Shown here: positions 1-64,000 of the stretch, one piece after another
How the letters are laid out: each line of letters starts with the position of its first letter
Position numbering within the stretch: position 1 is the first letter of the stretch
Assembly (NCBI RefSeq): GCF_014196125.1
Contig: NZ_JACIDA010000001.1
Span: 1,674,001 to 1,738,000 of the forward strand
Source: Brevundimonas mediterranea
GTDB taxonomy: Bacteria > Pseudomonadota > Alphaproteobacteria > Caulobacterales > Caulobacteraceae
DNA length: 64,000 nt
Reading direction: 5' to 3'
Notes under the pieces: generated by a model
Seen by the model: only the letters and a program-made list of their open reading frames with translations
Databases searched by the model: none
Told to the model about the DNA's origin: nothing
Made by a program: the position numbers and the translations under genes

Positions 1-2
1 TT

Positions 3-383
3 GATCGTCTTCTGAGCGACGACGACCTGGCAGGACCGGCTGTTCAGGCGCTGCAGATCGTCGAAGCCGCCGGACGTCGAGGATTGCGGCAATGCGCTCT
101 GGCCGAGTCGGTCAGCCTGCCGGCGGGCACGGTCTCGCGCTTGGTCGACACACTCGTCAAAGGTGATCTGGTCAGCCGGAGGCCGCACCCGACCGATCGG
201 CGCGTGACGATGCTGGCGCTGACGGCGGCGGGCGGCCGACGACTGGATCGTCGGCGGGCGGATTACGGCCGGCTCGCCGACGCCCTCACGCCCCAGGCCG
301 CCGAAGCCTTGCGGGTCGTAAGCCCGCTCCTCGACCTCATAGCTGAAACCCTCGCCCGATCCGTGAAATCAGAGGCGGCCTGA
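3..383 (+). CDS. MarR-family transcriptional regulator (5' partial)
   Basis: The reading frame is open to the left edge, so the true start lies outside the window. The visible 126 residues hold the second half of a MarR winged helix: a recognition-helix region (LAESVSLPAGTVSRLVDTLV), then the wing with the typical basic DRRV element (HPTDRRVTMLALTAAG), then a C-terminal dimerisation helix. MarR proteins are dimeric DNA-binding regulators, often released by small phenolic or oxidant ligands. No ligand can be read here. The next gene lies 109 bases downstream on the same strand with an inverted repeat in between. Whether the regulator controls that gene is unknown. Confidence 0.8.
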   Translation, partial: DRLLSDDDLAGPAVQALQIVEAAGRRGLRQCALAESVSLPAGTVSRLVDTLVKGDLVSRRPHPTDRRVTMLALTAAGGRRLDRRRADYGRLADALTPQAAEALRVVSPLLDLIAETLARSVKSEAA

Positions 384-423
384 ACGCCCGCTCGGAAGGT
401 TGTTGCAGTGCGAAACTGTTCCA

Positions 424-456
424 AACCCTAACCATGTTCAACCATGGCTTAGGGTT
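424..456. repeat. Inverted and direct repeat between MarR gene and chemoreceptor
   Basis: An imperfect inverted repeat has arms at 424-436 (AACCCTAACCATG) and 443-456 (CATGGCTTAGGGTT) with a one-base bulge. Within it AACCATG occurs twice, at 430-436 and 440-446, exactly ten bases (about one helical turn) apart. It lies 37 bases before the chemoreceptor start. It could be an operator for the MarR protein. The TCAACCAT at 438-445 also resembles a degenerate CtrA half-site. Neither role is shown by sequence alone. Confidence 0.4.
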
Positions 457-492
457 AATGCAAGACTGTGCTCCCAGGTCTGGAGTACCAAG

Positions 493-2088
493 ATGTCGGA
501 AAATATGGATCTTCAGGAACGGCTTGCGTTCCTGAAGCTGGATGAAGAGTCGCGCGCCGCCCTGGCCGACACGCGTCCGGTCATCGAGGCCGCCCTGTCC
601 CAGACCCTCGACGCCTTCTACGATCAGGTGCGCGCGACGCCCGATGTCGCGCATTTCTTCAACAGCGAGACCCATATCTCCGGGGCCAAGAGCGCCCAGG
701 CCAAACACTGGTCCCTGATCGCATCGGGGGACTTCACCCCCGCCTATGTCGAAGGCGTCAGACGAATCGGCCTGACCCACGCCCGGATCGGTCTGGAGCC
801 GCGCTGGTACATCGGCGGCTACGCCCTGGTGCTGGAGGGGCTGATCAAGGCCATCGTCAAGGCGGACGCCGGCAAACGCAGCCTGTTCGGCGGCAAGGAC
901 AAGGGCGACGCCCTGGGCGCCGCCCTGGCCAGCGTGGTCAAGGCGGCCCTGCTGGACATGGATTTCGTCATCTCGCTTTACCTCGAGGCCGCCGAGGACG
1001 GACGGCGTGAGGCGGACGAGAAACGCGCCCTGGCCGAGGCCGAACAGACCCGGGTCGTTCAGGCCACCGCCGAGGCCCTGACCGCCCTGGCCGAGGGGGA
1101 TCTGACGACACGCATCCATGCGGATTTCCCCGGCAGCTACGCCCGCCTGAAGGCCGACTTCAATACGGCCATGACGCAACTGGACGCAGCCATGGCGGAG
1201 ATTTCCGGCAATACCGAAGCCATGCAGGCCGGCGCCGGAGAGATCAGCGAGGCCGCCGACGACCTGTCTCGCCGCACCGAGCAGCAGGCGGCCACTCTGG
1301 AAGAAACCGCCGCCGCCCTGGATCAGATAACCGCCACGGTGAAGAAGACCGCCGAGGGCGCGACCCAGGCGGCGACCGTCGTCGAGACCTCACGGGTCGC
1401 CGCAGAAAAGTCGAAGGACATCGTCGAACGCGCCGTCAAAGCCATGAGCGCGATCGAAACCTCCGCCGAAAAGATCAGCCTGATCATCGGCGTGATCGAC
1501 GAGATCGCCTTCCAGACCAATCTTCTGGCCCTGAACGCCGGCGTCGAGGCGGCCCGCGCCGGGGAGGCCGGTCGCGGCTTTGCGGTCGTGGCTTCGGAAG
1601 TGCGCGCCCTGGCCCAGCGTTCTGCGGACGCGGCCAAGGAGATCAAGTCCCTGATCACCGCCTCCTCGGTCCAGGTGAAGTCCGGGGTCGATCTGGTCGG
1701 CGAGACGGGCGACGCCCTGTCTTCCATCGTCAGCCGCGTCATGGAGATCGACCAACTGATGGTCGAGATCACGGCCTCCACCCAGGAGCAGTCCACCGCC
1801 CTTCACCAGGTCAATACGGCGGTGAATCAGATGGACCAGGTCACACAACAGAACGCGGCCATGGTCGAGGAGTCGACGGCCGCCAGTCACAACCTGACCC
1901 AGGAAGGGCAAAGGCTGGCGTCTCTGGTCACCCGGTTCCGTGTCACGCAGGACGGCGGCCGGAGAACGGAGCAGACGGAAAGCCGGGTGGAACGTCCCGC
2001 GCCCCGCGCCCCGGCACGCGCCTTCCGCCAGGTCGGTTCAGCCGCCCTGGCGACTTCGCCCCTGGCGAACGAATGGGAAGAATTCTGA
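493..2088 (+). CDS. Globin-coupled methyl-accepting chemotaxis protein (HemAT-like)
   Basis: This is a soluble chemoreceptor of 531 residues with no membrane segment. Residues about 5-160 form a protoglobin sensor domain, with His96 in the RIGLTHARIGLEPRWY context where HemAT proteins place the proximal heme ligand. A HAMP-like segment follows at about 190-245. The signalling domain is at about 250-480 and has the conserved hairpin [20 protein letters not shown]. The protein ends in EWEEF, an xWxxF pentapeptide of the kind used to tether CheR and CheB. It probably senses oxygen or another heme ligand and signals to CheA from the cytoplasm. I chose the ATG at 493 because upstream TTG starts would add 31 non-globin residues. 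No che gene is adjacent; a full che operon lies at 48.6-58.3 kb. Confidence 0.9.
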   Translation: MSENMDLQERLAFLKLDEESRAALADTRPVIEAALSQTLDAFYDQVRATPDVAHFFNSETHISGAKSAQAKHWSLIASGDFTPAYVEGVRRIGLTHARIGLEPRWYIGGYALVLEGLIKAIVKADAGKRSLFGGKDKGDALGAALASVVKAALLDMDFVISLYLEAAEDGRREADEKRALAEAEQTRVVQATAEALTALAEGDLTTRIHADFPGSYARLKADFNTAMTQLDAAMAEISGNTEAMQAGAGEISEAADDLSRRTEQQAATLEETAAALDQITATVKKTAEGATQAATVVETSRVAAEKSKDIVERAVKAMSAIETSAEKISLIIGVIDEIAFQTNLLALNAGVEAARAGEAGRGFAVVASEVRALAQRSADAAKEIKSLITASSVQVKSGVDLVGETGDALSSIVSRVMEIDQLMVEITASTQEQSTALHQVNTAVNQMDQVTQQNAAMVEESTAASHNLTQEGQRLASLVTRFRVTQDGGRRTEQTESRVERPAPRAPARAFRQVGSAALATSPLANEWEEF

Positions 2089-2118
2089 CGCAAGGGACCA
2101 TGCCGCGTCCCGCGCGGG

Positions 2119-4749
<2,631 letters not shown>

Positions 4750-4795
4750 TCGCTTACCTTTCCTGCCTCACCCGGCCTTCGGGGGCGGCGTAATC

Positions 4796-4820
4796 AACAC
4801 GCGAGCCGCTTTACGGTTCA
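4796..4820 (-). promoter_or_regulatory. Candidate ECF (EcfG/SigT-like) promoter of LOV kinase
   Basis: On the minus strand TGAAC (4820-4816) is followed after 17 bases by GTT (4798-4796). The general-stress sigma factor of alphaproteobacteria prefers GGAAC-N16-18-cGTT, so this site differs in the first base. The same motif, spacing and 47-base distance to the start codon recur at 15036-15060, which strengthens the call. It occupies the 351-base divergent gap between the LOV kinase and the glycosyltransferase, which otherwise holds only start signals. Confidence 0.45.
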
Positions 4821-5101
4821 TCGCCGAAGGGGGCGCTTCGTAAAGCCGCCGTCAGCGACACGAAAGGCCGTCGCGCCCCCGCTATAAAGGCGCGCTGCCG
4901 GTGACGAAACCCGCAGATGGGGATTGGATCTGGATGGCCGCGCGGACACGCGGCGCAACTGAGCGAATTCGTACACCAACAGCACAGCCTCCTCGTCATA
5001 AGCCACCGGAACCTCTAAAGAATTTCCACACCGGAAAGGAACTGGAACCCTCTCCGAACATTGATGTGTTCGGCCCGGCTGAACGGGTCGGAGCAAACAT
5101 C

Positions 5102-6217
5102 ATGAAGATCGCGCAGGTCACCCCGCTTTACGAGGCCGTTCCTCCGAAGCTCTATGGCGGAACCGAGCGAGTCGTGGCGCATCTGACCGACGCCCTGGTG
5201 GACCTGGGTCACGACGTCACCCTGTTCGCGAGCGCCGACGCCCAGACCAAGGCGCGACTGGCGCCGGTGCGTGACCAGGCCATCCGCCTGGATCCGGCGC
5301 CTCTGAAGTCCGACCTCGCCGCCCACCTATCCATGCTGGGCGAAGTCCTGGATCGGGTGGACGAATTCGACGTCATCCATTTCCACACCGACATGATCCA
5401 CTTCCCGATGTTCCGCCCCTATGCGGACAAGACCGTGACCACCCTGCACGGGCGTCTGGATATGAAGGATCTGCCTGGCGTCTATGCGCGGTGGAACGAG
5501 TTCGGCCTGATTTCCATATCGGACGACCAGCGCAAACCGCTCCAATTCGCCAACTGGACGGCCACGGTCCACCACGGCATGCCGGGTGAGCAGTATCTGT
5601 TCTCGCCGAAGTCCGAAGGCTATCTGGCCTTTCTGGGCCGCATCTCGCCCGAGAAACGTCCGGACCGCGCCATCGAGATCGCGACCCGACTGGGCAAGCG
5701 CCTGAAGATGGCCGCCAAGGTGGACGCCGCCGACAAACGGTATTGGGAAGAGACCATCCGCCCCCTGATCGAGGGCAATCCCTTGATCGAATTCATCGGC
5801 GAGATCGGCGACCACCAGAAGTCGGCCTTCCTGGGCGGGGCCGACGCCTTGCTGTTCCCCATCGACTGGCCCGAACCCTTCGGCCTGGTGATGATCGAGG
5901 CCATGGCCTGCGGCACCCCCGTGGTGGCCTTCCGCTGCGGCTCGACGCCCGAGATCATCGAGGACGGGGCGACCGGCTTCCTGGTTGACACTCTGGACCA
6001 TGCCGTCGCCGCCGCCGGTCGGGCGCATTTGCTGGATCGCGAAACCGTCCGGGCGCGGTTCGACCTGCGTTTCTCGGCTGCGGCCATGGCGCGCCGCTAT
6101 CTGGACGTCTACGGCGACCTTCTGGCGCGCCGCCCCTTCGCAGGGGCCGCCCTGAACGACGTGGTGAAGCCGCTGCGTCCGATCGGAGAAGATCGCAGCT
6201 TCGCCGCCATCGCCTAG
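5102..6217 (+). CDS. Glycosyltransferase family 4 protein
   Basis: This is a 371-residue GT-B fold enzyme of family GT4. It opens with MKIAQVTPLYEAVPPKLYGG, the glycine-rich loop at the start of the acceptor domain. The nucleotide-sugar site is visible in FLGRISPEKRPDRAIEIA and in the later EPFGLVMIEAMACGTPVVA with the E-x7-E pattern of retaining GT4 enzymes. The sugar and acceptor cannot be told. I chose ATG 5102 because residues coded upstream have no family similarity. GGAAC at 5044 with GTT at 5068 is a weak ECF-type promoter candidate (spacing of 19, longer than usual). The debranching-type enzyme downstream suggests a role in storage or stress polysaccharide. Confidence 0.85.
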   Translation: MKIAQVTPLYEAVPPKLYGGTERVVAHLTDALVDLGHDVTLFASADAQTKARLAPVRDQAIRLDPAPLKSDLAAHLSMLGEVLDRVDEFDVIHFHTDMIHFPMFRPYADKTVTTLHGRLDMKDLPGVYARWNEFGLISISDDQRKPLQFANWTATVHHGMPGEQYLFSPKSEGYLAFLGRISPEKRPDRAIEIATRLGKRLKMAAKVDAADKRYWEETIRPLIEGNPLIEFIGEIGDHQKSAFLGGADALLFPIDWPEPFGLVMIEAMACGTPVVAFRCGSTPEIIEDGATGFLVDTLDHAVAAAGRAHLLDRETVRARFDLRFSAAAMARRYLDVYGDLLARRPFAGAALNDVVKPLRPIGEDRSFAAIA

Positions 6218-6248
6218 CCCGCGCTCCTCCATTATCCGAAGAAAACTG

Positions 6249-6275
6249 GGCGGCGGAGGTGAACCCTCCGCCGCC
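6249..6275 (+). terminator. Stem-loop terminator after glycosyltransferase
   Basis: A perfect 11-base-pair stem (GGCGGCGGAGG at 6249-6259, CCTCCGCCGCC at 6265-6275) encloses a five-base loop, 32 bases after the glycosyltransferase stop. No long T run follows, so it is an intrinsic-terminator candidate without a strong tail. Confidence 0.55.
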
Positions 6276-6383
6276 TGCGCCATTTGATCCTGCAAGCGGC
6301 TCCTCAAGGCCGCATTCGGGTGGAATAGGTTCGGGACAGGGCTCACGAACGACGGGCCTCACGCACGACGGGGAAGAGACCGC

Positions 6384-8531
6384 ATGGACGACGCCTACAC
6401 CACCCAGCTGACCGCCGGTGATTCCGTCGAGGCCTCCGGCCTCGAACAGCTGATGGCGCTCAAGGAGGGCGACACCTTCCTGGTCGCCGACGGGTGGGGC
6501 GACATGAGGGGCGGGGCTGACGGCCTGTTCGGGGGCGACACCCGCGTCCTGTCGCGCTGGACCATGACGGTGGGTCTGCTGAAGCCGTCGCGGCTGTCGT
6601 CCGGGGTCAGCCAGGACAATGTCTTCTTCTCCTGCCACACCACCAACCGCCCCTTGCCGCCGATGGGCGGACGATCGGCGCCGGCCGGGGTTCTGCATAT
6701 CGAACGGCGGCGCTTTCTGTGGGGGCGTCGGATGTTCGAGCGCATCCAGATGGTCAATCACGGGATCGAGGACATCCTGCTGCCGCTGGCCTTCGACTTC
6801 GGCGCGGACTTCAACGACATCTTCCAGGTGCGGGGCACGCATCGGGCCAAGCGTGGAACCGTCCACACACCGACCACCGACGGGCGCCGTGTCACCTTCC
6901 GCTACACCGGTCTGGACAAGGTCGATCGCTCCAGCTGCCTGGCCTTTTCCGAGCCCCCCGCCCGCCTGACCCATCAGCGCGCCGAGTTCATGTTCAGCCT
7001 GCCCAAGGGGCGGTCCATGGACCTGTTCATCGAATGCGGCGTCGACTCCTGCGAGACGCCGGACGCGCGGCGCTGGCGCGAGAACGCCGTCCAGGCCCGT
7101 CTGGCCATGCGCGCCAAGCGCCGGCGCGGCGCATCGGTGCGGGGGCCGCGCAGTCCGCGGTTCAATGACTGGCTGGACCAGTCGCGGGCGGATATGGCCC
7201 TGCTGACCACCGACCTGCCGACCGGCCCCTATCCCTATGCCGGCACGCCCTGGTTCTCGACCCCGTTCGGCCGCGACGGCATCATCGCCGCCTGGCAGAT
7301 GCTGTGGCTGGATCCGTCCCTGGCCAAGGGCGTCCTGACCTATCTGGCGGCGCGTCAGGCGACCGAGACCTCGCTGTTCCAGGACAGCCAGCCCGGCAAG
7401 ATCATGCATGAGACGCGCGGCGGCGAGATGAGCGCCCTGCACGAGGTGCCGTTCGGTCTCTACTACGGCGGGGTCGACACCACCTGCCTGTTCATCGCCC
7501 TGGCCGGCGCCTACGCCAGCCGGACCGGCGACCTGGACCTGATCCGGGAACTGTGGCCCAACCTGGTCGCGGCCGCCGAGTGGATGCGTGACTTTGGGGA
7601 TTCCAACGGTGACGGCCTGATCGACTATCAGCGCGGCGCCGACACGGGCCTGTCGAACCAGGGCTGGAAGGATTCCGAGGACTCCATCTTCCACGCCGAC
7701 GGCCGTTTCCCCAAGGGCCCCATCGCCCTGCTGGAGGTCCAGGGTTACGCCTTCGCCGCCTGGCGCGCCCTGGGCGATCTGGGCGAACGGCTGGGCGACG
7801 ACCGGGCGCCCGAATGGCGCGACCGGTCCGAACAGGTCCGCGCCCTGGTCGAAGACAAATACTGGATGGAGGACGAGGGCTTCTACGCCGTCGCCCTGGA
7901 CGGCGACGGGGAACAGTGCCGGGCCATCGCCTCAAACGCCGGCCATCTGCTGTTCACCGGCCTGCCGTCGGTCGAGCGGGCGCGGCGGGTGACCAAACGC
8001 CTGTTGTCGGCCGAGTTCCGCACCGGATGGGGCATCCGCACCCTGGAACTGGGCCAGGCCCGGTTCAATCCGATGAGCTATCACAACGGATCGGTCTGGC
8101 CGCATGACACGGCTATGGCGGCCGCCGGCATGGCCAACTACGGCGAGCGTCAAGCCGTCGCCGAAATCCTGGCCGAGATCTACGCCGCCGCCGCCCATTT
8201 CCATCTGCGCCTGCCCGAACTGTTCTGCGGCTTCCCGCGTGAGCCGGGCGAGCCGCCCATCGCCTATCCGGTCGCCTGCCTGCCCCAGGCCTGGGCGGCG
8301 GGATCGGTCTTCCTGATGCTTCAGGCCTCGCTGGGCCTGTCCATCGACGCCTGGGCCGGAACCATAGACATGGCCGACCCGCTCCTGCCCGCCGGTCTGG
8401 AGCGGCTGAAGATCACCGGGCTGGAGGTCGCGGGATCGGTCGTCGACCTGAATATCCAGCCGGTCGACGGTCGTGCGGTCGTCATCCCCAGACACCGCAA
8501 GGGCCGGATCGCCGTGCGCACCCTGCGGTGA
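6384..8531 (+). CDS. Amylo-alpha-1,6-glucosidase / glycogen debranching-type protein
   Basis: This is a 715-residue cytoplasmic glycoside hydrolase. The N-terminal half is the GDE_N_bis domain (GDTFLVADGWGDM, GLFGGDTRVLSRW). The C-terminal half is an alpha/alpha toroid of the debranching-enzyme type with STPFGRDGIIAAWQML and MSYHNGSVWPHDTAM, the segments that line the active site. It probably trims alpha-1,6 branches or a related alpha-glucan. It lies 166 bases after the GT4 gene on the same strand, with a stem-loop between, so it may have its own promoter. The next gene overlaps its stop codon. Confidence 0.87.
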   Translation: MDDAYTTQLTAGDSVEASGLEQLMALKEGDTFLVADGWGDMRGGADGLFGGDTRVLSRWTMTVGLLKPSRLSSGVSQDNVFFSCHTTNRPLPPMGGRSAPAGVLHIERRRFLWGRRMFERIQMVNHGIEDILLPLAFDFGADFNDIFQVRGTHRAKRGTVHTPTTDGRRVTFRYTGLDKVDRSSCLAFSEPPARLTHQRAEFMFSLPKGRSMDLFIECGVDSCETPDARRWRENAVQARLAMRAKRRRGASVRGPRSPRFNDWLDQSRADMALLTTDLPTGPYPYAGTPWFSTPFGRDGIIAAWQMLWLDPSLAKGVLTYLAARQATETSLFQDSQPGKIMHETRGGEMSALHEVPFGLYYGGVDTTCLFIALAGAYASRTGDLDLIRELWPNLVAAAEWMRDFGDSNGDGLIDYQRGADTGLSNQGWKDSEDSIFHADGRFPKGPIALLEVQGYAFAAWRALGDLGERLGDDRAPEWRDRSEQVRALVEDKYWMEDEGFYAVALDGDGEQCRAIASNAGHLLFTGLPSVERARRVTKRLLSAEFRTGWGIRTLELGQARFNPMSYHNGSVWPHDTAMAAAGMANYGERQAVAEILAEIYAAAAHFHLRLPELFCGFPREPGEPPIAYPVACLPQAWAAGSVFLMLQASLGLSIDAWAGTIDMADPLLPAGLERLKITGLEVAGSVVDLNIQPVDGRAVVIPRHRKGRIAVRTLR

Positions 8532-9370
8532 AGAGCATGGGTCCGTCCGCCGTCAGCTTGATCGATATGCGCCGCGAGCGCGGCTATCTGCGCGATCTCG
8601 GACGGGCCTTCGCCGGGGCGCTGGTGTTCAACATCCCTTTGCTGATGACGATGGAGATGTGGGAGCAGGGCGTGGTCATGGACCGCTGGCGGATGCTGCT
8701 GTTCGTCGGCGCAGGCCTGCCACTGCTCTATGGCCTGGCCTACTATGCAGGCTTTTCCGACCGACGCGGCTTTCGCAACGATCTGCTGGATACGGCCGTA
8801 GCCCTGGCGGTCGGCTTCATCACCGCTGCGGCCCTGCTGGTCCTCTTCGGGGTGGTGCAGTGGGACGCCACGCCACGGGAAGCCGTCGGCATGGTCACGC
8901 TTCAGGCCGTTCCCGGCGCCATGGGGGCGCTGCTGGCCCGCAAGCAGCTCAGCGGCGACGGTCGCGGCGACAGCCAGGAAGATCAGGCCTCCTATGTCGG
9001 GGAACTGTTCCTGATGGCGGCGGGCGCCCTGTTCTTCGCGCTGAATGTGGCCCCGACCGAGGAGATGATCCTGATCGCCTACAAGGCCACGGCGCTCCAT
9101 GCGCTGGCCCTTATCGTCGTCTCCATTCTGTTGCTGCATCTGATCGTCTTCCAGGCCGGATTTGCGGGTCAGGAAGAGGCCGATCATCCCGCCAAGGCCT
9201 TCTTCCACTTCACCCTGCCCGGTTACGCCATCGCCCTGGGGGTGAGTCTTTTCGCCCTGTTCGTCTTTGGCCGGATCGACGACCATTCCGTCGCCGGGGT
9301 CGTTCAGACGGTCGTCGTTCTGGGCTTTCCCGCCGCCATCGGCGCGGCCGCCGCCCGTCTGCTGGTCTAG
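8528..9370 (+). CDS. TIGR02587 family integral membrane protein
   Basis: This is a 280-residue inner-membrane protein with about seven hydrophobic segments. It matches the TIGR02587/DUF2391 family by features such as RAFAGALVFNIPLLMTMEMW and LNVAPTEEMILIAY. Function is unknown. The GTG start at 8528 overlaps the upstream stop (GTGA); an ATG at 8537 is an alternative. It pairs with the following TIGR02588 gene, the usual partner in other genomes, and appears translationally coupled to the debranching enzyme. Confidence 0.8.
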   Translation: MKSMGPSAVSLIDMRRERGYLRDLGRAFAGALVFNIPLLMTMEMWEQGVVMDRWRMLLFVGAGLPLLYGLAYYAGFSDRRGFRNDLLDTAVALAVGFITAAALLVLFGVVQWDATPREAVGMVTLQAVPGAMGALLARKQLSGDGRGDSQEDQASYVGELFLMAAGALFFALNVAPTEEMILIAYKATALHALALIVVSILLLHLIVFQAGFAGQEEADHPAKAFFHFTLPGYAIALGVSLFALFVFGRIDDHSVAGVVQTVVVLGFPAAIGAAAARLLV

Positions 9371-9373
9371 GTC

Positions 9374-9748
9374 ATGGTCGCCAAGAAATCCTCCACCGCC
9401 CCACGCCCCCTTCTCCAGTGGGGCATGGCCGCCGTCGGCGCGGCCGTCACAGCGTCAGCCGTCGGCGTCATCATCTGGGACGGGTTGCAGCCCGCCGCAC
9501 CGCCGTCGCTCAGCGGCCGCATCCTAAAGGTCGAGGCCACGTCGTCGGGTCATGTGGCCGTGATCGAGGTCGCCAATGACGGAGACGATACGGCGGCCGG
9601 CGTCGATATCGAGGCCGTCCTGGGCGACCAGAGCGCCACCGCCACACTGGACTATGTTCCCGGCCACGGCCAGGCCAGGGCCTATGTGCGTTTCGACGCC
9701 GATCCGCGCGCGGCGGACGTCCGCGTCAAGGGCTGGTCCGCGCCCTGA
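9374..9748 (+). CDS. TIGR02588 family protein
   Basis: This is a 124-residue protein with one N-terminal membrane anchor (about residues 14-32) followed by a small beta-rich domain facing the periplasm. It lies three bases after the TIGR02587 gene, which fits the known co-occurrence of these two families. The function is not known. The soluble part (GHVAVIEVANDGDDTAAGVDIEA) looks like an immunoglobulin-like or CARDB-like fold, but that is only an impression. Confidence 0.75.
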   Translation: MVAKKSSTAPRPLLQWGMAAVGAAVTASAVGVIIWDGLQPAAPPSLSGRILKVEATSSGHVAVIEVANDGDDTAAGVDIEAVLGDQSATATLDYVPGHGQARAYVRFDADPRAADVRVKGWSAP

Positions 9749-9814
9749 GGACAGTTGCGGAAACAGTCGCACCCGTCGGGCGTTAGGTCAGCGAGCAGAA
9801 CGACGGAGACGACC

Positions 9815-10672
9815 ATGGCCGCACGACCCACCTGGCAGGGGCATCTTAAACTGTCGCTGGTGACCTGCCCGGTCGCCCTCTACACCGCCACCTCGTCCAG
9901 CGCCCATGTCAGTTTCCACCTGATCAATCCGGACACCAACAACCGGATCCGCATGGTCGCCACCGACCCGGACACGGGGCCGATCGAACGCTCGGATCTG
10001 GTGAAAGGCTATGAGGTGTCCAAGGACGAGTACGTCCTGTTCGACGACGCCGACTTCGACAAGGTCAAGCTGGAGACGACCCGGACTATCTCCATCGACA
10101 GCTTCGTCGACCAGGACGAGATCGATCGTCTGTACTGGGACGATCCCTTCTATGTGGTCCCCGAGAAGGGCGTCGGGGCCGAGGCCTTCGCCGTCATCCG
10201 CGACGCGATGAAGGCCGCCGGCAAGATCGCCATCGGAACCCTGGTTCTGCGGGGGCGTGAGCGCCAACTGGCGCTTGAAGTGCGGGGCAAGGGGCTGGTG
10301 GCCTATTCGCTGCGGGCGCATGACGAGGTGCGCGACGCCGACGACTATTTCGACGACATCCCGGCGGTGAAGCCCGACAAGGACATGGTCGATATCGCCA
10401 GCCGGATCATCGCCCAGAAACAGACCGACTTCGATCCGACCACCTTCAAGGACCGCTACGACGACGCCCTGCGCGAGATGATCCAGGCCAAGCAGAAGGG
10501 CGGCAAGGACGTGATCGAGGCGCCGGAGCCCGACGACACCAATGTGATCGACCTGATGGAGGCCCTGCGCAACAGCCTGAAGGGCGCGGCGGGCGGGGCC
10601 AAGCCGGCGCCGAAAAAGATTGGTAAGGCGCCGGCGAAGAAGAAGCCGGCCTCGCGCAAGAAGGCCGCCTGA
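9815..10672 (+). CDS. ku: Ku protein, non-homologous end joining
   Basis: This is bacterial Ku, 285 residues, which binds DNA double-strand ends as a ring-shaped homodimer and recruits LigD. The core starts with MAARPTWQGHLKLSLVTCPV and contains the family signature around DLVKGYEVSKDEYVLF. The C-terminus is a lysine-rich tail of about 35 residues, as in Ku proteins whose tail contacts DNA. I chose ATG 9815 over an upstream TTG because the extra residues are not Ku-like. GGAAA-N17-CGTT at 9759-9784 is a possible but imperfect stress promoter. The gene is convergent with ligD, nine bases apart. Confidence 0.93.
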   Translation: MAARPTWQGHLKLSLVTCPVALYTATSSSAHVSFHLINPDTNNRIRMVATDPDTGPIERSDLVKGYEVSKDEYVLFDDADFDKVKLETTRTISIDSFVDQDEIDRLYWDDPFYVVPEKGVGAEAFAVIRDAMKAAGKIAIGTLVLRGRERQLALEVRGKGLVAYSLRAHDEVRDADDYFDDIPAVKPDKDMVDIASRIIAQKQTDFDPTTFKDRYDDALREMIQAKQKGGKDVIEAPEPDDTNVIDLMEALRNSLKGAAGGAKPAPKKIGKAPAKKKPASRKKAA

Positions 10673-10681
10673 CGGGGCCGC

Positions 10682-13243
10682 CTACAGCCCCATCGCCTTC
10701 AGGACCGGGCGCAGACTGACCTCGCCGGCACGGAAATCCTTCCACGGGTCGGACTTCTTCAGCAGGGCGGGCGCGTCGTGCAGGGTGAAGGCCTTGGGGT
10801 CCAGTCCCGCCCGGACCTGGCCCCAGGACAGGGGAAAGGCGATCCCCGCGCCGGGCCGGGCGCGCACCGACCAGGGCGCCACCGCCGTGGCCATGCGGCC
10901 GTTGCGCAGATAGTCGATGAAGATCTTCCCGCCCCGCGCCTTCTTGGCCAGGGTGGTGGTGAACCGGTCGGGCTCGGCGCGGCGCACCTCTTCCGCGATC
11001 GCCTTGGCGAAGGCCTTGCACTGGTCCCATTCGATGCGGCTGCGGCCGTCGGAACGGATCGGCACGACGACATGAAGCCCCTTGCCCCCGGTCGTCTTTA
11101 CGAAGGGATGCAGGCCCCGTTTTTCCAGCTGCGCCTTGACGGTCTTGGCCGCCGCGATGACCGCCGCGAATTCCAGCCCCTCATCTGGGTCGAGGTCGAA
11201 GGTGACCTGTTCCGGCGTCTCGGGATCGCCGGGCCGACAGCCCCAGGGGTGCAGCTCCAGCCCGCCCGACTGGGCCACGGCGACCAGGCCGCCGACGTCG
11301 GTCACGGCCACATAGGGATGGCGCGCCTTCACGTCGATCAGCTTCAGGCGCGGATTGGACCCCGCCATCGCGTGGCGCTGGAAGAAGGTCTCGCCCTCGA
11401 TGCCGTCCGGAGCGCGGATGATCGAGACGGGGCGTTCGGCGATATGGGGCAATATCCGCTCGGCCGCCGCCTCATAATAGCGCGCCAGATCCGCCTTGGT
11501 GATCGCGGGGCGTCCTTCCAGCGCCGGCCACAGAATCTTGTCGGGATGGGACAGGGTGACGCCGGCGACGACGACCTTGTTCTTGGATGACGCCGCTCCC
11601 CGGGACGTCGGCTTCGACGCCGCCGAAGAAGGCGTCGCCGGCGCCTGCGGGGCCTCGGTGACATCGGCGGGCGACTTGTCCTCGCGCAGGCCCTTGAACG
11701 CCGCATGGCGCAGCGAACCGCCTTCGGTCATCCCGCCGTGTTCCAGTTCGGCGACCAGAATCGGCCGAACCCAGTGAATCTCCTTGCCGCCGCGCGGCGC
11801 ACCCTTGCCCGCGAACGGAGAGGCGTCGGCCGCCGCATCCTTCAGGGCCGGCAGCAGGGTCTTCAGCAAGGGGGCGGCGTAGCCCGTGCCGACCCGGCCG
11901 AGGTAGCGCAGCCCGCCTTCGCCCGCCACGCCGACCAGCAAGGAGCGGAAGCGCGTCCCGCCTTCGGACGACCAGCCGCCGATCACCACCTCGTCGCGGC
12001 CCCGGCATTTGGACTTGACCCAGGTCGAGGACCGACCCGCCCGATAGGGGGCGTCCAGCTTCTTGGAAATCACGCCTTCCAGGTCCATGCGACAGGCGCT
12101 GTCCAGCACCGCCTGCCCGGTCGAGGCGAAGTGATCGACATAGCGCAGCCGTTTGCGCGCCTTGGCCGGAACGCGGTCGATGTGGGCCTGCAGCCGCGCC
12201 TTGCGGTGCGACAGGGGCAGGTCCCGCAAATCATCCTCGCCCTCGCGCAGCAGGTCGAAGGCGAAATAGACCAGCTCGCTCGTCTTCCCATCCGCGATGG
12301 CCGCCTGCAGGGCCGAGAAGTCGGGCGTGTGATCCTCGCTCATCGCGCACAGCTCGCCGTCCACCACCCCGTCGGGCCAGGCCGCCGCATCCGCCGCCAG
12401 TTCAGGGAAGCGGTCGGTCCAGTCGTGGCCCCGCCGGGTATAGAGCCGCGCCTGCCCGCCCCCGGTCGCGACCTGGATGCGGTAGCCGTCGAACTTGATC
12501 TCATGCACCCAGCCGGCGCCGCCGGGCGGATGGTCGGCGACCTTGCACAGCTGGATCGGGATGAAGGCCGAGGGTTTGTCCAGGGTCGCCTCGCCCGACC
12601 TGGCCTTGGGTTTGGCCGGTCCCTTGCGCGCGACGGGACGAGAGGCGGTCCATTCCTTCTTCCCCTCGGATATCTCCGCCAGGCTGCGGCCCGTGGCGAT
12701 GGAGGCGTCGATCTCCATATTGGCGTCGCCCTCGCCCGGCACGGCCGCCTCGTCCTTCTCCTTGATCAACAGCCAGTTGTTGCGTTTGGACGGCTTGCCG
12801 CGATCCGACTTCAGCCGCACCAGGGCCCAGCCGCCGCTGAGCCGTTCGCCGTGCAGGATCATCTTCAGCGAGCCGCGCTTCAGCGCCGCCTCGACATCCG
12901 GCTCCTGCGGCTCCCATTCGCCGCGGTCCCACAGCTGCACGGTGCCCGCCCCATAGTTGCCGGACGGAATGGTGCCCTCGAAGTTTCCATAGTCGAGCGG
13001 GTGATCCTCGACCTCGACCGCCAGACGTTTGACGGCCGGATCACGCGACGGCGCCTTGGTCACGGCCCACGACTTCAGCACCCCGTCATGCTCGATGCGG
13101 AAGTCGTAGTGCAGCCGCGTCGCGGCATGGCGCTGGATCAGATAGGTCAGCCGCCCCTTGCGGGCCGACTTGGCCTTGCCCGCCGGTTCCGGCGTGCGGG
13201 TGAAGTCCCGCTTGGCCTTATAGGTCTCCAGTCCGTTCGCCAT
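10682..13243 (-). CDS. ligD: DNA ligase D (phosphoesterase-ligase-polymerase)
   Basis: This is a multifunctional end-joining ligase of 853 residues. The order is 3'-phosphoesterase (about 35-165, RHAATRLHYDFRIEHDG with the metal-binding His and Asp), ATP-dependent ligase (about 235-540, nucleotidyl lysine in HEIKFDGYR), a variable linker rich in Pro, Ala and Ser, then an archaeo-eukaryotic-primase-type polymerase domain (about 575-845). This is the Pseudomonas-type order. It completes broken ends bound by Ku. It starts 22 bases after the sorbosone-dehydrogenase-like gene and is probably the last gene of that operon. Confidence 0.94.
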   Translation of the reverse strand: MANGLETYKAKRDFTRTPEPAGKAKSARKGRLTYLIQRHAATRLHYDFRIEHDGVLKSWAVTKAPSRDPAVKRLAVEVEDHPLDYGNFEGTIPSGNYGAGTVQLWDRGEWEPQEPDVEAALKRGSLKMILHGERLSGGWALVRLKSDRGKPSKRNNWLLIKEKDEAAVPGEGDANMEIDASIATGRSLAEISEGKKEWTASRPVARKGPAKPKARSGEATLDKPSAFIPIQLCKVADHPPGGAGWVHEIKFDGYRIQVATGGGQARLYTRRGHDWTDRFPELAADAAAWPDGVVDGELCAMSEDHTPDFSALQAAIADGKTSELVYFAFDLLREGEDDLRDLPLSHRKARLQAHIDRVPAKARKRLRYVDHFASTGQAVLDSACRMDLEGVISKKLDAPYRAGRSSTWVKSKCRGRDEVVIGGWSSEGGTRFRSLLVGVAGEGGLRYLGRVGTGYAAPLLKTLLPALKDAAADASPFAGKGAPRGGKEIHWVRPILVAELEHGGMTEGGSLRHAAFKGLREDKSPADVTEAPQAPATPSSAASKPTSRGAASSKNKVVVAGVTLSHPDKILWPALEGRPAITKADLARYYEAAAERILPHIAERPVSIIRAPDGIEGETFFQRHAMAGSNPRLKLIDVKARHPYVAVTDVGGLVAVAQSGGLELHPWGCRPGDPETPEQVTFDLDPDEGLEFAAVIAAAKTVKAQLEKRGLHPFVKTTGGKGLHVVVPIRSDGRSRIEWDQCKAFAKAIAEEVRRAEPDRFTTTLAKKARGGKIFIDYLRNGRMATAVAPWSVRARPGAGIAFPLSWGQVRAGLDPKAFTLHDAPALLKKSDPWKDFRAGEVSLRPVLKAMGL

Positions 13244-13265
13244 GCCGCCCTCGTTCGCCGCCCGA

Positions 13266-14558
13266 TCAGCGGCGCGGCGCGATCCGCCAGACGGTGTTGG
13301 ACAGGTCGTCCGCGACCAGCAGGATGCGCCGCTGGGCGTCGAAGGTCACGCCAACCGGGCGACCGCGCGCCTCGCCGTCCTTGATGAAGCCGGTGACGAA
13401 ATCGACCGGCGGACCGGCGGGACGACCGCCTGAGAAGGGCGCCCACGCGACCTTGTAGCCCGACAGGTCCTGACGGTTCCAACTGCCGTGTTCGCCGATG
13501 AAGGCGCCCTGGCTGAAGCCGCCGCCGAAGCCGCCGGCCGTCGCGAAGCTGAGACCCAGGGCGGCGACGTGCGAGCCCAGCGCATAGTCCGGGGCGATGG
13601 CGCTCTGGACCAGATCCGGGTTTTGCGGACGGACGCGCGGATCGATGTTCTTACCCCAATAGCTGTAGGGCCAGCCGTAGAAGGCCCCTTCCCGGACCGA
13701 GGTCAGATAGTCGGGCACCAATTGCGGACCCAGTTCGTCGCGTTCGTTGACGACGGACCACAGGGCGCCGGTGGTCGGCTCGATGGCCAGGGCAGTCGGG
13801 TTGCGGATGCCGGTGGCGAAGGTGCGATGCGCGCCGGTCTGGCGATCAATGGCCCAGACGACGGCGCGGTCCTGTTCGACGGCCAGGCCGCGCTCGCCGA
13901 TATTGCTGTTCGAGCCGATGCCGACGTACAGGGTCTGGCCGTCCGCGCTGGCCGTCAGCGACTTGGTCCAGTGGTGGTTGATGGCCGACGGGAGCTTGGT
14001 CACTTCCTGACGCGGCGCGGTGATCCGGGTCTGGCCCGGCTGATAGTCGAAGCGAACCAGGGCGCCCTGTTCGGCGACATAGAGGGCGCCGTCCACGAAG
14101 GCCATGCCGTAGGGGGCGTCCAGATTATCGATGAAGGTGGTGCGGACCTCGGGCTGGCCGTCGCCATTGGCGTCGCGCAACAGGGTGATGCGGTTGCCGC
14201 CCTTAACGGACGTCTTGCCCTTGGCCTTGATAACGCCGGCGATGAAATCCTTAGGCCGCAGCTTGGGGGCGTGACCGCCCGAGCCCTCGGCGATCAGGAT
14301 GTCGCCGTTGGGCAGAACCAGAATCTGACGCGGGATCTGGAGATCGGTCGCCATCGGGGTGACGACGAAACCGTCCGGCACGGTGGGAAGCTCGCCGTTC
14401 CAGCCGATCGGCGTGGCGATCTTCATCGGCGGGACCAGGGTCTGGTTCAGGCCGGGAAGGTCGGGATTGGCGCCGGTCTGGTTCAGGTTGGGGTCGCTGC
14501 GGCTGCACCCGGCCAGGGCCAGGACGACGGCGGTCGTGCAAAGGAGCTTGTTGATCAT
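13266..14558 (-). CDS. Sorbosone dehydrogenase-like PQQ-type beta-propeller lipoprotein
   Basis: This is a 430-residue exported protein. The first 18 residues are a lipoprotein signal with the lipobox LALAGC, so it should be anchored in a membrane facing the periplasm. The rest is a six-bladed beta-propeller of the soluble glucose/sorbosone dehydrogenase family (VTPMATDLQIPRQILVLPNG, LDAPYGMAFVDGALYVAE, EGAFYGWPYSYWG). Substrate and cofactor use are unproven. The start ATG overlaps the upstream DUF2231 stop (TGATG), so the two are coupled. This pairing is common in alphaproteobacteria and rhizobia. Confidence 0.85.
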   Translation of the reverse strand: MINKLLCTTAVVLALAGCSRSDPNLNQTGANPDLPGLNQTLVPPMKIATPIGWNGELPTVPDGFVVTPMATDLQIPRQILVLPNGDILIAEGSGGHAPKLRPKDFIAGVIKAKGKTSVKGGNRITLLRDANGDGQPEVRTTFIDNLDAPYGMAFVDGALYVAEQGALVRFDYQPGQTRITAPRQEVTKLPSAINHHWTKSLTASADGQTLYVGIGSNSNIGERGLAVEQDRAVVWAIDRQTGAHRTFATGIRNPTALAIEPTTGALWSVVNERDELGPQLVPDYLTSVREGAFYGWPYSYWGKNIDPRVRPQNPDLVQSAIAPDYALGSHVAALGLSFATAGGFGGGFSQGAFIGEHGSWNRQDLSGYKVAWAPFSGGRPAGPPVDFVTGFIKDGEARGRPVGVTFDAQRRILLVADDLSNTVWRIAPRR

Positions 14559-14989
14559 CACGCGATCTCCCGCACGGTCGAGTTGGAATAGGCCAGCCAG
14601 CCGGCGATCAGGATCAGGACGGTCGACAGGATCGACAGGGTCAGGCCGAAGGCGCCGACGGAGCTCCAGGCGTCCTGGCTGTGCTTGAAGGCGTTGATCA
14701 GGCCCAAGACCCAGGCCAGGGCCAGGGCGGCCAGATGGATCACGGCGGCCCGTCGCGCCGGGGTGCGCCAGGACAAGGCCAGGTCGATAAGGGCCCACAG
14801 ACCGGCCAGGCCGCCGAACACCAGGGCCCCGACAATCAGCCAAGCCGAGAAGTTCGACCACTGCATCTGGGCCGTCTTCATATAGGCGATGTCACTGATC
14901 AGGGCGGAACTGAACAGGGCGATGGGAAAGGCCATCAGAATTCCGCGGAACGGATTCAACCTCTCACGGAAGGCGGCGACAGCGGGCAT
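14558..14989 (-). CDS. DUF2231 family membrane protein
   Basis: This is a 143-residue inner-membrane protein with four predicted helices, recognised as DUF2231 by FRGILMAFPIALFSSALISD and its size. The family's function is unknown; it is often next to quinoprotein-like dehydrogenases, as here. ATG 14989 is chosen because it lies 47 bases below a good ECF-like promoter. It is probably the first gene of an operon continuing into the sorbosone-dehydrogenase-like gene and ligD. Confidence 0.8.
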   Translation of the reverse strand: MPAVAAFRERLNPFRGILMAFPIALFSSALISDIAYMKTAQMQWSNFSAWLIVGALVFGGLAGLWALIDLALSWRTPARRAAVIHLAALALAWVLGLINAFKHSQDAWSSVGAFGLTLSILSTVLILIAGWLAYSNSTVREIA

Positions 14990-15035
14990 GTGAGGGTTTC
15001 CTGCGGCGTCGCCACGATACGGCGACGTCGAACCC

Positions 15036-15060
15036 AACACGCGGCCCGGTCTTTGGTTCA
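15036..15060 (-). promoter_or_regulatory. Candidate ECF (EcfG/SigT-like) promoter of DUF2231-ligD operon
   Basis: On the minus strand TGAAC (15060-15056), 17 bases, then GTT (15038-15036). Distance to the DUF2231 start codon is 47 bases, identical to the LOV-kinase promoter at 4796-4820, and much of the spacer matches too (both end in CGCGT before GTT). It resembles the general-stress consensus GGAAC-N16-18-cGTT with one mismatch. Confidence 0.5.
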
Positions 15061-15089
15061 CCCGGCCAGACGCGACCGGAAGCAGAAGA

Positions 15090-15120
15090 ACAGGCCGCCG
15101 GCGAGACGCCGGCGGCCTGT
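15090..15120 (-). terminator. Intrinsic terminator of TonB receptor gene
   Basis: A perfect 13-base-pair stem (15090-15102 with 15108-15120) and five-base loop begin eight bases after the receptor stop. On the minus strand the hairpin is followed by TTCTTCTGCTTCC, a moderately T-rich tail. This separates the receptor transcript from the DUF2231 promoter. Confidence 0.75.
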
Positions 15121-15127
15121 CATCGTC

Positions 15128-17365
15128 TTAGAAACGCTTGGTCAGTTGAACGCCGTAGGTGCGGGGTTCGTTGACGAAGGCGGTCAGGTTGTTGAAGTCG
15201 ATGGCGCCGATGACATTCTCTTCGTCGGTGATGTTGCGAACATAGGCGGCCGCTTCCAGCCCCTTGTTCAGATCCCGCCAGCCGGCGCGCAGGCCGCCTT
15301 CGAAGTTGGTGTCCACCTTGAACTCGACCGATTCATACAGGAACAGGTTGAAGTCCTTCTGCATGGCCCAGTCGGTCGAGGCGAAGAACTCGGTGTCGTC
15401 GCCCAGAGGCAGGACATAGTTCAGCGTCAGGTTGGCGGTGTATTCCGGCGCCTGCGGGAAGGGGTTGCCGTCGACATTGGCGCGACGGGTCGTGCCCACG
15501 GTGACGATGGGGTCGGTGACGGTGCAGTTCGAGCCGCAGATGGCGACCAGCAGGTTGCTGTCCTTGATCTCGGTGTGGTTCCAGGCGGCGCCGGCCGACA
15601 GGCTGAAGCCCGCGCCCAGATCGATGTCGCCGTCCAGCTCCAGACCATAGCCTTCGCCCTTGTCAGCGTTGATCAGGCGGTTGGAGTTGTCCGCGCCGCC
15701 GATGGCGGTGAACTGCATGTCGCTGACTTCGTAATAGTAGGCCGTGGCGTTGAAGCGGGCGCGACCATCCCACAGGCGGGCCTTCAGGCCCGTCTCATAG
15801 GACATGACCGTCTCGGACTCGGCCGTGGTCAGGACCGGCAGGTTGCGGCCCTGGATCGACGGGCCGCGATAACCCTTGGCCACGCGGGCGAACAGATTGA
15901 GGCTGTCGTTGACCTCATAAAGGGCGCTGACGTCCCAGCTGACCTGCTCGTCGCCGACCGAAACGGCGCCCGTGCCGCCCGCGCCCGCGCCGGTGACGAT
16001 CCGGCCCTGATAATCGCGGCTGTCGTCGGTATAGCGCAGGCCGCCCGTCACCTTCAGGGCCTCGGTCACCTGATAGTGCGCCTGACCGAACACCGACCAG
16101 GAGTCGGACTTCTGGGTGATGTCGGTGACCTTGGTCGGTTGAAGACCGCCGACGCCGTTGAAGGTGCCCGAGACCAGGTTGATGCGCTCGTCCCAATAGA
16201 AGGCGCCGACCTGCCAGCCGAGGCGGGCGTCGCCGTTCGAGGAGAGACGCAGTTCATAGGTGTTCTGGCGCAGGTCGCTGGACAGGGTGCCGGTCTCGGA
16301 ATTGAACGGCGTCTTGTAGGAGGCCGTCGCCGCGGCGCTGGCCACGCCGCCGTCGATGTCGCCGTCGCCCTGGGACGAACCCTGATAGGCGCCGACGATG
16401 CCGGTCAGGGTGGCGGGACCGAAGTCATAGGCGACCTGCAGCGACTGCGAGGTGGTCTTCTGCTTCTGGAAGTTGTTGCGGCCGCCATCGTAATAGACGG
16501 TGTCGCGGTCGAAATTGCCGTTCAGCTCGTTCGAGCCCTTGGTCAGGGCGTTGGCGCGGTTCATCGTGCCGGTGCCGTCATAGTCGCGGGCCTGCAGGGT
16601 CAGCAGGGTCGAGAGACGGTCGGTCGGGGTCCAGGCGACGTGGACGCGAGCGGCGACGTCGTCGAACCCGCCCAGATCGTCATCGTTCGCATCGGCGAAG
16701 GACGGGTTGTAGGCGTTGTTCACCCAGTCGTCGCGGTGGTTCCACAGAAAGGCGCCGCGCACCTGAAGCGTGTCCGACGCCGGCAGGGTGACGGCGGCCT
16801 CGGTCCGGGTCGAACCCAGGTTGCCGTAGGTCAGCGAGCCGAAGCCGGTGAATTCGTCCGACGGCTTGACGGTGTCGATCTTGATCACGCCCGCCGGGGT
16901 GTTGCGACCGAACAGGGTGCCCTGGGGCCCGCGCAGCACTTCCAGCTGCTGGACGTCGAACAGGGGGAAGCCCTTCAGATAGACGCTTTCCAGAACCACG
17001 TCGTCCAGCACCACCGACACCGGCTGCGAGGCGGTGAAGTCGAAGTCCACATTGCCGAGGCCGCGAATATAGAAGCGCGGGGCGTAACGGCCGTTCGAGC
17101 TTTCGACCTGAAGGCTGGGCACGCGGCCCGACAGCGACAGGATGTCGGCGCCGCCGGCGGAGATGTCCTGCAGGGTCTGGGTGTTCAGGGCCGTGACGGC
17201 GAAAGGCACGTCGCGGATGTTCTCGCTGCGGCGCTGGGCGGTGACGATGATGTCGTCGACGCCGGTGGCTTCAGCGGCGGCGTCAGCGGTTTGGGCGAAG
17301 GCCGCGCCTGCGGTCAGCAGGGCGAGGCCGCTGACGGTGGCGGCGAGGAGGGCTTGGCGAAGCAT
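15128..17365 (-). CDS. TonB-dependent outer membrane receptor
   Basis: This 745-residue outer-membrane transporter has a signal peptide ending near AAFAQ, a TonB box region (DDIIVTAQRRSENIRDVPFA), a plug domain to about residue 170 with GPQGTLFGRNTPAGVI, and a 22-strand barrel ending in the usual aromatic residue (QLTKRF). It imports a substrate using TonB energy. The plug type (RRxENxxDVPxxV) is common in Caulobacterales receptors of unknown substrate. ATG 17365 is chosen for the signal peptide. It is divergent from a Tat-exported metallophosphoesterase, which hints at a phosphorylated or nucleotide substrate, but this is inference. Confidence 0.9.
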   Translation of the reverse strand: MLRQALLAATVSGLALLTAGAAFAQTADAAAEATGVDDIIVTAQRRSENIRDVPFAVTALNTQTLQDISAGGADILSLSGRVPSLQVESSNGRYAPRFYIRGLGNVDFDFTASQPVSVVLDDVVLESVYLKGFPLFDVQQLEVLRGPQGTLFGRNTPAGVIKIDTVKPSDEFTGFGSLTYGNLGSTRTEAAVTLPASDTLQVRGAFLWNHRDDWVNNAYNPSFADANDDDLGGFDDVAARVHVAWTPTDRLSTLLTLQARDYDGTGTMNRANALTKGSNELNGNFDRDTVYYDGGRNNFQKQKTTSQSLQVAYDFGPATLTGIVGAYQGSSQGDGDIDGGVASAAATASYKTPFNSETGTLSSDLRQNTYELRLSSNGDARLGWQVGAFYWDERINLVSGTFNGVGGLQPTKVTDITQKSDSWSVFGQAHYQVTEALKVTGGLRYTDDSRDYQGRIVTGAGAGGTGAVSVGDEQVSWDVSALYEVNDSLNLFARVAKGYRGPSIQGRNLPVLTTAESETVMSYETGLKARLWDGRARFNATAYYYEVSDMQFTAIGGADNSNRLINADKGEGYGLELDGDIDLGAGFSLSAGAAWNHTEIKDSNLLVAICGSNCTVTDPIVTVGTTRRANVDGNPFPQAPEYTANLTLNYVLPLGDDTEFFASTDWAMQKDFNLFLYESVEFKVDTNFEGGLRAGWRDLNKGLEAAAYVRNITDEENVIGAIDFNNLTAFVNEPRTYGVQLTKRF

Positions 17366-17476
17366 GCGCGTGTATCCTTGGCGACATGGGGAGGAAGCTG
17401 TCGCGCGAGCCCCTAAGGCCTCCCAAGGCGCGGCGCCAGTCGAGACCGCGCTTGAATCTTGAACCTTTGAAGACGC

Positions 17477-17503
17477 GGACACAGGAGCGTGACAATCGTG
17501 TCC
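17477..17503. repeat. Inverted repeat in receptor/phosphoesterase divergent region
   Basis: GGACAC (17477-17482) and GTGTCC (17498-17503) form a perfect six-base inverted repeat with 15 bases between, roughly two helical turns centre to centre, in the 248-base gap between two divergent genes. This layout fits a dimeric regulator site. No regulator is adjacent. The GTGACA in between is only a fragment of a Pho box, so I do not call one. Confidence 0.35.
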
Positions 17504-17613
17504 CGAACGACGCATCTGACCGAACGCGCCATTGTGCAGCTTGGCGGCCGGTGCGAAAATGAAGGCGTGCGTGACTCGGTTCCGCAACCGTATCGACACC
17601 GTTAGTATCCCCC

Positions 17614-18999
17614 ATGTCCTTCGTCACGCCTTCCCGCCGCCGGCTGCTTCACCTCGCTGGAGCGGCGGCCCTGACGTCCAGCCTGGCGTCCGGTCTGTCG
17701 GCCGCGACACCAAGCCCCGTCGTCGGTCGGGTGCTGGCCATAGCGGACATGCACTCCGCCTATGAACGGACCGCCCGACTTCTGGCGGCGTTCGAGGCCG
17801 AGGTCCGGTCCCAGCCGGTTCCGCATGTGATCGCGATCGACGGCGACATTTTCGAACACGGCAACGTCGTGTCCGTGCGGTCGGGCGGCGCCGTCGACTG
17901 GGCCTTTCTGGCCGAGGCGGTCCAGATCGCGCCGACCGTGGTCAATCTGGGCAATCATGACAACGACCTGACGCCGGACCTGTCCGAGGTCGTCGCCCGG
18001 ATGCGCGGCCTGGGCGTGATCGTGGTCAGCAACATCGTCGATGCGCGGACCGGCGCCGGCTACGCCGCCCCGACCGCGACTGCGCCGTTCGGGACGCGCA
18101 AGCTGAGGATCGTCGGCCTGGCGACCAATGCGCTGAACACCTATCCTAAGGTGTCGCGCGACCAGCTGTCCATTCCGGCGCCGGTTGAATGGGCGAACGC
18201 CCATCTGGCCGATCTGACGGGCGGCGCCGATCCGGTCCTGGTGCTGAGCCACGCCGGGGTCGTCGCCGACCGCAGCCTGCTGCCCCTGTTGCCGGACGGA
18301 TCCCTGATGATCGGCGGCCATGATCATCTGCTGTTCCAGCATCGCCAGGGCCGCAGCGCCTACGCCCACACCGGATCCTGGACCAACGCCTATACGGCGG
18401 CCGACTATCATGCGAATGGATCGGTCAGCGTCGCCTCGCATCCCATCGCCGCCGACGCCCCGTCGTCGCCCCGGCTGCAGGCCCTGATCGACGCCACCCT
18501 GGCGGAGACCCTGACAGACGCGGACCGCGCGGTTCTGGGACAAGGCGCCGAGGCCCTGTCGCTGGGCGACACCGGCCGCCGCATCGCCGCCGGTTTCGCC
18601 CAGGCGGCCGGCGCCGACGCCGGCTTCATCGGCCACACCACCCTGGGCACGGGCGCCCCGGCGGGGCCGATCACCCGATACATGTTCGATTCCATCGTCC
18701 GGTTCGACGGTCGGCTGATGACGGCCGAGGCGCCGCGCGCCCAGTTGGAGGACTTCATGGCCCGCGCCAACCAGGACCGGCCGATCCCGCTGGACCAGCG
18801 CACCGGAGACTTCCTGTATGGGGCGCTCGCCACCGGTTCGCAGGGGGCCACGGCGCGTATCGTCACGACCGACTGGTGCGCGACCAATCAGGCCGAATAT
18901 TTCGGAACGACGTCTCTGGCGTTCACCGAGGTCGCGGACCTGAAGGTCAAGCCGGTCGCCCTGTCCGCCCTCATCGAAACCCCGTCGACTCCAGGCTAG
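17614..18999 (+). CDS. Tat-exported metallophosphoesterase / 5'-nucleotidase-like protein
   Basis: This is a 461-residue calcineurin-like phosphoesterase. The N-terminus has a twin-arginine-type signal (RRRLLHLAGAAAL), so it is probably exported folded. Metal-binding motifs are visible: DMH (a variant of DxH), GDIFEHG, GNHDND and GGHDH. The C-terminal 200 residues resemble the 5'-nucleotidase C domain (AGADAGFIGHTTLG). It likely releases phosphate from nucleotides or similar esters in the periplasm. It is divergent from the TonB receptor across a 248-base promoter region. Confidence 0.8.
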   Translation: MSFVTPSRRRLLHLAGAAALTSSLASGLSAATPSPVVGRVLAIADMHSAYERTARLLAAFEAEVRSQPVPHVIAIDGDIFEHGNVVSVRSGGAVDWAFLAEAVQIAPTVVNLGNHDNDLTPDLSEVVARMRGLGVIVVSNIVDARTGAGYAAPTATAPFGTRKLRIVGLATNALNTYPKVSRDQLSIPAPVEWANAHLADLTGGADPVLVLSHAGVVADRSLLPLLPDGSLMIGGHDHLLFQHRQGRSAYAHTGSWTNAYTAADYHANGSVSVASHPIAADAPSSPRLQALIDATLAETLTDADRAVLGQGAEALSLGDTGRRIAAGFAQAAGADAGFIGHTTLGTGAPAGPITRYMFDSIVRFDGRLMTAEAPRAQLEDFMARANQDRPIPLDQRTGDFLYGALATGSQGATARIVTTDWCATNQAEYFGTTSLAFTEVADLKVKPVALSALIETPSTPG

Positions 19000-19048
19000 A
19001 GTCTGACCAGCGACAGACCAATCCTGGAGCGGCCGATGGCGCCGGGGC

Positions 19049-19366
19049 TCAGGACTGCGAAAGCCGAATCAGGGCGAAGGTCGCCGCCAGGGCGACGACC
19101 GCGCTGGTGACCATGCTGACGATGACGCTGGCGGCGGCGGGATGCGCCTCGACAGTATCGACAATCTTGTCACGGCTCATTTCGGCCGCCGCTTCGGCTT
19201 CCTCGCGCAGACGGGCGGCCGCCCGGGCGACGGCGTGCGTCGATCGGGTCACGGCCTCGGTCGCGTCCGCGCCGGTCTTCAGGGCTGCGTCCTTGAGGTG
19301 ATCGCTGGCTTCGTCGGCGAGGGCCTGAAGGTCCTCGCTCAGGGTCTTGAAGGCGGACTTCGGCAT
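19049..19366 (-). CDS. Small DUF883/ElaB-YqjD-like membrane-anchored protein
   Basis: This 105-residue protein has a long charged amphipathic helix (about 1-78, rich in Ala, Glu, Asp and Arg) and one C-terminal membrane segment (about 80-100). The layout is that of ElaB/YqjD proteins, which anchor in the inner membrane and in Escherichia coli associate with ribosomes under stress. Family assignment rests on architecture rather than a sharp motif. It has a good Shine-Dalgarno (AAGGAGCC) just before ATG 19366 and stands alone between two plus-strand genes. Confidence 0.65.
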   Translation of the reverse strand: MPKSAFKTLSEDLQALADEASDHLKDAALKTGADATEAVTRSTHAVARAAARLREEAEAAAEMSRDKIVDTVEAHPAAASVIVSMVTSAVVALAATFALIRLSQS

Positions 19367-19531
19367 GGGGAGGCTCCTTGGGTGTATGCGCCATTAGAGC
19401 CTGTTCTGCGGACGACGTCGGTGATCTGGATCAAGGTGGACGGCGTCGAGCCGGCCTAGTATGCACATGCAGCCAAGAGATCGGACCCGCTGGGTCGGAC
19501 CGGCGCCAGGCCCCCTTTGGAGAGGGCCTCC

Positions 19532-20572
19532 ATGTCGACGACCCCCCTCGCCACATCTTCGGACATCGCGCTGAACCTGGCGCTTTCGCTCATCTCCGCC
19601 TCGGTCGCGCCGGTGTTGTTGCTGGACGGCGACCTGTCCGTCGTGGCCGCCAGCCAGAGCTTCCTCGAAACCTTCGACATCGGAACCGACCGGGTCGCCG
19701 GCGTGAAGATGGCCGATCTGGGCGGCGGCGAGTGGAACACGCCCCCGCTATGGGCCCTGCTCAAGGCCACAGCCTATGGCCAGGCCGCGATCCGGGCCTA
19801 TGAAATGGATCTGGCGACGCCTTCAGGCCCCCGGCGCTTGGTCCTGAACGCCCAGCGTCTGGTGTACGGAGACGGTCAGGGCGTTCGGTTGCTGCTGTCC
19901 ATCCAGGACGTCACCGAACTGCGGGCTCGCGCGCAGCAAAAGGACGACCTGATCCGGGACAAGGCGATCCTGATCCAGGAAATGCGGCACCGGATCGCCA
20001 ACAGCCTGCAGATCATCGCCAGCATCCTGCTTCAGGGCGTTCGCAAGCTGAGTTCCAACGAGAGCCGGGACCATCTGCGCGACGCCCACCAGCGGATCAT
20101 GTCGGTCGCCGCCGTCCAGCGTCAGCTCTCGGACGCCGAACTGGGCGACCTCGCTCTGCGGGACTATCTGACCGACCTGTGCCGAGGCATCGGCGACTCG
20201 ATGATCCGCGACCATGACCGGCTGACGCTGTCGGTCACGGTCGATGACAGCATCGCTTCATCCGGCAAGTCCGTCAGCCTGGGGCTGATCGTCACCGAAC
20301 TGCTGATCAACGCGATCAAACACGCCTTCCCCAAGCACCAGGCAGGGCGGATCACCCTGGATTATCGCGCGCAGGGCGAGGACTGGACCCTGACGGTCCG
20401 CGACGACGGCGTCGGTCTGCCGCCGAACCCTTCGATCGCCAAGCCCGGCCTGGGCGCCGGCATCATCCGGGCCCTGGCTCAACAACTCGGCGCGGTCATC
20501 GTCATTACGGACGCCGAACCCGGCGTGCGGGTGTCGGTCGTCTGCGCGCCTCACCCCCTTCACACGTCCTGA
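19532..20572 (+). CDS. PAS-containing HisKA_2 sensor histidine kinase
   Basis: This is a 346-residue soluble kinase. It has an N-terminal PAS-like domain (about 15-130), then the HisKA_2 dimerisation domain with phospho-acceptor in QEMRHRIANSLQII, then HATPase_c (VTELLINAIKHAFPKH, RDDGVGLPPN, GLGAGIIRALAQQLG). Kinases of this subfamily include the PhyK/LovK-type stress kinases of alphaproteobacteria; no partner regulator is next to it. ATG 19532 is preferred to an upstream start at 19517. It ends 11 bases before the alternative oxidase gene on the same strand, so the two are probably co-transcribed. Confidence 0.85.
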   Translation: MSTTPLATSSDIALNLALSLISASVAPVLLLDGDLSVVAASQSFLETFDIGTDRVAGVKMADLGGGEWNTPPLWALLKATAYGQAAIRAYEMDLATPSGPRRLVLNAQRLVYGDGQGVRLLLSIQDVTELRARAQQKDDLIRDKAILIQEMRHRIANSLQIIASILLQGVRKLSSNESRDHLRDAHQRIMSVAAVQRQLSDAELGDLALRDYLTDLCRGIGDSMIRDHDRLTLSVTVDDSIASSGKSVSLGLIVTELLINAIKHAFPKHQAGRITLDYRAQGEDWTLTVRDDGVGLPPNPSIAKPGLGAGIIRALAQQLGAVIVITDAEPGVRVSVVCAPHPLHTS

Positions 20573-20583
20573 AAGGACATCTC

Positions 20584-21303
20584 ATGGTCAACAAGATCCT
20601 ATCCCCAGACCGACAGGGCCTGGCGGAAGAACGGCTGGCGGCGCCGGACGTCCATCATGAACCGCACGGCTTCTCCGACCGGTTCGCCCTGGGCTTCACC
20701 AAGCTGTTGCGCTTCTCGGCCGACACCTTCTTCGCCAAACGCTACGGCCACCGCGCCATCGTGCTGGAGACGGTCGCGGCCGTGCCCGGCATGGTCGGGG
20801 CGACGATCCAGCACCTGACCTGCCTGCGCCGGATGAAGGACGACGACGGCTGGATCCGCACCCTGATGGAAGAGGCCGAAAACGAGCGCATGCACCTGAT
20901 GACCTTCATCGAGGTTGCCAAGCCGACCTATTTCGAGCGGCTGGTGATCCAGATCGCCCAGGCCGTCTTCTATGTGGGCTTCTTCCTGCTGTATCTCGTG
21001 TCGGCCCGCACCGCCCACCGGGTCGTCGGCTATTTCGAGGAAGAGGCCGTGATCAGCTACACCCTCTATCTCAAGGAGATCGACGAGGGCCGCTCGCCCA
21101 ATGTGCCGGCGCCTGACATCGCCAAACACTATTGGAAGATGGCGCCCGATGCGACGCTGCGCGACGTCGTGCTGGTCGTCCGGGCCGATGAAGCCCACCA
21201 TCGCGACGTCAACCACGGCTTCGCCAGCTCGCTGAACGGCGAAGCCGTCGATCACGGCCTTTCGGCCCCCTACCCCGACCACGCGGCCGAAATCCACGCC
21301 TGA
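20584..21303 (+). CDS. aox: Alternative oxidase, di-iron ubiquinol oxidase
   Basis: This is a 239-residue membrane-bound alternative oxidase, which passes electrons from ubiquinol to oxygen without pumping protons. All di-iron ligand motifs are visible: LETVAAVPGMVG, EEAENERMHLM, FEEEAVISYT and RADEAHHRDVNH. The hydrophobic stretch between (QAVFYVGFFLLYLVS) is the monotopic membrane-binding part. It is uncommon in bacteria but known in several alphaproteobacteria. It has a good Shine-Dalgarno (AAGGAC) and follows a sensor kinase by 11 bases. A stem-loop follows its stop. Confidence 0.93.
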   Translation: MVNKILSPDRQGLAEERLAAPDVHHEPHGFSDRFALGFTKLLRFSADTFFAKRYGHRAIVLETVAAVPGMVGATIQHLTCLRRMKDDDGWIRTLMEEAENERMHLMTFIEVAKPTYFERLVIQIAQAVFYVGFFLLYLVSARTAHRVVGYFEEEAVISYTLYLKEIDEGRSPNVPAPDIAKHYWKMAPDATLRDVVLVVRADEAHHRDVNHGFASSLNGEAVDHGLSAPYPDHAAEIHA

Positions 21304-21317
21304 AGACAGGGGTGATG

Positions 21318-21343
21318 GAGGGGGCGCGACGCCCCGCCCCCTC
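21318..21343 (+). terminator. GC-rich stem-loop after alternative oxidase
   Basis: Perfect nine-base-pair stem, GAGGGGGCG (21318-21326) with CGCCCCCTC (21335-21343), eight-base loop, 14 bases after the oxidase stop. No clear T tract follows, so termination efficiency is uncertain. Confidence 0.55.
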
Positions 21344-21364
21344 GGTCGCCTTGCTGGAGAGGGC

Positions 21365-21380
21365 GTCAGGTTGATGTCAG
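21365..21380 (+). promoter_or_regulatory. Candidate response-regulator direct repeat upstream of RR/HK/VIT operon
   Basis: GTCAG occurs at 21365-21369 and 21376-21380, spaced by exactly 11 bases, the usual period for OmpR/PhoB-family dimers. It lies 211 bases before the response regulator start, in the 287-base gap after the oxidase. Autoregulation is possible but unproven; the rest of the gap shows no gene. Confidence 0.3.
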
Positions 21381-21590
21381 TTTCGACGCTCAGTCTGACG
21401 CCGCCGCGCGCCTGCGTCCGGCCGTGCTTACCCCCTTTCCAGAGGCTTCCCCCCATGAAGAAGACACGGATCCCTTCATGGTCCCCGGCGATGATGCAGC
21501 TGCGGGCCGCGCGCCTTGAGCGCTGGCGTCGTCGGGAAAATCCGGTCATGTCGATGACGACCGGCTGGACGCGGGGCGCCGGCGGAACGG

Positions 21591-22277
21591 ATGTCGATCA
21601 TGCGTCTCCTTCTCGTTGAAGACACGGCGCGACTGGGCGATCTGCTCAGGGAAGGCCTGTCCCGCGACGGCTTCGTGGTGGACTGGCGCCGGGACATCGC
21701 AGGGGCGACGGACGCGGCCGCCAGCGCCGCCTATGATCTCATCCTGCTCGACCTGGGTCTGCCGGACGGCGACGGCCTGGACTGGGTGCGGGCGCTTCGG
21801 CGGGCCGCCGACCTGACGCCGATCCTGGTCCTGACCGCGCGCGGCGGGCTGGAGGATCGGGTCACCGGCCTGGACGCCGGGGCGGACGACTATCTCGTCA
21901 AGCCGTTCGACGCGGCCGAGCTGTCGGCGCGGTGCCGGGCGATCCTGCGTCGGCCGGGCCGTCGCATGGCGCCGGTTCTTCAGGTGGGCGGGCTGAGGTT
22001 CGACGTCGCCGCACGACAGGCGACGCATGGCGACGTCCCGATCGACCTGTCGCGCCGCGAGGGCGATCTGCTGGAGGCGCTGATGCGTCGGGCCGGCTCA
22101 GTCGTTACGCGGGGCTCGCTGGAAGAGTCGCTGTACGCCTTCAACGAACCGGTCACGCCCAACGCCGTCGAGATGGCCGTCTCGCGATTGCGGCGCAAGC
22201 TGGACGACGCCGGCTGCACTGGGGTGCTGCATACGGTCCGGGGCCTGGGCTATCTGATGCGGGACGCCGTCGCATGA
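21591..22277 (+). CDS. OmpR-family response regulator
   Basis: This is a 228-residue regulator with a receiver domain (1-120, acceptor Asp in LILLDLGLPDGDG, Lys in DYLVKPF) and a winged-helix DNA-binding domain (about 130-225, NAVEMAVSRLRRKLD, VRGLGYLM). It is close to the QseB/PmrA type. ATG 21591 is used; ATG 21600 is equally possible. Its stop overlaps the kinase start (ATGA at 22274), so the pair is coupled. Confidence 0.9.
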   Translation: MSIMRLLLVEDTARLGDLLREGLSRDGFVVDWRRDIAGATDAAASAAYDLILLDLGLPDGDGLDWVRALRRAADLTPILVLTARGGLEDRVTGLDAGADDYLVKPFDAAELSARCRAILRRPGRRMAPVLQVGGLRFDVAARQATHGDVPIDLSRREGDLLEALMRRAGSVVTRGSLEESLYAFNEPVTPNAVEMAVSRLRRKLDDAGCTGVLHTVRGLGYLMRDAVA

Positions 22278-23302
22278 CCCGGCCGCCGTCCATTTTTCAG
22301 CGATTGACGCTCGGTTTCGCCCTGATGAGCCTGATCGGCGGCTGCGTCCTGCTGCTGTTCGTCGGATTGGAATACGGCCTGTCGTCCCGCGCCCGACGCG
22401 ATGAAATCCGGTTCGTCGGCATCGCGAACGAGGTGGCCGATCACGTCGTGACGCCCCTGCTGGTTCTGATCGTCCCCATGGGCCTGGCGACCCTGTGGGT
22501 GATCCGTTCCTCTCTGCGCCCACTCGCCTTGGCCGGCGAACGCATCGAGGCCGCCCAGGCGGCGGACAAGGGGTTTCGGGTCGAGGCTCACGACTTTCCG
22601 GCCGAAGCCACCGGGTTCGCAGACGCGGTCAACGGCCTGCTGGCGCGGCTCGACGAGGCGGCGACACGCCAGGAGGCCTTCGCCGCCGACGTCGCCCATG
22701 AACTGAGGACGCCGCTGGCGGTTCTGGCCCTGGAACTCGACAGACTGGATTCCTCGGACGGTCAGAGACTGAAGCGGGATGTTTCGGCCCTGTCTCGCCT
22801 GGTCGAACAGCTGCTGATCCTGGCGCAACTGGATGCGCAAGCGGCCGCGCCCGCGGCGGCGGCAGCGGTCGATCTGAGCGAGATCGCGACGGAAGTCGTG
22901 TCGCAATACGCCGCGCTCGCCATCGACGAGGACAAGGCTCTGGCCCTGGAGATCAAGGACGCCGCCGTCGTCGAGCGCCATCGCGAGGCGGTCGCCGCCG
23001 CGCTGCGGAATCTGGTCGAGAACGGGTTGCGGGTCACCCCGCCCGGGGGCGTGGTCACGGTGACGGCAGGGCCGGGCGCGCGGCTGTCCGTGATCGACGG
23101 CGGGGCGGGCCTCGCGCCGGAACGGCTCGCCGCGCTGAGCCAGAGATATCGCCGGGGCGATCACGCCAGCCCTAGCGGCGCGGGACTGGGCCTGGCCATT
23201 GTCGCGCGCATAATGGCGGCCCACGGCGGCCATATCGCAACGCGGCCGAACCAGGCTGAACTGATCCTCGCCTTTCCTTCTGCAGACAGGAACCGACCAT
23301 GA
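22274..23302 (+). CDS. Two-component sensor histidine kinase, QseC/PmrB-like
   Basis: This is a 342-residue membrane kinase. Two transmembrane helices (about 13-34 and 58-78) enclose a very short periplasmic loop of about 25 residues, so an extracellular ligand pocket is unlikely. HAMP-like segment about 80-130, HisKA with AADVAHELRTPLAVLA, and HATPase_c with NLVENGLRVTPPGG and GAGLGLAIVARIMAAHGG. It should phosphorylate the overlapping upstream regulator. Its stop overlaps the start of the VIT transporter (ATGA), so all three genes form one operon. Confidence 0.88.
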   Translation: MTRPPSIFQRLTLGFALMSLIGGCVLLLFVGLEYGLSSRARRDEIRFVGIANEVADHVVTPLLVLIVPMGLATLWVIRSSLRPLALAGERIEAAQAADKGFRVEAHDFPAEATGFADAVNGLLARLDEAATRQEAFAADVAHELRTPLAVLALELDRLDSSDGQRLKRDVSALSRLVEQLLILAQLDAQAAAPAAAAAVDLSEIATEVVSQYAALAIDEDKALALEIKDAAVVERHREAVAAALRNLVENGLRVTPPGGVVTVTAGPGARLSVIDGGAGLAPERLAALSQRYRRGDHASPSGAGLGLAIVARIMAAHGGHIATRPNQAELILAFPSADRNRP

Positions 23303-24000
23303 GCAGACTTGAACGCCACGCCGAACGCCATCTGGTCGCGCGCATCGGCTGGCTGCGCGCCGCCGTGCTGGGCGCCAATGACGGCCTGGTCTCGACCGCC
23401 AGCCTGATCGTCGGCGTGGCCGCCGCACAGACCGGCAAGACCGGGATTCTGGTCGCCGGGGTCGCCGGCCTGGTCGCCGGCGCCATGTCCATGGCGGCCG
23501 GCGAATATGTCTCCGTCAGTTCCCAGTCCGACACCGAGAACGCCGACCTGGCGCGTGAAAAAGCCGAACTGGCGGCGGACCCGGAAGCCGAAACCCGCGA
23601 ACTGGCCGGCATCTATCGCAGCCGGGGCGTCGATGAGGCGGTGTCGCTGGAGGTGGCCCGGCAGCTGATGGCTCACGACGCCCTGGGCGCCCACGCCAGG
23701 GACGAGCTGGGCATCTCGGAACACACCACCGCCCGGCCGATCCAGGCGGCCCTGACCTCGGCGGCCACCTTCTCGCTCGGCGCCATTCTGCCGCTCGCAG
23801 TCGTGCTGGTCTCGCCCGGCTCTCTTATGGTGGCCCTGGTGTCCGGATCCGCCCTGATCGGCCTGGCGCTGCTGGGGGGACTCGGCGCGCAGGCTGGGGG
23901 CGCGGGCGTCGGCAAGGCGGTCATGCGCGTCACCTTCTGGGGCGCCCTGGCCATGGCGGTGACCGCAGGGATCGGTCACCTGTTCGGAACCGTCGTCTGA
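23299..24000 (+). CDS. VIT1/CCC1 family iron or manganese transporter
   Basis: This is a 233-residue membrane protein of the vacuolar-iron-transporter family. It has the signature GANDGLVSTASLIVGVAAA in the first helix and MAAGEYVSVSSQSD in the second, then a cytoplasmic metal-binding helical region (about 80-140) and three more helices. In yeast and plants such proteins move Fe2+ or Mn2+ out of the cytoplasm; the bacterial members are presumed metal efflux carriers. It is translationally coupled to the two-component pair, which suggests metal-responsive control. Confidence 0.87.
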   Translation: MSRLERHAERHLVARIGWLRAAVLGANDGLVSTASLIVGVAAAQTGKTGILVAGVAGLVAGAMSMAAGEYVSVSSQSDTENADLAREKAELAADPEAETRELAGIYRSRGVDEAVSLEVARQLMAHDALGAHARDELGISEHTTARPIQAALTSAATFSLGAILPLAVVLVSPGSLMVALVSGSALIGLALLGGLGAQAGGAGVGKAVMRVTFWGALAMAVTAGIGHLFGTVV

Positions 24001-24025
24001 AACAGGGACGCGGGCGAGGACGTCC

Positions 24026-24754
24026 TCAGTCCTCGTCCGCCTCCCCTGCCTCGTCGCCCTCGCCGCCTTCACGCTCCTGATCGGCCTCTCCGGCTTCACC
24101 CGCTTCAATGCGCGCGCCCGGCATGAAGGCGCCCGGGTCCATCCGGGTGGCGGCATAGGCGGACCCCGCGACGACCAGAACCGCCAGGGGCACAGCCACG
24201 CGGGCGGGCGGCGCGGCGTCCTGGGCGTCGGGGAAATGGACGGTCGTCTTTCGGCCGGTGACCATCGCGCGGATCAGATTGTCACGCGACAGGACCGACA
24301 TGGCGACCACCGCCACGACGTGCAGGGCGATCATCGCCAGCAAGACGTAGCCGATGACCTCATGCATATCCTCGCCGCCCGTCGCCCCGGTGAAGACGGT
24401 CGCGGCCGTCAGGGCCAGCAACCCCACCACCGCGATCCCGCCCAGCGGATTATGGCCCATGGACGCATGGACCCGGCCGGCGAACAGACCCTTGACGTGC
24501 CCCGCCATCCTGGACGGCCGGATCAGGTTCGAGAACCGCGCATGTTCGCCGCCGACAACGCCCCAGACCAGTCTGAAGGCGATCAGGACAGCAGCCGCCC
24601 ATCCTGCCGGAACATGCCAGGCGGACAGCGCGCTGTCCTCTTCCGAGGACAGGAAGGCCAAGGCGACCGAGGCGACCAGCGTCCAATGGAACAGGCGCAC
24701 GCCCGGATCCCAGACTTTTACGGTTCTTATCGAAGGCGTGGGGTGGGCTGACAT
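24026..24754 (-). CDS. Cytochrome b561-type (hydrogenase b-subunit-like) membrane protein
   Basis: This is a 242-residue inner-membrane diheme cytochrome b. It starts with the family hallmark VKVWDPGVRLFHWTLVASVALAF (His of helix one) and has further heme-ligand histidines in HVPAGWAA, SMGHNPLGG and IALHVVAV. Four core helices are clear, plus one after residue 190. The C-terminus is an unusual acidic tail of about 26 residues made almost only of Glu, Asp, Gly and Ala. It probably transfers electrons from quinol to a periplasmic partner, none of which is adjacent. Confidence 0.85.
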   Translation of the reverse strand: MSAHPTPSIRTVKVWDPGVRLFHWTLVASVALAFLSSEEDSALSAWHVPAGWAAAVLIAFRLVWGVVGGEHARFSNLIRPSRMAGHVKGLFAGRVHASMGHNPLGGIAVVGLLALTAATVFTGATGGEDMHEVIGYVLLAMIALHVVAVVAMSVLSRDNLIRAMVTGRKTTVHFPDAQDAAPPARVAVPLAVLVVAGSAYAATRMDPGAFMPGARIEAGEAGEADQEREGGEGDEAGEADED

Positions 24755-24984
24755 GGCGGATCTCCGTTCGGACGGAAATCTGCAGGTCGAAACTGACGAC
24801 GCCCTGACACCCGCCCCCCGTTTTCGCCGTCGTCATTTCACGCAGTGGCGTGCCCCCACGACCGGGTCGCCACGCGAGCGCCGGCGAACGGCGGTACGGC
24901 GCAGGCGTTGCCGAAGATGTTGGGGACGGTCAGACAGTTGGTCGAGATCACCTGGGCGCCGCGACACGGCCGTAAGGCGGCGCT

Positions 24985-25980
24985 TCATCTCACCGCGACA
25001 CGCAGGCGCCGCAGAGCCTCGGCTTCCTGTGGCGACAGCGGCAGAAGATCCATGGCCGCGTTCAGATAGCCGTCCAACGGCCCCGAAAACGGCCAGTCGG
25101 AACCTGGCGCGAAACGCTCAACGCCGATGTCGCGCATGACATCGACCAGTCGGGCCCTGTTCTCTGGCGACGTATCGGCGTCGAAGACCTGAGCCAGATC
25201 GAAGAAGAGGCCGGGAGCCATGCCGGGTTGTTCCGCCAGGATCTGGCGAAACCCTTCCAGCGCATCCCAGGTGTTCGCGTCCAGACCGCCCCAACCGCCG
25301 GAATGGGCGATGACGACGGGCGCGCCGCCGGCGTGCGGCAGGACCTGTTCGACGAAGATGCGGACGTCGCGCGCGCCATAGTCTTCGGCGCGGGTGCGCA
25401 TATGGATCATGATGGTCATCCCGGCGTCCGACGCGGCGTCGAAGACCGCCGCCAGGCGGCGGACCTGTTCGGGATCGCGAAGGTCGACGCCGGAGTTGGT
25501 CAGGTGCAGCTTCAATCCCTTGGCGTAGGGCTCGTCCTTCCAGGCGGCGATTTCGGCCAAGGCGTCGGGCGCAAGCGGATTGACCGAGACGAAGGCGACC
25601 AGCCGTCCGGGATGGGCGGCGGCCGTGGCGACGGTGAAGGCGTTGGCGTCATGAACCCGCATCGCGGCGTCAGCCAGAGGGGGAGCCATCATCGGGCTTT
25701 CGGCCAGATAGGCCGTGGACATCATCCAGGCCGTCTGGACGCCCGCCTCGTCCATGTCCGCAAGCAGATCGTCGGCCGTCAGGGGTTCGACGAAGGCCGG
25801 ATCGCACGCGCCGATACGCCCCGGACTGCTGCAATAGGCCGACAGGATGTCGAGGATGGCGGGCGAATGGACGTGGACGTGATGGTCAGTGTGAACCGGG
25901 GTGCGGGGCTGCGCCGTCCCGGGCGTCGCGGTGAGCGCGGACAGGACCGCGGTCACCGCGACGATGCGTTTGACGTTCAT
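24985..25980 (-). CDS. Exported amidohydrolase-family (TIM-barrel) hydrolase
   Basis: This is a 331-residue metal-dependent hydrolase of the amidohydrolase-2 type with an N-terminal signal peptide (cleavage near PGTAQ). Metal ligands are visible in TDHHVHVHSP, in IHMRTRAED, in VIAHSGGWGG and in the late Asp of GSDWPFSGPLDGY. Reaction unknown; relatives include decarboxylases and amidases. It starts 30 bases after the S9 peptidase stop and is probably the last gene of the riboswitch-led operon, so an amide or peptide substrate would make sense. The 230-base gap beyond its stop holds no gene. Confidence 0.82.
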   Translation of the reverse strand: MNVKRIVAVTAVLSALTATPGTAQPRTPVHTDHHVHVHSPAILDILSAYCSSPGRIGACDPAFVEPLTADDLLADMDEAGVQTAWMMSTAYLAESPMMAPPLADAAMRVHDANAFTVATAAAHPGRLVAFVSVNPLAPDALAEIAAWKDEPYAKGLKLHLTNSGVDLRDPEQVRRLAAVFDAASDAGMTIMIHMRTRAEDYGARDVRIFVEQVLPHAGGAPVVIAHSGGWGGLDANTWDALEGFRQILAEQPGMAPGLFFDLAQVFDADTSPENRARLVDVMRDIGVERFAPGSDWPFSGPLDGYLNAAMDLLPLSPQEAEALRRLRVAVR

Positions 25981-26010
25981 GGAAGGATTTCAGAAAGACG
26001 CAGTCAGGGC

Positions 26011-27951
26011 TCAGCGCGCGGCTTCGCCCAGCAGCGTCTGTTTCCAGAACAGCAGGCTGGTCCAGAAATAGTAGTCCTCGTTTTCCTTCTTGTGGAAACC
26101 GTGGCCCTCGTTCTGCGCCAGCAGGTGCCAGGCCGTGCCGCCGTGGCTGCGGACCGCGCTGACGATCTGATCGGCTTCGGACGCAGGGACGCGGGGGTCG
26201 TTGCCGCCGGTGGCGACCAGCAGCGGGATGGTGATCCTGTTGACGCTGGTCAGGGGCGAGATCGCCTGAAGCTGGGCGCGCTGGGCCGGATCACGCTCGT
26301 CGCCGTATTCCACGCGCCGCAGGTCGCGGCGGTAGGACTGGGTGTTTTCCAGGAAGGTGACGAAGTTGGAGATGGCGACGTAGCAGTTCGCCCCCTTCAG
26401 CCGGTCGCTGTAATGCACCGCCGTGGCGTAGCACATATAGCCGCCGTACGAGACGCCGGTGACGGCGAAACGCGAGGCGTCCAAGTCTGGATCGACCTCC
26501 AGGGCGTCGAGGAAGGCGCCGATGTCCTTGACCGAATTCTCTCGCTGGAACGGGCCGTTGTCCAGATTGACGAAGCGTGTGCCGTAGCCGGACGAGCCGC
26601 GCACGTTCGGGAAGAACAGCGCCACGCCCAGTTCATTCAGCAGATAGTTCTGCGCCCCCAGGAAGTCGGGACGGGTCTGGCCCTCCGGTCCGCCGTGGAT
26701 ATCGACGATCAGCGGACGTTTGCCCGGAAACTTGGCGGGGTCCGGCTGATAGAGGAACCCGGAGACGGTCTCGCCATCGAAACTCTTCACCTCAACCAGC
26801 CTGGGCTCGACGTTGACGGCGGGGTCCAGGCCGCCGGTCTCGCTGTGGGTCCACTGGGTGACCGCCAGGGTCGTCGGATCGACCGAGAAGGCGTCGCCGG
26901 ACACGCGGGCGGACGACAGGCTCAAGCCAATCGCGCCCCAGGGCGCAATGTCGATAGCCGGTCCGATGCTGTAGGGGATGACGCCGTCGGGCAGGCCGGT
27001 GACGACACGCACAGCGCCGGTGGCGACATCCATGACCTTGAGCCGGGATACGCCCGCCTCGTTGACCGCATAGGCGGCGAAGCTCCCGTCGGGGGACAGG
27101 GCATAATCGCTGACGTCCCATCGGGTCTCCGGGCTGACGGGGACGAAGCCGCTCCGCTCGATCCGCCCAAGGCGCAGGAAGTCGGAATCCTTGTTCGAGG
27201 TCGCCCAGACGGCGCCGTCGGCCGCATATTTGGGATCGACATAGGAGACCTGCGCCGCCGGATCGGTCAGGGGCGTCATGCGGCCGGACGCCAGGTCCAG
27301 CTCATAGACTACGGCGTTGTTGATCGACATCCGGTTCAGGACCAGGGCCTTGGCGCCGTCGCTGGAGAAGTCGGCGATGTTCCAGCCGCCGCCGGAGACC
27401 TGCGCGACCAGGCGGTCGCTAGATGGGTCGACGGGATCGACGACATACAGGTCCATGTCGGCGCCGTTGCGGCGGGATGAGGCGTAGCCGACCCTCTTGC
27501 CGTCCCGGCTCCAGGCGCCGAACCAGTTGCGGCTCTTGCCGTCGGTGATGCGGGTCAGCCGACCGCCGGACAGTGTGTAGAGCTGATAGAATTCGTCGCC
27601 GCCATTGTCCTTCTGGACCAGCAGGGTCTGACCGGACGGCGACAGGGCGCCGGCCAGGATCGGCTCCGCCTCGAAACTGATCTGGGTTCGGGCGCCGTCA
27701 GGGCCGGCGACGAGATGAAGCTGATCGGTCGCCCCGAACCGGGTCTTGATCAGCATCGACCGGTCGGCGGCGTTCCAGCCGAGAAAGGCGGCGCGGCGCG
27801 CCTGGAGATAGGGCTGGGTCGCGGCGACCAGATCGTCGGGCACCGCCGGCAGACCATCCGCGACGATGGCGGCGGGCTTGGGCGCCTCGGCTAGGGCCGC
27901 AGGAGCGACGCTCAGGGCGAGCAGGAGGGCCATCGGCAGACGGGGAATCAT
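26011..27951 (-). CDS. S9 family peptidase (prolyl oligopeptidase/acylaminoacyl peptidase type)
   Basis: This is a 646-residue serine peptidase with a signal peptide (residues 1-21, cleavage near ALAEA), so it acts in the periplasm or outer membrane. Residues about 40-380 form the beta-propeller that limits access to oligopeptides. The C-terminal alpha/beta-hydrolase domain has nucleophile Ser in GVSYGGYM, Asp in GGNDPRVP and His in NEGHGFHKK. It cleaves short peptides. Following a TonB receptor under a glycine riboswitch, it may process imported peptides. A stem-loop lies between it and the receptor. Confidence 0.9.
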   Translation of the reverse strand: MIPRLPMALLLALSVAPAALAEAPKPAAIVADGLPAVPDDLVAATQPYLQARRAAFLGWNAADRSMLIKTRFGATDQLHLVAGPDGARTQISFEAEPILAGALSPSGQTLLVQKDNGGDEFYQLYTLSGGRLTRITDGKSRNWFGAWSRDGKRVGYASSRRNGADMDLYVVDPVDPSSDRLVAQVSGGGWNIADFSSDGAKALVLNRMSINNAVVYELDLASGRMTPLTDPAAQVSYVDPKYAADGAVWATSNKDSDFLRLGRIERSGFVPVSPETRWDVSDYALSPDGSFAAYAVNEAGVSRLKVMDVATGAVRVVTGLPDGVIPYSIGPAIDIAPWGAIGLSLSSARVSGDAFSVDPTTLAVTQWTHSETGGLDPAVNVEPRLVEVKSFDGETVSGFLYQPDPAKFPGKRPLIVDIHGGPEGQTRPDFLGAQNYLLNELGVALFFPNVRGSSGYGTRFVNLDNGPFQRENSVKDIGAFLDALEVDPDLDASRFAVTGVSYGGYMCYATAVHYSDRLKGANCYVAISNFVTFLENTQSYRRDLRRVEYGDERDPAQRAQLQAISPLTSVNRITIPLLVATGGNDPRVPASEADQIVSAVRSHGGTAWHLLAQNEGHGFHKKENEDYYFWTSLLFWKQTLLGEAAR

Positions 27952-27993
27952 GAAACAGACCGTGCGGTGAATGGGGGAAGAAAAGGGAGGAGA

Positions 27994-28026
27994 TCGCCGG
28001 CTCCCTTGGGGGAGCGGAGCCGGCGA
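27994..28026 (-). terminator. Stem-loop between TonB receptor and S9 peptidase
   Basis: A perfect 11-base-pair stem (TCGCCGGCTCC at 27994-28004, GGAGCCGGCGA at 28016-28026) lies 18 bases after the receptor stop; on the minus strand it is followed by a C/T-rich tail including CTTTTC. It could reduce read-through, giving less peptidase than receptor, or protect the receptor mRNA end. Confidence 0.6.
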
Positions 28027-28044
28027 CCGGAAGCGGGGACCGAA

Positions 28045-30744
28045 CTAGAAGCGGTACCGCGCGCCAACCGTGACGTACCGACCGATGACGTCGTAGTACG
28101 GCGAGTAGAGCGATCCGACCGGCGGGTCCTTGTCGAACAGATTGGTGGCGTTGGCGTATAGCTCGACACCGTTCGCACCGTAGTGCGCGAGGTCGGCCGT
28201 CAGACCCAGATCGACATAGGTGTAGGCGTCGATGTGGTTGTTCCTGATCGCGACGGTGCTGTTGTAATCGCCCTCCGAGATGTAGCGCGCCCGCAGATTC
28301 GCGCCGAACACCTCGCCCTTCCAGCCGAGGCTGGCGTTGAGGCGCAGCTTGGGCACGCCCAGGCCGAACGAATAGCCCTGAGATTTGACGTATTCGATCT
28401 CGGTCATTCCGTCGTCAGTGGTCAGACTGTTCACCCAGGTGCCGACCAGACGCATCGTCACCCGGCCCGTCGCGCCCGGCACCCAAAGGTCGGCGTCCGA
28501 GGCATAGGAGGCCTCGGCATCAATCCCGTCCGTGTGATATTCGGCTAGGTTCACATAGGTGGACAGGGTGCGCACCAGATTGCCCGCCGTGTCACGTTCT
28601 ACCTTGGTGCAGAGGTCGAGGTTGCCCTTGAAGCAGCGGGTGACCAGGTCCTGCGCCGCAATGGTCGTGATCACGTCATCGATCTTGATGTCGTAATAGT
28701 CCAGCGACAGATTGAGGCCGGGAATGGACGGCGGGGCATAGGTGACGCCCAGGGTCAGGGTGTCGGCCGTCTCCGGGCGAAGGTTGGGATTTCCGCCGCC
28801 GTTGTTCAGCACATAGACCAGGGCGCCGTTCTTGGCCGGATCATTGAGGTTGTTCCATCCGGTCGTGGTCGTCGTGAACAGTTCAGACAGGTTGGCCGAA
28901 CGGATGTCGCGTGACTGGGTGACCCGGCCCCGGAAACCCGGGAAGAACTCGTTCGTCGCACCGACCTTCCAGGACCAGATCGAACCGGTGGTGTCGTAGT
29001 CGGAGATACGCGCGGCGGCGTTGAACTGCAGATCGTTCAGAACCGGCAGGTTGCGGACGATGGGAACCAGGATCTCGCCGAAAGCCTCCTTGACGCTGAA
29101 CTCACCGGACATCGCCGAGAAGCTGAAGGTCTTGAAGGCCTTCGCAGCATCCAGTTCGCCGACGCGCTGGTCGGTCTGCTCCTTGCGGGCCTCTAGGCCG
29201 ACGGCGATCGATACCTCGCCCGCCGGCAGGCTGAAGGGCTCGCCGCGCAGGCTGATCCCGGCCACGTCCAGCTTGGTCGTTGCGCGCTGCTGCGGGGCGC
29301 CGGTGACATAGTCGATGGCTTCCTGCGACGGGGCCCCGAGGCCGAACAGATTGATCGGCACACAGCCGGAGTTGGCGTTGGTCAGGGTCACGCGGCAGAC
29401 GGCCTGGCCGGTCGATGGATTGATGACGGAATCGACGGCGTTGGCGAACTGGGTCTTCAGCAGGAAGCCAGGCGTGTCGATGTTGTTCTCGAATTCGCCG
29501 TGGCTGTAATAGGCGCCCCAGCGCCAGTTCTCGCCGAACTCGCCATCCACGGCCAGGGTCGCCTGGGTGGTCACCCGCTCGAAGTCGATCGTCGAATAGG
29601 ACAGATCGGAGTTGAAACGACCAAAGGTGAAGGACGTCTGGCCGGCGGCCGCCATCTGCTGCTTGATCGTGGAAGACAGGAAGGCGTTGTCGATGCCGAT
29701 AGTCAGGTCGCCGCGATCATGGTCGCCAAACCAGACATAGTTGTTCCACATGCGGGAATGACGGACATCAGCCGTGACCCGCAGCCTGTCGTTGATCTCG
29801 TAGACGGCGCTGGCCAGACCCGTGTAACGCCTCTGCGGCGTGACCAGCGGGCTCAGATCGTCGTTCGACGGACCTTCGCCGCCGATCGAATTCGTGCCGC
29901 TGACCGTGCCATAGTCGAACGGACGCAAGGAGCCGTCCGGGTTGAACACCATGCCGCGGTTCACACCCGACATGATCAGACCGCCATAGGCCGCGTTGGC
30001 GAATCCGACGTCCGGCGTCTGCGCGCCGTTGACCGTAGCCCAGCGGCCGATGTTGGGGCGCGAGGCCTTCGGGATGACGCCTTCGTTGTCGAGATATTCG
30101 CCGCCGACGACGAAATGGCCGCGACCGCCGGCGAAGTCCGTTCCCCAGGCGCCTTCGAACCGTTCCTGCTCGGCGTCGTCATAGGACGAGATGCCGTATT
30201 CGGCGCCCAGCTTGCCGCCGGTGAAATAGCGGTCGATGCCGATGTTGACGACGCCGGCCACGGCGCCCGATCCCCAGGCGGCGGAGGCGCCGCCGGTGAC
30301 CACGTCGACGCTCTTGACCAGGACCGACGGCACCGCGTTCAGGTCGTTCTCGCTCGACACCCGGCGTCCGTCGATCAGGACCAGGGTCCGGTTGATGCCC
30401 AGCCCCCGCAGGTCCACCGGCGCATTGCCCGCGCCGGTGTTGGTGCCGGTCGTCTGGGCCGAGGTGGTGGCGCGGAACTGGGGCATGTCGTTCAGCGCGG
30501 CCGCGATATTGGGGCGCGCGCCCACCGACAGATCCTCAGCGGTCAGGTGGATGGTCGGCGTCGGCGCTTCGAAGCCGGCGCGATCAATACGCGAGGCGGT
30601 GACGACGATATCGTCGACCGCGGCGGTTTCCGGAGAGCCCTCCGTCTCCTGGGCTTGGGCCGCCGTGGCGCAGGCCAGCAGGGCGATGGCGCTGCAATAT
30701 TGGGTCAAGTGACGATTAAGACGAGACAAAGCGAGATTCCTCAT
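28045..30744 (-). CDS. TonB-dependent receptor under glycine riboswitch
   Basis: This 899-residue outer-membrane transporter has a signal peptide (cleavage near AAQAQ), a TonB-box region (DDIVVTASRIDRAG), a plug with GLGINRTLVLIDGRRV and GGASAAWGSGAVAGVVNI, and a long barrel ending in GARYRF. It belongs to the receptor type common in Caulobacterales and Xanthomonadales that is often paired with peptidases. Substrate unknown. The start ATG 30744 has a strong GGGGAGGGG about ten bases upstream. A tandem glycine aptamer occupies its leader, so its expression should respond to glycine; with the downstream S9 peptidase this suggests uptake of glycine-containing peptides (inference). Confidence 0.9.
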   Translation of the reverse strand: MRNLALSRLNRHLTQYCSAIALLACATAAQAQETEGSPETAAVDDIVVTASRIDRAGFEAPTPTIHLTAEDLSVGARPNIAAALNDMPQFRATTSAQTTGTNTGAGNAPVDLRGLGINRTLVLIDGRRVSSENDLNAVPSVLVKSVDVVTGGASAAWGSGAVAGVVNIGIDRYFTGGKLGAEYGISSYDDAEQERFEGAWGTDFAGGRGHFVVGGEYLDNEGVIPKASRPNIGRWATVNGAQTPDVGFANAAYGGLIMSGVNRGMVFNPDGSLRPFDYGTVSGTNSIGGEGPSNDDLSPLVTPQRRYTGLASAVYEINDRLRVTADVRHSRMWNNYVWFGDHDRGDLTIGIDNAFLSSTIKQQMAAAGQTSFTFGRFNSDLSYSTIDFERVTTQATLAVDGEFGENWRWGAYYSHGEFENNIDTPGFLLKTQFANAVDSVINPSTGQAVCRVTLTNANSGCVPINLFGLGAPSQEAIDYVTGAPQQRATTKLDVAGISLRGEPFSLPAGEVSIAVGLEARKEQTDQRVGELDAAKAFKTFSFSAMSGEFSVKEAFGEILVPIVRNLPVLNDLQFNAAARISDYDTTGSIWSWKVGATNEFFPGFRGRVTQSRDIRSANLSELFTTTTTGWNNLNDPAKNGALVYVLNNGGGNPNLRPETADTLTLGVTYAPPSIPGLNLSLDYYDIKIDDVITTIAAQDLVTRCFKGNLDLCTKVERDTAGNLVRTLSTYVNLAEYHTDGIDAEASYASDADLWVPGATGRVTMRLVGTWVNSLTTDDGMTEIEYVKSQGYSFGLGVPKLRLNASLGWKGEVFGANLRARYISEGDYNSTVAIRNNHIDAYTYVDLGLTADLAHYGANGVELYANATNLFDKDPPVGSLYSPYYDVIGRYVTVGARYRF

Positions 30745-30769
30745 GGCGACGACGCCCCTCCCCAGGGAT

Positions 30770-30822
30770 GCCCAATGCGACTGACGCTCTTCGGCGTCCG
30801 TTCGCCCCCGCTGTCATTGGGC
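30770..30822 (-). promoter_or_regulatory. Putative expression platform of glycine riboswitch
   Basis: The conserved 3' strand of aptamer two contains GCCCAATG (minus strand, 30822-30815), and a perfect complement CATTGGGC lies at 30777-30770, just upstream of the ribosome site. The 37 bases between hold a second hairpin GACGC-CGAAGA-GCGTC (30798-30783). Pairing of the 8-mers would disrupt the aptamer and change access to the GGGGAGGGG site. No T run follows, so control of translation is more likely than termination. Confidence 0.5.
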
Positions 30823-30983
30823 CTGAGAGTTTCGGGTCGTCGCCGACCCTTTCTCCTTCGGCGAGACCGCATCCCCCGGATCCGGCCTTCTCTCCAGCGT
30901 TCCTTCAGCAAGACGGTCCGTTTGCCTGAGCGTTTCCGGGGCGGTTGCGCCTTCGGCGTCGGCCGGAGCCGATCTCTCCCGCC
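30805..30983 (-). ncRNA. Glycine riboswitch, tandem aptamers
   Basis: On the minus strand two gcvT-type glycine aptamers follow each other. Aptamer one (30983 to about 30903) shows GGGAGAG, CGCCGAAGGCGCAA and GCTCAGGCAAACGGAC. Aptamer two (about 30898-30805) shows GGAGAG, CGCCGAAGGAG and AAACTCTCAGGCCCAATGACAG. These are the conserved core elements of the class. The linker is short, as in cooperative tandem forms. It sits 61 bases ahead of the TonB receptor start, with no other gene between. Glycine riboswitches usually control gcv genes or amino-acid symporters, so this target is unusual. Confidence 0.95.
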
Positions 30984-30999
30984 TTGCTGAGATGAGTAA

Positions 31000-31023
31000 G
31001 ATCAACCCTGACCGCCCTGTCAA
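31000..31023 (-). promoter_or_regulatory. Candidate sigma-70-type promoter of riboswitch transcript
   Basis: On the minus strand TTGACA (31023-31018) is followed after ten bases by GGTTGATC (31007-31000), close to the Caulobacter housekeeping pattern TTGACG-N10-14-GCTANAWC. Transcription would begin near 30993, about ten bases before the first aptamer. The remaining bases up to 31197 hold no gene. Confidence 0.5.
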
Positions 31024-31197
31024 ATCGACAAATACGGCACTTATTTTGCGCTCATGACATAATACATGGTTTTATCGTGCCGGCGCGAACCAGGCGGGCC
31101 AGATCAAGACCCCATGTTGCAAGCGACGGGCATCCGCATGACGGCGTCGTGACAGAAAGGGAGGCTTCGGACTGAATGGACTTATCCACAGGAACGG

Positions 31198-32313
31198 TCA
31201 GGGCGCAGCCGGATCCGCCGGCGCTCTGACGCCGTGACGCATCGCTTCCCCCCACCGGGTGAGCAGGGTCGCGCGACGCGCCTGATCCAGATTGGCCAGC
31301 AGGGCGGGTCCCACCCGAACCGGCCGAACGCCCGGCGCGGCGGGACGGACAGGCGCATCGACATCGTCGCGGACCGGTCGAACGCCCAGGGCTCCGATCA
31401 CCCGCTGGCCTTCACGCGACAGAAGGAAGTCCAGAAACAGCCGCGCCGCATTCGGATGGGCGGCGTTGCGCGGGATGAAGGCCACGCGTGAAACGGACAG
31501 ATGATAGTCGTCAGGCGTGATCAATCCGATCTCAGGCGCGCGCGCGGCCCATGACGCGCCGTACGACTGGTTCATATTATAGGCGAACGCCATCCGCCCA
31601 TCGGCGATTTGACTCATCATTCTCCGCCCGGAGGTGTCCAGCCGCGGACGCTGCGCGCCCAGCGCCTCCATCAACGACCAGGCTTCAGGATAGATCTGCA
31701 CGTCCGCCGAAAGCTGCATCAGGGCCACGCCGCTCCGTTCGGCGTCGTAGAGGGTGACACGACCGTCAAAGAGCTCGGGGCGGGTCTTGAGCAGCCGAAG
31801 CAGATCCGCATGACTGCGGGGCACGACATCGGTCATGAGCCGGCGTCGATTATAGGCGAACACGATCGGCTCGGCCGTCAGGCCATAGCCCTGGTCGCGC
31901 CATACCGAACCGTCGGGCATGGCCGCACGATGCGGCGACCGGTAGGCCTGAGCATAGCCGTCGTTGATCAGCTTGACCTGCACGTCCATCGCCGTGCTCC
32001 AGACCAGGTCCGGCCCCTCCTGGCCCGCAGCCGCGAGCCCCCGAACCTCCTCGGCGATCCGAGTGGAGTTTTTGTCGTCCAGACGTACCCTGATCTCAGG
32101 CCAGCGACGACGAAAGGCCTCCAGCACCGGCCCCATCAGACTGGTGTTGGTGAGGATGTGAAGCGCCCCCTCGCGGCGGGCCAGCCAACGCACCCGCGGC
32201 GCCGTGCCCGCGCCCTCCGGCTCCGACGAACAACCGGCGGCGCTCAACACCGCCGTCCCTCCCGCCAGCCCGCCCGCCAGGCTTACGAGCAGATCTCGCC
32301 GATCCGGCTTCAC
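31198..32313 (-). CDS. ABC transporter solute-binding lipoprotein (family 1)
   Basis: This is a 371-residue periplasmic binding protein. The N-terminus (KPDRRDLLVSLAGG then a lipobox SAAGC) suggests a twin-arginine lipoprotein. The body resembles iron(III)- and small-anion-binding proteins (LHILTNTSLMGPVLEAFRRRWP, GPDLVWSTAMDVQVKLINDGYAQ, RVAFIPRNAAHPNAARLFLDFLLSREGQRVIG). No permease or ATPase gene is adjacent. GTG start at 32313. It is divergent, by 56 bases, from a TctD/TctE-like regulator and kinase, so it may deliver ligand information to the kinase rather than serve a transporter. Confidence 0.82.
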   Translation of the reverse strand: MKPDRRDLLVSLAGGLAGGTAVLSAAGCSSEPEGAGTAPRVRWLARREGALHILTNTSLMGPVLEAFRRRWPEIRVRLDDKNSTRIAEEVRGLAAAGQEGPDLVWSTAMDVQVKLINDGYAQAYRSPHRAAMPDGSVWRDQGYGLTAEPIVFAYNRRRLMTDVVPRSHADLLRLLKTRPELFDGRVTLYDAERSGVALMQLSADVQIYPEAWSLMEALGAQRPRLDTSGRRMMSQIADGRMAFAYNMNQSYGASWAARAPEIGLITPDDYHLSVSRVAFIPRNAAHPNAARLFLDFLLSREGQRVIGALGVRPVRDDVDAPVRPAAPGVRPVRVGPALLANLDQARRATLLTRWGEAMRHGVRAPADPAAP

Positions 32314-32369
32314 CGGCCCCGCTTTCTGGTTATTGTGTCATCCATGATCCGTCGCCCCATCGCCTCGCC

Positions 32370-33032
32370 ATGAGAATACTCGTTGTCGAAGATGACAAGG
32401 CGCTACGGCATTCGCTCGAAGCCACTCTGCATGAGGCAGGTTTCGAGGCGAGATGCATCGACAGCGGCGAACAGGCCTTGCGCCTCGAAAGCTCAGAGGT
32501 CTTCGACGCCGCCATCCTGGACATCGGCCTTCCCGACATCGACGGCTTCGAAGTGCTGAGAACCCTGAGGCTGCAGGGATCATCGACCCCGGTTCTCATG
32601 CTGACGGCGCGTGACGCCCTCAGCGACCGGGTCGCGGGCCTCGACCTCGGGGCCGACGACTATCTGGTCAAGCCGTTCGCCCCGTCGGAGTTGGTCGCAC
32701 GTCTCCGCGCCATCGTGCGCCGACGCCAGGGACAGGCCGCCGGCGCGGTCGTGGTCGGAACCCTTTTCTGCGACTGGCGCACCGGGCGCGCCCACGTCAA
32801 CGACCGCGACCTCGCCCTGCGCCCCCGCGAATGGGCGGCCCTGCGCGTCCTGGCGTCCCGACCTGGACAGGTGGTGGACCGCGACCTGCTGGCCGCCGAG
32901 GTCTTTCCGCAGGACGAGGCGCCGTCGCTCAATGCGCTGGAAATCCACGTCGGCCGTTTGCGACGCAAGCTTCAGCCGGACGGACCGGCTGTGACCAATA
33001 TCCGTGGCCGCGGGTATCGCCTCGATCCATGA
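32370..33032 (+). CDS. OmpR-family response regulator, TctD-like
   Basis: This is a 220-residue regulator: receiver (1-118; acceptor Asp in AAILDIGLPDIDG, Lys in DYLVKPFAPSE) and winged helix (about 128-220; NALEIHVGRLRRKL, IRGRGYRLDP). It resembles TctD/QseB types. Its TGA overlaps the kinase ATG (ATGA at 33029), so the pair is coupled. The divergent solute-binding gene shares the short promoter region and is the obvious target. Confidence 0.9.
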   Translation: MRILVVEDDKALRHSLEATLHEAGFEARCIDSGEQALRLESSEVFDAAILDIGLPDIDGFEVLRTLRLQGSSTPVLMLTARDALSDRVAGLDLGADDYLVKPFAPSELVARLRAIVRRRQGQAAGAVVVGTLFCDWRTGRAHVNDRDLALRPREWAALRVLASRPGQVVDRDLLAAEVFPQDEAPSLNALEIHVGRLRRKLQPDGPAVTNIRGRGYRLDP

Positions 33033-34420
33033 GCCTCGCCCGGCCTGCCCGTTCCCACAGCCTGGTCACACGTCTGCTGATCGCACAGGTGGCCCCTCTG
33101 GCGCTCTTCGCGGTCGTCGTTCTGGCGGTCGGCGCCTGGACGGCCCAGCGGGTGGTGGCGAACAATGCGGACCGCCTGCTGGCCGGCGCGCTTCAGACCA
33201 TCCGCGAGACGGTGTCGGTCGCGGAGGGTCGCATCACCGTGGATGTCGCGCCCTGGGCCTTGGCTCTGCTGGACGGTCCCGAGCGTGACGCCGTCTTCTA
33301 CAGCGTCCGCGAAGGCGATCGCCTCGTCACCGGCTATGCCGAACTGCCCAATCTCCTCGAGGCCCGAACGGAGGAGCCGGTCTTCGCGGACCTGTCCGTC
33401 CGGGGGGTTTCGGTGCGTATGGCGCAACAGACCCTGATCATCCCCGGCCGCGACGCCCCCATCCGCGTCTCGGTGGCCCAGAGCCTGGATTCCCGTCGCG
33501 CCAGCCTGAGAGAGCTCTACCGCAGCATGCTGCTTCTCCCCGGCCTGCTGGTGGTGCTTGCCGCGCTTCTGATCTGGCCGGCCCTGCAATGGGGCCTGAA
33601 CTCGCTGAAGCGTCTGATCGACGATCTGACGCGCCGCCCCAGCCCCTCTGCCGACTTCGCCCCGGCCAATGTCGATCTGGCGCCGCGCGAATTGTGGCCC
33701 GTTCTGAACGCCTTCAACCATCTGCTGGCGCGGCTCGAGGCTTCCACTTCCGGCATTCAACGGTTCGCGGCCGACGCCTCGCATCAACTGCGCACGCCGC
33801 TGTCGGTCCTCTCCGCCAATCTTGACCTTCTGGCCGGCTCCTCCCGCCCCTGGACGGCTCAGGAACGGCGGTTGATCGCAGACTCTCGCGACGCCGTCGG
33901 CGGCATGACGCGGCTGGTCGGTCAGTTGCTGTCGACAGCCCGGGCCGACGGGGCCCGGATAGACACCGCCGCCGACCTCGGCCGCGCGGCGCGCCGCGCC
34001 TGTCAAGCCGCTCGGGACCGCCGCGCCTTTGCCGACGGCGCCCTGCGCCTTCGGCTTCCGGCCGAGCCGGTCATTGTCCTCGGCGCCGAAGACCTCATCA
34101 CCGAACAGATCCTCAACCTGATCGACAACGCCTTCCACCACGGCGCGCCGCCGGTGGTCGTTCATGTCCGCATGACGGGCCGACAGGCCGCTGTCTGCGT
34201 CTGGGATCACGGACCGGGCGTGGATGAAGCCGTCCTTCCCCACCTCACCGACCGCTTCTTCCGCGCCGGCTCATCCCAGACGCCCGGCTCCGGCCTCGGC
34301 CTGGCGATCGTTCACACCCTCTCCGAGGCCCAGGGCGCAAAGTTCAAGCTGTGCAATCGCGGGGGTGCGCGAACCGGACTTGTGGGGGAGATCGTTTTCC
34401 AGCTTCGGAACATGGGCTGA
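33029..34420 (+). CDS. Sensor histidine kinase with 2CSK_N domain, TctE-like
   Basis: This is a 463-residue membrane kinase. A transmembrane helix (about 17-39) is followed by a periplasmic 2CSK_N domain (about 45-175: TIRETVSVAEGRITVDVAPW, DAVFYSVREGDRLVTGYAEL), a second helix (about 176-198), HisKA with ADASHQLRTPLSVLS, and HATPase_c (NLIDNAFHHG, GSGLGLAIVHTLSE). 2CSK_N kinases such as TctE detect carboxylates, sometimes with a binding protein. Neighbours support a three-component system with the divergent solute-binding lipoprotein. Confidence 0.88.
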   Translation: MSLARPARSHSLVTRLLIAQVAPLALFAVVVLAVGAWTAQRVVANNADRLLAGALQTIRETVSVAEGRITVDVAPWALALLDGPERDAVFYSVREGDRLVTGYAELPNLLEARTEEPVFADLSVRGVSVRMAQQTLIIPGRDAPIRVSVAQSLDSRRASLRELYRSMLLLPGLLVVLAALLIWPALQWGLNSLKRLIDDLTRRPSPSADFAPANVDLAPRELWPVLNAFNHLLARLEASTSGIQRFAADASHQLRTPLSVLSANLDLLAGSSRPWTAQERRLIADSRDAVGGMTRLVGQLLSTARADGARIDTAADLGRAARRACQAARDRRAFADGALRLRLPAEPVIVLGAEDLITEQILNLIDNAFHHGAPPVVVHVRMTGRQAAVCVWDHGPGVDEAVLPHLTDRFFRAGSSQTPGSGLGLAIVHTLSEAQGAKFKLCNRGGARTGLVGEIVFQLRNMG

Positions 34421-34510
34421 AGCGGGTTGGAGACGGCGCGCCCCCCTCTCCGAGCCAAACCACCGTTTCCAGCGCGCGGCGCCCCATCGTCCCTTGATCC
34501 TCATCTCCGC

Positions 34511-35299
34511 CTAGACGGTAGGGATCGTGCCCCCATCGATCACATACTCGCCGCCGTGAATGGCTGCGGCGCGGTCGGAGGCGAGGAATGCGATCAACTC
34601 GGCGACCTCCTCAGGTTTCGCCGCCCGCCCCAGGGGGATCCCGCCGAGCGCGTTCAGGACGCTTTGCCGCGCATCTTCCAACGTCCCGCCCGAGCCTGCG
34701 GCGATCCGTTCCAGCAAGGCGTCCGAGGCTTCCGTGGATATCCAGCCGGGGGACACCACATTGACCCGCACGCCCCTGGGCCCCAGTTCCTTGGACAGGG
34801 CCTTGCTGTAGGTGGACAAGGCCGCTTTGGCGGCGGCGTAGGCGGTGGTGGATTCCGGCAAAGGCAATGTCCGCTGGATAGACGAGACATGGATGATGGC
34901 GCCGGATCCCCGCCCGATCATCTGCGGCGCCAGCAGGCGATCCAGGCGAACCGCAGGCATCAGGTTCAGATCAAGTTCGGTGCGCCAATGCGCGTCGGTC
35001 AGGGCGGCGAAGCCTCCGGCCGGCGCCGACGAGCCGCCGACGACATGCACCAGAACATCAACGCCGCCGAACCGGTCCATCGCGGCTTGAGCCAAGGCCT
35101 CGCATCCTTCCAGCGTCGTGAGGTCGGCCTTGACGAACTCAGCGCCGGTCGAGGTCTCGGGGGCCGCCCGCGCGGCTGTGATCACCCGGGCGCCGCCGGA
35201 GAGAAAACGCAGGACGGTCGCGCGGCCGGCGCCCTTGGTGCCGGCGGTGACGAGAATCCGTCGACCTTCGAACTCTGTGGGATCGGGGCGCATCGTCAC
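34511..35299 (-). CDS. Short-chain dehydrogenase/reductase
   Basis: This is a 262-residue NAD(P)-dependent oxidoreductase with a Rossmann fold. The cofactor loop is slightly atypical ([12 protein letters not shown] in place of TGxxxGxG), and the catalytic set is present: Ser in IIHVSSIQ, then the YAAAKAAL Tyr and Lys. The C-terminal [12 protein letters not shown] is typical. Substrate unknown. GTG 35299 overlaps the upstream stop (GTGA); an ATG two codons on is an alternative. It forms an operon with the SnoaL-like gene, divergent from an HxlR regulator that probably controls both. Confidence 0.88.
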
Positions 35300-35625
35300 A
35301 GCGAGATCTCAAGCGCGCGGATGGCGTCGTCGCCCAGAGTGAAGCGAAGCGTGAACCGAAGGGGGCTGCCCTTGAAGTCGCCGGCCGTGGGTCCCTCCAG
35401 GACGACCTGGTCCCCCTCGTGGCGCACCGTATCCGGCGTGAAGATCGCCTTGCTCGCGATCGTGGCCTCGAGCATCCACCGTCGGAGCGCCGCATGGCCC
35501 TGATGGCGCCCGCCGTCGTCCTTCACGACAGCGTCAGGCGCAAAGGGGTGCAGCATGCCGGCAAGGTCGAGGCGCGCATTGGCCGCGACATAGTCAGCGA
35601 TGGGTTTGGGAAGGTCGGCGATCAT
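35296..35625 (-). CDS. SnoaL-like / NTF2-fold polyketide cyclase-family protein
   Basis: This is a 109-residue single-domain protein of the NTF2-like fold ([32 protein letters not shown] and a C-terminal strand [16 protein letters not shown]). Such proteins are small binding domains or isomerases; here no catalytic residue can be assigned. ATG 35625 is chosen because upstream codons give no family match. The divergent gap to the HxlR gene is only 55 bases. Confidence 0.78.
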
Positions 35626-35680
35626 TGGGTCTTCCGTTCGGATTCTTGCGTTCGATCCAAAGTGCAAATAAGCTCCGTCA

Positions 35681-36103
35681 ATGGCAAGAACCGACGAAAA
35701 AGTTAGGTACGCACCCGAAGGTAAGCCCTTCGACTACACCCCCCAGACTGCAGCCTTGAGCGCGCAGAATGTCATCCGTGTCCTTGAAGGACGCTGGAAG
35801 CTGGTGATCCTGTTCCAGCTGTTCGGGTCGAACGTGCGGCGGTTCTCCGAACTCGAAAAAGCTATTCCCGGCGTGTCGCAGAAGATGTTGATCCAGCAGC
35901 TTCGACAGCTTGAAGCCGATGGAGTCGTGGCCCGCATCGTCCACCCCCAGGTCCCGCCCAAGGTGGAATATCATCTGACCGAATGGGGACAGTCCCTCTG
36001 TCCGGTTCTCGACAAGCTCCTGAGCTGGGCCGAAGCCGCCCCCGCTGATGTGCGTGACCGGCTGATCGAAAGCGATCGATCAGCGGCGAACGCACAAGGC
36101 TGA
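35681..36103 (+). CDS. HxlR-family transcriptional regulator
   Basis: This is a 140-residue winged-helix regulator. The HxlR core is clear: VLEGRWKLVILFQLFG, FSELEKAIPGVSQKMLIQQLRQLEADGVVAR and PPKVEYHLTEWGQSL. HxlR proteins are homodimers responding to aldehydes, quinones or redox stress. Unlike several relatives it lacks the usual N-terminal Cys before the helix. Divergent orientation from SnoaL-SDR is a common arrangement in which the regulator controls the enzyme genes. Confidence 0.9.
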   Translation: MARTDEKVRYAPEGKPFDYTPQTAALSAQNVIRVLEGRWKLVILFQLFGSNVRRFSELEKAIPGVSQKMLIQQLRQLEADGVVARIVHPQVPPKVEYHLTEWGQSLCPVLDKLLSWAEAAPADVRDRLIESDRSAANAQG

Positions 36104-36158
36104 GTTCAGGACAGGCGGCCAGTGCGTCCATGTCAGCGTCTGATCTCGCGCCTGCGGA

Positions 36159-36176
36159 TTCAGAAAGCATTAACCA
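36159..36176 (+). promoter_or_regulatory. Candidate CtrA box with adjacent CcrM (GANTC) site
   Basis: TTCA-N7-TTAACCA at 36159-36176 matches the CtrA consensus TTAA-N7-TTAACCAT except for one base in the first half and the cut-off last base. A GATTC methylation site (GANTC) overlaps at 36157-36161. It lies 67 bases before the PleC/DivJ-type kinase start, a position compatible with cell-cycle control. Confidence 0.45.
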
Positions 36177-36242
36177 AGCCTCGACAGGAATCCGCGACGC
36201 AGCCTAGATTCCCCCTGTAGCTGATTTGGTCGGGAGAGCGCC

Positions 36243-38648
36243 TTGCGGGGCATGGAGCGGCGGCAAGACAAGCGAGGCCGACGCGCCACCGACAGGGCCC
36301 CCAGCGCCCCGGCCTGGATGCGCATCGGCGTGCTGGTCCTCGCCCTCGGCTCCACCGGATACGTGCTGTTGATGTCGCGAGACGCGACACGCCCCGCCCG
36401 CGAGGCCTATCGGCTTCAGAACGAGAACCTGACCTTGAGCGCCCAGCTCTCCGCCAGCCGGACCGCCGTCCTGATGCAGGCCGCCCAGACCGGGATCGAC
36501 GTCGGGACAGCCGCACTGCTGGACGATGCGCTGCCGATGGCCGCCGTCGAGAGGGCGCGCGGCGTCGCGCCGAACGCGGGCTTCTCGGTGATCGGCGCCG
36601 ACGGCGCGACCCTGGCCAGCCAGGGGCCTGTGCAGTCGCCCGGCGTCGTCGCCCTGACCGGGCCGCAAGCCGGGGGACGTCGGCTTGAGGCGCGCATTCT
36701 CCCGTCCCTGCCCGCCTCCGGCTCGGTCCGGATCGTGTCGAAGACGGGGATCATCCTGGCCTCGCCGAACCCCGCCGAGATCGGCCAGTCCGCAACGCCG
36801 CTGATCGGCGTCCAGGCCGGCGACCTGGCGTCCCTGACCACGCCCGGCGCCGGCGCCACGCCGCAGGGCAGGGCGTCGGTCGTGGCGGCGCCGATCACGC
36901 CCGACGGTCCCTATGTAGTCGCCTTGCAGGACGGACCGCCCTCGGGTGCGGCGGGTCTGCTTGGCGAGGCCTGGGTTCTGGCGGCGCCTGTGCTGCTGGG
37001 CCTCGGCGTCCTGGCGCTGTTCCTGTTCCAGGGCCTGCGCCGTGCGCGCGCCAGCCGGGAATGGGCCTCGTCGGAAAAACGCTTCCGCATCGCGGTGGAG
37101 GCGGCGCGCTGCGGCGTATGGGAATGGGATCTGGACGGCGCCGAAGTGACCCTGTCCGACTATATGGCGACCCTGCTGGGCTTCGAAACCGGCGGCGTCG
37201 TGCCGGCCGAAGCCGTGATGGCCCGCATCCATCCCCGCTACCGCGACGAGGTGCAGCACGCGTTGCGCCAGGCCTCGGCCTATGGCGCCTTCGAGGTCAC
37301 CTTCCCCGTCCCGGGCGACGGCGGCCGGACCCGCTGGATCGATGCGCGCGGCCAGGCGCGAGGGGCGCGGGGCGAGACCGGCTTCTCCGCCATCCTGGGC
37401 GTCGCCCTTGACATCACCGAGGCCCGCCGGGCCAAGGCCGCCGCCCAGTCCGCCGAAAGCCGTCTGCGCGACGGGGTGGAGAGTATTTCGGACGCCTTCG
37501 TCCTGTTTGATCGCCAAGGCCGCCTCATCCTCTGGAACCAGGCGTTCGAGGACGCTTTCGACTTCCAGTCCGGCGTCGTGCGGCGCGGCGCGGCGAAGGA
37601 GGAATTGAACCGCATCGCCGCCCTGGCCATCAAGGCCGAACATGCGCCGACGGACGGCCGGGCGGGCCTTCGCGAGGTCGAACTGCACGACGGCCGCTGG
37701 CTGCAGTTGTCCGAACGCTTCACCTCGGAGGGGGGATCGGTCGTCACCGCCGCCGACATCACCGCCATCAAGCGCGAAGAGACCGAACGCCGTCGCGCCG
37801 TCGAGGACCTGAGCCGCACCGTAGCCCAGCTTGAAGCCAGCCAGCAGATGCTGTCGCAACTGGCCCGGAAATACGAGATCGCCATGACGCGGGCCGAGGC
37901 CGCAAACCAGGCCAAGTCCGAATTCCTGGCCAATATGAGCCACGAACTGCGCACCCCGCTGAACGCCATCAACGGCTTCTCGGAGATCATGGCCGCCGAG
38001 CTGTTCGGCCCCATAGGCGAGAAGTACAAGGGCTACGCCGGCGACATCCTGAAGTCGGGCCAGCATCTGCTCAGCCTGATCAACGACATCCTGGACATGG
38101 CCAAGATCGAGGCCGGCAAGATGACCCTGCACTACGAGCCCGTCTCGCTGCGGGACGTGTGCGAGGACGCCGCCCGACTGATGCGCGGCAAGGTTCTGGA
38201 GTCCGGCCTGACCCTGGAGATCGAAGCGGGCGACCTGCCGGACATCGAGGCGGACCACCGCGGCGTGAAACAGGTGATGCTGAACCTGATCTCCAACGCC
38301 GTTAAATTCACGCCCGAAGGCGGGACCGTCACCCTGTCTCTGACGCCGTTCAAGGGGGCGGCCGGCGAGGATCGCGTCCGGGTCGCCTGCGCCGATACCG
38401 GCATCGGCATCGCGCCTGAACATATGGTCCGTCTGGCGCGGCCCTTCGAACAGGTCGAAGGCCAGCATTCCAAGACCACCCAGGGCACCGGCCTGGGCCT
38501 GGCCCTGACCAAGTCGCTGATCGAGATGCATGGCGGCCGGCTGAACATAGAAAGCGAGCCCGGGGTGGGCACGGTGGTCAGTTTCGACCTGCCGATGCGA
38601 CGTCCCGCCCAGACCGTCCAGCCCATGAAGGCCGCCTTCGCCGCCTGA
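36243..38648 (+). CDS. PleC/DivJ-type PAS sensor histidine kinase
   Basis: This is an 801-residue membrane kinase. Helices at about 25-43 and 240-263 flank a periplasmic domain of about 195 residues. Two PAS domains follow (about 280-395 and 410-510), then a coiled linker, HisKA with FLANMSHELRTPLNAINGF and the characteristic SEIMAAELFGPIGEKYKGYA extension, and HATPase_c with MLNLISNAVKFTPEGG and GTGLGLALTKSLIEMHGG. The H-box and extension are those of PleC/DivJ, which set DivK phosphorylation and polarity in Caulobacter. Size and periplasmic domain fit PleC better, but I cannot separate it from other members. TTG 36243 has GGGAG eight bases upstream; ATG 36252 is an alternative. Confidence 0.8.
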   Translation: MRGMERRQDKRGRRATDRAPSAPAWMRIGVLVLALGSTGYVLLMSRDATRPAREAYRLQNENLTLSAQLSASRTAVLMQAAQTGIDVGTAALLDDALPMAAVERARGVAPNAGFSVIGADGATLASQGPVQSPGVVALTGPQAGGRRLEARILPSLPASGSVRIVSKTGIILASPNPAEIGQSATPLIGVQAGDLASLTTPGAGATPQGRASVVAAPITPDGPYVVALQDGPPSGAAGLLGEAWVLAAPVLLGLGVLALFLFQGLRRARASREWASSEKRFRIAVEAARCGVWEWDLDGAEVTLSDYMATLLGFETGGVVPAEAVMARIHPRYRDEVQHALRQASAYGAFEVTFPVPGDGGRTRWIDARGQARGARGETGFSAILGVALDITEARRAKAAAQSAESRLRDGVESISDAFVLFDRQGRLILWNQAFEDAFDFQSGVVRRGAAKEELNRIAALAIKAEHAPTDGRAGLREVELHDGRWLQLSERFTSEGGSVVTAADITAIKREETERRRAVEDLSRTVAQLEASQQMLSQLARKYEIAMTRAEAANQAKSEFLANMSHELRTPLNAINGFSEIMAAELFGPIGEKYKGYAGDILKSGQHLLSLINDILDMAKIEAGKMTLHYEPVSLRDVCEDAARLMRGKVLESGLTLEIEAGDLPDIEADHRGVKQVMLNLISNAVKFTPEGGTVTLSLTPFKGAAGEDRVRVACADTGIGIAPEHMVRLARPFEQVEGQHSKTTQGTGLGLALTKSLIEMHGGRLNIESEPGVGTVVSFDLPMRRPAQTVQPMKAAFAA

Positions 38649-38665
38649 GCCGCCGGGGCGGGCGA

Positions 38666-39358
38666 TCAGAGTTCGAGCCGGTACCCCACGCTCGGCTCCG
38701 TAACGACCAGGGCCGGTTCGGCGGGGTCGGCCTCCAACTTGTGGCGCAGTTGGCCGATCACGACGCGCAGGTATTGGACATCGGCGGCGTGGCCCGCGCC
38801 CCAGACGGTCTTCAGCAGATCGGCGTGGCCCAGCACCTTGCCGGCGTTGCGGGCCAGATAGGCCAGGACTTCGTATTCCTTGGGGCGCAGCTTCACCCGC
38901 TCGCCGGCGCGGGTGACGATGCGGCGGTCCAGATCGATGACCACATCTCCGGCCGTGACCACGCCGCCCGCCGCCGGCGCCAAGCCCCCCTGGCGCAGTC
39001 CGGCCCGGATACGCGCCAGAAGTTCGCCGACCCCGAACGGCTTTTCGACATAGTCGTTGGCGCCCAGGTCCAGGGCCGCGATCTTCTCGGCCTCGCGATC
39101 GCGTGCGGACAGGACGATGATCGGCCCCTGGTAGAATTCCCGCGCCCGTTTCAACACGTCCTTGCCGTCCATGTCGGGCAGGCCCAGGTCCAGCACCACG
39201 GCGTCGGGGTTCCACAGGGCGATGGCCCTCAGTCCCTCCTGCCCGCTGTCGGCGCGCCGGGGTTCGTAACCGGCGGCGTCCAGGGCGGGCGACAGGAAGC
39301 GGTGGATCTGGGGCTCGTCGTCGATGACGAGGACCTGGGGGCGGACGGCAGGCATCAC
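38666..39358 (-). CDS. kdpE: KdpE response regulator
   Basis: This is a 230-residue OmpR-type regulator of the potassium-transport operon. Receiver with acceptor Asp in AVVLDLGLPDMDG and Lys in NDYVEKPFG; winged helix with LRPKEYEVLAYLARNAGKVL and VQYLRVVIGQLRHKLEADP, which is KdpE-specific. Its start overlaps the KdpD stop (GTGATG), so it is made with KdpD. It is expected to activate the operon when KdpD senses low K+ or osmotic stress. Confidence 0.95.
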   Translation of the reverse strand: MMPAVRPQVLVIDDEPQIHRFLSPALDAAGYEPRRADSGQEGLRAIALWNPDAVVLDLGLPDMDGKDVLKRAREFYQGPIIVLSARDREAEKIAALDLGANDYVEKPFGVGELLARIRAGLRQGGLAPAAGGVVTAGDVVIDLDRRIVTRAGERVKLRPKEYEVLAYLARNAGKVLGHADLLKTVWGAGHAADVQYLRVVIGQLRHKLEADPAEPALVVTEPSVGYRLEL

Positions 39359-42054
39359 AGCAGATCCGGATGGGTGGCGATGGATTTGGGCAGGCTGATC
39401 AGGATGCGGGTTCCCAGCTTGCCGCCGTCGGGTCCGTCCTGGATCGGGCTGGCGGCGGCGATGCGGCCGCGCATGGCCTCGACGAAGCCCTTGGCGATGG
39501 CCAGACCCAGGCCGGCCCCCTGGACTCTGTCGGGGGCGCGGTCGGTCGACTCCTCCATGCGGCGGAACTTGTCGAACACCCGTTCCAGCTCGGCCGTGGG
39601 TATGCCGCGCCCCTCGTCCTCGATGGAGATGACGACGGAGCCCCGGTCCTCATAGGCCGCCAGTTCGATGGTCGTCCCGTCGGGGCTGTAGGCGATGGCG
39701 TTCTCAAGAATATTGACCACCGCCTGTTCCAGCAGACCGGGATCAGCCTCGACCATGCTCAGTTGGGCTGGGAAGTCGCGGGTGATGAGGCGGTTCCCCA
39801 GGCGACGCGACACCCGGTCAGCGGCGGCGTTCAGGGCGTCGCGCACATCGGTCCAGTCGGTGCGGACGTTCAGCCCGCCGCCCTCCAGCCGGGTCATGTC
39901 CAGCAGGTCGCCGACATAGCGCGACAGGCGCTCGGCCTCCTCGCGGATGCTGAGCAACAGGTCGTCACGGACCTCGGGCTTCAGGGTCGCCCCATAATCG
40001 ATCAGGGTGGTGGCCGAGCCCAGCACGGTCGACAGGGGCGTGCGCAGGTCGTGGCTGACCGAGTTCATCAGGGCCGCGCGGAACCGGTCAGCGCGGCGCA
40101 GGGTCTCGCTCTCCAGCGCCTGTCCGGCCAGATCAGCGCGCTCCAGCGCCACCGCGCCCTGGTCCAGCAGGGCCAGGGCCAGCCGCTCCTCGTCCGAGCC
40201 CGCCGCCACGGCCGAGGCGTCGATCCCCGCCACGCCGGCGCGACCGCGCACGCCTTGCAGGGGCTGAAACCGCCAGCGGGTCTGCGGCAGGGTGCCGGTG
40301 CCGTGACCCGTGACCTCGCCGTGGGTCCAGGCCCAGCGGGCGGCCGCCATGGCGTCGGCGCCCAGGATCACGCCCTCGGGGCTGGCGGCCGTCAGGACGA
40401 TGTCGTCGCCGTCCGGCAGCAGGACCACCGCCCCGGCCCCGGCGGCGGCCGAGGCCTGTTCGGCCAGGCTTCGGGCGGTCGTCGCACGATCCTGGGCCGC
40501 CGACAGGGTCTGGCTGGCGGCCAGCAGGGCCGAGACGGCGGCGGCGCGGCGCTGGGCCGCACGGGCCTGTTCCCGCACCCGTCCGGCCAGGGCCCCCGTA
40601 CCCAGGGCGACGGCCCAGAACAGCACCAGGGTCAGGAAGTCCGTCGGCGAGCCGATCAGGAAACTGTAGCGCGGCTGAAGAAACAGGAAGTTGTAGGTCA
40701 GGAAGGCCAGGGTCGCCGCCGCCAGCGCGGGCCGCAGTCCGTTCAGCACCCCCGCCGCCACCACCGCCGCCAGATAGATGACGCCCAGATCGACCCGCTC
40801 GAACCGGGTGTCCAGCAACAGGGCGACGCCGGTCGCGGCCGCGACGAAACCCGCGCCTGCCGTATAGGCGCGCCATTCCAGCGCCGGCCGGGACCCGGGC
40901 TTGAGCGCGGGTTCGGGCGCCGTCAGGTCGCCCTCGGTCACGACGTGGACGGCCACGCCCTGGGCCTTGCGCAGCAGTTCGGTCGCCAGCACCCGGCCGG
41001 TCCATTCGGCGAACCGCCCGCCCCGCGTCTTGCCGATGACGATCTGGGTGACGTTGTTGCGGTGGGCGTGATCCAGGACGGTGCGCACGACGTCGTCGCC
41101 GCTCAGCGTCACCGGTCGGCCGCCCAGTTGCTCGGCCAGTTTGAAGGCTTCGGACAGACGGCCGGTCGACCGCGCATCGGAACGCGAACCCGACGGCCGT
41201 TCGACGTGGGCCACCGACCAGGGGGCGTCCATCATCATGTCCGACATCCGCCGTCCGGTCCGCACCAATGAGGCGCTCATGGCGTCGCCGCCTACCAGGA
41301 CCAGGATCCGCTCGCCCGCCGCCCACGGTCCCGACACGCCGCGCTCGCGCAGATGCGACAACAGTTGGTCGTCCACCGTCTGGGCCGCGCGGCGCAGGGC
41401 CAGTTCACGCAGTGCCGTCAGGTTTTCCAGCTTAAAAAAGTTCTCGGACGCCACCCGCGCCGTCTCGGGCACATAGACCTTGCCCTCGGCCAGGCGGGCG
41501 CGAAGATCCTCGGGCGTGATGTCCACCACTTCGATGTCGTCGGCCTCGGTCAGGGCGCTGTCGGGCACGGCCTCCCTTTGACGCACGCCGGTGATGCGCA
41601 GGATGACGTCGGACAGGCTCTCCAGATGCTGGATGTTCAGCGTCGTCCAGACGTCGATCCCGGCGTCGCGCAGTTCCTCCACGTCCTGCCAGCGTTTGGG
41701 GTGGCGTGAGCCGGGGACGTTGGAATGGGCGTACTCATCGACCAGAAGCAGGCCGGGGCGGCGCGCCAGGGCGCCGTCGAGATCGAACTCCATCAGCGAC
41801 CGGCCGCGATGGTCGATCGGCGCGCGCGGCATGACGTCCAGCCCGCGCAGCAGGCTCATGGTCTCCTTGCGGCCGTGGGTCTCGACCACTCCGACCACGA
41901 CATCCAGCCCCTCGGCCTTTCGACGGCGGGCGGCGCGCAGCATTTCATAGGTCTTGCCCACCCCGGGCGACATGCCCAGAAACACCTTCAGCCGCCCGCG
42001 CTTGCGGCGCGGAACGGCTGAAGTCGCGGGCGTTTCGGGCGCCGTCTCGGGCAA
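39355..42054 (-). CDS. kdpD: KdpD sensor histidine kinase
   Basis: This is an 899-residue kinase with the full KdpD plan: KdpD N-terminal domain with Walker-type FLGMSPGVGKTYEML (about 24-38), universal-stress-like domain (about 250-370), four short transmembrane helices of DUF4118 (about 400-500), GAF region, HisKA with MNSVSHDLRTPLSTVLG, and HATPase_c with ILENAIAYSPDGT and GAGLGLAIAKGFVEAM. It phosphorylates KdpE. The start is an unusual TTG at 42054 directly following the kdpC stop (TGATTG), which implies translation by re-initiation. Confidence 0.95.
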   Translation of the reverse strand: MPETAPETPATSAVPRRKRGRLKVFLGMSPGVGKTYEMLRAARRRKAEGLDVVVGVVETHGRKETMSLLRGLDVMPRAPIDHRGRSLMEFDLDGALARRPGLLLVDEYAHSNVPGSRHPKRWQDVEELRDAGIDVWTTLNIQHLESLSDVILRITGVRQREAVPDSALTEADDIEVVDITPEDLRARLAEGKVYVPETARVASENFFKLENLTALRELALRRAAQTVDDQLLSHLRERGVSGPWAAGERILVLVGGDAMSASLVRTGRRMSDMMMDAPWSVAHVERPSGSRSDARSTGRLSEAFKLAEQLGGRPVTLSGDDVVRTVLDHAHRNNVTQIVIGKTRGGRFAEWTGRVLATELLRKAQGVAVHVVTEGDLTAPEPALKPGSRPALEWRAYTAGAGFVAAATGVALLLDTRFERVDLGVIYLAAVVAAGVLNGLRPALAAATLAFLTYNFLFLQPRYSFLIGSPTDFLTLVLFWAVALGTGALAGRVREQARAAQRRAAAVSALLAASQTLSAAQDRATTARSLAEQASAAAGAGAVVLLPDGDDIVLTAASPEGVILGADAMAAARWAWTHGEVTGHGTGTLPQTRWRFQPLQGVRGRAGVAGIDASAVAAGSDEERLALALLDQGAVALERADLAGQALESETLRRADRFRAALMNSVSHDLRTPLSTVLGSATTLIDYGATLKPEVRDDLLLSIREEAERLSRYVGDLLDMTRLEGGGLNVRTDWTDVRDALNAAADRVSRRLGNRLITRDFPAQLSMVEADPGLLEQAVVNILENAIAYSPDGTTIELAAYEDRGSVVISIEDEGRGIPTAELERVFDKFRRMEESTDRAPDRVQGAGLGLAIAKGFVEAMRGRIAAASPIQDGPDGGKLGTRILISLPKSIATHPDLL

Positions 42055-42633
42055 TCAGCCCTCCGCGCCGAAACGGGCGTCAAGCGCGCGATTGGTCAGC
42101 AGCACATTGACGCGCGGCTGGCCGATGAAGCCGAGGAAGCCCCCCTGGGTCTGGCCGTCGATGATACTCTGGACCTGCTGCACCGAAACGCCTCTGGCGC
42201 GGGCGATCCGCGCGGCCTGAAGCCGAGCGTAGGCCGGTGACACGTCCGGGTCGAGGCCCGAACCCGAGGTCGTCACCGCATCGGCGGGGATGACGCCGGG
42301 GCCGTCCTCGGCGCGGATGGCCTGGGCGTTTTCGGCGACCCGCGCCGCCAGGTCCGGGTTCAACGGCCCCATGTTCGAGCCCGACGAGGCGGCGGCGTCA
42401 TAGCCGTCGCCCGCCGCCGAGGGGCGCGGATGCAGATAGGTCGCGCCCGCAAACGGCTGGCCGATCAGGGCCGAGCCGACGACCCGGCCGTCGGCGTCGT
42501 GCACCAGGCTGCCGTTGGCCTGGCCGGGGAAGGCGGCCTGGGCGATGCCCGTCACCGCCAGCGGATAGGCCAGCCCCAGCAGGAGGGTGAACAAGGCCAT
42601 CATCGCGATGGCCGGACGGAACGAATTGACCAT
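42055..42633 (-). CDS. kdpC: KdpC, potassium-transporting ATPase subunit C
   Basis: This is a 192-residue subunit with one N-terminal helix (about 8-30) and a periplasmic domain. Signature: GSALIGQPFAGATYLHPRPSA, SSGSNMGPLNPDL, DAVTTSGSGLDPDVSPAYARLQAARIARARG. KdpC stabilises the KdpFABC complex at its periplasmic face. It lies ten bases after the TorF-like porin gene, which separates it from kdpB. Confidence 0.95.
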   Translation of the reverse strand: MVNSFRPAIAMMALFTLLLGLAYPLAVTGIAQAAFPGQANGSLVHDADGRVVGSALIGQPFAGATYLHPRPSAAGDGYDAAASSGSNMGPLNPDLAARVAENAQAIRAEDGPGVIPADAVTTSGSGLDPDVSPAYARLQAARIARARGVSVQQVQSIIDGQTQGGFLGFIGQPRVNVLLTNRALDARFGAEG

Positions 42634-42643
42634 GATCGTCGCC

Positions 42644-43383
42644 TCAGAAGCCGGCCTTCAGCGTGGCCACGGCGCGCGCGCCGTAGATGTCGCCGAAGTC
42701 GTGTTGATCGGTGTCGTGATAGCGCAGGTCGACCGCCAGGGTGTCGGTCAGCTGATAGGCCGCACCCAGGTTCCAGGTGGTGTAGTCGAGGTCCGACGAC
42801 ACCCACTGACGCCCGACCGCGCCCGACACGGTCCATTTGTCGGCCGGGCTGACGGCGCCGTTGATCTCGGCATAGGTCGCCTCGTCCTCAGCCGCGCCGA
42901 AGAAGTCGGGCGAATAATAGACCGCCGCCCCCAGGGTCGCGGGGCCGACGGCGCGCGAGGCCGCCGCTTTCAGCTCGACATAGTCATAGTCCGCGCCGTC
43001 CGGCTGACCGGCGTACAGATAACCGATGACGCCGAAGTCCAGGGCATAGCCCGCCACCTCGGGCCGAAAGCCGGCGTAGAGATCGACCTCGGCGTCGGTG
43101 TCGTCGCCGAAATCGACGTTCGAGGCCCAGCCGCCGGCGTAGAAGCCGTTCTTCGTCAGATCGACCCCGGCCGAGATGGCCGGATCTTCCTGGGTCTGGC
43201 TGACGCCGCGGAAGACATAGTCGGAGGTCAGGGCGACGTTCGCCGAGACGTCCTGGGCCCTGGCTTCGCTGCACAGGCCCAGGCCGGCGATGCCGATGAT
43301 ACAGGCGGCGGCGAACCAGGCGTCGTTGCGCCCGGACGCCTTGTTGAGACGATTACGCATGGAGATGTCCTTGGAAACGCGCA

Positions 43384-43384
<1 letters not shown>
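42644..43384 (-). CDS. TorF-family putative porin inside kdp operon
   Basis: This is a 246-residue exported beta-barrel protein (Gcw_chp/TorF family). A signal peptide ends near SEARAQ; the mature part starts with NVALTSDYVFRGVSQTQEDPAISAGVDL, the family hallmark, and alternates beta strands to a terminal Phe (TLKAGF). ATG 43384 overlaps the kdpB stop (TGATG), but ATG 43360 has a better ribosome site (AAGGA) and leaves a shorter signal. It probably forms an outer-membrane channel. Its place between kdpB and kdpC suggests a role in K+ entry through the outer membrane. Confidence 0.85.
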
Positions 43385-45450
<2,066 letters not shown>

Positions 45451-45468
45451 GTCAGGATGTCCGGGGGA

Positions 45469-47178
45469 TCAGGCGCTGGCGACCGCGGCGAGCACCTGGA
45501 AGTGCTCGACGATCGGTCCCAGGGCGAGGGCGGGCAGGAACTGCAAACCGCCGAGGATGAGGATCACGCCGATCAGCAGGCCGATGAACAGGCCGTTGTC
45601 GGTGGGCAGGGTGCCGGGGCTGGGCGCCAGCTTGGGCTTGACCACCAGACTGCCGGCGATGGCCAGGACGGCGACGGCCGGTATGAACCGCCCGAACAAC
45701 ATGCCCAGGCCCAGGGTCGCGTTCCACCAAGGCGCATTGGCCGTCAGCCCCGCAAAAGCCGAGCCGTTGTTCGCCGCCGCCGAGGTGTAGGCGTACAGGA
45801 TCTCGGACAGGCCATGCGGTCCCTTGTTCAGCAGGCCTGCCAGCGCCGTCGGGAACACCGCCGCTACAGCCGAGAAGCTCAGGATGGCCAGCGGCAGAAC
45901 CAGCACCGCGATCATGGCGAACTGAATCTCGCGCGCCTCGATCTTCTTGCCCAGATATTCCGGGGTCCGCCCGACCATCAGGCCGGCGACGAAGACCGAC
46001 AGCAGGGCCATCACCACCATGATGGCGATGCCCGACCCGATGCCGCCCGGCAGGATCTCGCCCAGTTGCATCAGGAACATCTGCAAGGCCCCGCCCAGCG
46101 GCATATAGCTGGCGTGCATCGAGTTGACCGAACCGTTCGAGGCGCCGGTCGTGACGACCGCCCAGACGGTCGAGGCCGGCGCGCCGAAGCGGACCTCCTT
46201 GCCCTCCATGTTCGCCGAAGCATCGACGTGGGCGGCGACCAGGGCCGGGGCCGGCTGGGTCTCGATCACATACATGGCCGCGCTGGAGACGCTCAGGATG
46301 ATCAATGCCGACGCGACCAGGGCGCGGATGTCGCGCCCCGCCAGGGCCGAACGGCCGAAGGCGAAGAAGGCGGCCCAGCCCATGACGTTGATCGCCACGG
46401 CGGTGATCAGATTGGTCAGGGGCGAAGGGTTTTCGAACGGGTGGGCGCCGTTGACGTTGAACACGCCGCCGCCGTTGATGCCCAACTGTTTGATCGCCAC
46501 CTGGCTGGCCGCCGGGAACAACGGCAGGGTCTGGGACCCGCCCTCGACCGTCGTCGCATGGACGCTGGCGGCCAGGCTCTGGACGACCCCCAGGCCGGAC
46601 AGCACCACGGCCAACACGAAGGCGGCCGGCAGCAGCACATACAGGGTGGTGCGGGTCAGATCGGCCCAGAAGTTGCCGACCCCCTCGCCCCGATTGGCGA
46701 TGAAGGCGCGCGCCAGGGCCGCCGCGATCGTGGCCCCGGTCGCGGCCGAGACAAAGTTCTGAACCGTCAGGCCGACCATCTGGGTGAAGGTCGACAGGGT
46801 CGTCTCGCCGCCATAGCTCTGCCAGTTGGTGTTGGTGACGAAGCTGACGGCGGTGTTGAAGGCCAGGTGCGGCGAGACGCCCGCGAAGCCCTGCGGATTC
46901 AGCGGCAGCACGCCCTGCAGCCGCAGGATGGCGTACAGCAGCACAAAGCCCGCAAGGTTGAAGGCCAGCAGGGCGCCGGCATAGCCCAGCCAGCCCTGGC
47001 TGCGCTTCGGATCGACGCCGGCTGCGCCATAGAAGACAGCCTCCACCGGCTTCAGCACCGGGTCCAGCCAGGTCCGCTCGCCGTTCCAGACGCGCGACAT
47101 GTAAACGCCGATGGGCCAGCCGAGCAGTACGGCCAGCCCAAGGGTCAGGGCGATCTCGCCCCATCCTTGAATGTTCAT
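45469..47178 (-). CDS. kdpA: KdpA, potassium-transporting ATPase channel subunit
   Basis: This is a 569-residue polytopic membrane protein, the K+-binding channel subunit. Selectivity-filter repeats are visible in [48 protein letters not shown] and [13 protein letters not shown]. Length matches the family. ATG 47178 lies 18 bases after the kdpF stop. Confidence 0.97.
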
Positions 47179-47196
47179 GAGTTCAGTCCCGGTTCT

Positions 47197-47280
47197 TCAG
47201 AACCGCTCGGGCCGCAGCAGAGCCGCGACCATGTAAACGGCGACGACGACCGCCCCCGCGCCCCAGAGCATGGCGATCAT
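47197..47280 (-). CDS. kdpF: KdpF, small potassium-ATPase subunit
   Basis: This is a 27-residue single-helix membrane peptide ending in YMVAALLRPERF, the usual KdpF ending (Y-x-x-x-A-L-x-x-P-E-x-F). KdpF stabilises the KdpABC complex in the lipid phase. It has no strong ribosome site and starts two bases after the stop of the preceding microprotein, so it is probably translated by coupling. Confidence 0.85.
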   Translation of the reverse strand: MIAMLWGAGAVVVAVYMVAALLRPERF

Positions 47281-47282
47281 CG

Positions 47283-47366
47283 TCACACCCGTCTCAACGC
47301 TGCGGCCAGCGCGGCGAAGGCGATGAACGCCCCGGCCCCGACCGCCAGAAAAACAACATCGGCCAT
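47283..47366 (-). CDS. 27-residue membrane microprotein leading the kdp operon
   Basis: Sequence starts MADVVFLAVGAGAFIAFAAL and ends AAALRRV. It is one hydrophobic helix with a positive C-terminus. A perfect AGGAGG lies five bases before ATG 47366, the best ribosome site of the operon. Its length equals that of KdpF, two bases downstream, but it lacks the KdpF ending. It may be a second small Kdp subunit, a relic of kdpF duplication, or a leader that drives coupled translation of kdpF. Function unknown. Confidence 0.65.
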   Translation of the reverse strand: MADVVFLAVGAGAFIAFAALAAALRRV

Positions 47367-47447
47367 GCCGGCCTCCTCAGCTCAAATCAGAGCCGGAAGG
47401 GACCATGGAGGGGCGTAAAGGCGCGATGTGAATCCCGGCGTTCGGCG

Positions 47448-47463
47448 TAATGAAATCATAATG
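47448..47463 (-). promoter_or_regulatory. Candidate KdpE-binding direct repeat
   Basis: On the minus strand CATTA-N6-CATTA (47463-47448) gives two repeats exactly 11 bases apart, AT-rich against a GC-rich background, 82 bases before the first kdp microprotein. The period and place fit an OmpR/KdpE-family site. Confidence 0.4.
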
Positions 47464-47495
47464 TGAGAGGAGGGACGGCCGGCTTTGAGCGCGTG

Positions 47496-48179
47496 TCAGA
47501 CGCCAAGCCACTCCAGTCCGCCGGGAAGATCACCAACGGCATAGTCCACCTGTAGAACGCGGCGATGCGTCGCTGCGGACGCCCTATCGGACGCGTGGAG
47601 GATCGGCGTGGCGTAGGTCCAGACGTCGCCCGCTTCAGCCAGACACATAGCGACGCCGCACCTGCTCACCGCCGCTGGAACATCAGCCTCAGGAATCCTT
47701 CCAAGGCGATGAGAGCCCGGCGCAATGAGCAACGGGGCGTTTGTCTGGGGTACAGAGTCGAGATGGACGCGCAGTGTGAGCATGCCGGCGAGAAGATCGA
47801 ATGGCGGCGCGACGTGCAGTGCGCCATGTTTGCGTGTCCAAGGGCCGAAACCTTCGACTTCCTTTCGCTCCCGCACCGCAACCACGCGATCTTGATGCCA
47901 AGCCAGCGACCAGTTCGCGGACGCCGTCTTGTCGAAGAGAACCGCCCGCACCGGCCGCGCCATCCCTCCCAGACTTCGTGCGGCGATGGAGCCGATCTGA
48001 CCGTTGGTCGCGAGGAAACCAGGCAGTCCTTCAACGCCGAATAGCCTGACGCCGGCGACGTCTCGCGACTGGCTGGCGAGTACCTGTTCCAAAGCAGCGA
48101 GCGTGGAGCTGTCGAGCGCCTTTGGCGCTAGTTCGGCGCCGTCTCGACCGAGTTCAAGTTGGGCAATTGGAGCAGGCAT
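47496..48179 (-). CDS. Phytanoyl-CoA dioxygenase (PhyH) family protein
   Basis: This is a 227-residue Fe(II)/2-oxoglutarate-dependent oxygenase-like protein. Metal ligands: His and Asp of LAWHQDR, and the distal His probably in ILHASDRA, followed by RRVLQVDYA with the Arg that can bind 2-oxoglutarate. Substrate unknown. ATG 48179 is preferred; a TTG six codons upstream is possible. Codon usage is a little less GC-extreme than in neighbours, which may hint at separate ancestry, but the difference is slight. It stands alone on the strand between the tRNA and kdp. Confidence 0.78.
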   Translation of the reverse strand: MPAPIAQLELGRDGAELAPKALDSSTLAALEQVLASQSRDVAGVRLFGVEGLPGFLATNGQIGSIAARSLGGMARPVRAVLFDKTASANWSLAWHQDRVVAVRERKEVEGFGPWTRKHGALHVAPPFDLLAGMLTLRVHLDSVPQTNAPLLIAPGSHRLGRIPEADVPAAVSRCGVAMCLAEAGDVWTYATPILHASDRASAATHRRVLQVDYAVGDLPGGLEWLGV

Positions 48180-48344
48180 GCCGCTGCCTACCGCCAAGCG
48201 CCCCCACGCTCAACGAAGGTCGGCGTTCAGGCGTGATAACGATGTCTGAAACTGGCGCATTCAGCCCCAAATGCGTGCGAGCTTCCCATGCTGCCCCACT
48301 CTTAGCTGGTTCTGAGCCCGTTCTAAGTGGTCTCGACACAAACA

Positions 48345-48421
48345 TGGCGACCCCGGGAGGACTCCAACCTCCGACCTCGGCTTTAGGAAAGCCTTGCTCT
48401 ATGCGGCTGAGCTACGGGGCC
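48345..48421 (-). tRNA. tRNA-Arg (CCT anticodon)
   Basis: The minus strand gives a 77-base cloverleaf: acceptor GGCCCCG/CGGGGTC with one G-T pair, D arm GCTC/GAGC, anticodon loop TTCCTAA with CCT at 48387-48385, T arm GGAGG-TTGGAGT-CCTCC, discriminator G and an encoded CCA end. It reads AGG codons. A GCTAGGTC in its upstream region could be the -10 element. Confidence 0.95.
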
Positions 48422-48534
48422 ACGCGGGATGACCTAGCGGTTCGTCGGGCGGGGGGAAAGATGGGGCGGGGGTCGATGTGCGATTTCGGTCATGGACCGG
48501 GACCTTGCCGCAACGATCCGCTTGTGGTTAATAG

Positions 48535-48554
48535 ATCTTAAGATACAATATCTT
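48535..48554. repeat. AT-rich overlapping palindromes after che operon
   Basis: ATCTTAAGAT (48535-48544) is a perfect ten-base palindrome and overlaps AAGATA-CAA-TATCTT (48540-48554). It lies about 85 bases past the cheE stop in the 217-base gap before the tRNA. It could be a weak hairpin terminator of the che operon or a regulator site. The rest of the gap shows no gene. Confidence 0.4.
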
Positions 48555-48638
48555 GCGGTGAACAAATCGCGAATCGAGGCCTGTGTCCGATTCGGTCCTG
48601 ATTCGTTTCGCCCCTGTTCCGGATTCGGGCAGGCGACG

Positions 48639-49109
48639 TTAACCGGGGTGCACGGCTTGTTCGGCCACGGCGCGCAGACCCGCCAGCATCTGATCGACGG
48701 CCTCGCCGCCCTGGCAGTCGTTCGCCAGGATCAGGCTCAGGGCGCGGGCGTGGACCTGAACCTCGGGCCAGGACCAGGCGTCGGCGGCGGCCATCCGGTG
48801 GGCGGCGTCGCACAGGCTGTAGGCCGCTGCATAGAAGGGCGGGATCTCCATGAAACCGGACATGTCCACCAGAGCCGACGCCAAGGCGTAGACCTCGCCA
48901 TCTGCGCCGGCCGGTCGGTCGGCGCACAGGCGGTTCAGGGCGTCGACCTTGTCCTGAAGCACAAGCAAGGTCCGGCCGCGCTGTTCCCCCAGCCCCTCTT
49001 CCGCGCGCGCGACGGCGTCCGCGATGGGCATGCCGCCTGGGCGCGCCATCTGGCGCTGAAGCGACGTCTGGACGTTTCGGAGACGGGGCGGGGTCGCATC
49101 TGCGGTCAC
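48639..49109 (-). CDS. cheE: CheE, chemotaxis-operon protein of unknown function
   Basis: This is a 156-residue, mostly helical soluble protein with no catalytic motif I can name. Position as the last gene, after cheU and cheYIII, matches cheE of Caulobacter. The N-terminal 30 residues are basic; the rest (DKVDALNRLC, FYAAAYSLCDAAHRM, LILANDCQGGEAVDQMLAGL) suggests a helical bundle. GTG start overlaps the upstream stop (GTGA). Its role in chemotaxis is undefined. Confidence 0.75.
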   Translation of the reverse strand: MTADATPPRLRNVQTSLQRQMARPGGMPIADAVARAEEGLGEQRGRTLLVLQDKVDALNRLCADRPAGADGEVYALASALVDMSGFMEIPPFYAAAYSLCDAAHRMAAADAWSWPEVQVHARALSLILANDCQGGEAVDQMLAGLRAVAEQAVHPG

Positions 49110-49699
49110 AGGGCCACCTTCATCGGCTTCAACAGCATGTCGATATCGTCCTGATCCATATTGGCCTCGACGGCCTCGCCCAGTTCACCCGACAGGTCGG
49201 TCTGGCGGCGACCTTCCTCTCCGGGCGGGGGACCATAGTTGCGCACGCGGCGATCGGGTCCGACGTAGTTTTCGACTTCGACGAACTGGCGCGTTTCGCC
49301 GCCCAGCCAGATGATCCGTTTCAGCAGGACCGCCGGAGTCAGGGGTTTGGCGACGATGAAGCTGGCGCCGCAGTCGCGCCCCTTGGCGACCAGGGCGCGG
49401 GCGGCGTGGCCCAGGATCATGATGACGGGCGTGAAGCGGATAGGCTCGGACGCCTCTCGCCTGAGCCAGCGGACGAAATCGTAGCCGTCCATCTCGGGCA
49501 TGGCGCAGTCGATCAGGATCAGGTCGACGGACCGGCGCTGCACCAGCTCGACCGCGTCCTTGGCCGAGGGACACTTCAGCTGTTCGCGAACCCCGAACCC
49601 CTGAACGATCGAACTCAGAAGATCGAGCGAGGTCGGCTGATCATCGACGAGCAGAACCGTCGAATGCGCCAGATTGATCTTGTCCGGCGTCTTGGACAC
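49106..49699 (-). CDS. cleA: CheYIII / CleA-type receiver protein with arginine-rich tail
   Basis: This 197-residue protein has a receiver domain (about 12-135, acceptor Asp in LILIDCAMPEMDG, Lys in IVAKPLTP) and a 60-residue tail. The tail has GPDRRVRNYGPPPGEEGRR, which looks like the arginine-rich segment by which Cle-family CheY proteins of Caulobacter bind cyclic di-GMP and act on the flagellar motor; the third cheY of that operon is known as CleA. It then ends with MDQDDIDMLLKPMKVAL, resembling the FliM N-terminal peptide. GTG start four bases below the cheU stop. Confidence 0.8.
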   Translation of the reverse strand: MSKTPDKINLAHSTVLLVDDQPTSLDLLSSIVQGFGVREQLKCPSAKDAVELVQRRSVDLILIDCAMPEMDGYDFVRWLRREASEPIRFTPVIMILGHAARALVAKGRDCGASFIVAKPLTPAVLLKRIIWLGGETRQFVEVENYVGPDRRVRNYGPPPGEEGRRQTDLSGELGEAVEANMDQDDIDMLLKPMKVAL

Positions 49700-49703
49700 G
49701 GCG

Positions 49704-50045
49704 TCAGAACAGCATGAGGTCGCCCGAATCGGCAGCCTCGGTCGTCTTGACGCCGGCGGCGGGGCGCAGGCGCACCGCCATGTCGGCCAGGGAGATCCGG
49801 CTCACGGATTCCGCCGGGGTCGCGCCGTCGCCCAGCATTCGCAGCACGCCGGACAGGGCTTCCAGCCTCTGGGTCAGAGCGTCCAGGGCCTGGGCCTCGG
49901 TCAGGGCCTCCGCCCGATCCTCAGCCGGCGCGCGCCGCACCAGACGGCTGACCAGGGCCTCGACGTGATCGATCCCCTCGCGCACACGCATCAGCTCGTC
50001 GGCGACGGCGACCAGGAGGTGGGCGTGTTCGGGAGGGGCGTGCAT
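49704..50045 (-). CDS. cheU: CheU, chemotaxis-operon protein
   Basis: This is a 113-residue soluble, helical protein (HLLVAVADELMRVREGIDHVEALVSRLV; ALDALTQRLEALSGVLRML). Its ATG shares one base with the cheD stop (TGATG), so it is coupled to CheD. Order cheD-cheU-cheYIII matches Caulobacter. No catalytic motif. The C-terminus ADSGDLMLF resembles the CheD C-terminus VDTGALELF, which suggests both bind the same partner. Confidence 0.8.
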   Translation of the reverse strand: MHAPPEHAHLLVAVADELMRVREGIDHVEALVSRLVRRAPAEDRAEALTEAQALDALTQRLEALSGVLRMLGDGATPAESVSRISLADMAVRLRPAAGVKTTEAADSGDLMLF

Positions 50046-50590
50046 CAGAAGAGCTCCAGGGCGCCCGTATCGACGGGGGGCCGAACGACGGGGACGGGCT
50101 TGGGCGCGACGGTGTCGGTCACGGCGCGCTGCATGGCCTTGCCGGTCACCGGCCAGTAGTGCAGGCGGCGTCCGCCGTCCCCGCGCAGGCTGCCGCCCAC
50201 CACGGGAATGCCTTCGTCGCGCAAGAATTTCTCGGCGAAGTCGGCGTTGGAACGGCCGACGTCGCGCAGACTGTCGAACATCCGCCCGCCGCCGAACAGC
50301 TTGGCCTCCAGCCGCTCGCGGCGTCCGCCGGCCTTCAGCAAGTCGTTGATCAGCAGCTCCATCGCATAGGCGCCGTAGCGACGCCCCGCGTCGGTTCCCG
50401 CGCCGGAGCCTTCCGGCAGCAGGAAATGGTTCATGCCCCCGATCCCGGCGACCGGATCGCGCAGGCACATGGCCACGCACGAGCCCAGAATGGTGCTGAG
50501 AACCACGTCCGGGTCGGAGGTGATATGATGCTCGCCCTGCCCGACGTGCAGCCGCTTTTCCTTGCTTTCTTTCAGGGCGGAGAAGCTCAT
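50045..50590 (-). CDS. cheD: CheD, chemoreceptor glutamine deamidase
   Basis: This is a 181-residue CheD, which deamidates glutamines on chemoreceptors. The catalytic Cys is in [15 protein letters not shown] and the His in [11 protein letters not shown]; a later [15 protein letters not shown] is typical of the family. The last 25 residues form a Pro/Val-rich tail ending in DTGALELF. The start overlaps the stop of the upstream cheY (ATGA). Confidence 0.92.
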
Positions 50591-50976
50591 GTCAGTGGAC
50601 CGAAGACGGCTTCCAGCTTGCCCTTCAGCTGGGCCACCGTGAAGGGTTTGACCAGATAGTTGTTGACGCCGAACTGCACGGCCCGCTGCACCAGTTCGCG
50701 GTCGGCGCGGCCGGTCAGCATGATGAAGGCGGTCTTGGACGTCGGCGGGTGGGCCCGGACGGCGCGCAACAGGCCCAGCCCGTCCAGGTTCGGCATATTG
50801 TAGTCGGAGATGATCAGGTGCGCGGGCTTGGAAATGATGTCGCGCAGGGCGATCTCACCATCGGCGGCTTCGCGGATCTCGCGCACGCCCAGTTGTTGCA
50901 GGCTGGTGCGAACCAGCGAGCGCATCGTCATCTGATCATCGACGACCAGGCAGTGGAGAGAGGCGGCGGCGGGCAT
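50587..50976 (-). CDS. cheY: CheYII, chemotaxis response regulator
   Basis: This is a 129-residue single receiver domain. Acid pair in [10 protein letters not shown], acceptor Asp in [13 protein letters not shown], Thr/Ser in FIMLTGRAD and Lys in NYLVKPFT are all present. It is one of three CheY-like proteins in the operon and probably acts on the motor switch or as a phosphate sink. ATG 50976 is used because the upstream extension overlaps nothing conserved. Confidence 0.9.
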
Positions 50977-50993
50977 GATGGCGCTCCCGGGGG

Positions 50994-52037
50994 TCAGGCG
51001 ATCGACCGTGCGCCCGAGTCGGCGCACAGTTCTAGAATAGCGGGGGACAGGCGGTGGAGCGGCAGTTGCCGTTCCACGGCGCCCAGTTCGAATGCGGCTT
51101 TGGGCATGCCGTAGACGACCGAGGTCGATTCGTCCTGGCCCAGGGTGCGGCCGCCGGCGTCGCGAATGGCCTTCAGGCCCTTGGCGCCGTCCTTGCCCAT
51201 GCCCGTCAGGATCACGCCGGTCATCGGCCGCTTCAGGCGGACAAGCGACTCGAACATGACGTCGACCGACGGACGGTGGCCATTGACCGGGTCGCTCTGC
51301 ACCAGATGGCAGCGGGGGGTCATGCCGGGCGTCAGCTCCAGATGCGCCGCGCCGCCCGGCGCCAGATAGATGTGGCCGGCCTTCAGTTGCGCGCCTTCAT
51401 AGGCTTCGGTCACGGTCGGAGCGCAGACGCGGTCCAGACGGGCGGCGAAGCTGGCGGTGAAGGTCGCCGGCATGTGCTGGGTGATGATGGTCGCCGGGCA
51501 ATTGGCCGGGAAGCCGCTCAGAACGGTCAGAAGGGCTTCGACCCCGCCGGTCGAGGAGCCGATGGCCAGGATATGGCTGGCGGCCGGGCGATAGGCGCTG
51601 GGCGCCGCCGCCGAGGCGGGCATGTCGGCGCGGGCGCGGACGCGCGAACGCGCCGCCGTCTTCACCTTCTCGATCAGGTCGTGGAAGGCGTCGACGCTGG
51701 CCACGGCCGGCTTGGCCACCGCGTCCACCGCGCCGATTTCCAGCGCCGCCAGGGTCACGTCCGTGCCCGCCGCCGTCAGGGTCGAGACCATGACCACCGG
51801 CATGGGCCGCAGCCGCATGATCTTCTCGAGGAATTCCAGCCCGTTCATGTTGGGCATCTCGACATCCAGGGTCAGGACGTCGGGATTGAGCTCCTTGATG
51901 GCGGCGCGGGCCTCAATCGGATCGGCGGCCGTGCCGACGACCTCGATTTCGGGATCCGACTTCAGGGCCGCCGAGATCAGGCCGCGCATCGTCAGGCTGT
52001 CGTCCACCACGAGGACTTTGATCTTGGCGCTCATCAT
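50994..52037 (-). CDS. cheB: CheB, chemotaxis protein-glutamate methylesterase
   Basis: This is a 347-residue enzyme. The N-terminal receiver (acceptor Asp in [14 protein letters not shown]) controls a C-terminal methylesterase with Ser in [13 protein letters not shown], His in [10 protein letters not shown] and Asp in [14 protein letters not shown]. It removes methyl groups from chemoreceptors and may also deamidate. Starts ATG ATG, overlapping the cheR stop (ATGA). The WEEF-ending receptors in this window are likely tether sites. Confidence 0.95.
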
Positions 52038-52894
52038 GCGGCTCCCAGGCGGTAGGTGGTCAGACCCGCAGTCTGCAGCAGGCTGGCGGCCGGCCCCGCC
52101 ACGCGTTCGGAATGGCCGATATAGAGGGTGGCGCCGGGGTTCATCAGGGGGACGAAGCGGCTCCACACCCGCTCCTGGGTGGGATCATCGAAATAGATCA
52201 CCACGTTGCGGCAGAAGATGACGTCGAACTTGCCCTTCATCGGCCAGTCGCCGATCAGGTTCAGTTCCTTGAAGGACACCAGGCGCTTCAGCTGCGGTCC
52301 GGCGACCCAATTGCCGCGGTCGGCGCGGTTGAAATATTTGCGCCACAACGTGGCCGGCGCCGGCTCCAGCGCCTCTTCGGAATAGGTCCCGTCGTAGCCC
52401 TGGGCGACCATGTTCGGATCGATATCGGTGGCCAGGATGCGCACGTCCAGGTCCGCCGCCTCGGGCAGGACCGACAGCACCGTCAGGGCCATCGAATAGG
52501 GCTCCTGCCCGTTCGAACAGGCCGCCGACCATAGCCGCACCCGGCCGCCGGCGCGGGCGCGCTCGACCAGTTTGGGCAGAACCCGGTCGCGCAGGTCGTC
52601 GAAATGGTGCGGCTCGCGATAGAAGCGGGTGACATTGGTCGTCAGGGCGGCCGTCATCTTCTGCCGCTCGTCGACCCCGTCCACGCCCTCGACCAGGGCG
52701 CAGTAGTCGCGGAAACTCGACAAACCCAGGGTCCGCAACCGTTTGGCCAAGCGCGAATAGACCAGAGCCGCCTTGCCCTCGTTCAGGGCGATGCCCGCGT
52801 GGGCATGAAGCATTTCGGCGATCTGACGGAAATCCTCGGCGGTGAAGACGAATTCGCCCTCGACGATGGATCCCCGTCCTGGGGCGGGATTCAT
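52034..52894 (-). CDS. cheR: CheR, chemotaxis protein methyltransferase
   Basis: This is a 286-residue SAM-dependent methyltransferase that methylates glutamates on chemoreceptors. N-terminal helical domain ([33 protein letters not shown]), then Rossmann-type domain with [20 protein letters not shown] and [17 protein letters not shown]. Overlaps cheW by four bases (ATGA). Confidence 0.95.
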
Positions 52895-53346
52895 GCGGCT
52901 TCAGCCTCGATATGGGGCAGGATGTGGTCCAGTTCGATCAGGCTGATCATGCGTCCGTCGATCGAGAATATCCCCTTGACGAAGGTCTTGACCTGGTCGC
53001 TGGCGACGTCGGGCGTCGGCTGGACCGAGGCTTCGTTCATCTCCAGGATGTCCGACACAGCGTCCACCAGCAGCCCCACCATCCGGCCGCCGATATGGGC
53101 GACCATGATGACGTGACGGGCCGTCGGCTCGGACGTCTCCAGACCGAAGCGCGCGCCCAGATCGATGATCGGCAGGACGGTGCCGCGCAGGTTGATGACG
53201 CCCTTCATATAGCCGGGCGAGCGCGGCAGCGGCGTGGCCGGGGTCCAGCCGCGGATTTCACGCACCGACATGATGTCGACGCAGAATTCCTGGCGGCCGA
53301 TGCGGAAGGCGATGAGTTCGCGTTGGGAGTCGTTGGCTTCGGTCAT
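52891..53346 (-). CDS. cheW: CheW, chemotaxis coupling protein
   Basis: This is a 151-residue coupling protein that links receptors to CheA. Motifs: [35 protein letters not shown] and [14 protein letters not shown]. Length is normal. It lies three bases after the cheA stop. Confidence 0.95.
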
Positions 53347-53349
53347 GGC

Positions 53350-55614
53350 TCAGCTCGCAAGCTTGAAATCGGGGCGGGAAGATCGGCGGCGCATGTCTGT
53401 GACCAAGACGTCCACGTCGAGGATCAGGGCCACGCGACCATCGCCCAGGATGGTGGCGGCGGCGATGCCCTCCACCTGCTGGTAGTTGGTCTCGAGGCTC
53501 TTGATCACGACCTGGCGCTGGCCCTGGATGGCGTCGAACAGCAGGGCCGCCTGTTGGCCGCCCTCGGTCTCGACGACCACGGCGACGCCTTCGGAAGGGA
53601 CCACCGGGGTGTCGCGGAAGCCCATGGTCATGGCCACGTCGATCAGGGGCAGGAAACGATCGCGGAAGCGGATCACCGGATCGACCCCGCCGACATAATG
53701 CAGGTCGCCTTCTTGCGGCGTCAGGCTTTCGACGATGGCCGGCAGCGGCGCGATCAGGATCTGGTCGGCTGCGGACACGACCATGCCGTCCAGCACCGCC
53801 AGGGTCAGCGGCAGGCTGAGGGTGAAGGTCGAACCCTTGCCCGGAACCGAACTGATCGAGATCCGCCCGCCCAGGGCCTGGATCGACCGCTTGACCACGT
53901 CCATGCCCACGCCGCGGCCCGAGATGTCGGACACCACGGCGGCGGTCGAGAAACCGGGCAGGAAGATCAGATTGTCGATCTGCTCGTCGGTCAGGGCGGC
54001 GTCAGGCGCGACCAGCCCCTTGTCGATGGCGATCTTCTTGACCCGTTCGCGATTGATGCCGCGCCCGTCGTCGGAGATTTCGATGACGATGCGGCCGGAC
54101 CGGTGCAGGGCGGCCAGGCGAACCGTGCCCTCGGCCGTCTTGCCGGCGGCGACGCGCTCGTCGGGCGTCTCCAGGCCGTGGTCGATGGCGTTGCGCAGCA
54201 TGTGGGTGATGGGCTCGGCCAGGCGTTCGACCACGGTCTTGTCGACCTCGGTGTCCTCGCCGGCGGTGACCAGACGAACCTGTTTGGAGACCATGTCGGC
54301 GACTTCGCGGACCAGGCGCGGCATGCGCTGGAACACCGACTTCACCGGCTGGGCGCGAATGGCCATGACGCTGTCCTGGATCTCGCGCGTCAGAAGCTCG
54401 AGGTCTTCCAGGCCCAGGGCGATACCGGACGAGCGGGCCAGGCCGCTTTCCAGCACGCGTTGCGACAGCATGGCCTGCTGGATGACCAGTTCGCCGACCA
54501 CATTGATCAGGCGATCGACCCGATCCAGATCGACGCGAATGGTGACAGGGGCCGGTGCGACAGGCGCTGCGACCTGGGCAGGCGGAATCGGCGCGACCGG
54601 CGCCGGGGCGGCGGCGACCGGAGCGGGCGCAGGCGCAGGAGCAGGGGCGGCGGGAGCAGGCTCAGGCTCAGGCTCAGGCGCCGGGGCGGGGGCGACGGCG
54701 ACGGGGGCCGGCTCGGCGGCGGGCGCGCCGCCTGCGGCCTTGGCCAGCAGGGCGGCGATATCCAGTTCGTCGCTGGCGGGCAGCACCGCCGGCGGCTCGT
54801 CCTCGAAGGCGAGGACCGGTTCCGCCCCGCCGCCCAGGGGCGAGATCGTCAGGTCGCAGTCGGCCTCGACGAAGTCGAACACCTCGCGCACGACCTTCTC
54901 TTCGATCGCTGCGGTCAGATCGATGGTCCAGGTCAGATAGCCGTCCTCGGCGACCAGAACGTCCAGCGTCGGCAGCGCGCTGTCGTCCACCGACACCGTG
55001 ATCGGTCCCAGGCGGCCCAGTTCGCGCAGCAACAGGCCGGCTTCGTTGGCGCTGCCGTACATGCGGCCATGGGGCTTGAACAGAATGCGCCATCCCGTCT
55101 GGGCCTCGGGCGCGACGGCTTCAGGCTCGCCGAGGGACGGCAGGGGTTCGTCCAGCGGGACGTCGAAGGCCATCGGGACGAAGCCGAAGTCGTCTTCGTC
55201 CTCCTCAACCACCGGCGGCGCCTCGCCGCCGTGGGTCAGAAGTTCCAGTTCGTGAACCAGACCGGCCGAACGCTCCTCGTCGACCGGCGGGGCCAGGCCT
55301 TGCGCGGCCTGGATATGATCGGCCAGCACGTCGGAGGCGCGCAGCAGGGTCTTGATCGTCACCGTGTCGCACGGTTTGCGACCGGCGCGCAGCTCGTCCA
55401 TCAGCGTCTCGAAGACGTGGGCGAAACGGACCAGGGCCTCCAGACCGAACGCCCCCGCCCCACCCTTCACCGAGTGAACGGCGCGGAAGACGGCGTTGAT
55501 GGTTTCAAGGTCGGTCTGACCCTGTTCCAGCAGCATCAGCTTCGATTCCAGTTCCGCGAGCAGTTCGTCGCATTCCTGGAAGAAGGTGGCTTTGATGGCT
55601 TCGAAGGCGTCCAT
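53350..55614 (-). CDS. cheA: CheA, chemotaxis histidine kinase
   Basis: This is a 754-residue kinase. P1 Hpt domain with phospho-acceptor His47 in FRAVHSVKGGAG; a middle region (about 160-255) likely binding CheY or CheB; a linker of about 65 residues made largely of Ala, Pro, Glu and Val (about 290-360); then P3 dimerisation, P4 ATPase (MLRNAIDHGLETPDERV, DDGRGINRERV, ISGRGVGMDVV) and P5 CheW-like domain. It phosphorylates the CheY proteins and CheB. Confidence 0.96.
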   Translation of the reverse strand: MDAFEAIKATFFQECDELLAELESKLMLLEQGQTDLETINAVFRAVHSVKGGAGAFGLEALVRFAHVFETLMDELRAGRKPCDTVTIKTLLRASDVLADHIQAAQGLAPPVDEERSAGLVHELELLTHGGEAPPVVEEDEDDFGFVPMAFDVPLDEPLPSLGEPEAVAPEAQTGWRILFKPHGRMYGSANEAGLLLRELGRLGPITVSVDDSALPTLDVLVAEDGYLTWTIDLTAAIEEKVVREVFDFVEADCDLTISPLGGGAEPVLAFEDEPPAVLPASDELDIAALLAKAAGGAPAAEPAPVAVAPAPAPEPEPEPAPAAPAPAPAPAPVAAAPAPVAPIPPAQVAAPVAPAPVTIRVDLDRVDRLINVVGELVIQQAMLSQRVLESGLARSSGIALGLEDLELLTREIQDSVMAIRAQPVKSVFQRMPRLVREVADMVSKQVRLVTAGEDTEVDKTVVERLAEPITHMLRNAIDHGLETPDERVAAGKTAEGTVRLAALHRSGRIVIEISDDGRGINRERVKKIAIDKGLVAPDAALTDEQIDNLIFLPGFSTAAVVSDISGRGVGMDVVKRSIQALGGRISISSVPGKGSTFTLSLPLTLAVLDGMVVSAADQILIAPLPAIVESLTPQEGDLHYVGGVDPVIRFRDRFLPLIDVAMTMGFRDTPVVPSEGVAVVVETEGGQQAALLFDAIQGQRQVVIKSLETNYQQVEGIAAATILGDGRVALILDVDVLVTDMRRRSSRPDFKLAS

Positions 55615-55641
55615 GGCTTGCGGCCGATCGATCTGTGAGGG

Positions 55642-56007
55642 TTAGGCCGCGACGCGGCGGACGGCGTCGACAAGCTTGACGGGATCGAACGGCTTGACGA
55701 TCCAGCCGGTGGCGCCGGCGGCGCGGGCGCGGGCCTTCTTCTCGGCGTCGCTCTCGGTCGTCAGCACCAGGCAAGGAGTGGTCCGGTGGTTCGGATCGGC
55801 GCGCATGCCTTCGATGAAGCCGAAGCCGTCCATGCGGGGCATGTTGATGTCGGTGATGACCACGTCCGCGCCTTGCGCGGCCAGGGTCTCCAGACCATCA
55901 ATGCCGTCGACGGCCTGGATCACGGTGTAACCCGCGTCCTCCAGGGCCATCAGCAGCATGTCGCGCATGGTGCGGGAATCATCGATGGTCAGGACTGTCT
56001 TTTTCAC
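55642..56007 (-). CDS. cheY: CheYI, chemotaxis response regulator
   Basis: This is a 121-residue receiver domain: TIDDSRTMR, acceptor Asp in VVITDINMPRMDGFGFIEGMR, Thr in LVLTTESD and Lys in GWIVKPFDPVKLV. It is the canonical CheY type directly upstream of cheA. GTG start overlaps the cheX stop (GTGA). Confidence 0.93.
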   Translation of the reverse strand: MKKTVLTIDDSRTMRDMLLMALEDAGYTVIQAVDGIDGLETLAAQGADVVITDINMPRMDGFGFIEGMRADPNHRTTPCLVLTTESDAEKKARARAAGATGWIVKPFDPVKLVDAVRRVAA

Positions 56008-56306
56008 GCGAGAGCTCCTTCAAGGGGATCTTGGGCAAGGGGGTCGGGGACATTGGTTTCGGACGCGCCGAAGGTGGTCCACTGTTCAGAAAAACCTTGG
56101 GACTGGGGCGTGATCGTCAGATCGACGCCGTCGGCGGCCCAGGTCTTGCGGGCCGACAACAACACCTGCAGGCAGAGACCGCCCAGACGCTCGACGTTCG
56201 AGGCGTCCACCGTGACCGGCTGACCCCGGCGCGCCAGCAGCTCCGCCTTTAACGGCTCGGCCGCATTCATATCCAGCACCGTCGCCAGCACGATGGCGTC
56301 CGTCAT
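56004..56306 (-). CDS. cheX: CheX-like STAS-domain protein of che operon
   Basis: This is a 100-residue STAS-domain protein (VTVDASNVERLGGLCLQVLLSA with the Ser at the usual phosphorylation position, DGVDLTITPQSQGF). The name follows the second gene of the Caulobacter che operon; it is not the unrelated CheX phosphatase family. It may be a scaffold or switch protein. The 73-base gap to mcp contains an ATGCAT palindrome but no gene. Confidence 0.85.
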   Translation of the reverse strand: MTDAIVLATVLDMNAAEPLKAELLARRGQPVTVDASNVERLGGLCLQVLLSARKTWAADGVDLTITPQSQGFSEQWTTFGASETNVPDPLAQDPLEGALA

Positions 56307-56379
56307 GAGAAGTTCCCTTCGTCTGCCCCAGGACCATGCATGGCACAGCTTTGGTAAATAGCCTTTGAAGACCGAATCA

Positions 56380-58338
56380 TCAGAACTCCTCCCAACCTTC
56401 CGGATCGGCCTCGACCTTGAGCGCCGCGCCGCCGCGGCCGACGGTCTTCAGGGCCTGGATCATGCGATTGACGGGCTTGGGCGCGGCCTGATGAGCAGGA
56501 GCGGGGCGAGCAGGCGCCGGGCTGCGGCGGCTGGGAGCGGCGTGACCTTCTGAACCCTGGCCGACCTTGAACTGGGCCACGGACGTCTGCAGGGCTTCCG
56601 CCTCCTGGGCCAGGGAATGGCTGGCGGCGGTCGACTGCTCGACCATCGCAGCATTTTGCTGGGTGACCTGGTCCATCTGGTTCACGGCCGTGTTGACCTG
56701 GGCCAGGCCCACGGCCTGTTCCTGGGCCGAGGCCGCGATTTCCGTGACCAGGCCGTCGATCTCGGCGACACGATCGACGATCCGCTGCAAAGCCTCGCCG
56801 GTCTGACCGACCAGTTTGACGCCCGAGCCCACCTGGGTGGTGGAGGCCGAGATCAGGGTCTTGATTTCCTTGGCCGCTTCGGCCGAACGCTGGGCCAGGG
56901 CGCGGACTTCGGAGGCCACCACGGCGAAGCCGCGACCGGCCTCGCCGGCGCGCGCCGCTTCCACGCCGGCGTTCAGGGCCAGCAGATTGGTCTGGAAGGC
57001 GATCTCGTCGATCACGCCGATGATCTGGTTGATCTGCGCGGACGAGCCCTCGATCGCCTGCATGGCCGAGACGGCGTCGCGAACGATGACGCCCGAAGTC
57101 TCGGCGTCGCCCTTGGCGGCCTGAACCACGTCCGAGGCCTGACGGGCGCCCGAGGCGGTCTTGTTCACTGTGGCGGTGATCTCGTCCAAGGCGGCGGCGG
57201 TTTCTTCCAGGCTGGCGGCCTGTTGTTCGGTGCGACGCGACAGGTCGTCGGCGGCCTGCGAGATCTCGCCGGCGCCCGAGCGAATGCCCGCCACATTGCT
57301 GAGCACCACGCTCATGGCCTGCTGCAGCTGGGCGATGGCGGTGTTGAAGTCGGTCTTCAGCTTTTCGGCCCGCGGGGCGACCTCGGCGGTGAACCGGTGG
57401 GTCAGATCGCCGTTCGACATGGCGGCCAGGCCGTCGGCCAGGGCCGTCAGGGCGACACGATCCTCTTCGGCGATGCGCGCCTTCTCGGCCTCGTTGGCTA
57501 GGCGCTCGTTCTCGCTCATCGAGCGGGTCGAGGCGGCCTCGGCCTCAATGCGGATCTTTTCAACGGCGGCGTCGCGGAAGGCGACGATCGCCTGGCCCAT
57601 CTTGCCGAACTCGTCCTTGCGGTCGGCGCCGACGATCTGGATCGAGGTGTCGCCCGCCATCAGCTTCTGCATATAGCCGATCATGCTCATCGTCGGCCGC
57701 ACGATGGCGCGGGTCACGCCGAAACCGACGGCCAGGGACAGCAGCAGAACGGAGACCAGACCGATCATCACCGCCAGCATGGCGTTCTTGGTCGCCGTCT
57801 CCTGCGCGTCGCGCGTGACCACCAGCGCCGCGTCGTTGGCGGCCTTCAACTCGTCGACCGCCTCTTCCGCCGGCGCGATATAGGTGTCCGCGACGCCTTC
57901 GCGTCCGACCATGTTCTCGGCCTCGTCCACGCGGCCTTCGCGGACCAGGACCTGCCCGACCTGGACGACGTTCTTGTACCATTCGGCGTTGGCCTGGATC
58001 GCCCGGTCTATCGGCGCGGTGCGATCGGCGGGAAGGCCGGCGCGCTCTTCTTCCAGGGCGGCGATGAATTTGGCGCGGTGGGCTTCAAGTCGCTCAATGT
58101 AGTAGGGATCTTGCGACAGCAGGTAGCCGCGATAGGCGTTCTCCTGCCTGGCCAGATAGAATTCCGCCTCGGCCGTGGCGCGGGTCATGGCGTTTTCCGT
58201 GCTGCGGGCTTCGCCTGCGCTCTGGAGGGCCAGAAGATTCGTCACGACGACGGCGCCCATGACGGCGATGGCGACCAGCACCAGCGCAAACGCGCTGAAC
58301 AGCTTGCGCCCCACCGGCATGTTTTCAGTGAACTTCAC
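56380..58338 (-). CDS. Methyl-accepting chemotaxis protein with CHASE3-like sensor (McpA-like)
   Basis: This is a 652-residue transmembrane chemoreceptor heading the che operon. Transmembrane helix about 12-34; periplasmic helical CHASE3-type domain about 35-185 ([20 protein letters not shown]); second helix about 188-210; HAMP region and a second HAMP-like repeat to about 345; signalling domain with [20 protein letters not shown]; then a Pro/Ala-rich linker and the CheR/CheB tether WEEF at the end. GTG 58338 has AGGAG eight bases upstream. Position matches mcpA of Caulobacter. Confidence 0.93.
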
Positions 58339-58791
58339 GCGTACTCTCCTCGGTATCGCAAAAAATCAGATCGAATCCGCAGAGACGGCGAACCCGTCCG
58401 AGTGGAGTCTCCCAAGGTCGCATCCCGATCCGCCTGCAACCGCCGCGACCGCCGGACATCCGCCGACCTGCGCTTTGCGCGTGTCGGTCGAACGCCTGGA
58501 CGTCGAAGGGCCTTGGAGAAGGATTTCGGGGAACATCAACGACCTCGGAGCATCTGCATTCTGCCCGGGAACCATGAGATGATGATTAATATGATTTCTG
58601 AACCGCACCCTAGGTAGGAATGCGTAAAGGCGGCGCGCGCAGGGCGCCGACGGGAATTTCGCCCATCAGGCGAACCTGATCGCAAAAATTAATAATGCGT
58701 GCTTTTCCCTAACTTCAGGAATGATATAGAGATTGGGTCAAAAAAGCGGCAGGGACGTGACGAGAATGGTTTCGCAGATGCGAAATATCGC
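58339..58791. other. Intergenic region between mcp and fixL-like gene
   Basis: This 453-base divergent region shows no convincing gene. It must hold the che-operon promoter and the fixL-like promoter. The right part (58560-58740) is clearly more AT-rich than its surroundings. ATCAGG-CGAA-CCTGAT (58665-58680) is a perfect six-base hairpin or operator candidate. I find no good FNR/FixK box (TTGAT-N4-ATCAA) and no good CtrA box. Confidence 0.5.
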
Positions 58792-60233
58792 ATGATGCAA
58801 GCACGACCGGCGGCTTCTACTCGACCTGCTCTGCCCCGGCTTATGGTTCGATTTGCCCGGACGTATTGGGGCGGCTTTTTGCTTGCCGCCGGGTGCGTAT
58901 TGGTTGCATCGGTTTTCCGCCTGACTATCCAGACCGTCGGCCACGTCCACTATCTGCCCATGCTGGCGGCGGTGATGGCGACCGCCCTGGTGGCTCAGCG
59001 CCCGGCGACCTTCACGGCGATCGTCCTGTCCGTCATCGCCGACATGCTGATCCTGCCTCGACAGGGGATTGCGAACGCCGTCGTCCACGCCGCCCTGTTC
59101 GTCGCCGTGGCCCTCGTGATGGCGGAGGTCTGTCACCGGTTGGCCAGCCGCAGCGCCCTGTTGGACAGCATACTGGCCTCCGTTCCGGTCGTGACCTTGA
59201 ATGGCGAGGGCCGCATTTTGCGAATCACCCCGGCCGCCGCCGATCTGCTCGGCGTCACGCCTGATGAGGCCCTCTCCCGCCCCTTCAGCACCTTCGCCGC
59301 CGATTTCGACACGACCGCGCTCGCCGCCGTGATGGACGGCGCCCCGCTGTCCCTTCCGGCGACCGGATCATGGCTGGCGCGGCGGCCGGACGGAGAGATC
59401 GTCCCCATGACGATCCACGCCAGCCTTCTTTCCCCCAGCGTGGATCCCGAGCGGATGGTGCTGTCCCTCGGCGACCAGCGGCAAACCACGGCCGCCAATG
59501 AGCGCATGCGCGACCTGATGAACCAGCTCAGCAAGAGCTGGCGGCTGAACTCCATGGGCGAAATGGCGGCGACCCTGGCGCACGAACTGAACCAGCCCCT
59601 GACGGCCGCCACCGTCTATCTGCACGCAGGCCAGACCGACATCGCCCGGGCGGGGCCGCTGGGCGACAGCGCCGGCCGCGCCCTGGATCTGGCCAAGACC
59701 CAGCTCATTCGGGCCGGCGACATCATTCGCCGCATGCGAGAGTTCGTCTCGACCGGCGCCCGCGAACTGACGGACCAGCGCGTCTCCTCGATGATCGAAG
59801 ACCTGCGCCCCTGTTCGACCTGATCCGCATGGACACAGGGGTGGTGATCCGCGTCGATGTGCGTGACGTCGGCGATCATGTGCTGGCGGATCGCATCCAG
59901 TTCCAGCAAGCGATCAACAATCTGGTCCGCAACGCCGTCGATGCTGTCGCCGGTCGCGACCTCGGCCTGGTGCGCATCACCGGCCGCAGCCTTGGAAACC
60001 AAGGTTACGAGATCGTCGTAGAAGACGACGGTCCTGGAATTCCGGAGGACCAGATGGACCGGATCTTCCAGCCGATGACCACGACCAAGGCGAGCGGAAT
60101 GGGCCTGGGCCTGTCGGTCACCCGCTCGATCATCGAGAGCCATGACGCCGTCCTGACCGTTGGCCGCAGTCCGCTGGGCGGCGCGGCCTTCTCCTTCTGT
60201 CTTTCTCCCGTCCTGGAGCTCGAAGCCGCATGA
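58792..60233 (+). pseudogene. fixL: FixL-like sensor histidine kinase, frameshifted
   Basis: The first part (58792-59823) codes for membrane helices (about 18-110, DUF4118-like), a PAS domain (about 125-240) and HisKA with TLAHELNQPLTAATVYL. It stops early with RPCST. The missing ATPase half continues in another frame (open from 59829: FQQAINNLVRNAVDAVAG, VEDDGPGIPEDQ, GMGLGLSVTRSI) to 60233. Adding one C to the C4 run at 59808-59811 restores a single frame of about 480 residues. Either a real mutation or a sequencing error. No FixL-type heme histidine context is evident in the PAS domain. The end overlaps fixJ (ATGA). Confidence 0.85.
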
Positions 60234-60841
60234 CTCAACATTCCGTCTTCGTGATCGACGACGATCAGGCCTTGCGGGATTCGCTGTTGATGCTCTTGCG
60301 GGGCGAGGGCATTCGCGCCCGCGGCTTCCCCAGCGCCACCGCCTTGCTGGACGCCCTGCCGGAAGAAAAGACGGCCTGCGTCATCACCGATCTGCGCATG
60401 CCGCAGATGGAAGGCGCCGAGTTGATCCGTCATCTGTCTCGACTGCGCGGCGAGGCCTGGCCCGTCATCGTCATCACCGGTCACGCCGACGTGCCGCTGG
60501 CGGTTCAGCTGATGAAGGAGGGCGTCGTGGACTTCATCGAGAAACCCTTCGACCCGAACCGTATCCTCGAAGCCGTGCGCGGCTGTCTGTCCGCCCTGGA
60601 GCGCCAGGAGGTCGAGAGCGAGGCGCGCGAGGAGGCGACGTCCCGCCTGGCCAGTTTGACGCCGCGAGAACGTCAGGTGTTCGAGGCCCTGATCGACGGC
60701 AAGTCGAACAAGGAAATCGCCATCAGCCTCAGCATCAGCCCGCGAACGGTCGAGATCTTCCGCGCCAAGGTGATGCAGAAGATGCAGGTCACCAGCCTGT
60801 CCATGCTGGTGCGGATGGGGCTGCGCTGCGCCGAAGTCTGA
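60230..60841 (+). CDS. fixJ: FixJ-family response regulator
   Basis: This is a 203-residue regulator: receiver (1-120, acceptor Asp in CVITDLRMPQMEG, Thr in VIVITGHAD, Lys in DFIEKPFDP) and LuxR-type helix-turn-helix (LTPRERQVFEALIDGKSNKEIA, SPRTVEIFRAKVMQKM). The pattern is FixJ/TodR. Partner of the overlapping FixL-like kinase; in Caulobacter FixLJ governs the microaerobic response. If the kinase is truly broken, FixJ may be silent or served by another kinase. Confidence 0.9.
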   Translation: MTQHSVFVIDDDQALRDSLLMLLRGEGIRARGFPSATALLDALPEEKTACVITDLRMPQMEGAELIRHLSRLRGEAWPVIVITGHADVPLAVQLMKEGVVDFIEKPFDPNRILEAVRGCLSALERQEVESEAREEATSRLASLTPRERQVFEALIDGKSNKEIAISLSISPRTVEIFRAKVMQKMQVTSLSMLVRMGLRCAEV

Positions 60842-60887
60842 AAAGGCCCTTGAGCCGCGCGGCGATCATCGCCACCTTGCAGGGGTC

Positions 60888-63395
60888 ATGAGCGACCGGT
60901 CCGCAGGCCTCGCCCCCTCCCGCGTCACTGCGGTGCTGGGGCCCACCAACACCGGCAAGACCCATCTGGCGGTCGAGCGGATGCTGGGTCACGCCTCGGG
61001 CATGATCGGCCTGCCGCTGCGCCTGCTGGCCCGCGAGATCTACGAGCGGATCGTCAGCCAACGCGGCGCCGCCGCCGTCGCCCTGATCACGGGCGAGGAA
61101 AAGATCGTCCCGCCCCGGCCGCACTATTTCGTCTGCACGGTCGAGGCCATGCCGCTGGAGCGGTCGGTCGAATTCCTGGCTGTCGACGAAGTCCAGCTGG
61201 TCGCCGACCCCGAGCGCGGCCACGTCTTCACCCAGCGGCTGCTGCACGCGCGCGGCCGGTTCGAGACCATGTTCCTGGGCGCCGGGACCATGGAGCCCCT
61301 GATCCGCCGCTTGGTGCCGGACGTCGAGATCGTGACCCGAGACCGGCTGTCGACGCTGTCCTACGCCGGGTCCAAGAAACTGACCCGCCTGCCCCGCCGC
61401 AGCGCCATCGTCGCCTTCTCGACCGAGCGGGTCTACGCCATCGCCGAACTGATCCGGCGCCAGCGCGGCGGCGCCGCCGTGGTCATGGGCAGCCTCTCGC
61501 CGCGTACCCGCAACGCTCAGGTGGCCCTGTACCAGTCGGGCGAGGTCGACTTCCTGGTCGCCACCGACGCCATCGGCATGGGGCTGAACATGGACGTGGA
61601 CCATGTCGCCTTCGCCGGCTTGCGCAAGTTCGACGGACGGCGGACCCGCTGGCTGCACGCCCACGAGATCGGCCAGATCGCCGGCCGCGCCGGCCGCCAT
61701 CTGCGCGACGGGACGTTCGGCGTCACGGCCGAGGCCGAGGATCTGGACGCCGATCTGGTGGAACAGGTGGTCGAGCACCGGTTCGATCCGGTCGAGGCGG
61801 CGGAATGGCGTAACGCCAGACTGGACTTCGACACCCTGCCCGACCTGTTGCGGTCCCTGACCGTCACGCCCCAGCGCAGCGGCCTAAGCCTGACCGCCGA
61901 GGCTTTGGACGAGACCCTGCTGCGCCGCCTGATCAAGGACGATGAGGTGGCCCGCATCGGCCGTTCGCGCGGCGCCGTCATGCGGCTGTGGGAAGCCTGC
62001 CAGCTGCCCGACTTCCAGAAGACGACGCTGGACGAGCACGCGCGACTGGCCAAGGACGTCTTCCACGCCCTGACCGGCAAGCGGGGGCGGCTGACCGACG
62101 ACTGGATGGCGCCGCGCTTCGCCTTCGTCGATCGCGACGACGGCCAGATCGACCAGCTGTCGGCCCGGCTCTCGGCCGTCCGCACCCTGTCCTATATCGC
62201 CAACCGTCCCGACTGGGTTCACGACGCCCAGGGCTGGCGCGACAGGACCCGCGCCCTGGAGGACCGTCTGTCCGACGTCCTGCACGAGCGGCTGACCGCT
62301 CGGTTCGTCGATCGCCGCACCACCGCCCTGATGCGGGCCCTGAACGTCCGCGAGGACACGTTCGCCGGCGTCGCCGACGACGGCGAGGTCACGGTCGAGG
62401 GCCAGGTGGTGGGCCAGTTGGACGGCGTCCGTTTTCAGATGGAGAAGGGCGCGTCCGCCCTGGAGGACCGCACCCTGCGCCAGGCGGCGGTCCGCGCCGT
62501 CACTCCCGAGATCAACCGCCGCCTGGGCCGTCTGGCCGCCGAGACCGACGAGGCCTTCGCCGTCACGCCGGACGGGGCGGTCCTTTGGCGCGGCGTCCTG
62601 ACCGCCCAGATCCAGTCCACGCCGACCGGCGCCGATCCCTTCTCGCCCTCCGTCCGCCTGCTGGGCGAACTGGGTCCGACGCCCGCCCGCGAGCGCGCCA
62701 AGCGCCGCATCGAGGCCTGGCTGGCGTTCGAGGCCGGTCGCGCCCTGCGGGATCTGCGTCGCCTGCGTCAGGCCGTGGAATCGGGGGCGCTCAAGGGCCT
62801 GCCGCGCGGGATCGCCTTCCGCTTGATCGAGGCCGGGGGCCTGATCGACCGGCGCGACGTCGAACGCGACCTGGCCGCCCTCAGCCAGGTCGAGCGCCGC
62901 ACGCTGAAAAGCTTCGCCATCCGCGTCGGGGTTCATTCCGTCTGGCTGCCCGGCCTGCAGAAGCCCCGCGCCCGCCATTTCGCCCAGGCCTTCCTGGACG
63001 CGCCTCTTATTCCCGCGACGCCCGATCTGATCCCCGCGCCGCCCGAACCGCCCTCGCCCCGCCTGCTCTCGGCCCACGGCCTGCGCGCGGCCGGCCGCTG
63101 GCTGGCGCCCGTCGAGACCCTGGAGAAGATGGCCGATCTGCGCGCCGCCAGTACCGCAGACAACGGCCGACTGTCCGACGCCGCCCTGGTCGATCTGGGC
63201 TGGACCGCCGATCAGGCCAAACAGGTCATCGCCGCCCTGAAGACCGAACGCGCCCGCCAGCCCGACAAGCCCGGCGTCGCACCCAGGCCGCCCAAGGATT
63301 CGCCCTTCGCCGCCCTGGCCGTCCTGACAGCGCCCCCGACGCCGCCGGCGCAAGCCAAGCGCCGTCGCCCGCGCAAGAAGACGGCGGCGGTCTGA
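60888..63395 (+). CDS. SUV3-like superfamily 2 helicase
   Basis: This is an 835-residue helicase. Motif I in VLGPTNTGKTHLAVERML, motif II DEVQLVADPERGHVFTQRLL, motif III-like MFLGAGTMEPL, motif V in LVATDAIGMGLNMDVDHVAF and motif VI in EIGQIAGRAGRH. This is the mitochondrial SUV3 RNA-helicase type, which in alphaproteobacteria is the likely ancestor form. A long C-terminal extension (about 400-835) ends in a basic tail KRRRPRKK. Probably RNA turnover, unproven. It begins 46 bases after fixJ. Confidence 0.85.
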   Translation: MSDRSAGLAPSRVTAVLGPTNTGKTHLAVERMLGHASGMIGLPLRLLAREIYERIVSQRGAAAVALITGEEKIVPPRPHYFVCTVEAMPLERSVEFLAVDEVQLVADPERGHVFTQRLLHARGRFETMFLGAGTMEPLIRRLVPDVEIVTRDRLSTLSYAGSKKLTRLPRRSAIVAFSTERVYAIAELIRRQRGGAAVVMGSLSPRTRNAQVALYQSGEVDFLVATDAIGMGLNMDVDHVAFAGLRKFDGRRTRWLHAHEIGQIAGRAGRHLRDGTFGVTAEAEDLDADLVEQVVEHRFDPVEAAEWRNARLDFDTLPDLLRSLTVTPQRSGLSLTAEALDETLLRRLIKDDEVARIGRSRGAVMRLWEACQLPDFQKTTLDEHARLAKDVFHALTGKRGRLTDDWMAPRFAFVDRDDGQIDQLSARLSAVRTLSYIANRPDWVHDAQGWRDRTRALEDRLSDVLHERLTARFVDRRTTALMRALNVREDTFAGVADDGEVTVEGQVVGQLDGVRFQMEKGASALEDRTLRQAAVRAVTPEINRRLGRLAAETDEAFAVTPDGAVLWRGVLTAQIQSTPTGADPFSPSVRLLGELGPTPARERAKRRIEAWLAFEAGRALRDLRRLRQAVESGALKGLPRGIAFRLIEAGGLIDRRDVERDLAALSQVERRTLKSFAIRVGVHSVWLPGLQKPRARHFAQAFLDAPLIPATPDLIPAPPEPPSPRLLSAHGLRAAGRWLAPVETLEKMADLRAASTADNGRLSDAALVDLGWTADQAKQVIAALKTERARQPDKPGVAPRPPKDSPFAALAVLTAPPTPPAQAKRRRPRKKTAAV

Positions 63396-63437
63396 CGTAC
63401 GGACTTTGTGGCGCGGTTAGAAATAGTGATGGCGGCC

Positions 63438-63962
63438 TTATGGCAAACCCGCGCCCGACCGGCGCGACATCGCCGCTCGTCGCCAAGCCCTTGCAATCAA
63501 GACGCCGGCCAAAGCGCCCGCCGCACCGGGCCAAACCTCGCCGACGACTGCGGAAAATGCCGAATACCAAGCGGACCAAGCATGATAGCCGGGATAGGCG
63601 TCCCGGGGCGTCAGAACGTCGTTCCACACAAACTGCAGGAACGCCCCCCCGCCAAAGCTCAACGGAATGGCCAAGGCGATGAACGCCGCCCGTCGGGGCC
63701 AGGCCAGGCTGCAGATCAGACAGACCGCAGCGATACAGGCCTGTTGCCGCCACGCCATCAGGCTCAGCGAGTCGCCGACCGAATAATCTGTCGTCCAGAA
63801 CAGCGCCATGTAGGCGAGATAGGCGACGACGGATGCGAGGAACACCGCCGCCATAAACGGTGTTTCCCGCGCGATCCGCCATCCCAGCGCCGCCCCTAGA
63901 CATCCTGCCGACCATGACAGGGCCCGCCCCTCCTCCTGAATCGCCGCGAACTCGCCCTGCAT
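63438..63962 (-). CDS. Membrane protein of unknown function
   Basis: This is a 174-residue protein with about four or five hydrophobic segments (AAVFLASVVAYLAYMALFW, ACIAAVCLICSLAW, AAFIALAIPLSFGGGAFLQF, GAAGALAGVLIARAW). The N-terminal 20 residues are hydrophilic. I do not recognise the family. ATG 63962 has GGAAGG at a suitable distance. It is convergent with the helicase; the 42-base gap holds no clear terminator. Confidence 0.65.
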   Translation of the reverse strand: MQGEFAAIQEEGRALSWSAGCLGAALGWRIARETPFMAAVFLASVVAYLAYMALFWTTDYSVGDSLSLMAWRQQACIAAVCLICSLAWPRRAAFIALAIPLSFGGGAFLQFVWNDVLTPRDAYPGYHAWSAWYSAFSAVVGEVWPGAAGALAGVLIARAWRRAAMSRRSGAGLP

Positions 63963-64000
63963 CGCCGCCTTCCAGCCATTCCGGGAAGGCGGGGCGAGCT

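Follow-up and report, generated by a model that had tools for sequence, protein, structure and literature searches.

A tandem glycine riboswitch was found on the minus strand of the window (the whole 64,000-nucleotide stretch of Brevundimonas mediterranea DNA that was analysed), in the probable leader of an operon encoding a TonB-dependent receptor (TBDR), a peptidase, and an amidohydrolase. Judged from its sequence, the locus is a known riboswitch class with a new type of target, and the element is very probably a working riboswitch that tunes receptor output to intracellular glycine. Glycine control of outer-membrane receptors appears to be the best reading, because the riboswitch stands at all 24 family orthologues of this receptor and also precedes two further types of TBDR.

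Tandem glycine aptamers in the probable operon leader

A covariance search of the minus strand returned two matches to RF00504, both above its gathering score of 32 bits, confirming the tandem glycine riboswitch that a sequence-only reading had placed upstream of a TonB receptor and proposed to check in this way. The extent given by that reading, 30744-30983, was not retained, as the aptamers jointly cover 30801-30991. The two matches overlap by four bases, on which cmscan drops the lower-scoring one (aptamer 2) from its listing. The elements of the leader are as follows.

30904..30991, minus strand: glycine aptamer 1 (RF00504, 69.5 bits, E 2.1e-12, model positions 1-94)
30801..30907, minus strand: glycine aptamer 2 (RF00504, 59.6 bits, model positions 1-94)
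30938..30943, minus strand: CGCCCC, P3b of aptamer 1, pseudoknot side complementary to 30803-30808
30803..30808, minus strand: GGGGCG directly after P1 of aptamer 2, the other pseudoknot side, complementary to 30938-30943
31018..31023, minus strand: TTGACA, a -35-like box
30995..31000, minus strand: CTTACT, a -10-like box 17 nt past TTGACA, not TATAAT-like

The riboswitch and the receptor gene lie on the same strand, with the promoter-like boxes upstream of aptamer 1. The TTGACA had likewise been pointed out from the letters, and it proved common to all 10 Brevundimonas leaders when these were compared by eye, as did TTACT. A sigma-70 consensus scan of the leader reported no site, because the second box is unlike TATAAT. 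Judging from the boxes, transcription would start close to aptamer 1.

The P3b/G-tract pairing is possible in 24/24 TBDR1 and 22/22 TBDR2 leaders (TBDR1, the window receptor type; TBDR2, described below) and covaries across alphaproteobacteria, and compensatory changes were observed at 10 of the 40 consensus pairs in the 24 TBDR1 leaders. A fold like that of gcvT riboswitches, including this pseudoknot, is thus supported for the TBDR riboswitches at the sequence level. The pairing was rejected as a novelty, since the pseudoknot of gcvT-type tandem riboswitches is already described in PMC13104608 (partial text), citing Torgerson et al., and it serves here only as a feature of class membership.

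The receptor gene, its start codon, and its neighbours

The gene behind the riboswitch encodes a TonB receptor and is followed by a peptidase gene, as had been read from the sequence, and the domain assignments of the region are listed below.

28045..30729, minus strand: TonB-dependent receptor TBDR1, proposed start TTG 30729 (open reading frame from ATG 30744); barrel PF00593, 110.2 bits (cut-off 27), and plug PF07715, 62.5 bits (cut-off 23.9)
30738..30742, minus strand: proposed Shine-Dalgarno (SD) sequence GAGGA, from its position and the conservation of the SD-start block
26011..27951, minus strand: S9 peptidase (PF00326, 101.7 bits)
24985..25980, minus strand: Amidohydro_2 protein (PF04909, 57.2 bits) with an apparent signal peptide, as read from its N-terminus
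31198..32313, minus strand: solute-binding protein directly upstream (PF13416, 57.9 bits), possibly a sensor partner
32370..33032, plus strand: divergent response regulator (PF00072, PF00486)
32831..34420, plus strand: sensor kinase with a 2CSK_N domain (PF08521, PF00512, PF02518), given as the longest frame, its true start probably lying further in

The receptor probably starts at TTG 30729-30727 rather than at ATG 30744, the start previously assumed, because the counterpart of this ATG in B. bullata (L049) is out of frame and runs into a stop after seven codons, and because the SD-start block is common to Caulobacter and Phenylobacterium relatives. The best solved relative of the S9 peptidase was an amino acyl peptidase (5l8s). 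The label of lasso-peptide isopeptidase (NF033523) was rejected for this gene at 27.6 bits versus a cut-off of 400.

Distribution of the riboswitch among receptors

Among 390 Caulobacteraceae genomes screened, the riboswitch was present at 24/24 TBDR1 orthologues of at least 70% identity and was kept in three genera, so that the search for the same arrangement in relatives, which the sequence-only reading had suggested, was answered positively. That reading had also proposed that a glycine riboswitch governs the TBDR-peptidase operon; this conservation and two further TBDR types support the proposal in part, and the start codon that came with it is probably wrong.

The second receptor type, TBDR2, was found in Caulobacter, with a riboswitch at 22 of the best 30 loci and none at the other 8; an M19 dipeptidase gene came next in 13 of the 22 riboswitch-bearing loci. 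A third type, TBDR3, was located behind RF00504 in two Phenylobacterium genomes. One penicillin-amidase-family protein was also observed among the enzymes adjoining riboswitch-TBDR loci. From the neighbouring enzymes (the S9 peptidase, the M19 dipeptidase, and the penicillin-amidase-family protein), no more can be read about the cargo than that it may be a nutrient with amide bonds, a wider class than the glycine-rich peptides suggested by the sequence-only reading.

In an alphaproteobacterial control sample, 46/48 riboswitch loci preceded gcvT and none of the 48 had a TBDR downstream, and a phylum-level control sample likewise had a TBDR downstream of the riboswitch in 0/29 loci. Outside the family, the riboswitch was absent at 7/7 scanned TBDR1 orthologues of 60-69% identity. 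Because of these seven orthologues and the eight TBDR2 loci lacking the element, the riboswitch, on the loci compared, is not essential to receptors of the TBDR1 and TBDR2 types.

The identification of TBDR2 with CC3461/CCNA_03574 of C. crescentus was dropped, not disproved, as TBDR2 could not be placed in that genome and a term search of the main text of PMC12559287 found neither riboswitch nor glycine. The C. crescentus gene encodes a TBDR whose message has been linked with two RNAs, CrfA and SisA.

Expression platform and proposed mechanism

No intrinsic terminator was found, and translation or Rho-dependent termination is therefore proposed as the level of control. When the 24 leaders were folded both with P1 of aptamer 2 and lacking it, SD exposure did not shift in a consistent way, and a search further downstream for sequence complementary to that aptamer's 3' side yielded nothing that stood out among them (mean z -0.16). 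One candidate was noted in the window.

30760..30778, minus strand: CTCAGGCCCAATG, which might pair instead with the 3' side of aptamer 2 (tentative)

This was the best duplex of the window leader (z -1.77) and was not general across the 24 leaders; values of -1.6 to -2.7 were obtained in 6/10 Brevundimonas leaders and -1.7 in leader L125.

An ON switch is the most likely mode, by a modest preference over an OFF switch, because of the gcvT-type architecture with its pseudoknot and the precedent of the N. gonorrhoeae gcvT riboswitch, a translational ON switch without a terminator (PMC13104608, partial text). An OFF switch, by which sufficient intracellular glycine turns the receptor operon down as feedback on uptake, keeps a considerable share of the probability, somewhat short of even. 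Riboswitches usually control uptake genes by the product of those genes. In S. pyogenes, a glycine riboswitch precedes a sodium:alanine symporter gene and lowers its expression with glycine (PMC5829553, partial text). Against an OFF switch stand the gcvT-like pseudoknot and the result that no S. pyogenes-type terminator was found, but the evidence is weak in both directions.

With the favoured ON switch, glycine would be bound by both aptamers in the gcvT-like fold, whose pseudoknot is supported by sequence, and a change around P1 of aptamer 2 would act on the receptor message, either through its translation or through termination by Rho. Glycine freed from imported peptides or amides would thereby raise the receptor and gcv together. 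Extended to the family, we tentatively propose, as an idea with rather less than an even chance, an outer-membrane glycine regulon of Caulobacteraceae, in which three TBDR types stand under feed-forward ON riboswitches, with an amide-cutting enzyme usually following two of them and following one at least once, and in which glycine released after import, whether from peptides or from N-acyl amino acids, leads to more receptor and, via gcvT, to its own breakdown.

Ligand, ancestry, and cargo

A variant riboswitch whose altered pocket takes a ligand other than glycine is very unlikely. Glycine-rejecting variants are known (PMC9481103, partial text), and the second aptamer of the window has GAGAAAG at a place where 16/24 leaders have AGCAAG; however, the core of aptamer 1 (CGCCGAAGG to CTCAGGC) is invariant in 24/24 leaders and identical to that of the same genome's gcvT riboswitch.

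The window genome contains four RF00504 matches, forming two tandem loci. The second locus, C1:65086-65281, precedes a 371-aa frame, which was taken as gcvT because a near-identical locus in genome G105 is gcvT by Pfam; G105 also has four matches, and both of its loci are gcvT. In the tree, TBDR riboswitches clustered by target, apart from gcvT riboswitches, and the window TBDR1 element lay far from the gcvT element of its own genome. Support was 97/67 for the TBDR1 group and 91/89 for TBDR1 plus TBDR2, neither of which is firm. Within the limits of this support, the tree speaks against a fresh copy of the gcvT element having arisen genus by genus. That the element is a functionless relic or recent gcvT copy at the TBDR1 gene is very improbable, given this distance in the tree and the fact that three genera have retained it in front of this receptor, with compensatory changes.

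Equally improbable is a haem-type receptor with glycine sensed as a 5-aminolaevulinate precursor: alphaproteobacteria do form 5-aminolaevulinate from glycine, and the best NCBIfam score of TBDR1 was to TonB-hemin, but its 90.9 bits fall far under the cut-off of 316.85, for which the label TonB-dependent haem receptor (TIGR01785) was rejected, and the adjacent genes encode a peptidase and an amidohydrolase.

Comparison with known systems

A literature search limited to the body of papers found no report tying the glycine riboswitch class to TBDRs. Four C. crescentus leaders with riboswitches are given in PMC4117421 (Table S1); that table or the gene lists of PMC3766115 could already name such a site.

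Like the gcvT tandem riboswitch (RF00504), the window element has two full-length aptamers, the same core, and the P3b/G-tract pseudoknot, whereas its target is a TBDR-peptidase operon instead of glycine cleavage genes and it belongs to a separate tree group. With the S. pyogenes symporter riboswitch it shares the placement of a glycine riboswitch on an uptake gene; there, however, an inner-membrane carrier is controlled by glycine-dependent transcription termination (PMC5829553, partial text), whereas here the gene encodes an outer-membrane receptor. Cobalamin (PMC5756330, partial text) and TPP (PMC2211319, partial text) riboswitches also precede TonB-dependent receptor genes, but they belong to other classes, and the receptors behind them carry the riboswitch ligand or a related compound. 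Riboswitches of the cobalamin and TPP classes are thus known before TonB receptors, and glycine riboswitches are known on glycine metabolism and inner-membrane carriers. At the window locus, the amount of a TonB receptor would be governed by glycine, an amino acid for whose uptake such a receptor is not expected to be needed. In a family whose member Caulobacter crescentus has more than 60 such receptors (PMC11005374, partial text), the riboswitch ligand would offer a hint at what orphan receptors carry.

A tandem glycine riboswitch precedes a TonB-dependent receptor operon

The sequence-only reading had placed a tandem glycine riboswitch, with a promoter-like TTGACA just upstream, in front of a TonB-dependent receptor (TBDR) and a peptidase, and the database analysis bore this out. 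The RF00504 covariance model recognized two full-length aptamers (69.5 and 59.6 bits; gathering score, 32), TTGACA-17-CTTACT lies immediately 5' of aptamer 1, and the receptor, which carries plug and barrel domains (Pfam), is followed by an S9 peptidase. The cmscan output shows aptamer 1 alone, with one overlapping match omitted, because aptamer 2 overlaps aptamer 1 by four bases. The features are as follows.

30801-30991, minus strand: tandem glycine riboswitch
TTG 30729, minus strand: putative start of the receptor (TBDR1)
31198-34420: solute-binding protein gene (same strand as the receptor), adjoining divergent genes for a response regulator and a 2CSK_N sensor kinase

The TTGACA and TTACT boxes, read by eye, were each present in 10/10 Brevundimonas leaders with a variable spacer. 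A consensus scan of the minus strand of 30500-31250 detected no sigma-70 site, and no terminator was found by scanning the same region. The window's own genome (3.41 Mb; placed in Brevundimonas through named relatives) contains one further tandem glycine locus, C1:65086-65281, ahead of a 371-aa frame that was taken for gcvT by comparison with a near-identical locus of another Brevundimonas genome, G105.

The S9 peptidase, whose closest solved relative is an amino acyl peptidase, follows the receptor in 23/23 genomes (window, L045-L050, L052, L059, and L125-L138; G096 is outside the set), and in the window the next gene encodes an Amidohydro_2 protein that apparently has a signal peptide. In Phenylobacterium sp. 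J426 (G333; loci L060 and L138), TBDR1 and S9 are each split into two pieces in different frames, perhaps through assembly errors of this long-read genome. Relatives of the upstream binding protein and/or kinase were found near the receptor in 22/22 other Caulobacteraceae genomes examined (G096 again outside the set) and in none of loci L053-L058. The upstream genes are possibly a sensing set for the receptor operon, on which the two-component system may act as a second control layer.

The receptor start had been assumed at ATG 30744, which the comparison with relatives makes unlikely: in B. bullata (L049), the counterpart ATG lies in another reading frame, which closes at a stop codon seven codons later. 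In the Caulobacter and Phenylobacterium relatives, a block like AGGGGATCTCGTTTG precedes a TTG or ATG start codon; its window counterpart is GAGGAATCTCGCTTTG, and the start is placed at TTG 30729. Among the 24 leaders, the 3' strand of the aptamer 2 P1 stem lies 85-92 nt from the start in Brevundimonas (10 leaders) and 123-152 nt from it in the remaining 14.

Conservation of the riboswitch–receptor pairing

RF00504 was present in 128/131 Brevundimonas genomes, with four matches in 11 of these. A TBDR1 orthologue was found in 10/131, and the riboswitch lies directly before it in all 10 (loci L001 and L005-L013). The eleventh genome with four matches, G105, has two gcvT loci (L170 and L171) with a tandem glycine riboswitch at each, perhaps through duplication or a mixture of strains in the assembly.

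TBDR1 matches at E 1e-150 or better occurred in 37/390 Caulobacteraceae genomes, 24 of them at ≥70% identity (10 Brevundimonas, 12 Caulobacter, and 2 Phenylobacterium). Outside Brevundimonas, 20 TBDR1-match loci were scanned, weaker matches without a locus being left out: RF00504 was present at 14/14 loci of ≥70% identity (L125-L138) and absent at 6/6 of 39-52% identity (L139-L144). The arrangement thus recurs in Brevundimonas, Caulobacter, and Phenylobacterium, the genus Caulobacter being assigned from a 2826-base stretch of a C. zeae 410 contig that matches G273 at 100%. Outside the family, RF00504 was absent at 7/7 scanned loci (L053-L058 and L113) of 60-69% orthologues from Sphingomonas, Novosphingobium, Rudaea, a Lysobacterales bin, and Luteimonas. 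In four of these riboswitch-free loci (L053, L054, L055, and L058), the receptor, S9, and amidohydrolase genes still occur in that order, indicating that the operon is older or wider than its riboswitch.

Glycine riboswitches before other receptors

RF00504 was present in 75/75 Caulobacter genomes, and the extra loci revealed a further receptor, TBDR2 (TBDR by Pfam; roughly 800 aa; BLASTP E 0.43 against TBDR1), found at E 1e-150 or better in 65/390 family genomes. Among the 30 best TBDR2 loci, scanned in two sets (15/15 and 7/15 positive) with weaker matches left out, 22 had a same-strand RF00504 upstream and eight did not. All 28 Caulobacter genomes with ≥3 RF00504 matches contain a riboswitch-linked TBDR1 or TBDR2 locus. 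At 13/22 riboswitch loci, the gene after TBDR2 encodes an M19 dipeptidase, as it does in G240, which is without RF00504 there; none was found in the other 9/22 within the flanking sequence examined. Of these nine, four have a next tested frame with no Pfam match, and in two the next frame lies on the opposite strand. Some 300 nt separate the end of the aptamer 2 CTCAGG from the TBDR2 start (953 to 1253 in L168), so a separate TBDR2 promoter is possible. In L168 and other TBDR2 loci, this interval includes a long AT-rich stretch, a possible location for a second promoter or for sites targeted by sRNAs.

In Phenylobacterium, RF00504 was present in 93/101 genomes. TBDR1 is carried by G307 and G333, and four other genomes have three RF00504 matches (G299, G312, G281, and G326). 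In G299 and G312, the riboswitch precedes a third receptor, TBDR3 (L301 and L302); in L301, the locus tested for its next gene, a penicillin-amidase-family protein follows. In G281 (L300), a riboswitch at 441-595 is followed by serine dehydratase and serine hydroxymethyltransferase genes at 634-3338 on the plus strand.

Altogether, a glycine riboswitch precedes a TBDR in at least 45/390 Caulobacteraceae genomes (24 with TBDR1, 22 with TBDR2, and 2 with TBDR3, minus G210, G211, and G228, which have both TBDR1 and TBDR2), a lower bound because weaker-match loci lay outside the scan.

In control samples, RF00504 was present in 48/76 alphaproteobacterial and 29/90 phylum-wide genomes. Of 48 alphaproteobacterial loci, from 46 genomes outside Caulobacteraceae, 46 precede gcvT and the remaining two a glutamine-synthetase-domain gene and a serine dehydratase. 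The 29 phylum loci followed, four of which repeat loci of the class sample, precede gcvT in 19 cases, a DAO-type oxidoreductase in six, a sodium:alanine symporter in two, and gcvP and a glycine transporter in one each. A TBDR stood behind RF00504 at 0/48 and 0/29 loci, respectively; both samples are modest, and rare cases elsewhere are therefore possible. At the glutamine synthetase locus (L194, G418), the riboswitch lies near 1501-1599 and the catalytic domain gene at 1840-3099 on the plus strand; such a target is not named in the surveys compared.

Fold and ancestry of the element

The alignment of the 24 TBDR1 leaders spans both aptamers, with an invariant aptamer 1 core and compensatory change at 10/40 consensus pairs. 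Pairing is possible between the aptamer 1 P3b stem and the G-tract just after aptamer 2 P1 in 24/24 TBDR1 and 22/22 TBDR2 leaders. The two sides of this pairing covary across the alphaproteobacterial sample (CGCTCTC with GAGAGCG in L178; GTCTTGT with ACAAGAC in L248): over 45/48 rows (L189, L231, and L249 dropped for failed extraction), the mean matched score was 5.83 versus 5.08 (sd 0.09) for permuted partners, with 0/2000 as high, in a shuffle that ignores relatedness. Across gcvT loci L172-L199 and L230-L248 the covariation is very strong, the bases involved being entirely different in L178, L183, and L248. RF00504, a single-aptamer model, cannot score this pseudoknot. It is an already known feature, present in 66% of aminomethyltransferase riboswitches (Torgerson et al., as cited in PMC13104608).

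For the tree, 117/124 tandem elements were extracted (7 without a pattern match) and 15 left out, giving 102. TBDR2 elements formed one group (support 100/99), as did TBDR1 elements of three genera (97/67), and the two were united (91/89) apart from same-genome gcvT elements. This topology suggests that the riboswitch stayed with its receptor rather than being freshly copied from gcvT.

Proposed mechanism and comparison with known systems

The element, its promoter-like boxes, its fold, and its pairing with receptor genes are established at the level of sequence. In the mechanism we infer, glycine would bind the tandem aptamers and the riboswitch would control receptor expression, in either direction. 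Because the scan yielded no terminator, control at the level of translation or through Rho is likelier. An OFF switch has a precedent in the S. pyogenes symporter gene (PMC5829553), and folding tests did not decide between ON and OFF. An ON switch appears somewhat the more probable because the element belongs to the gcvT type; N. gonorrhoeae gcvT is described in PMC13104608 as a translational ON switch without an intrinsic terminator. The enzymes found downstream of the three receptor types act on amide bonds, making peptides or N-acyl amino acids the likeliest cargo; the nine TBDR2 loci where no such enzyme was found nearby count against a general cargo rule.

No link between a glycine riboswitch and a TonB receptor was found in the available text of open-licence papers, supplementary files aside, and priority is not certain. 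By term search, neither TonB nor Caulobacter occurs in Crum 2019, and Caulobacter, Brevundimonas, and receptor do not occur in a 2025 survey of contiguous riboswitches. The targets named in Sun 2013 are glycine metabolism, glycine transporters, and serine metabolism, the rest standing under 'Miscellaneous'. For another ligand, cobalamin, PMC5756330 describes a riboswitch in front of the TonB receptor studied there.
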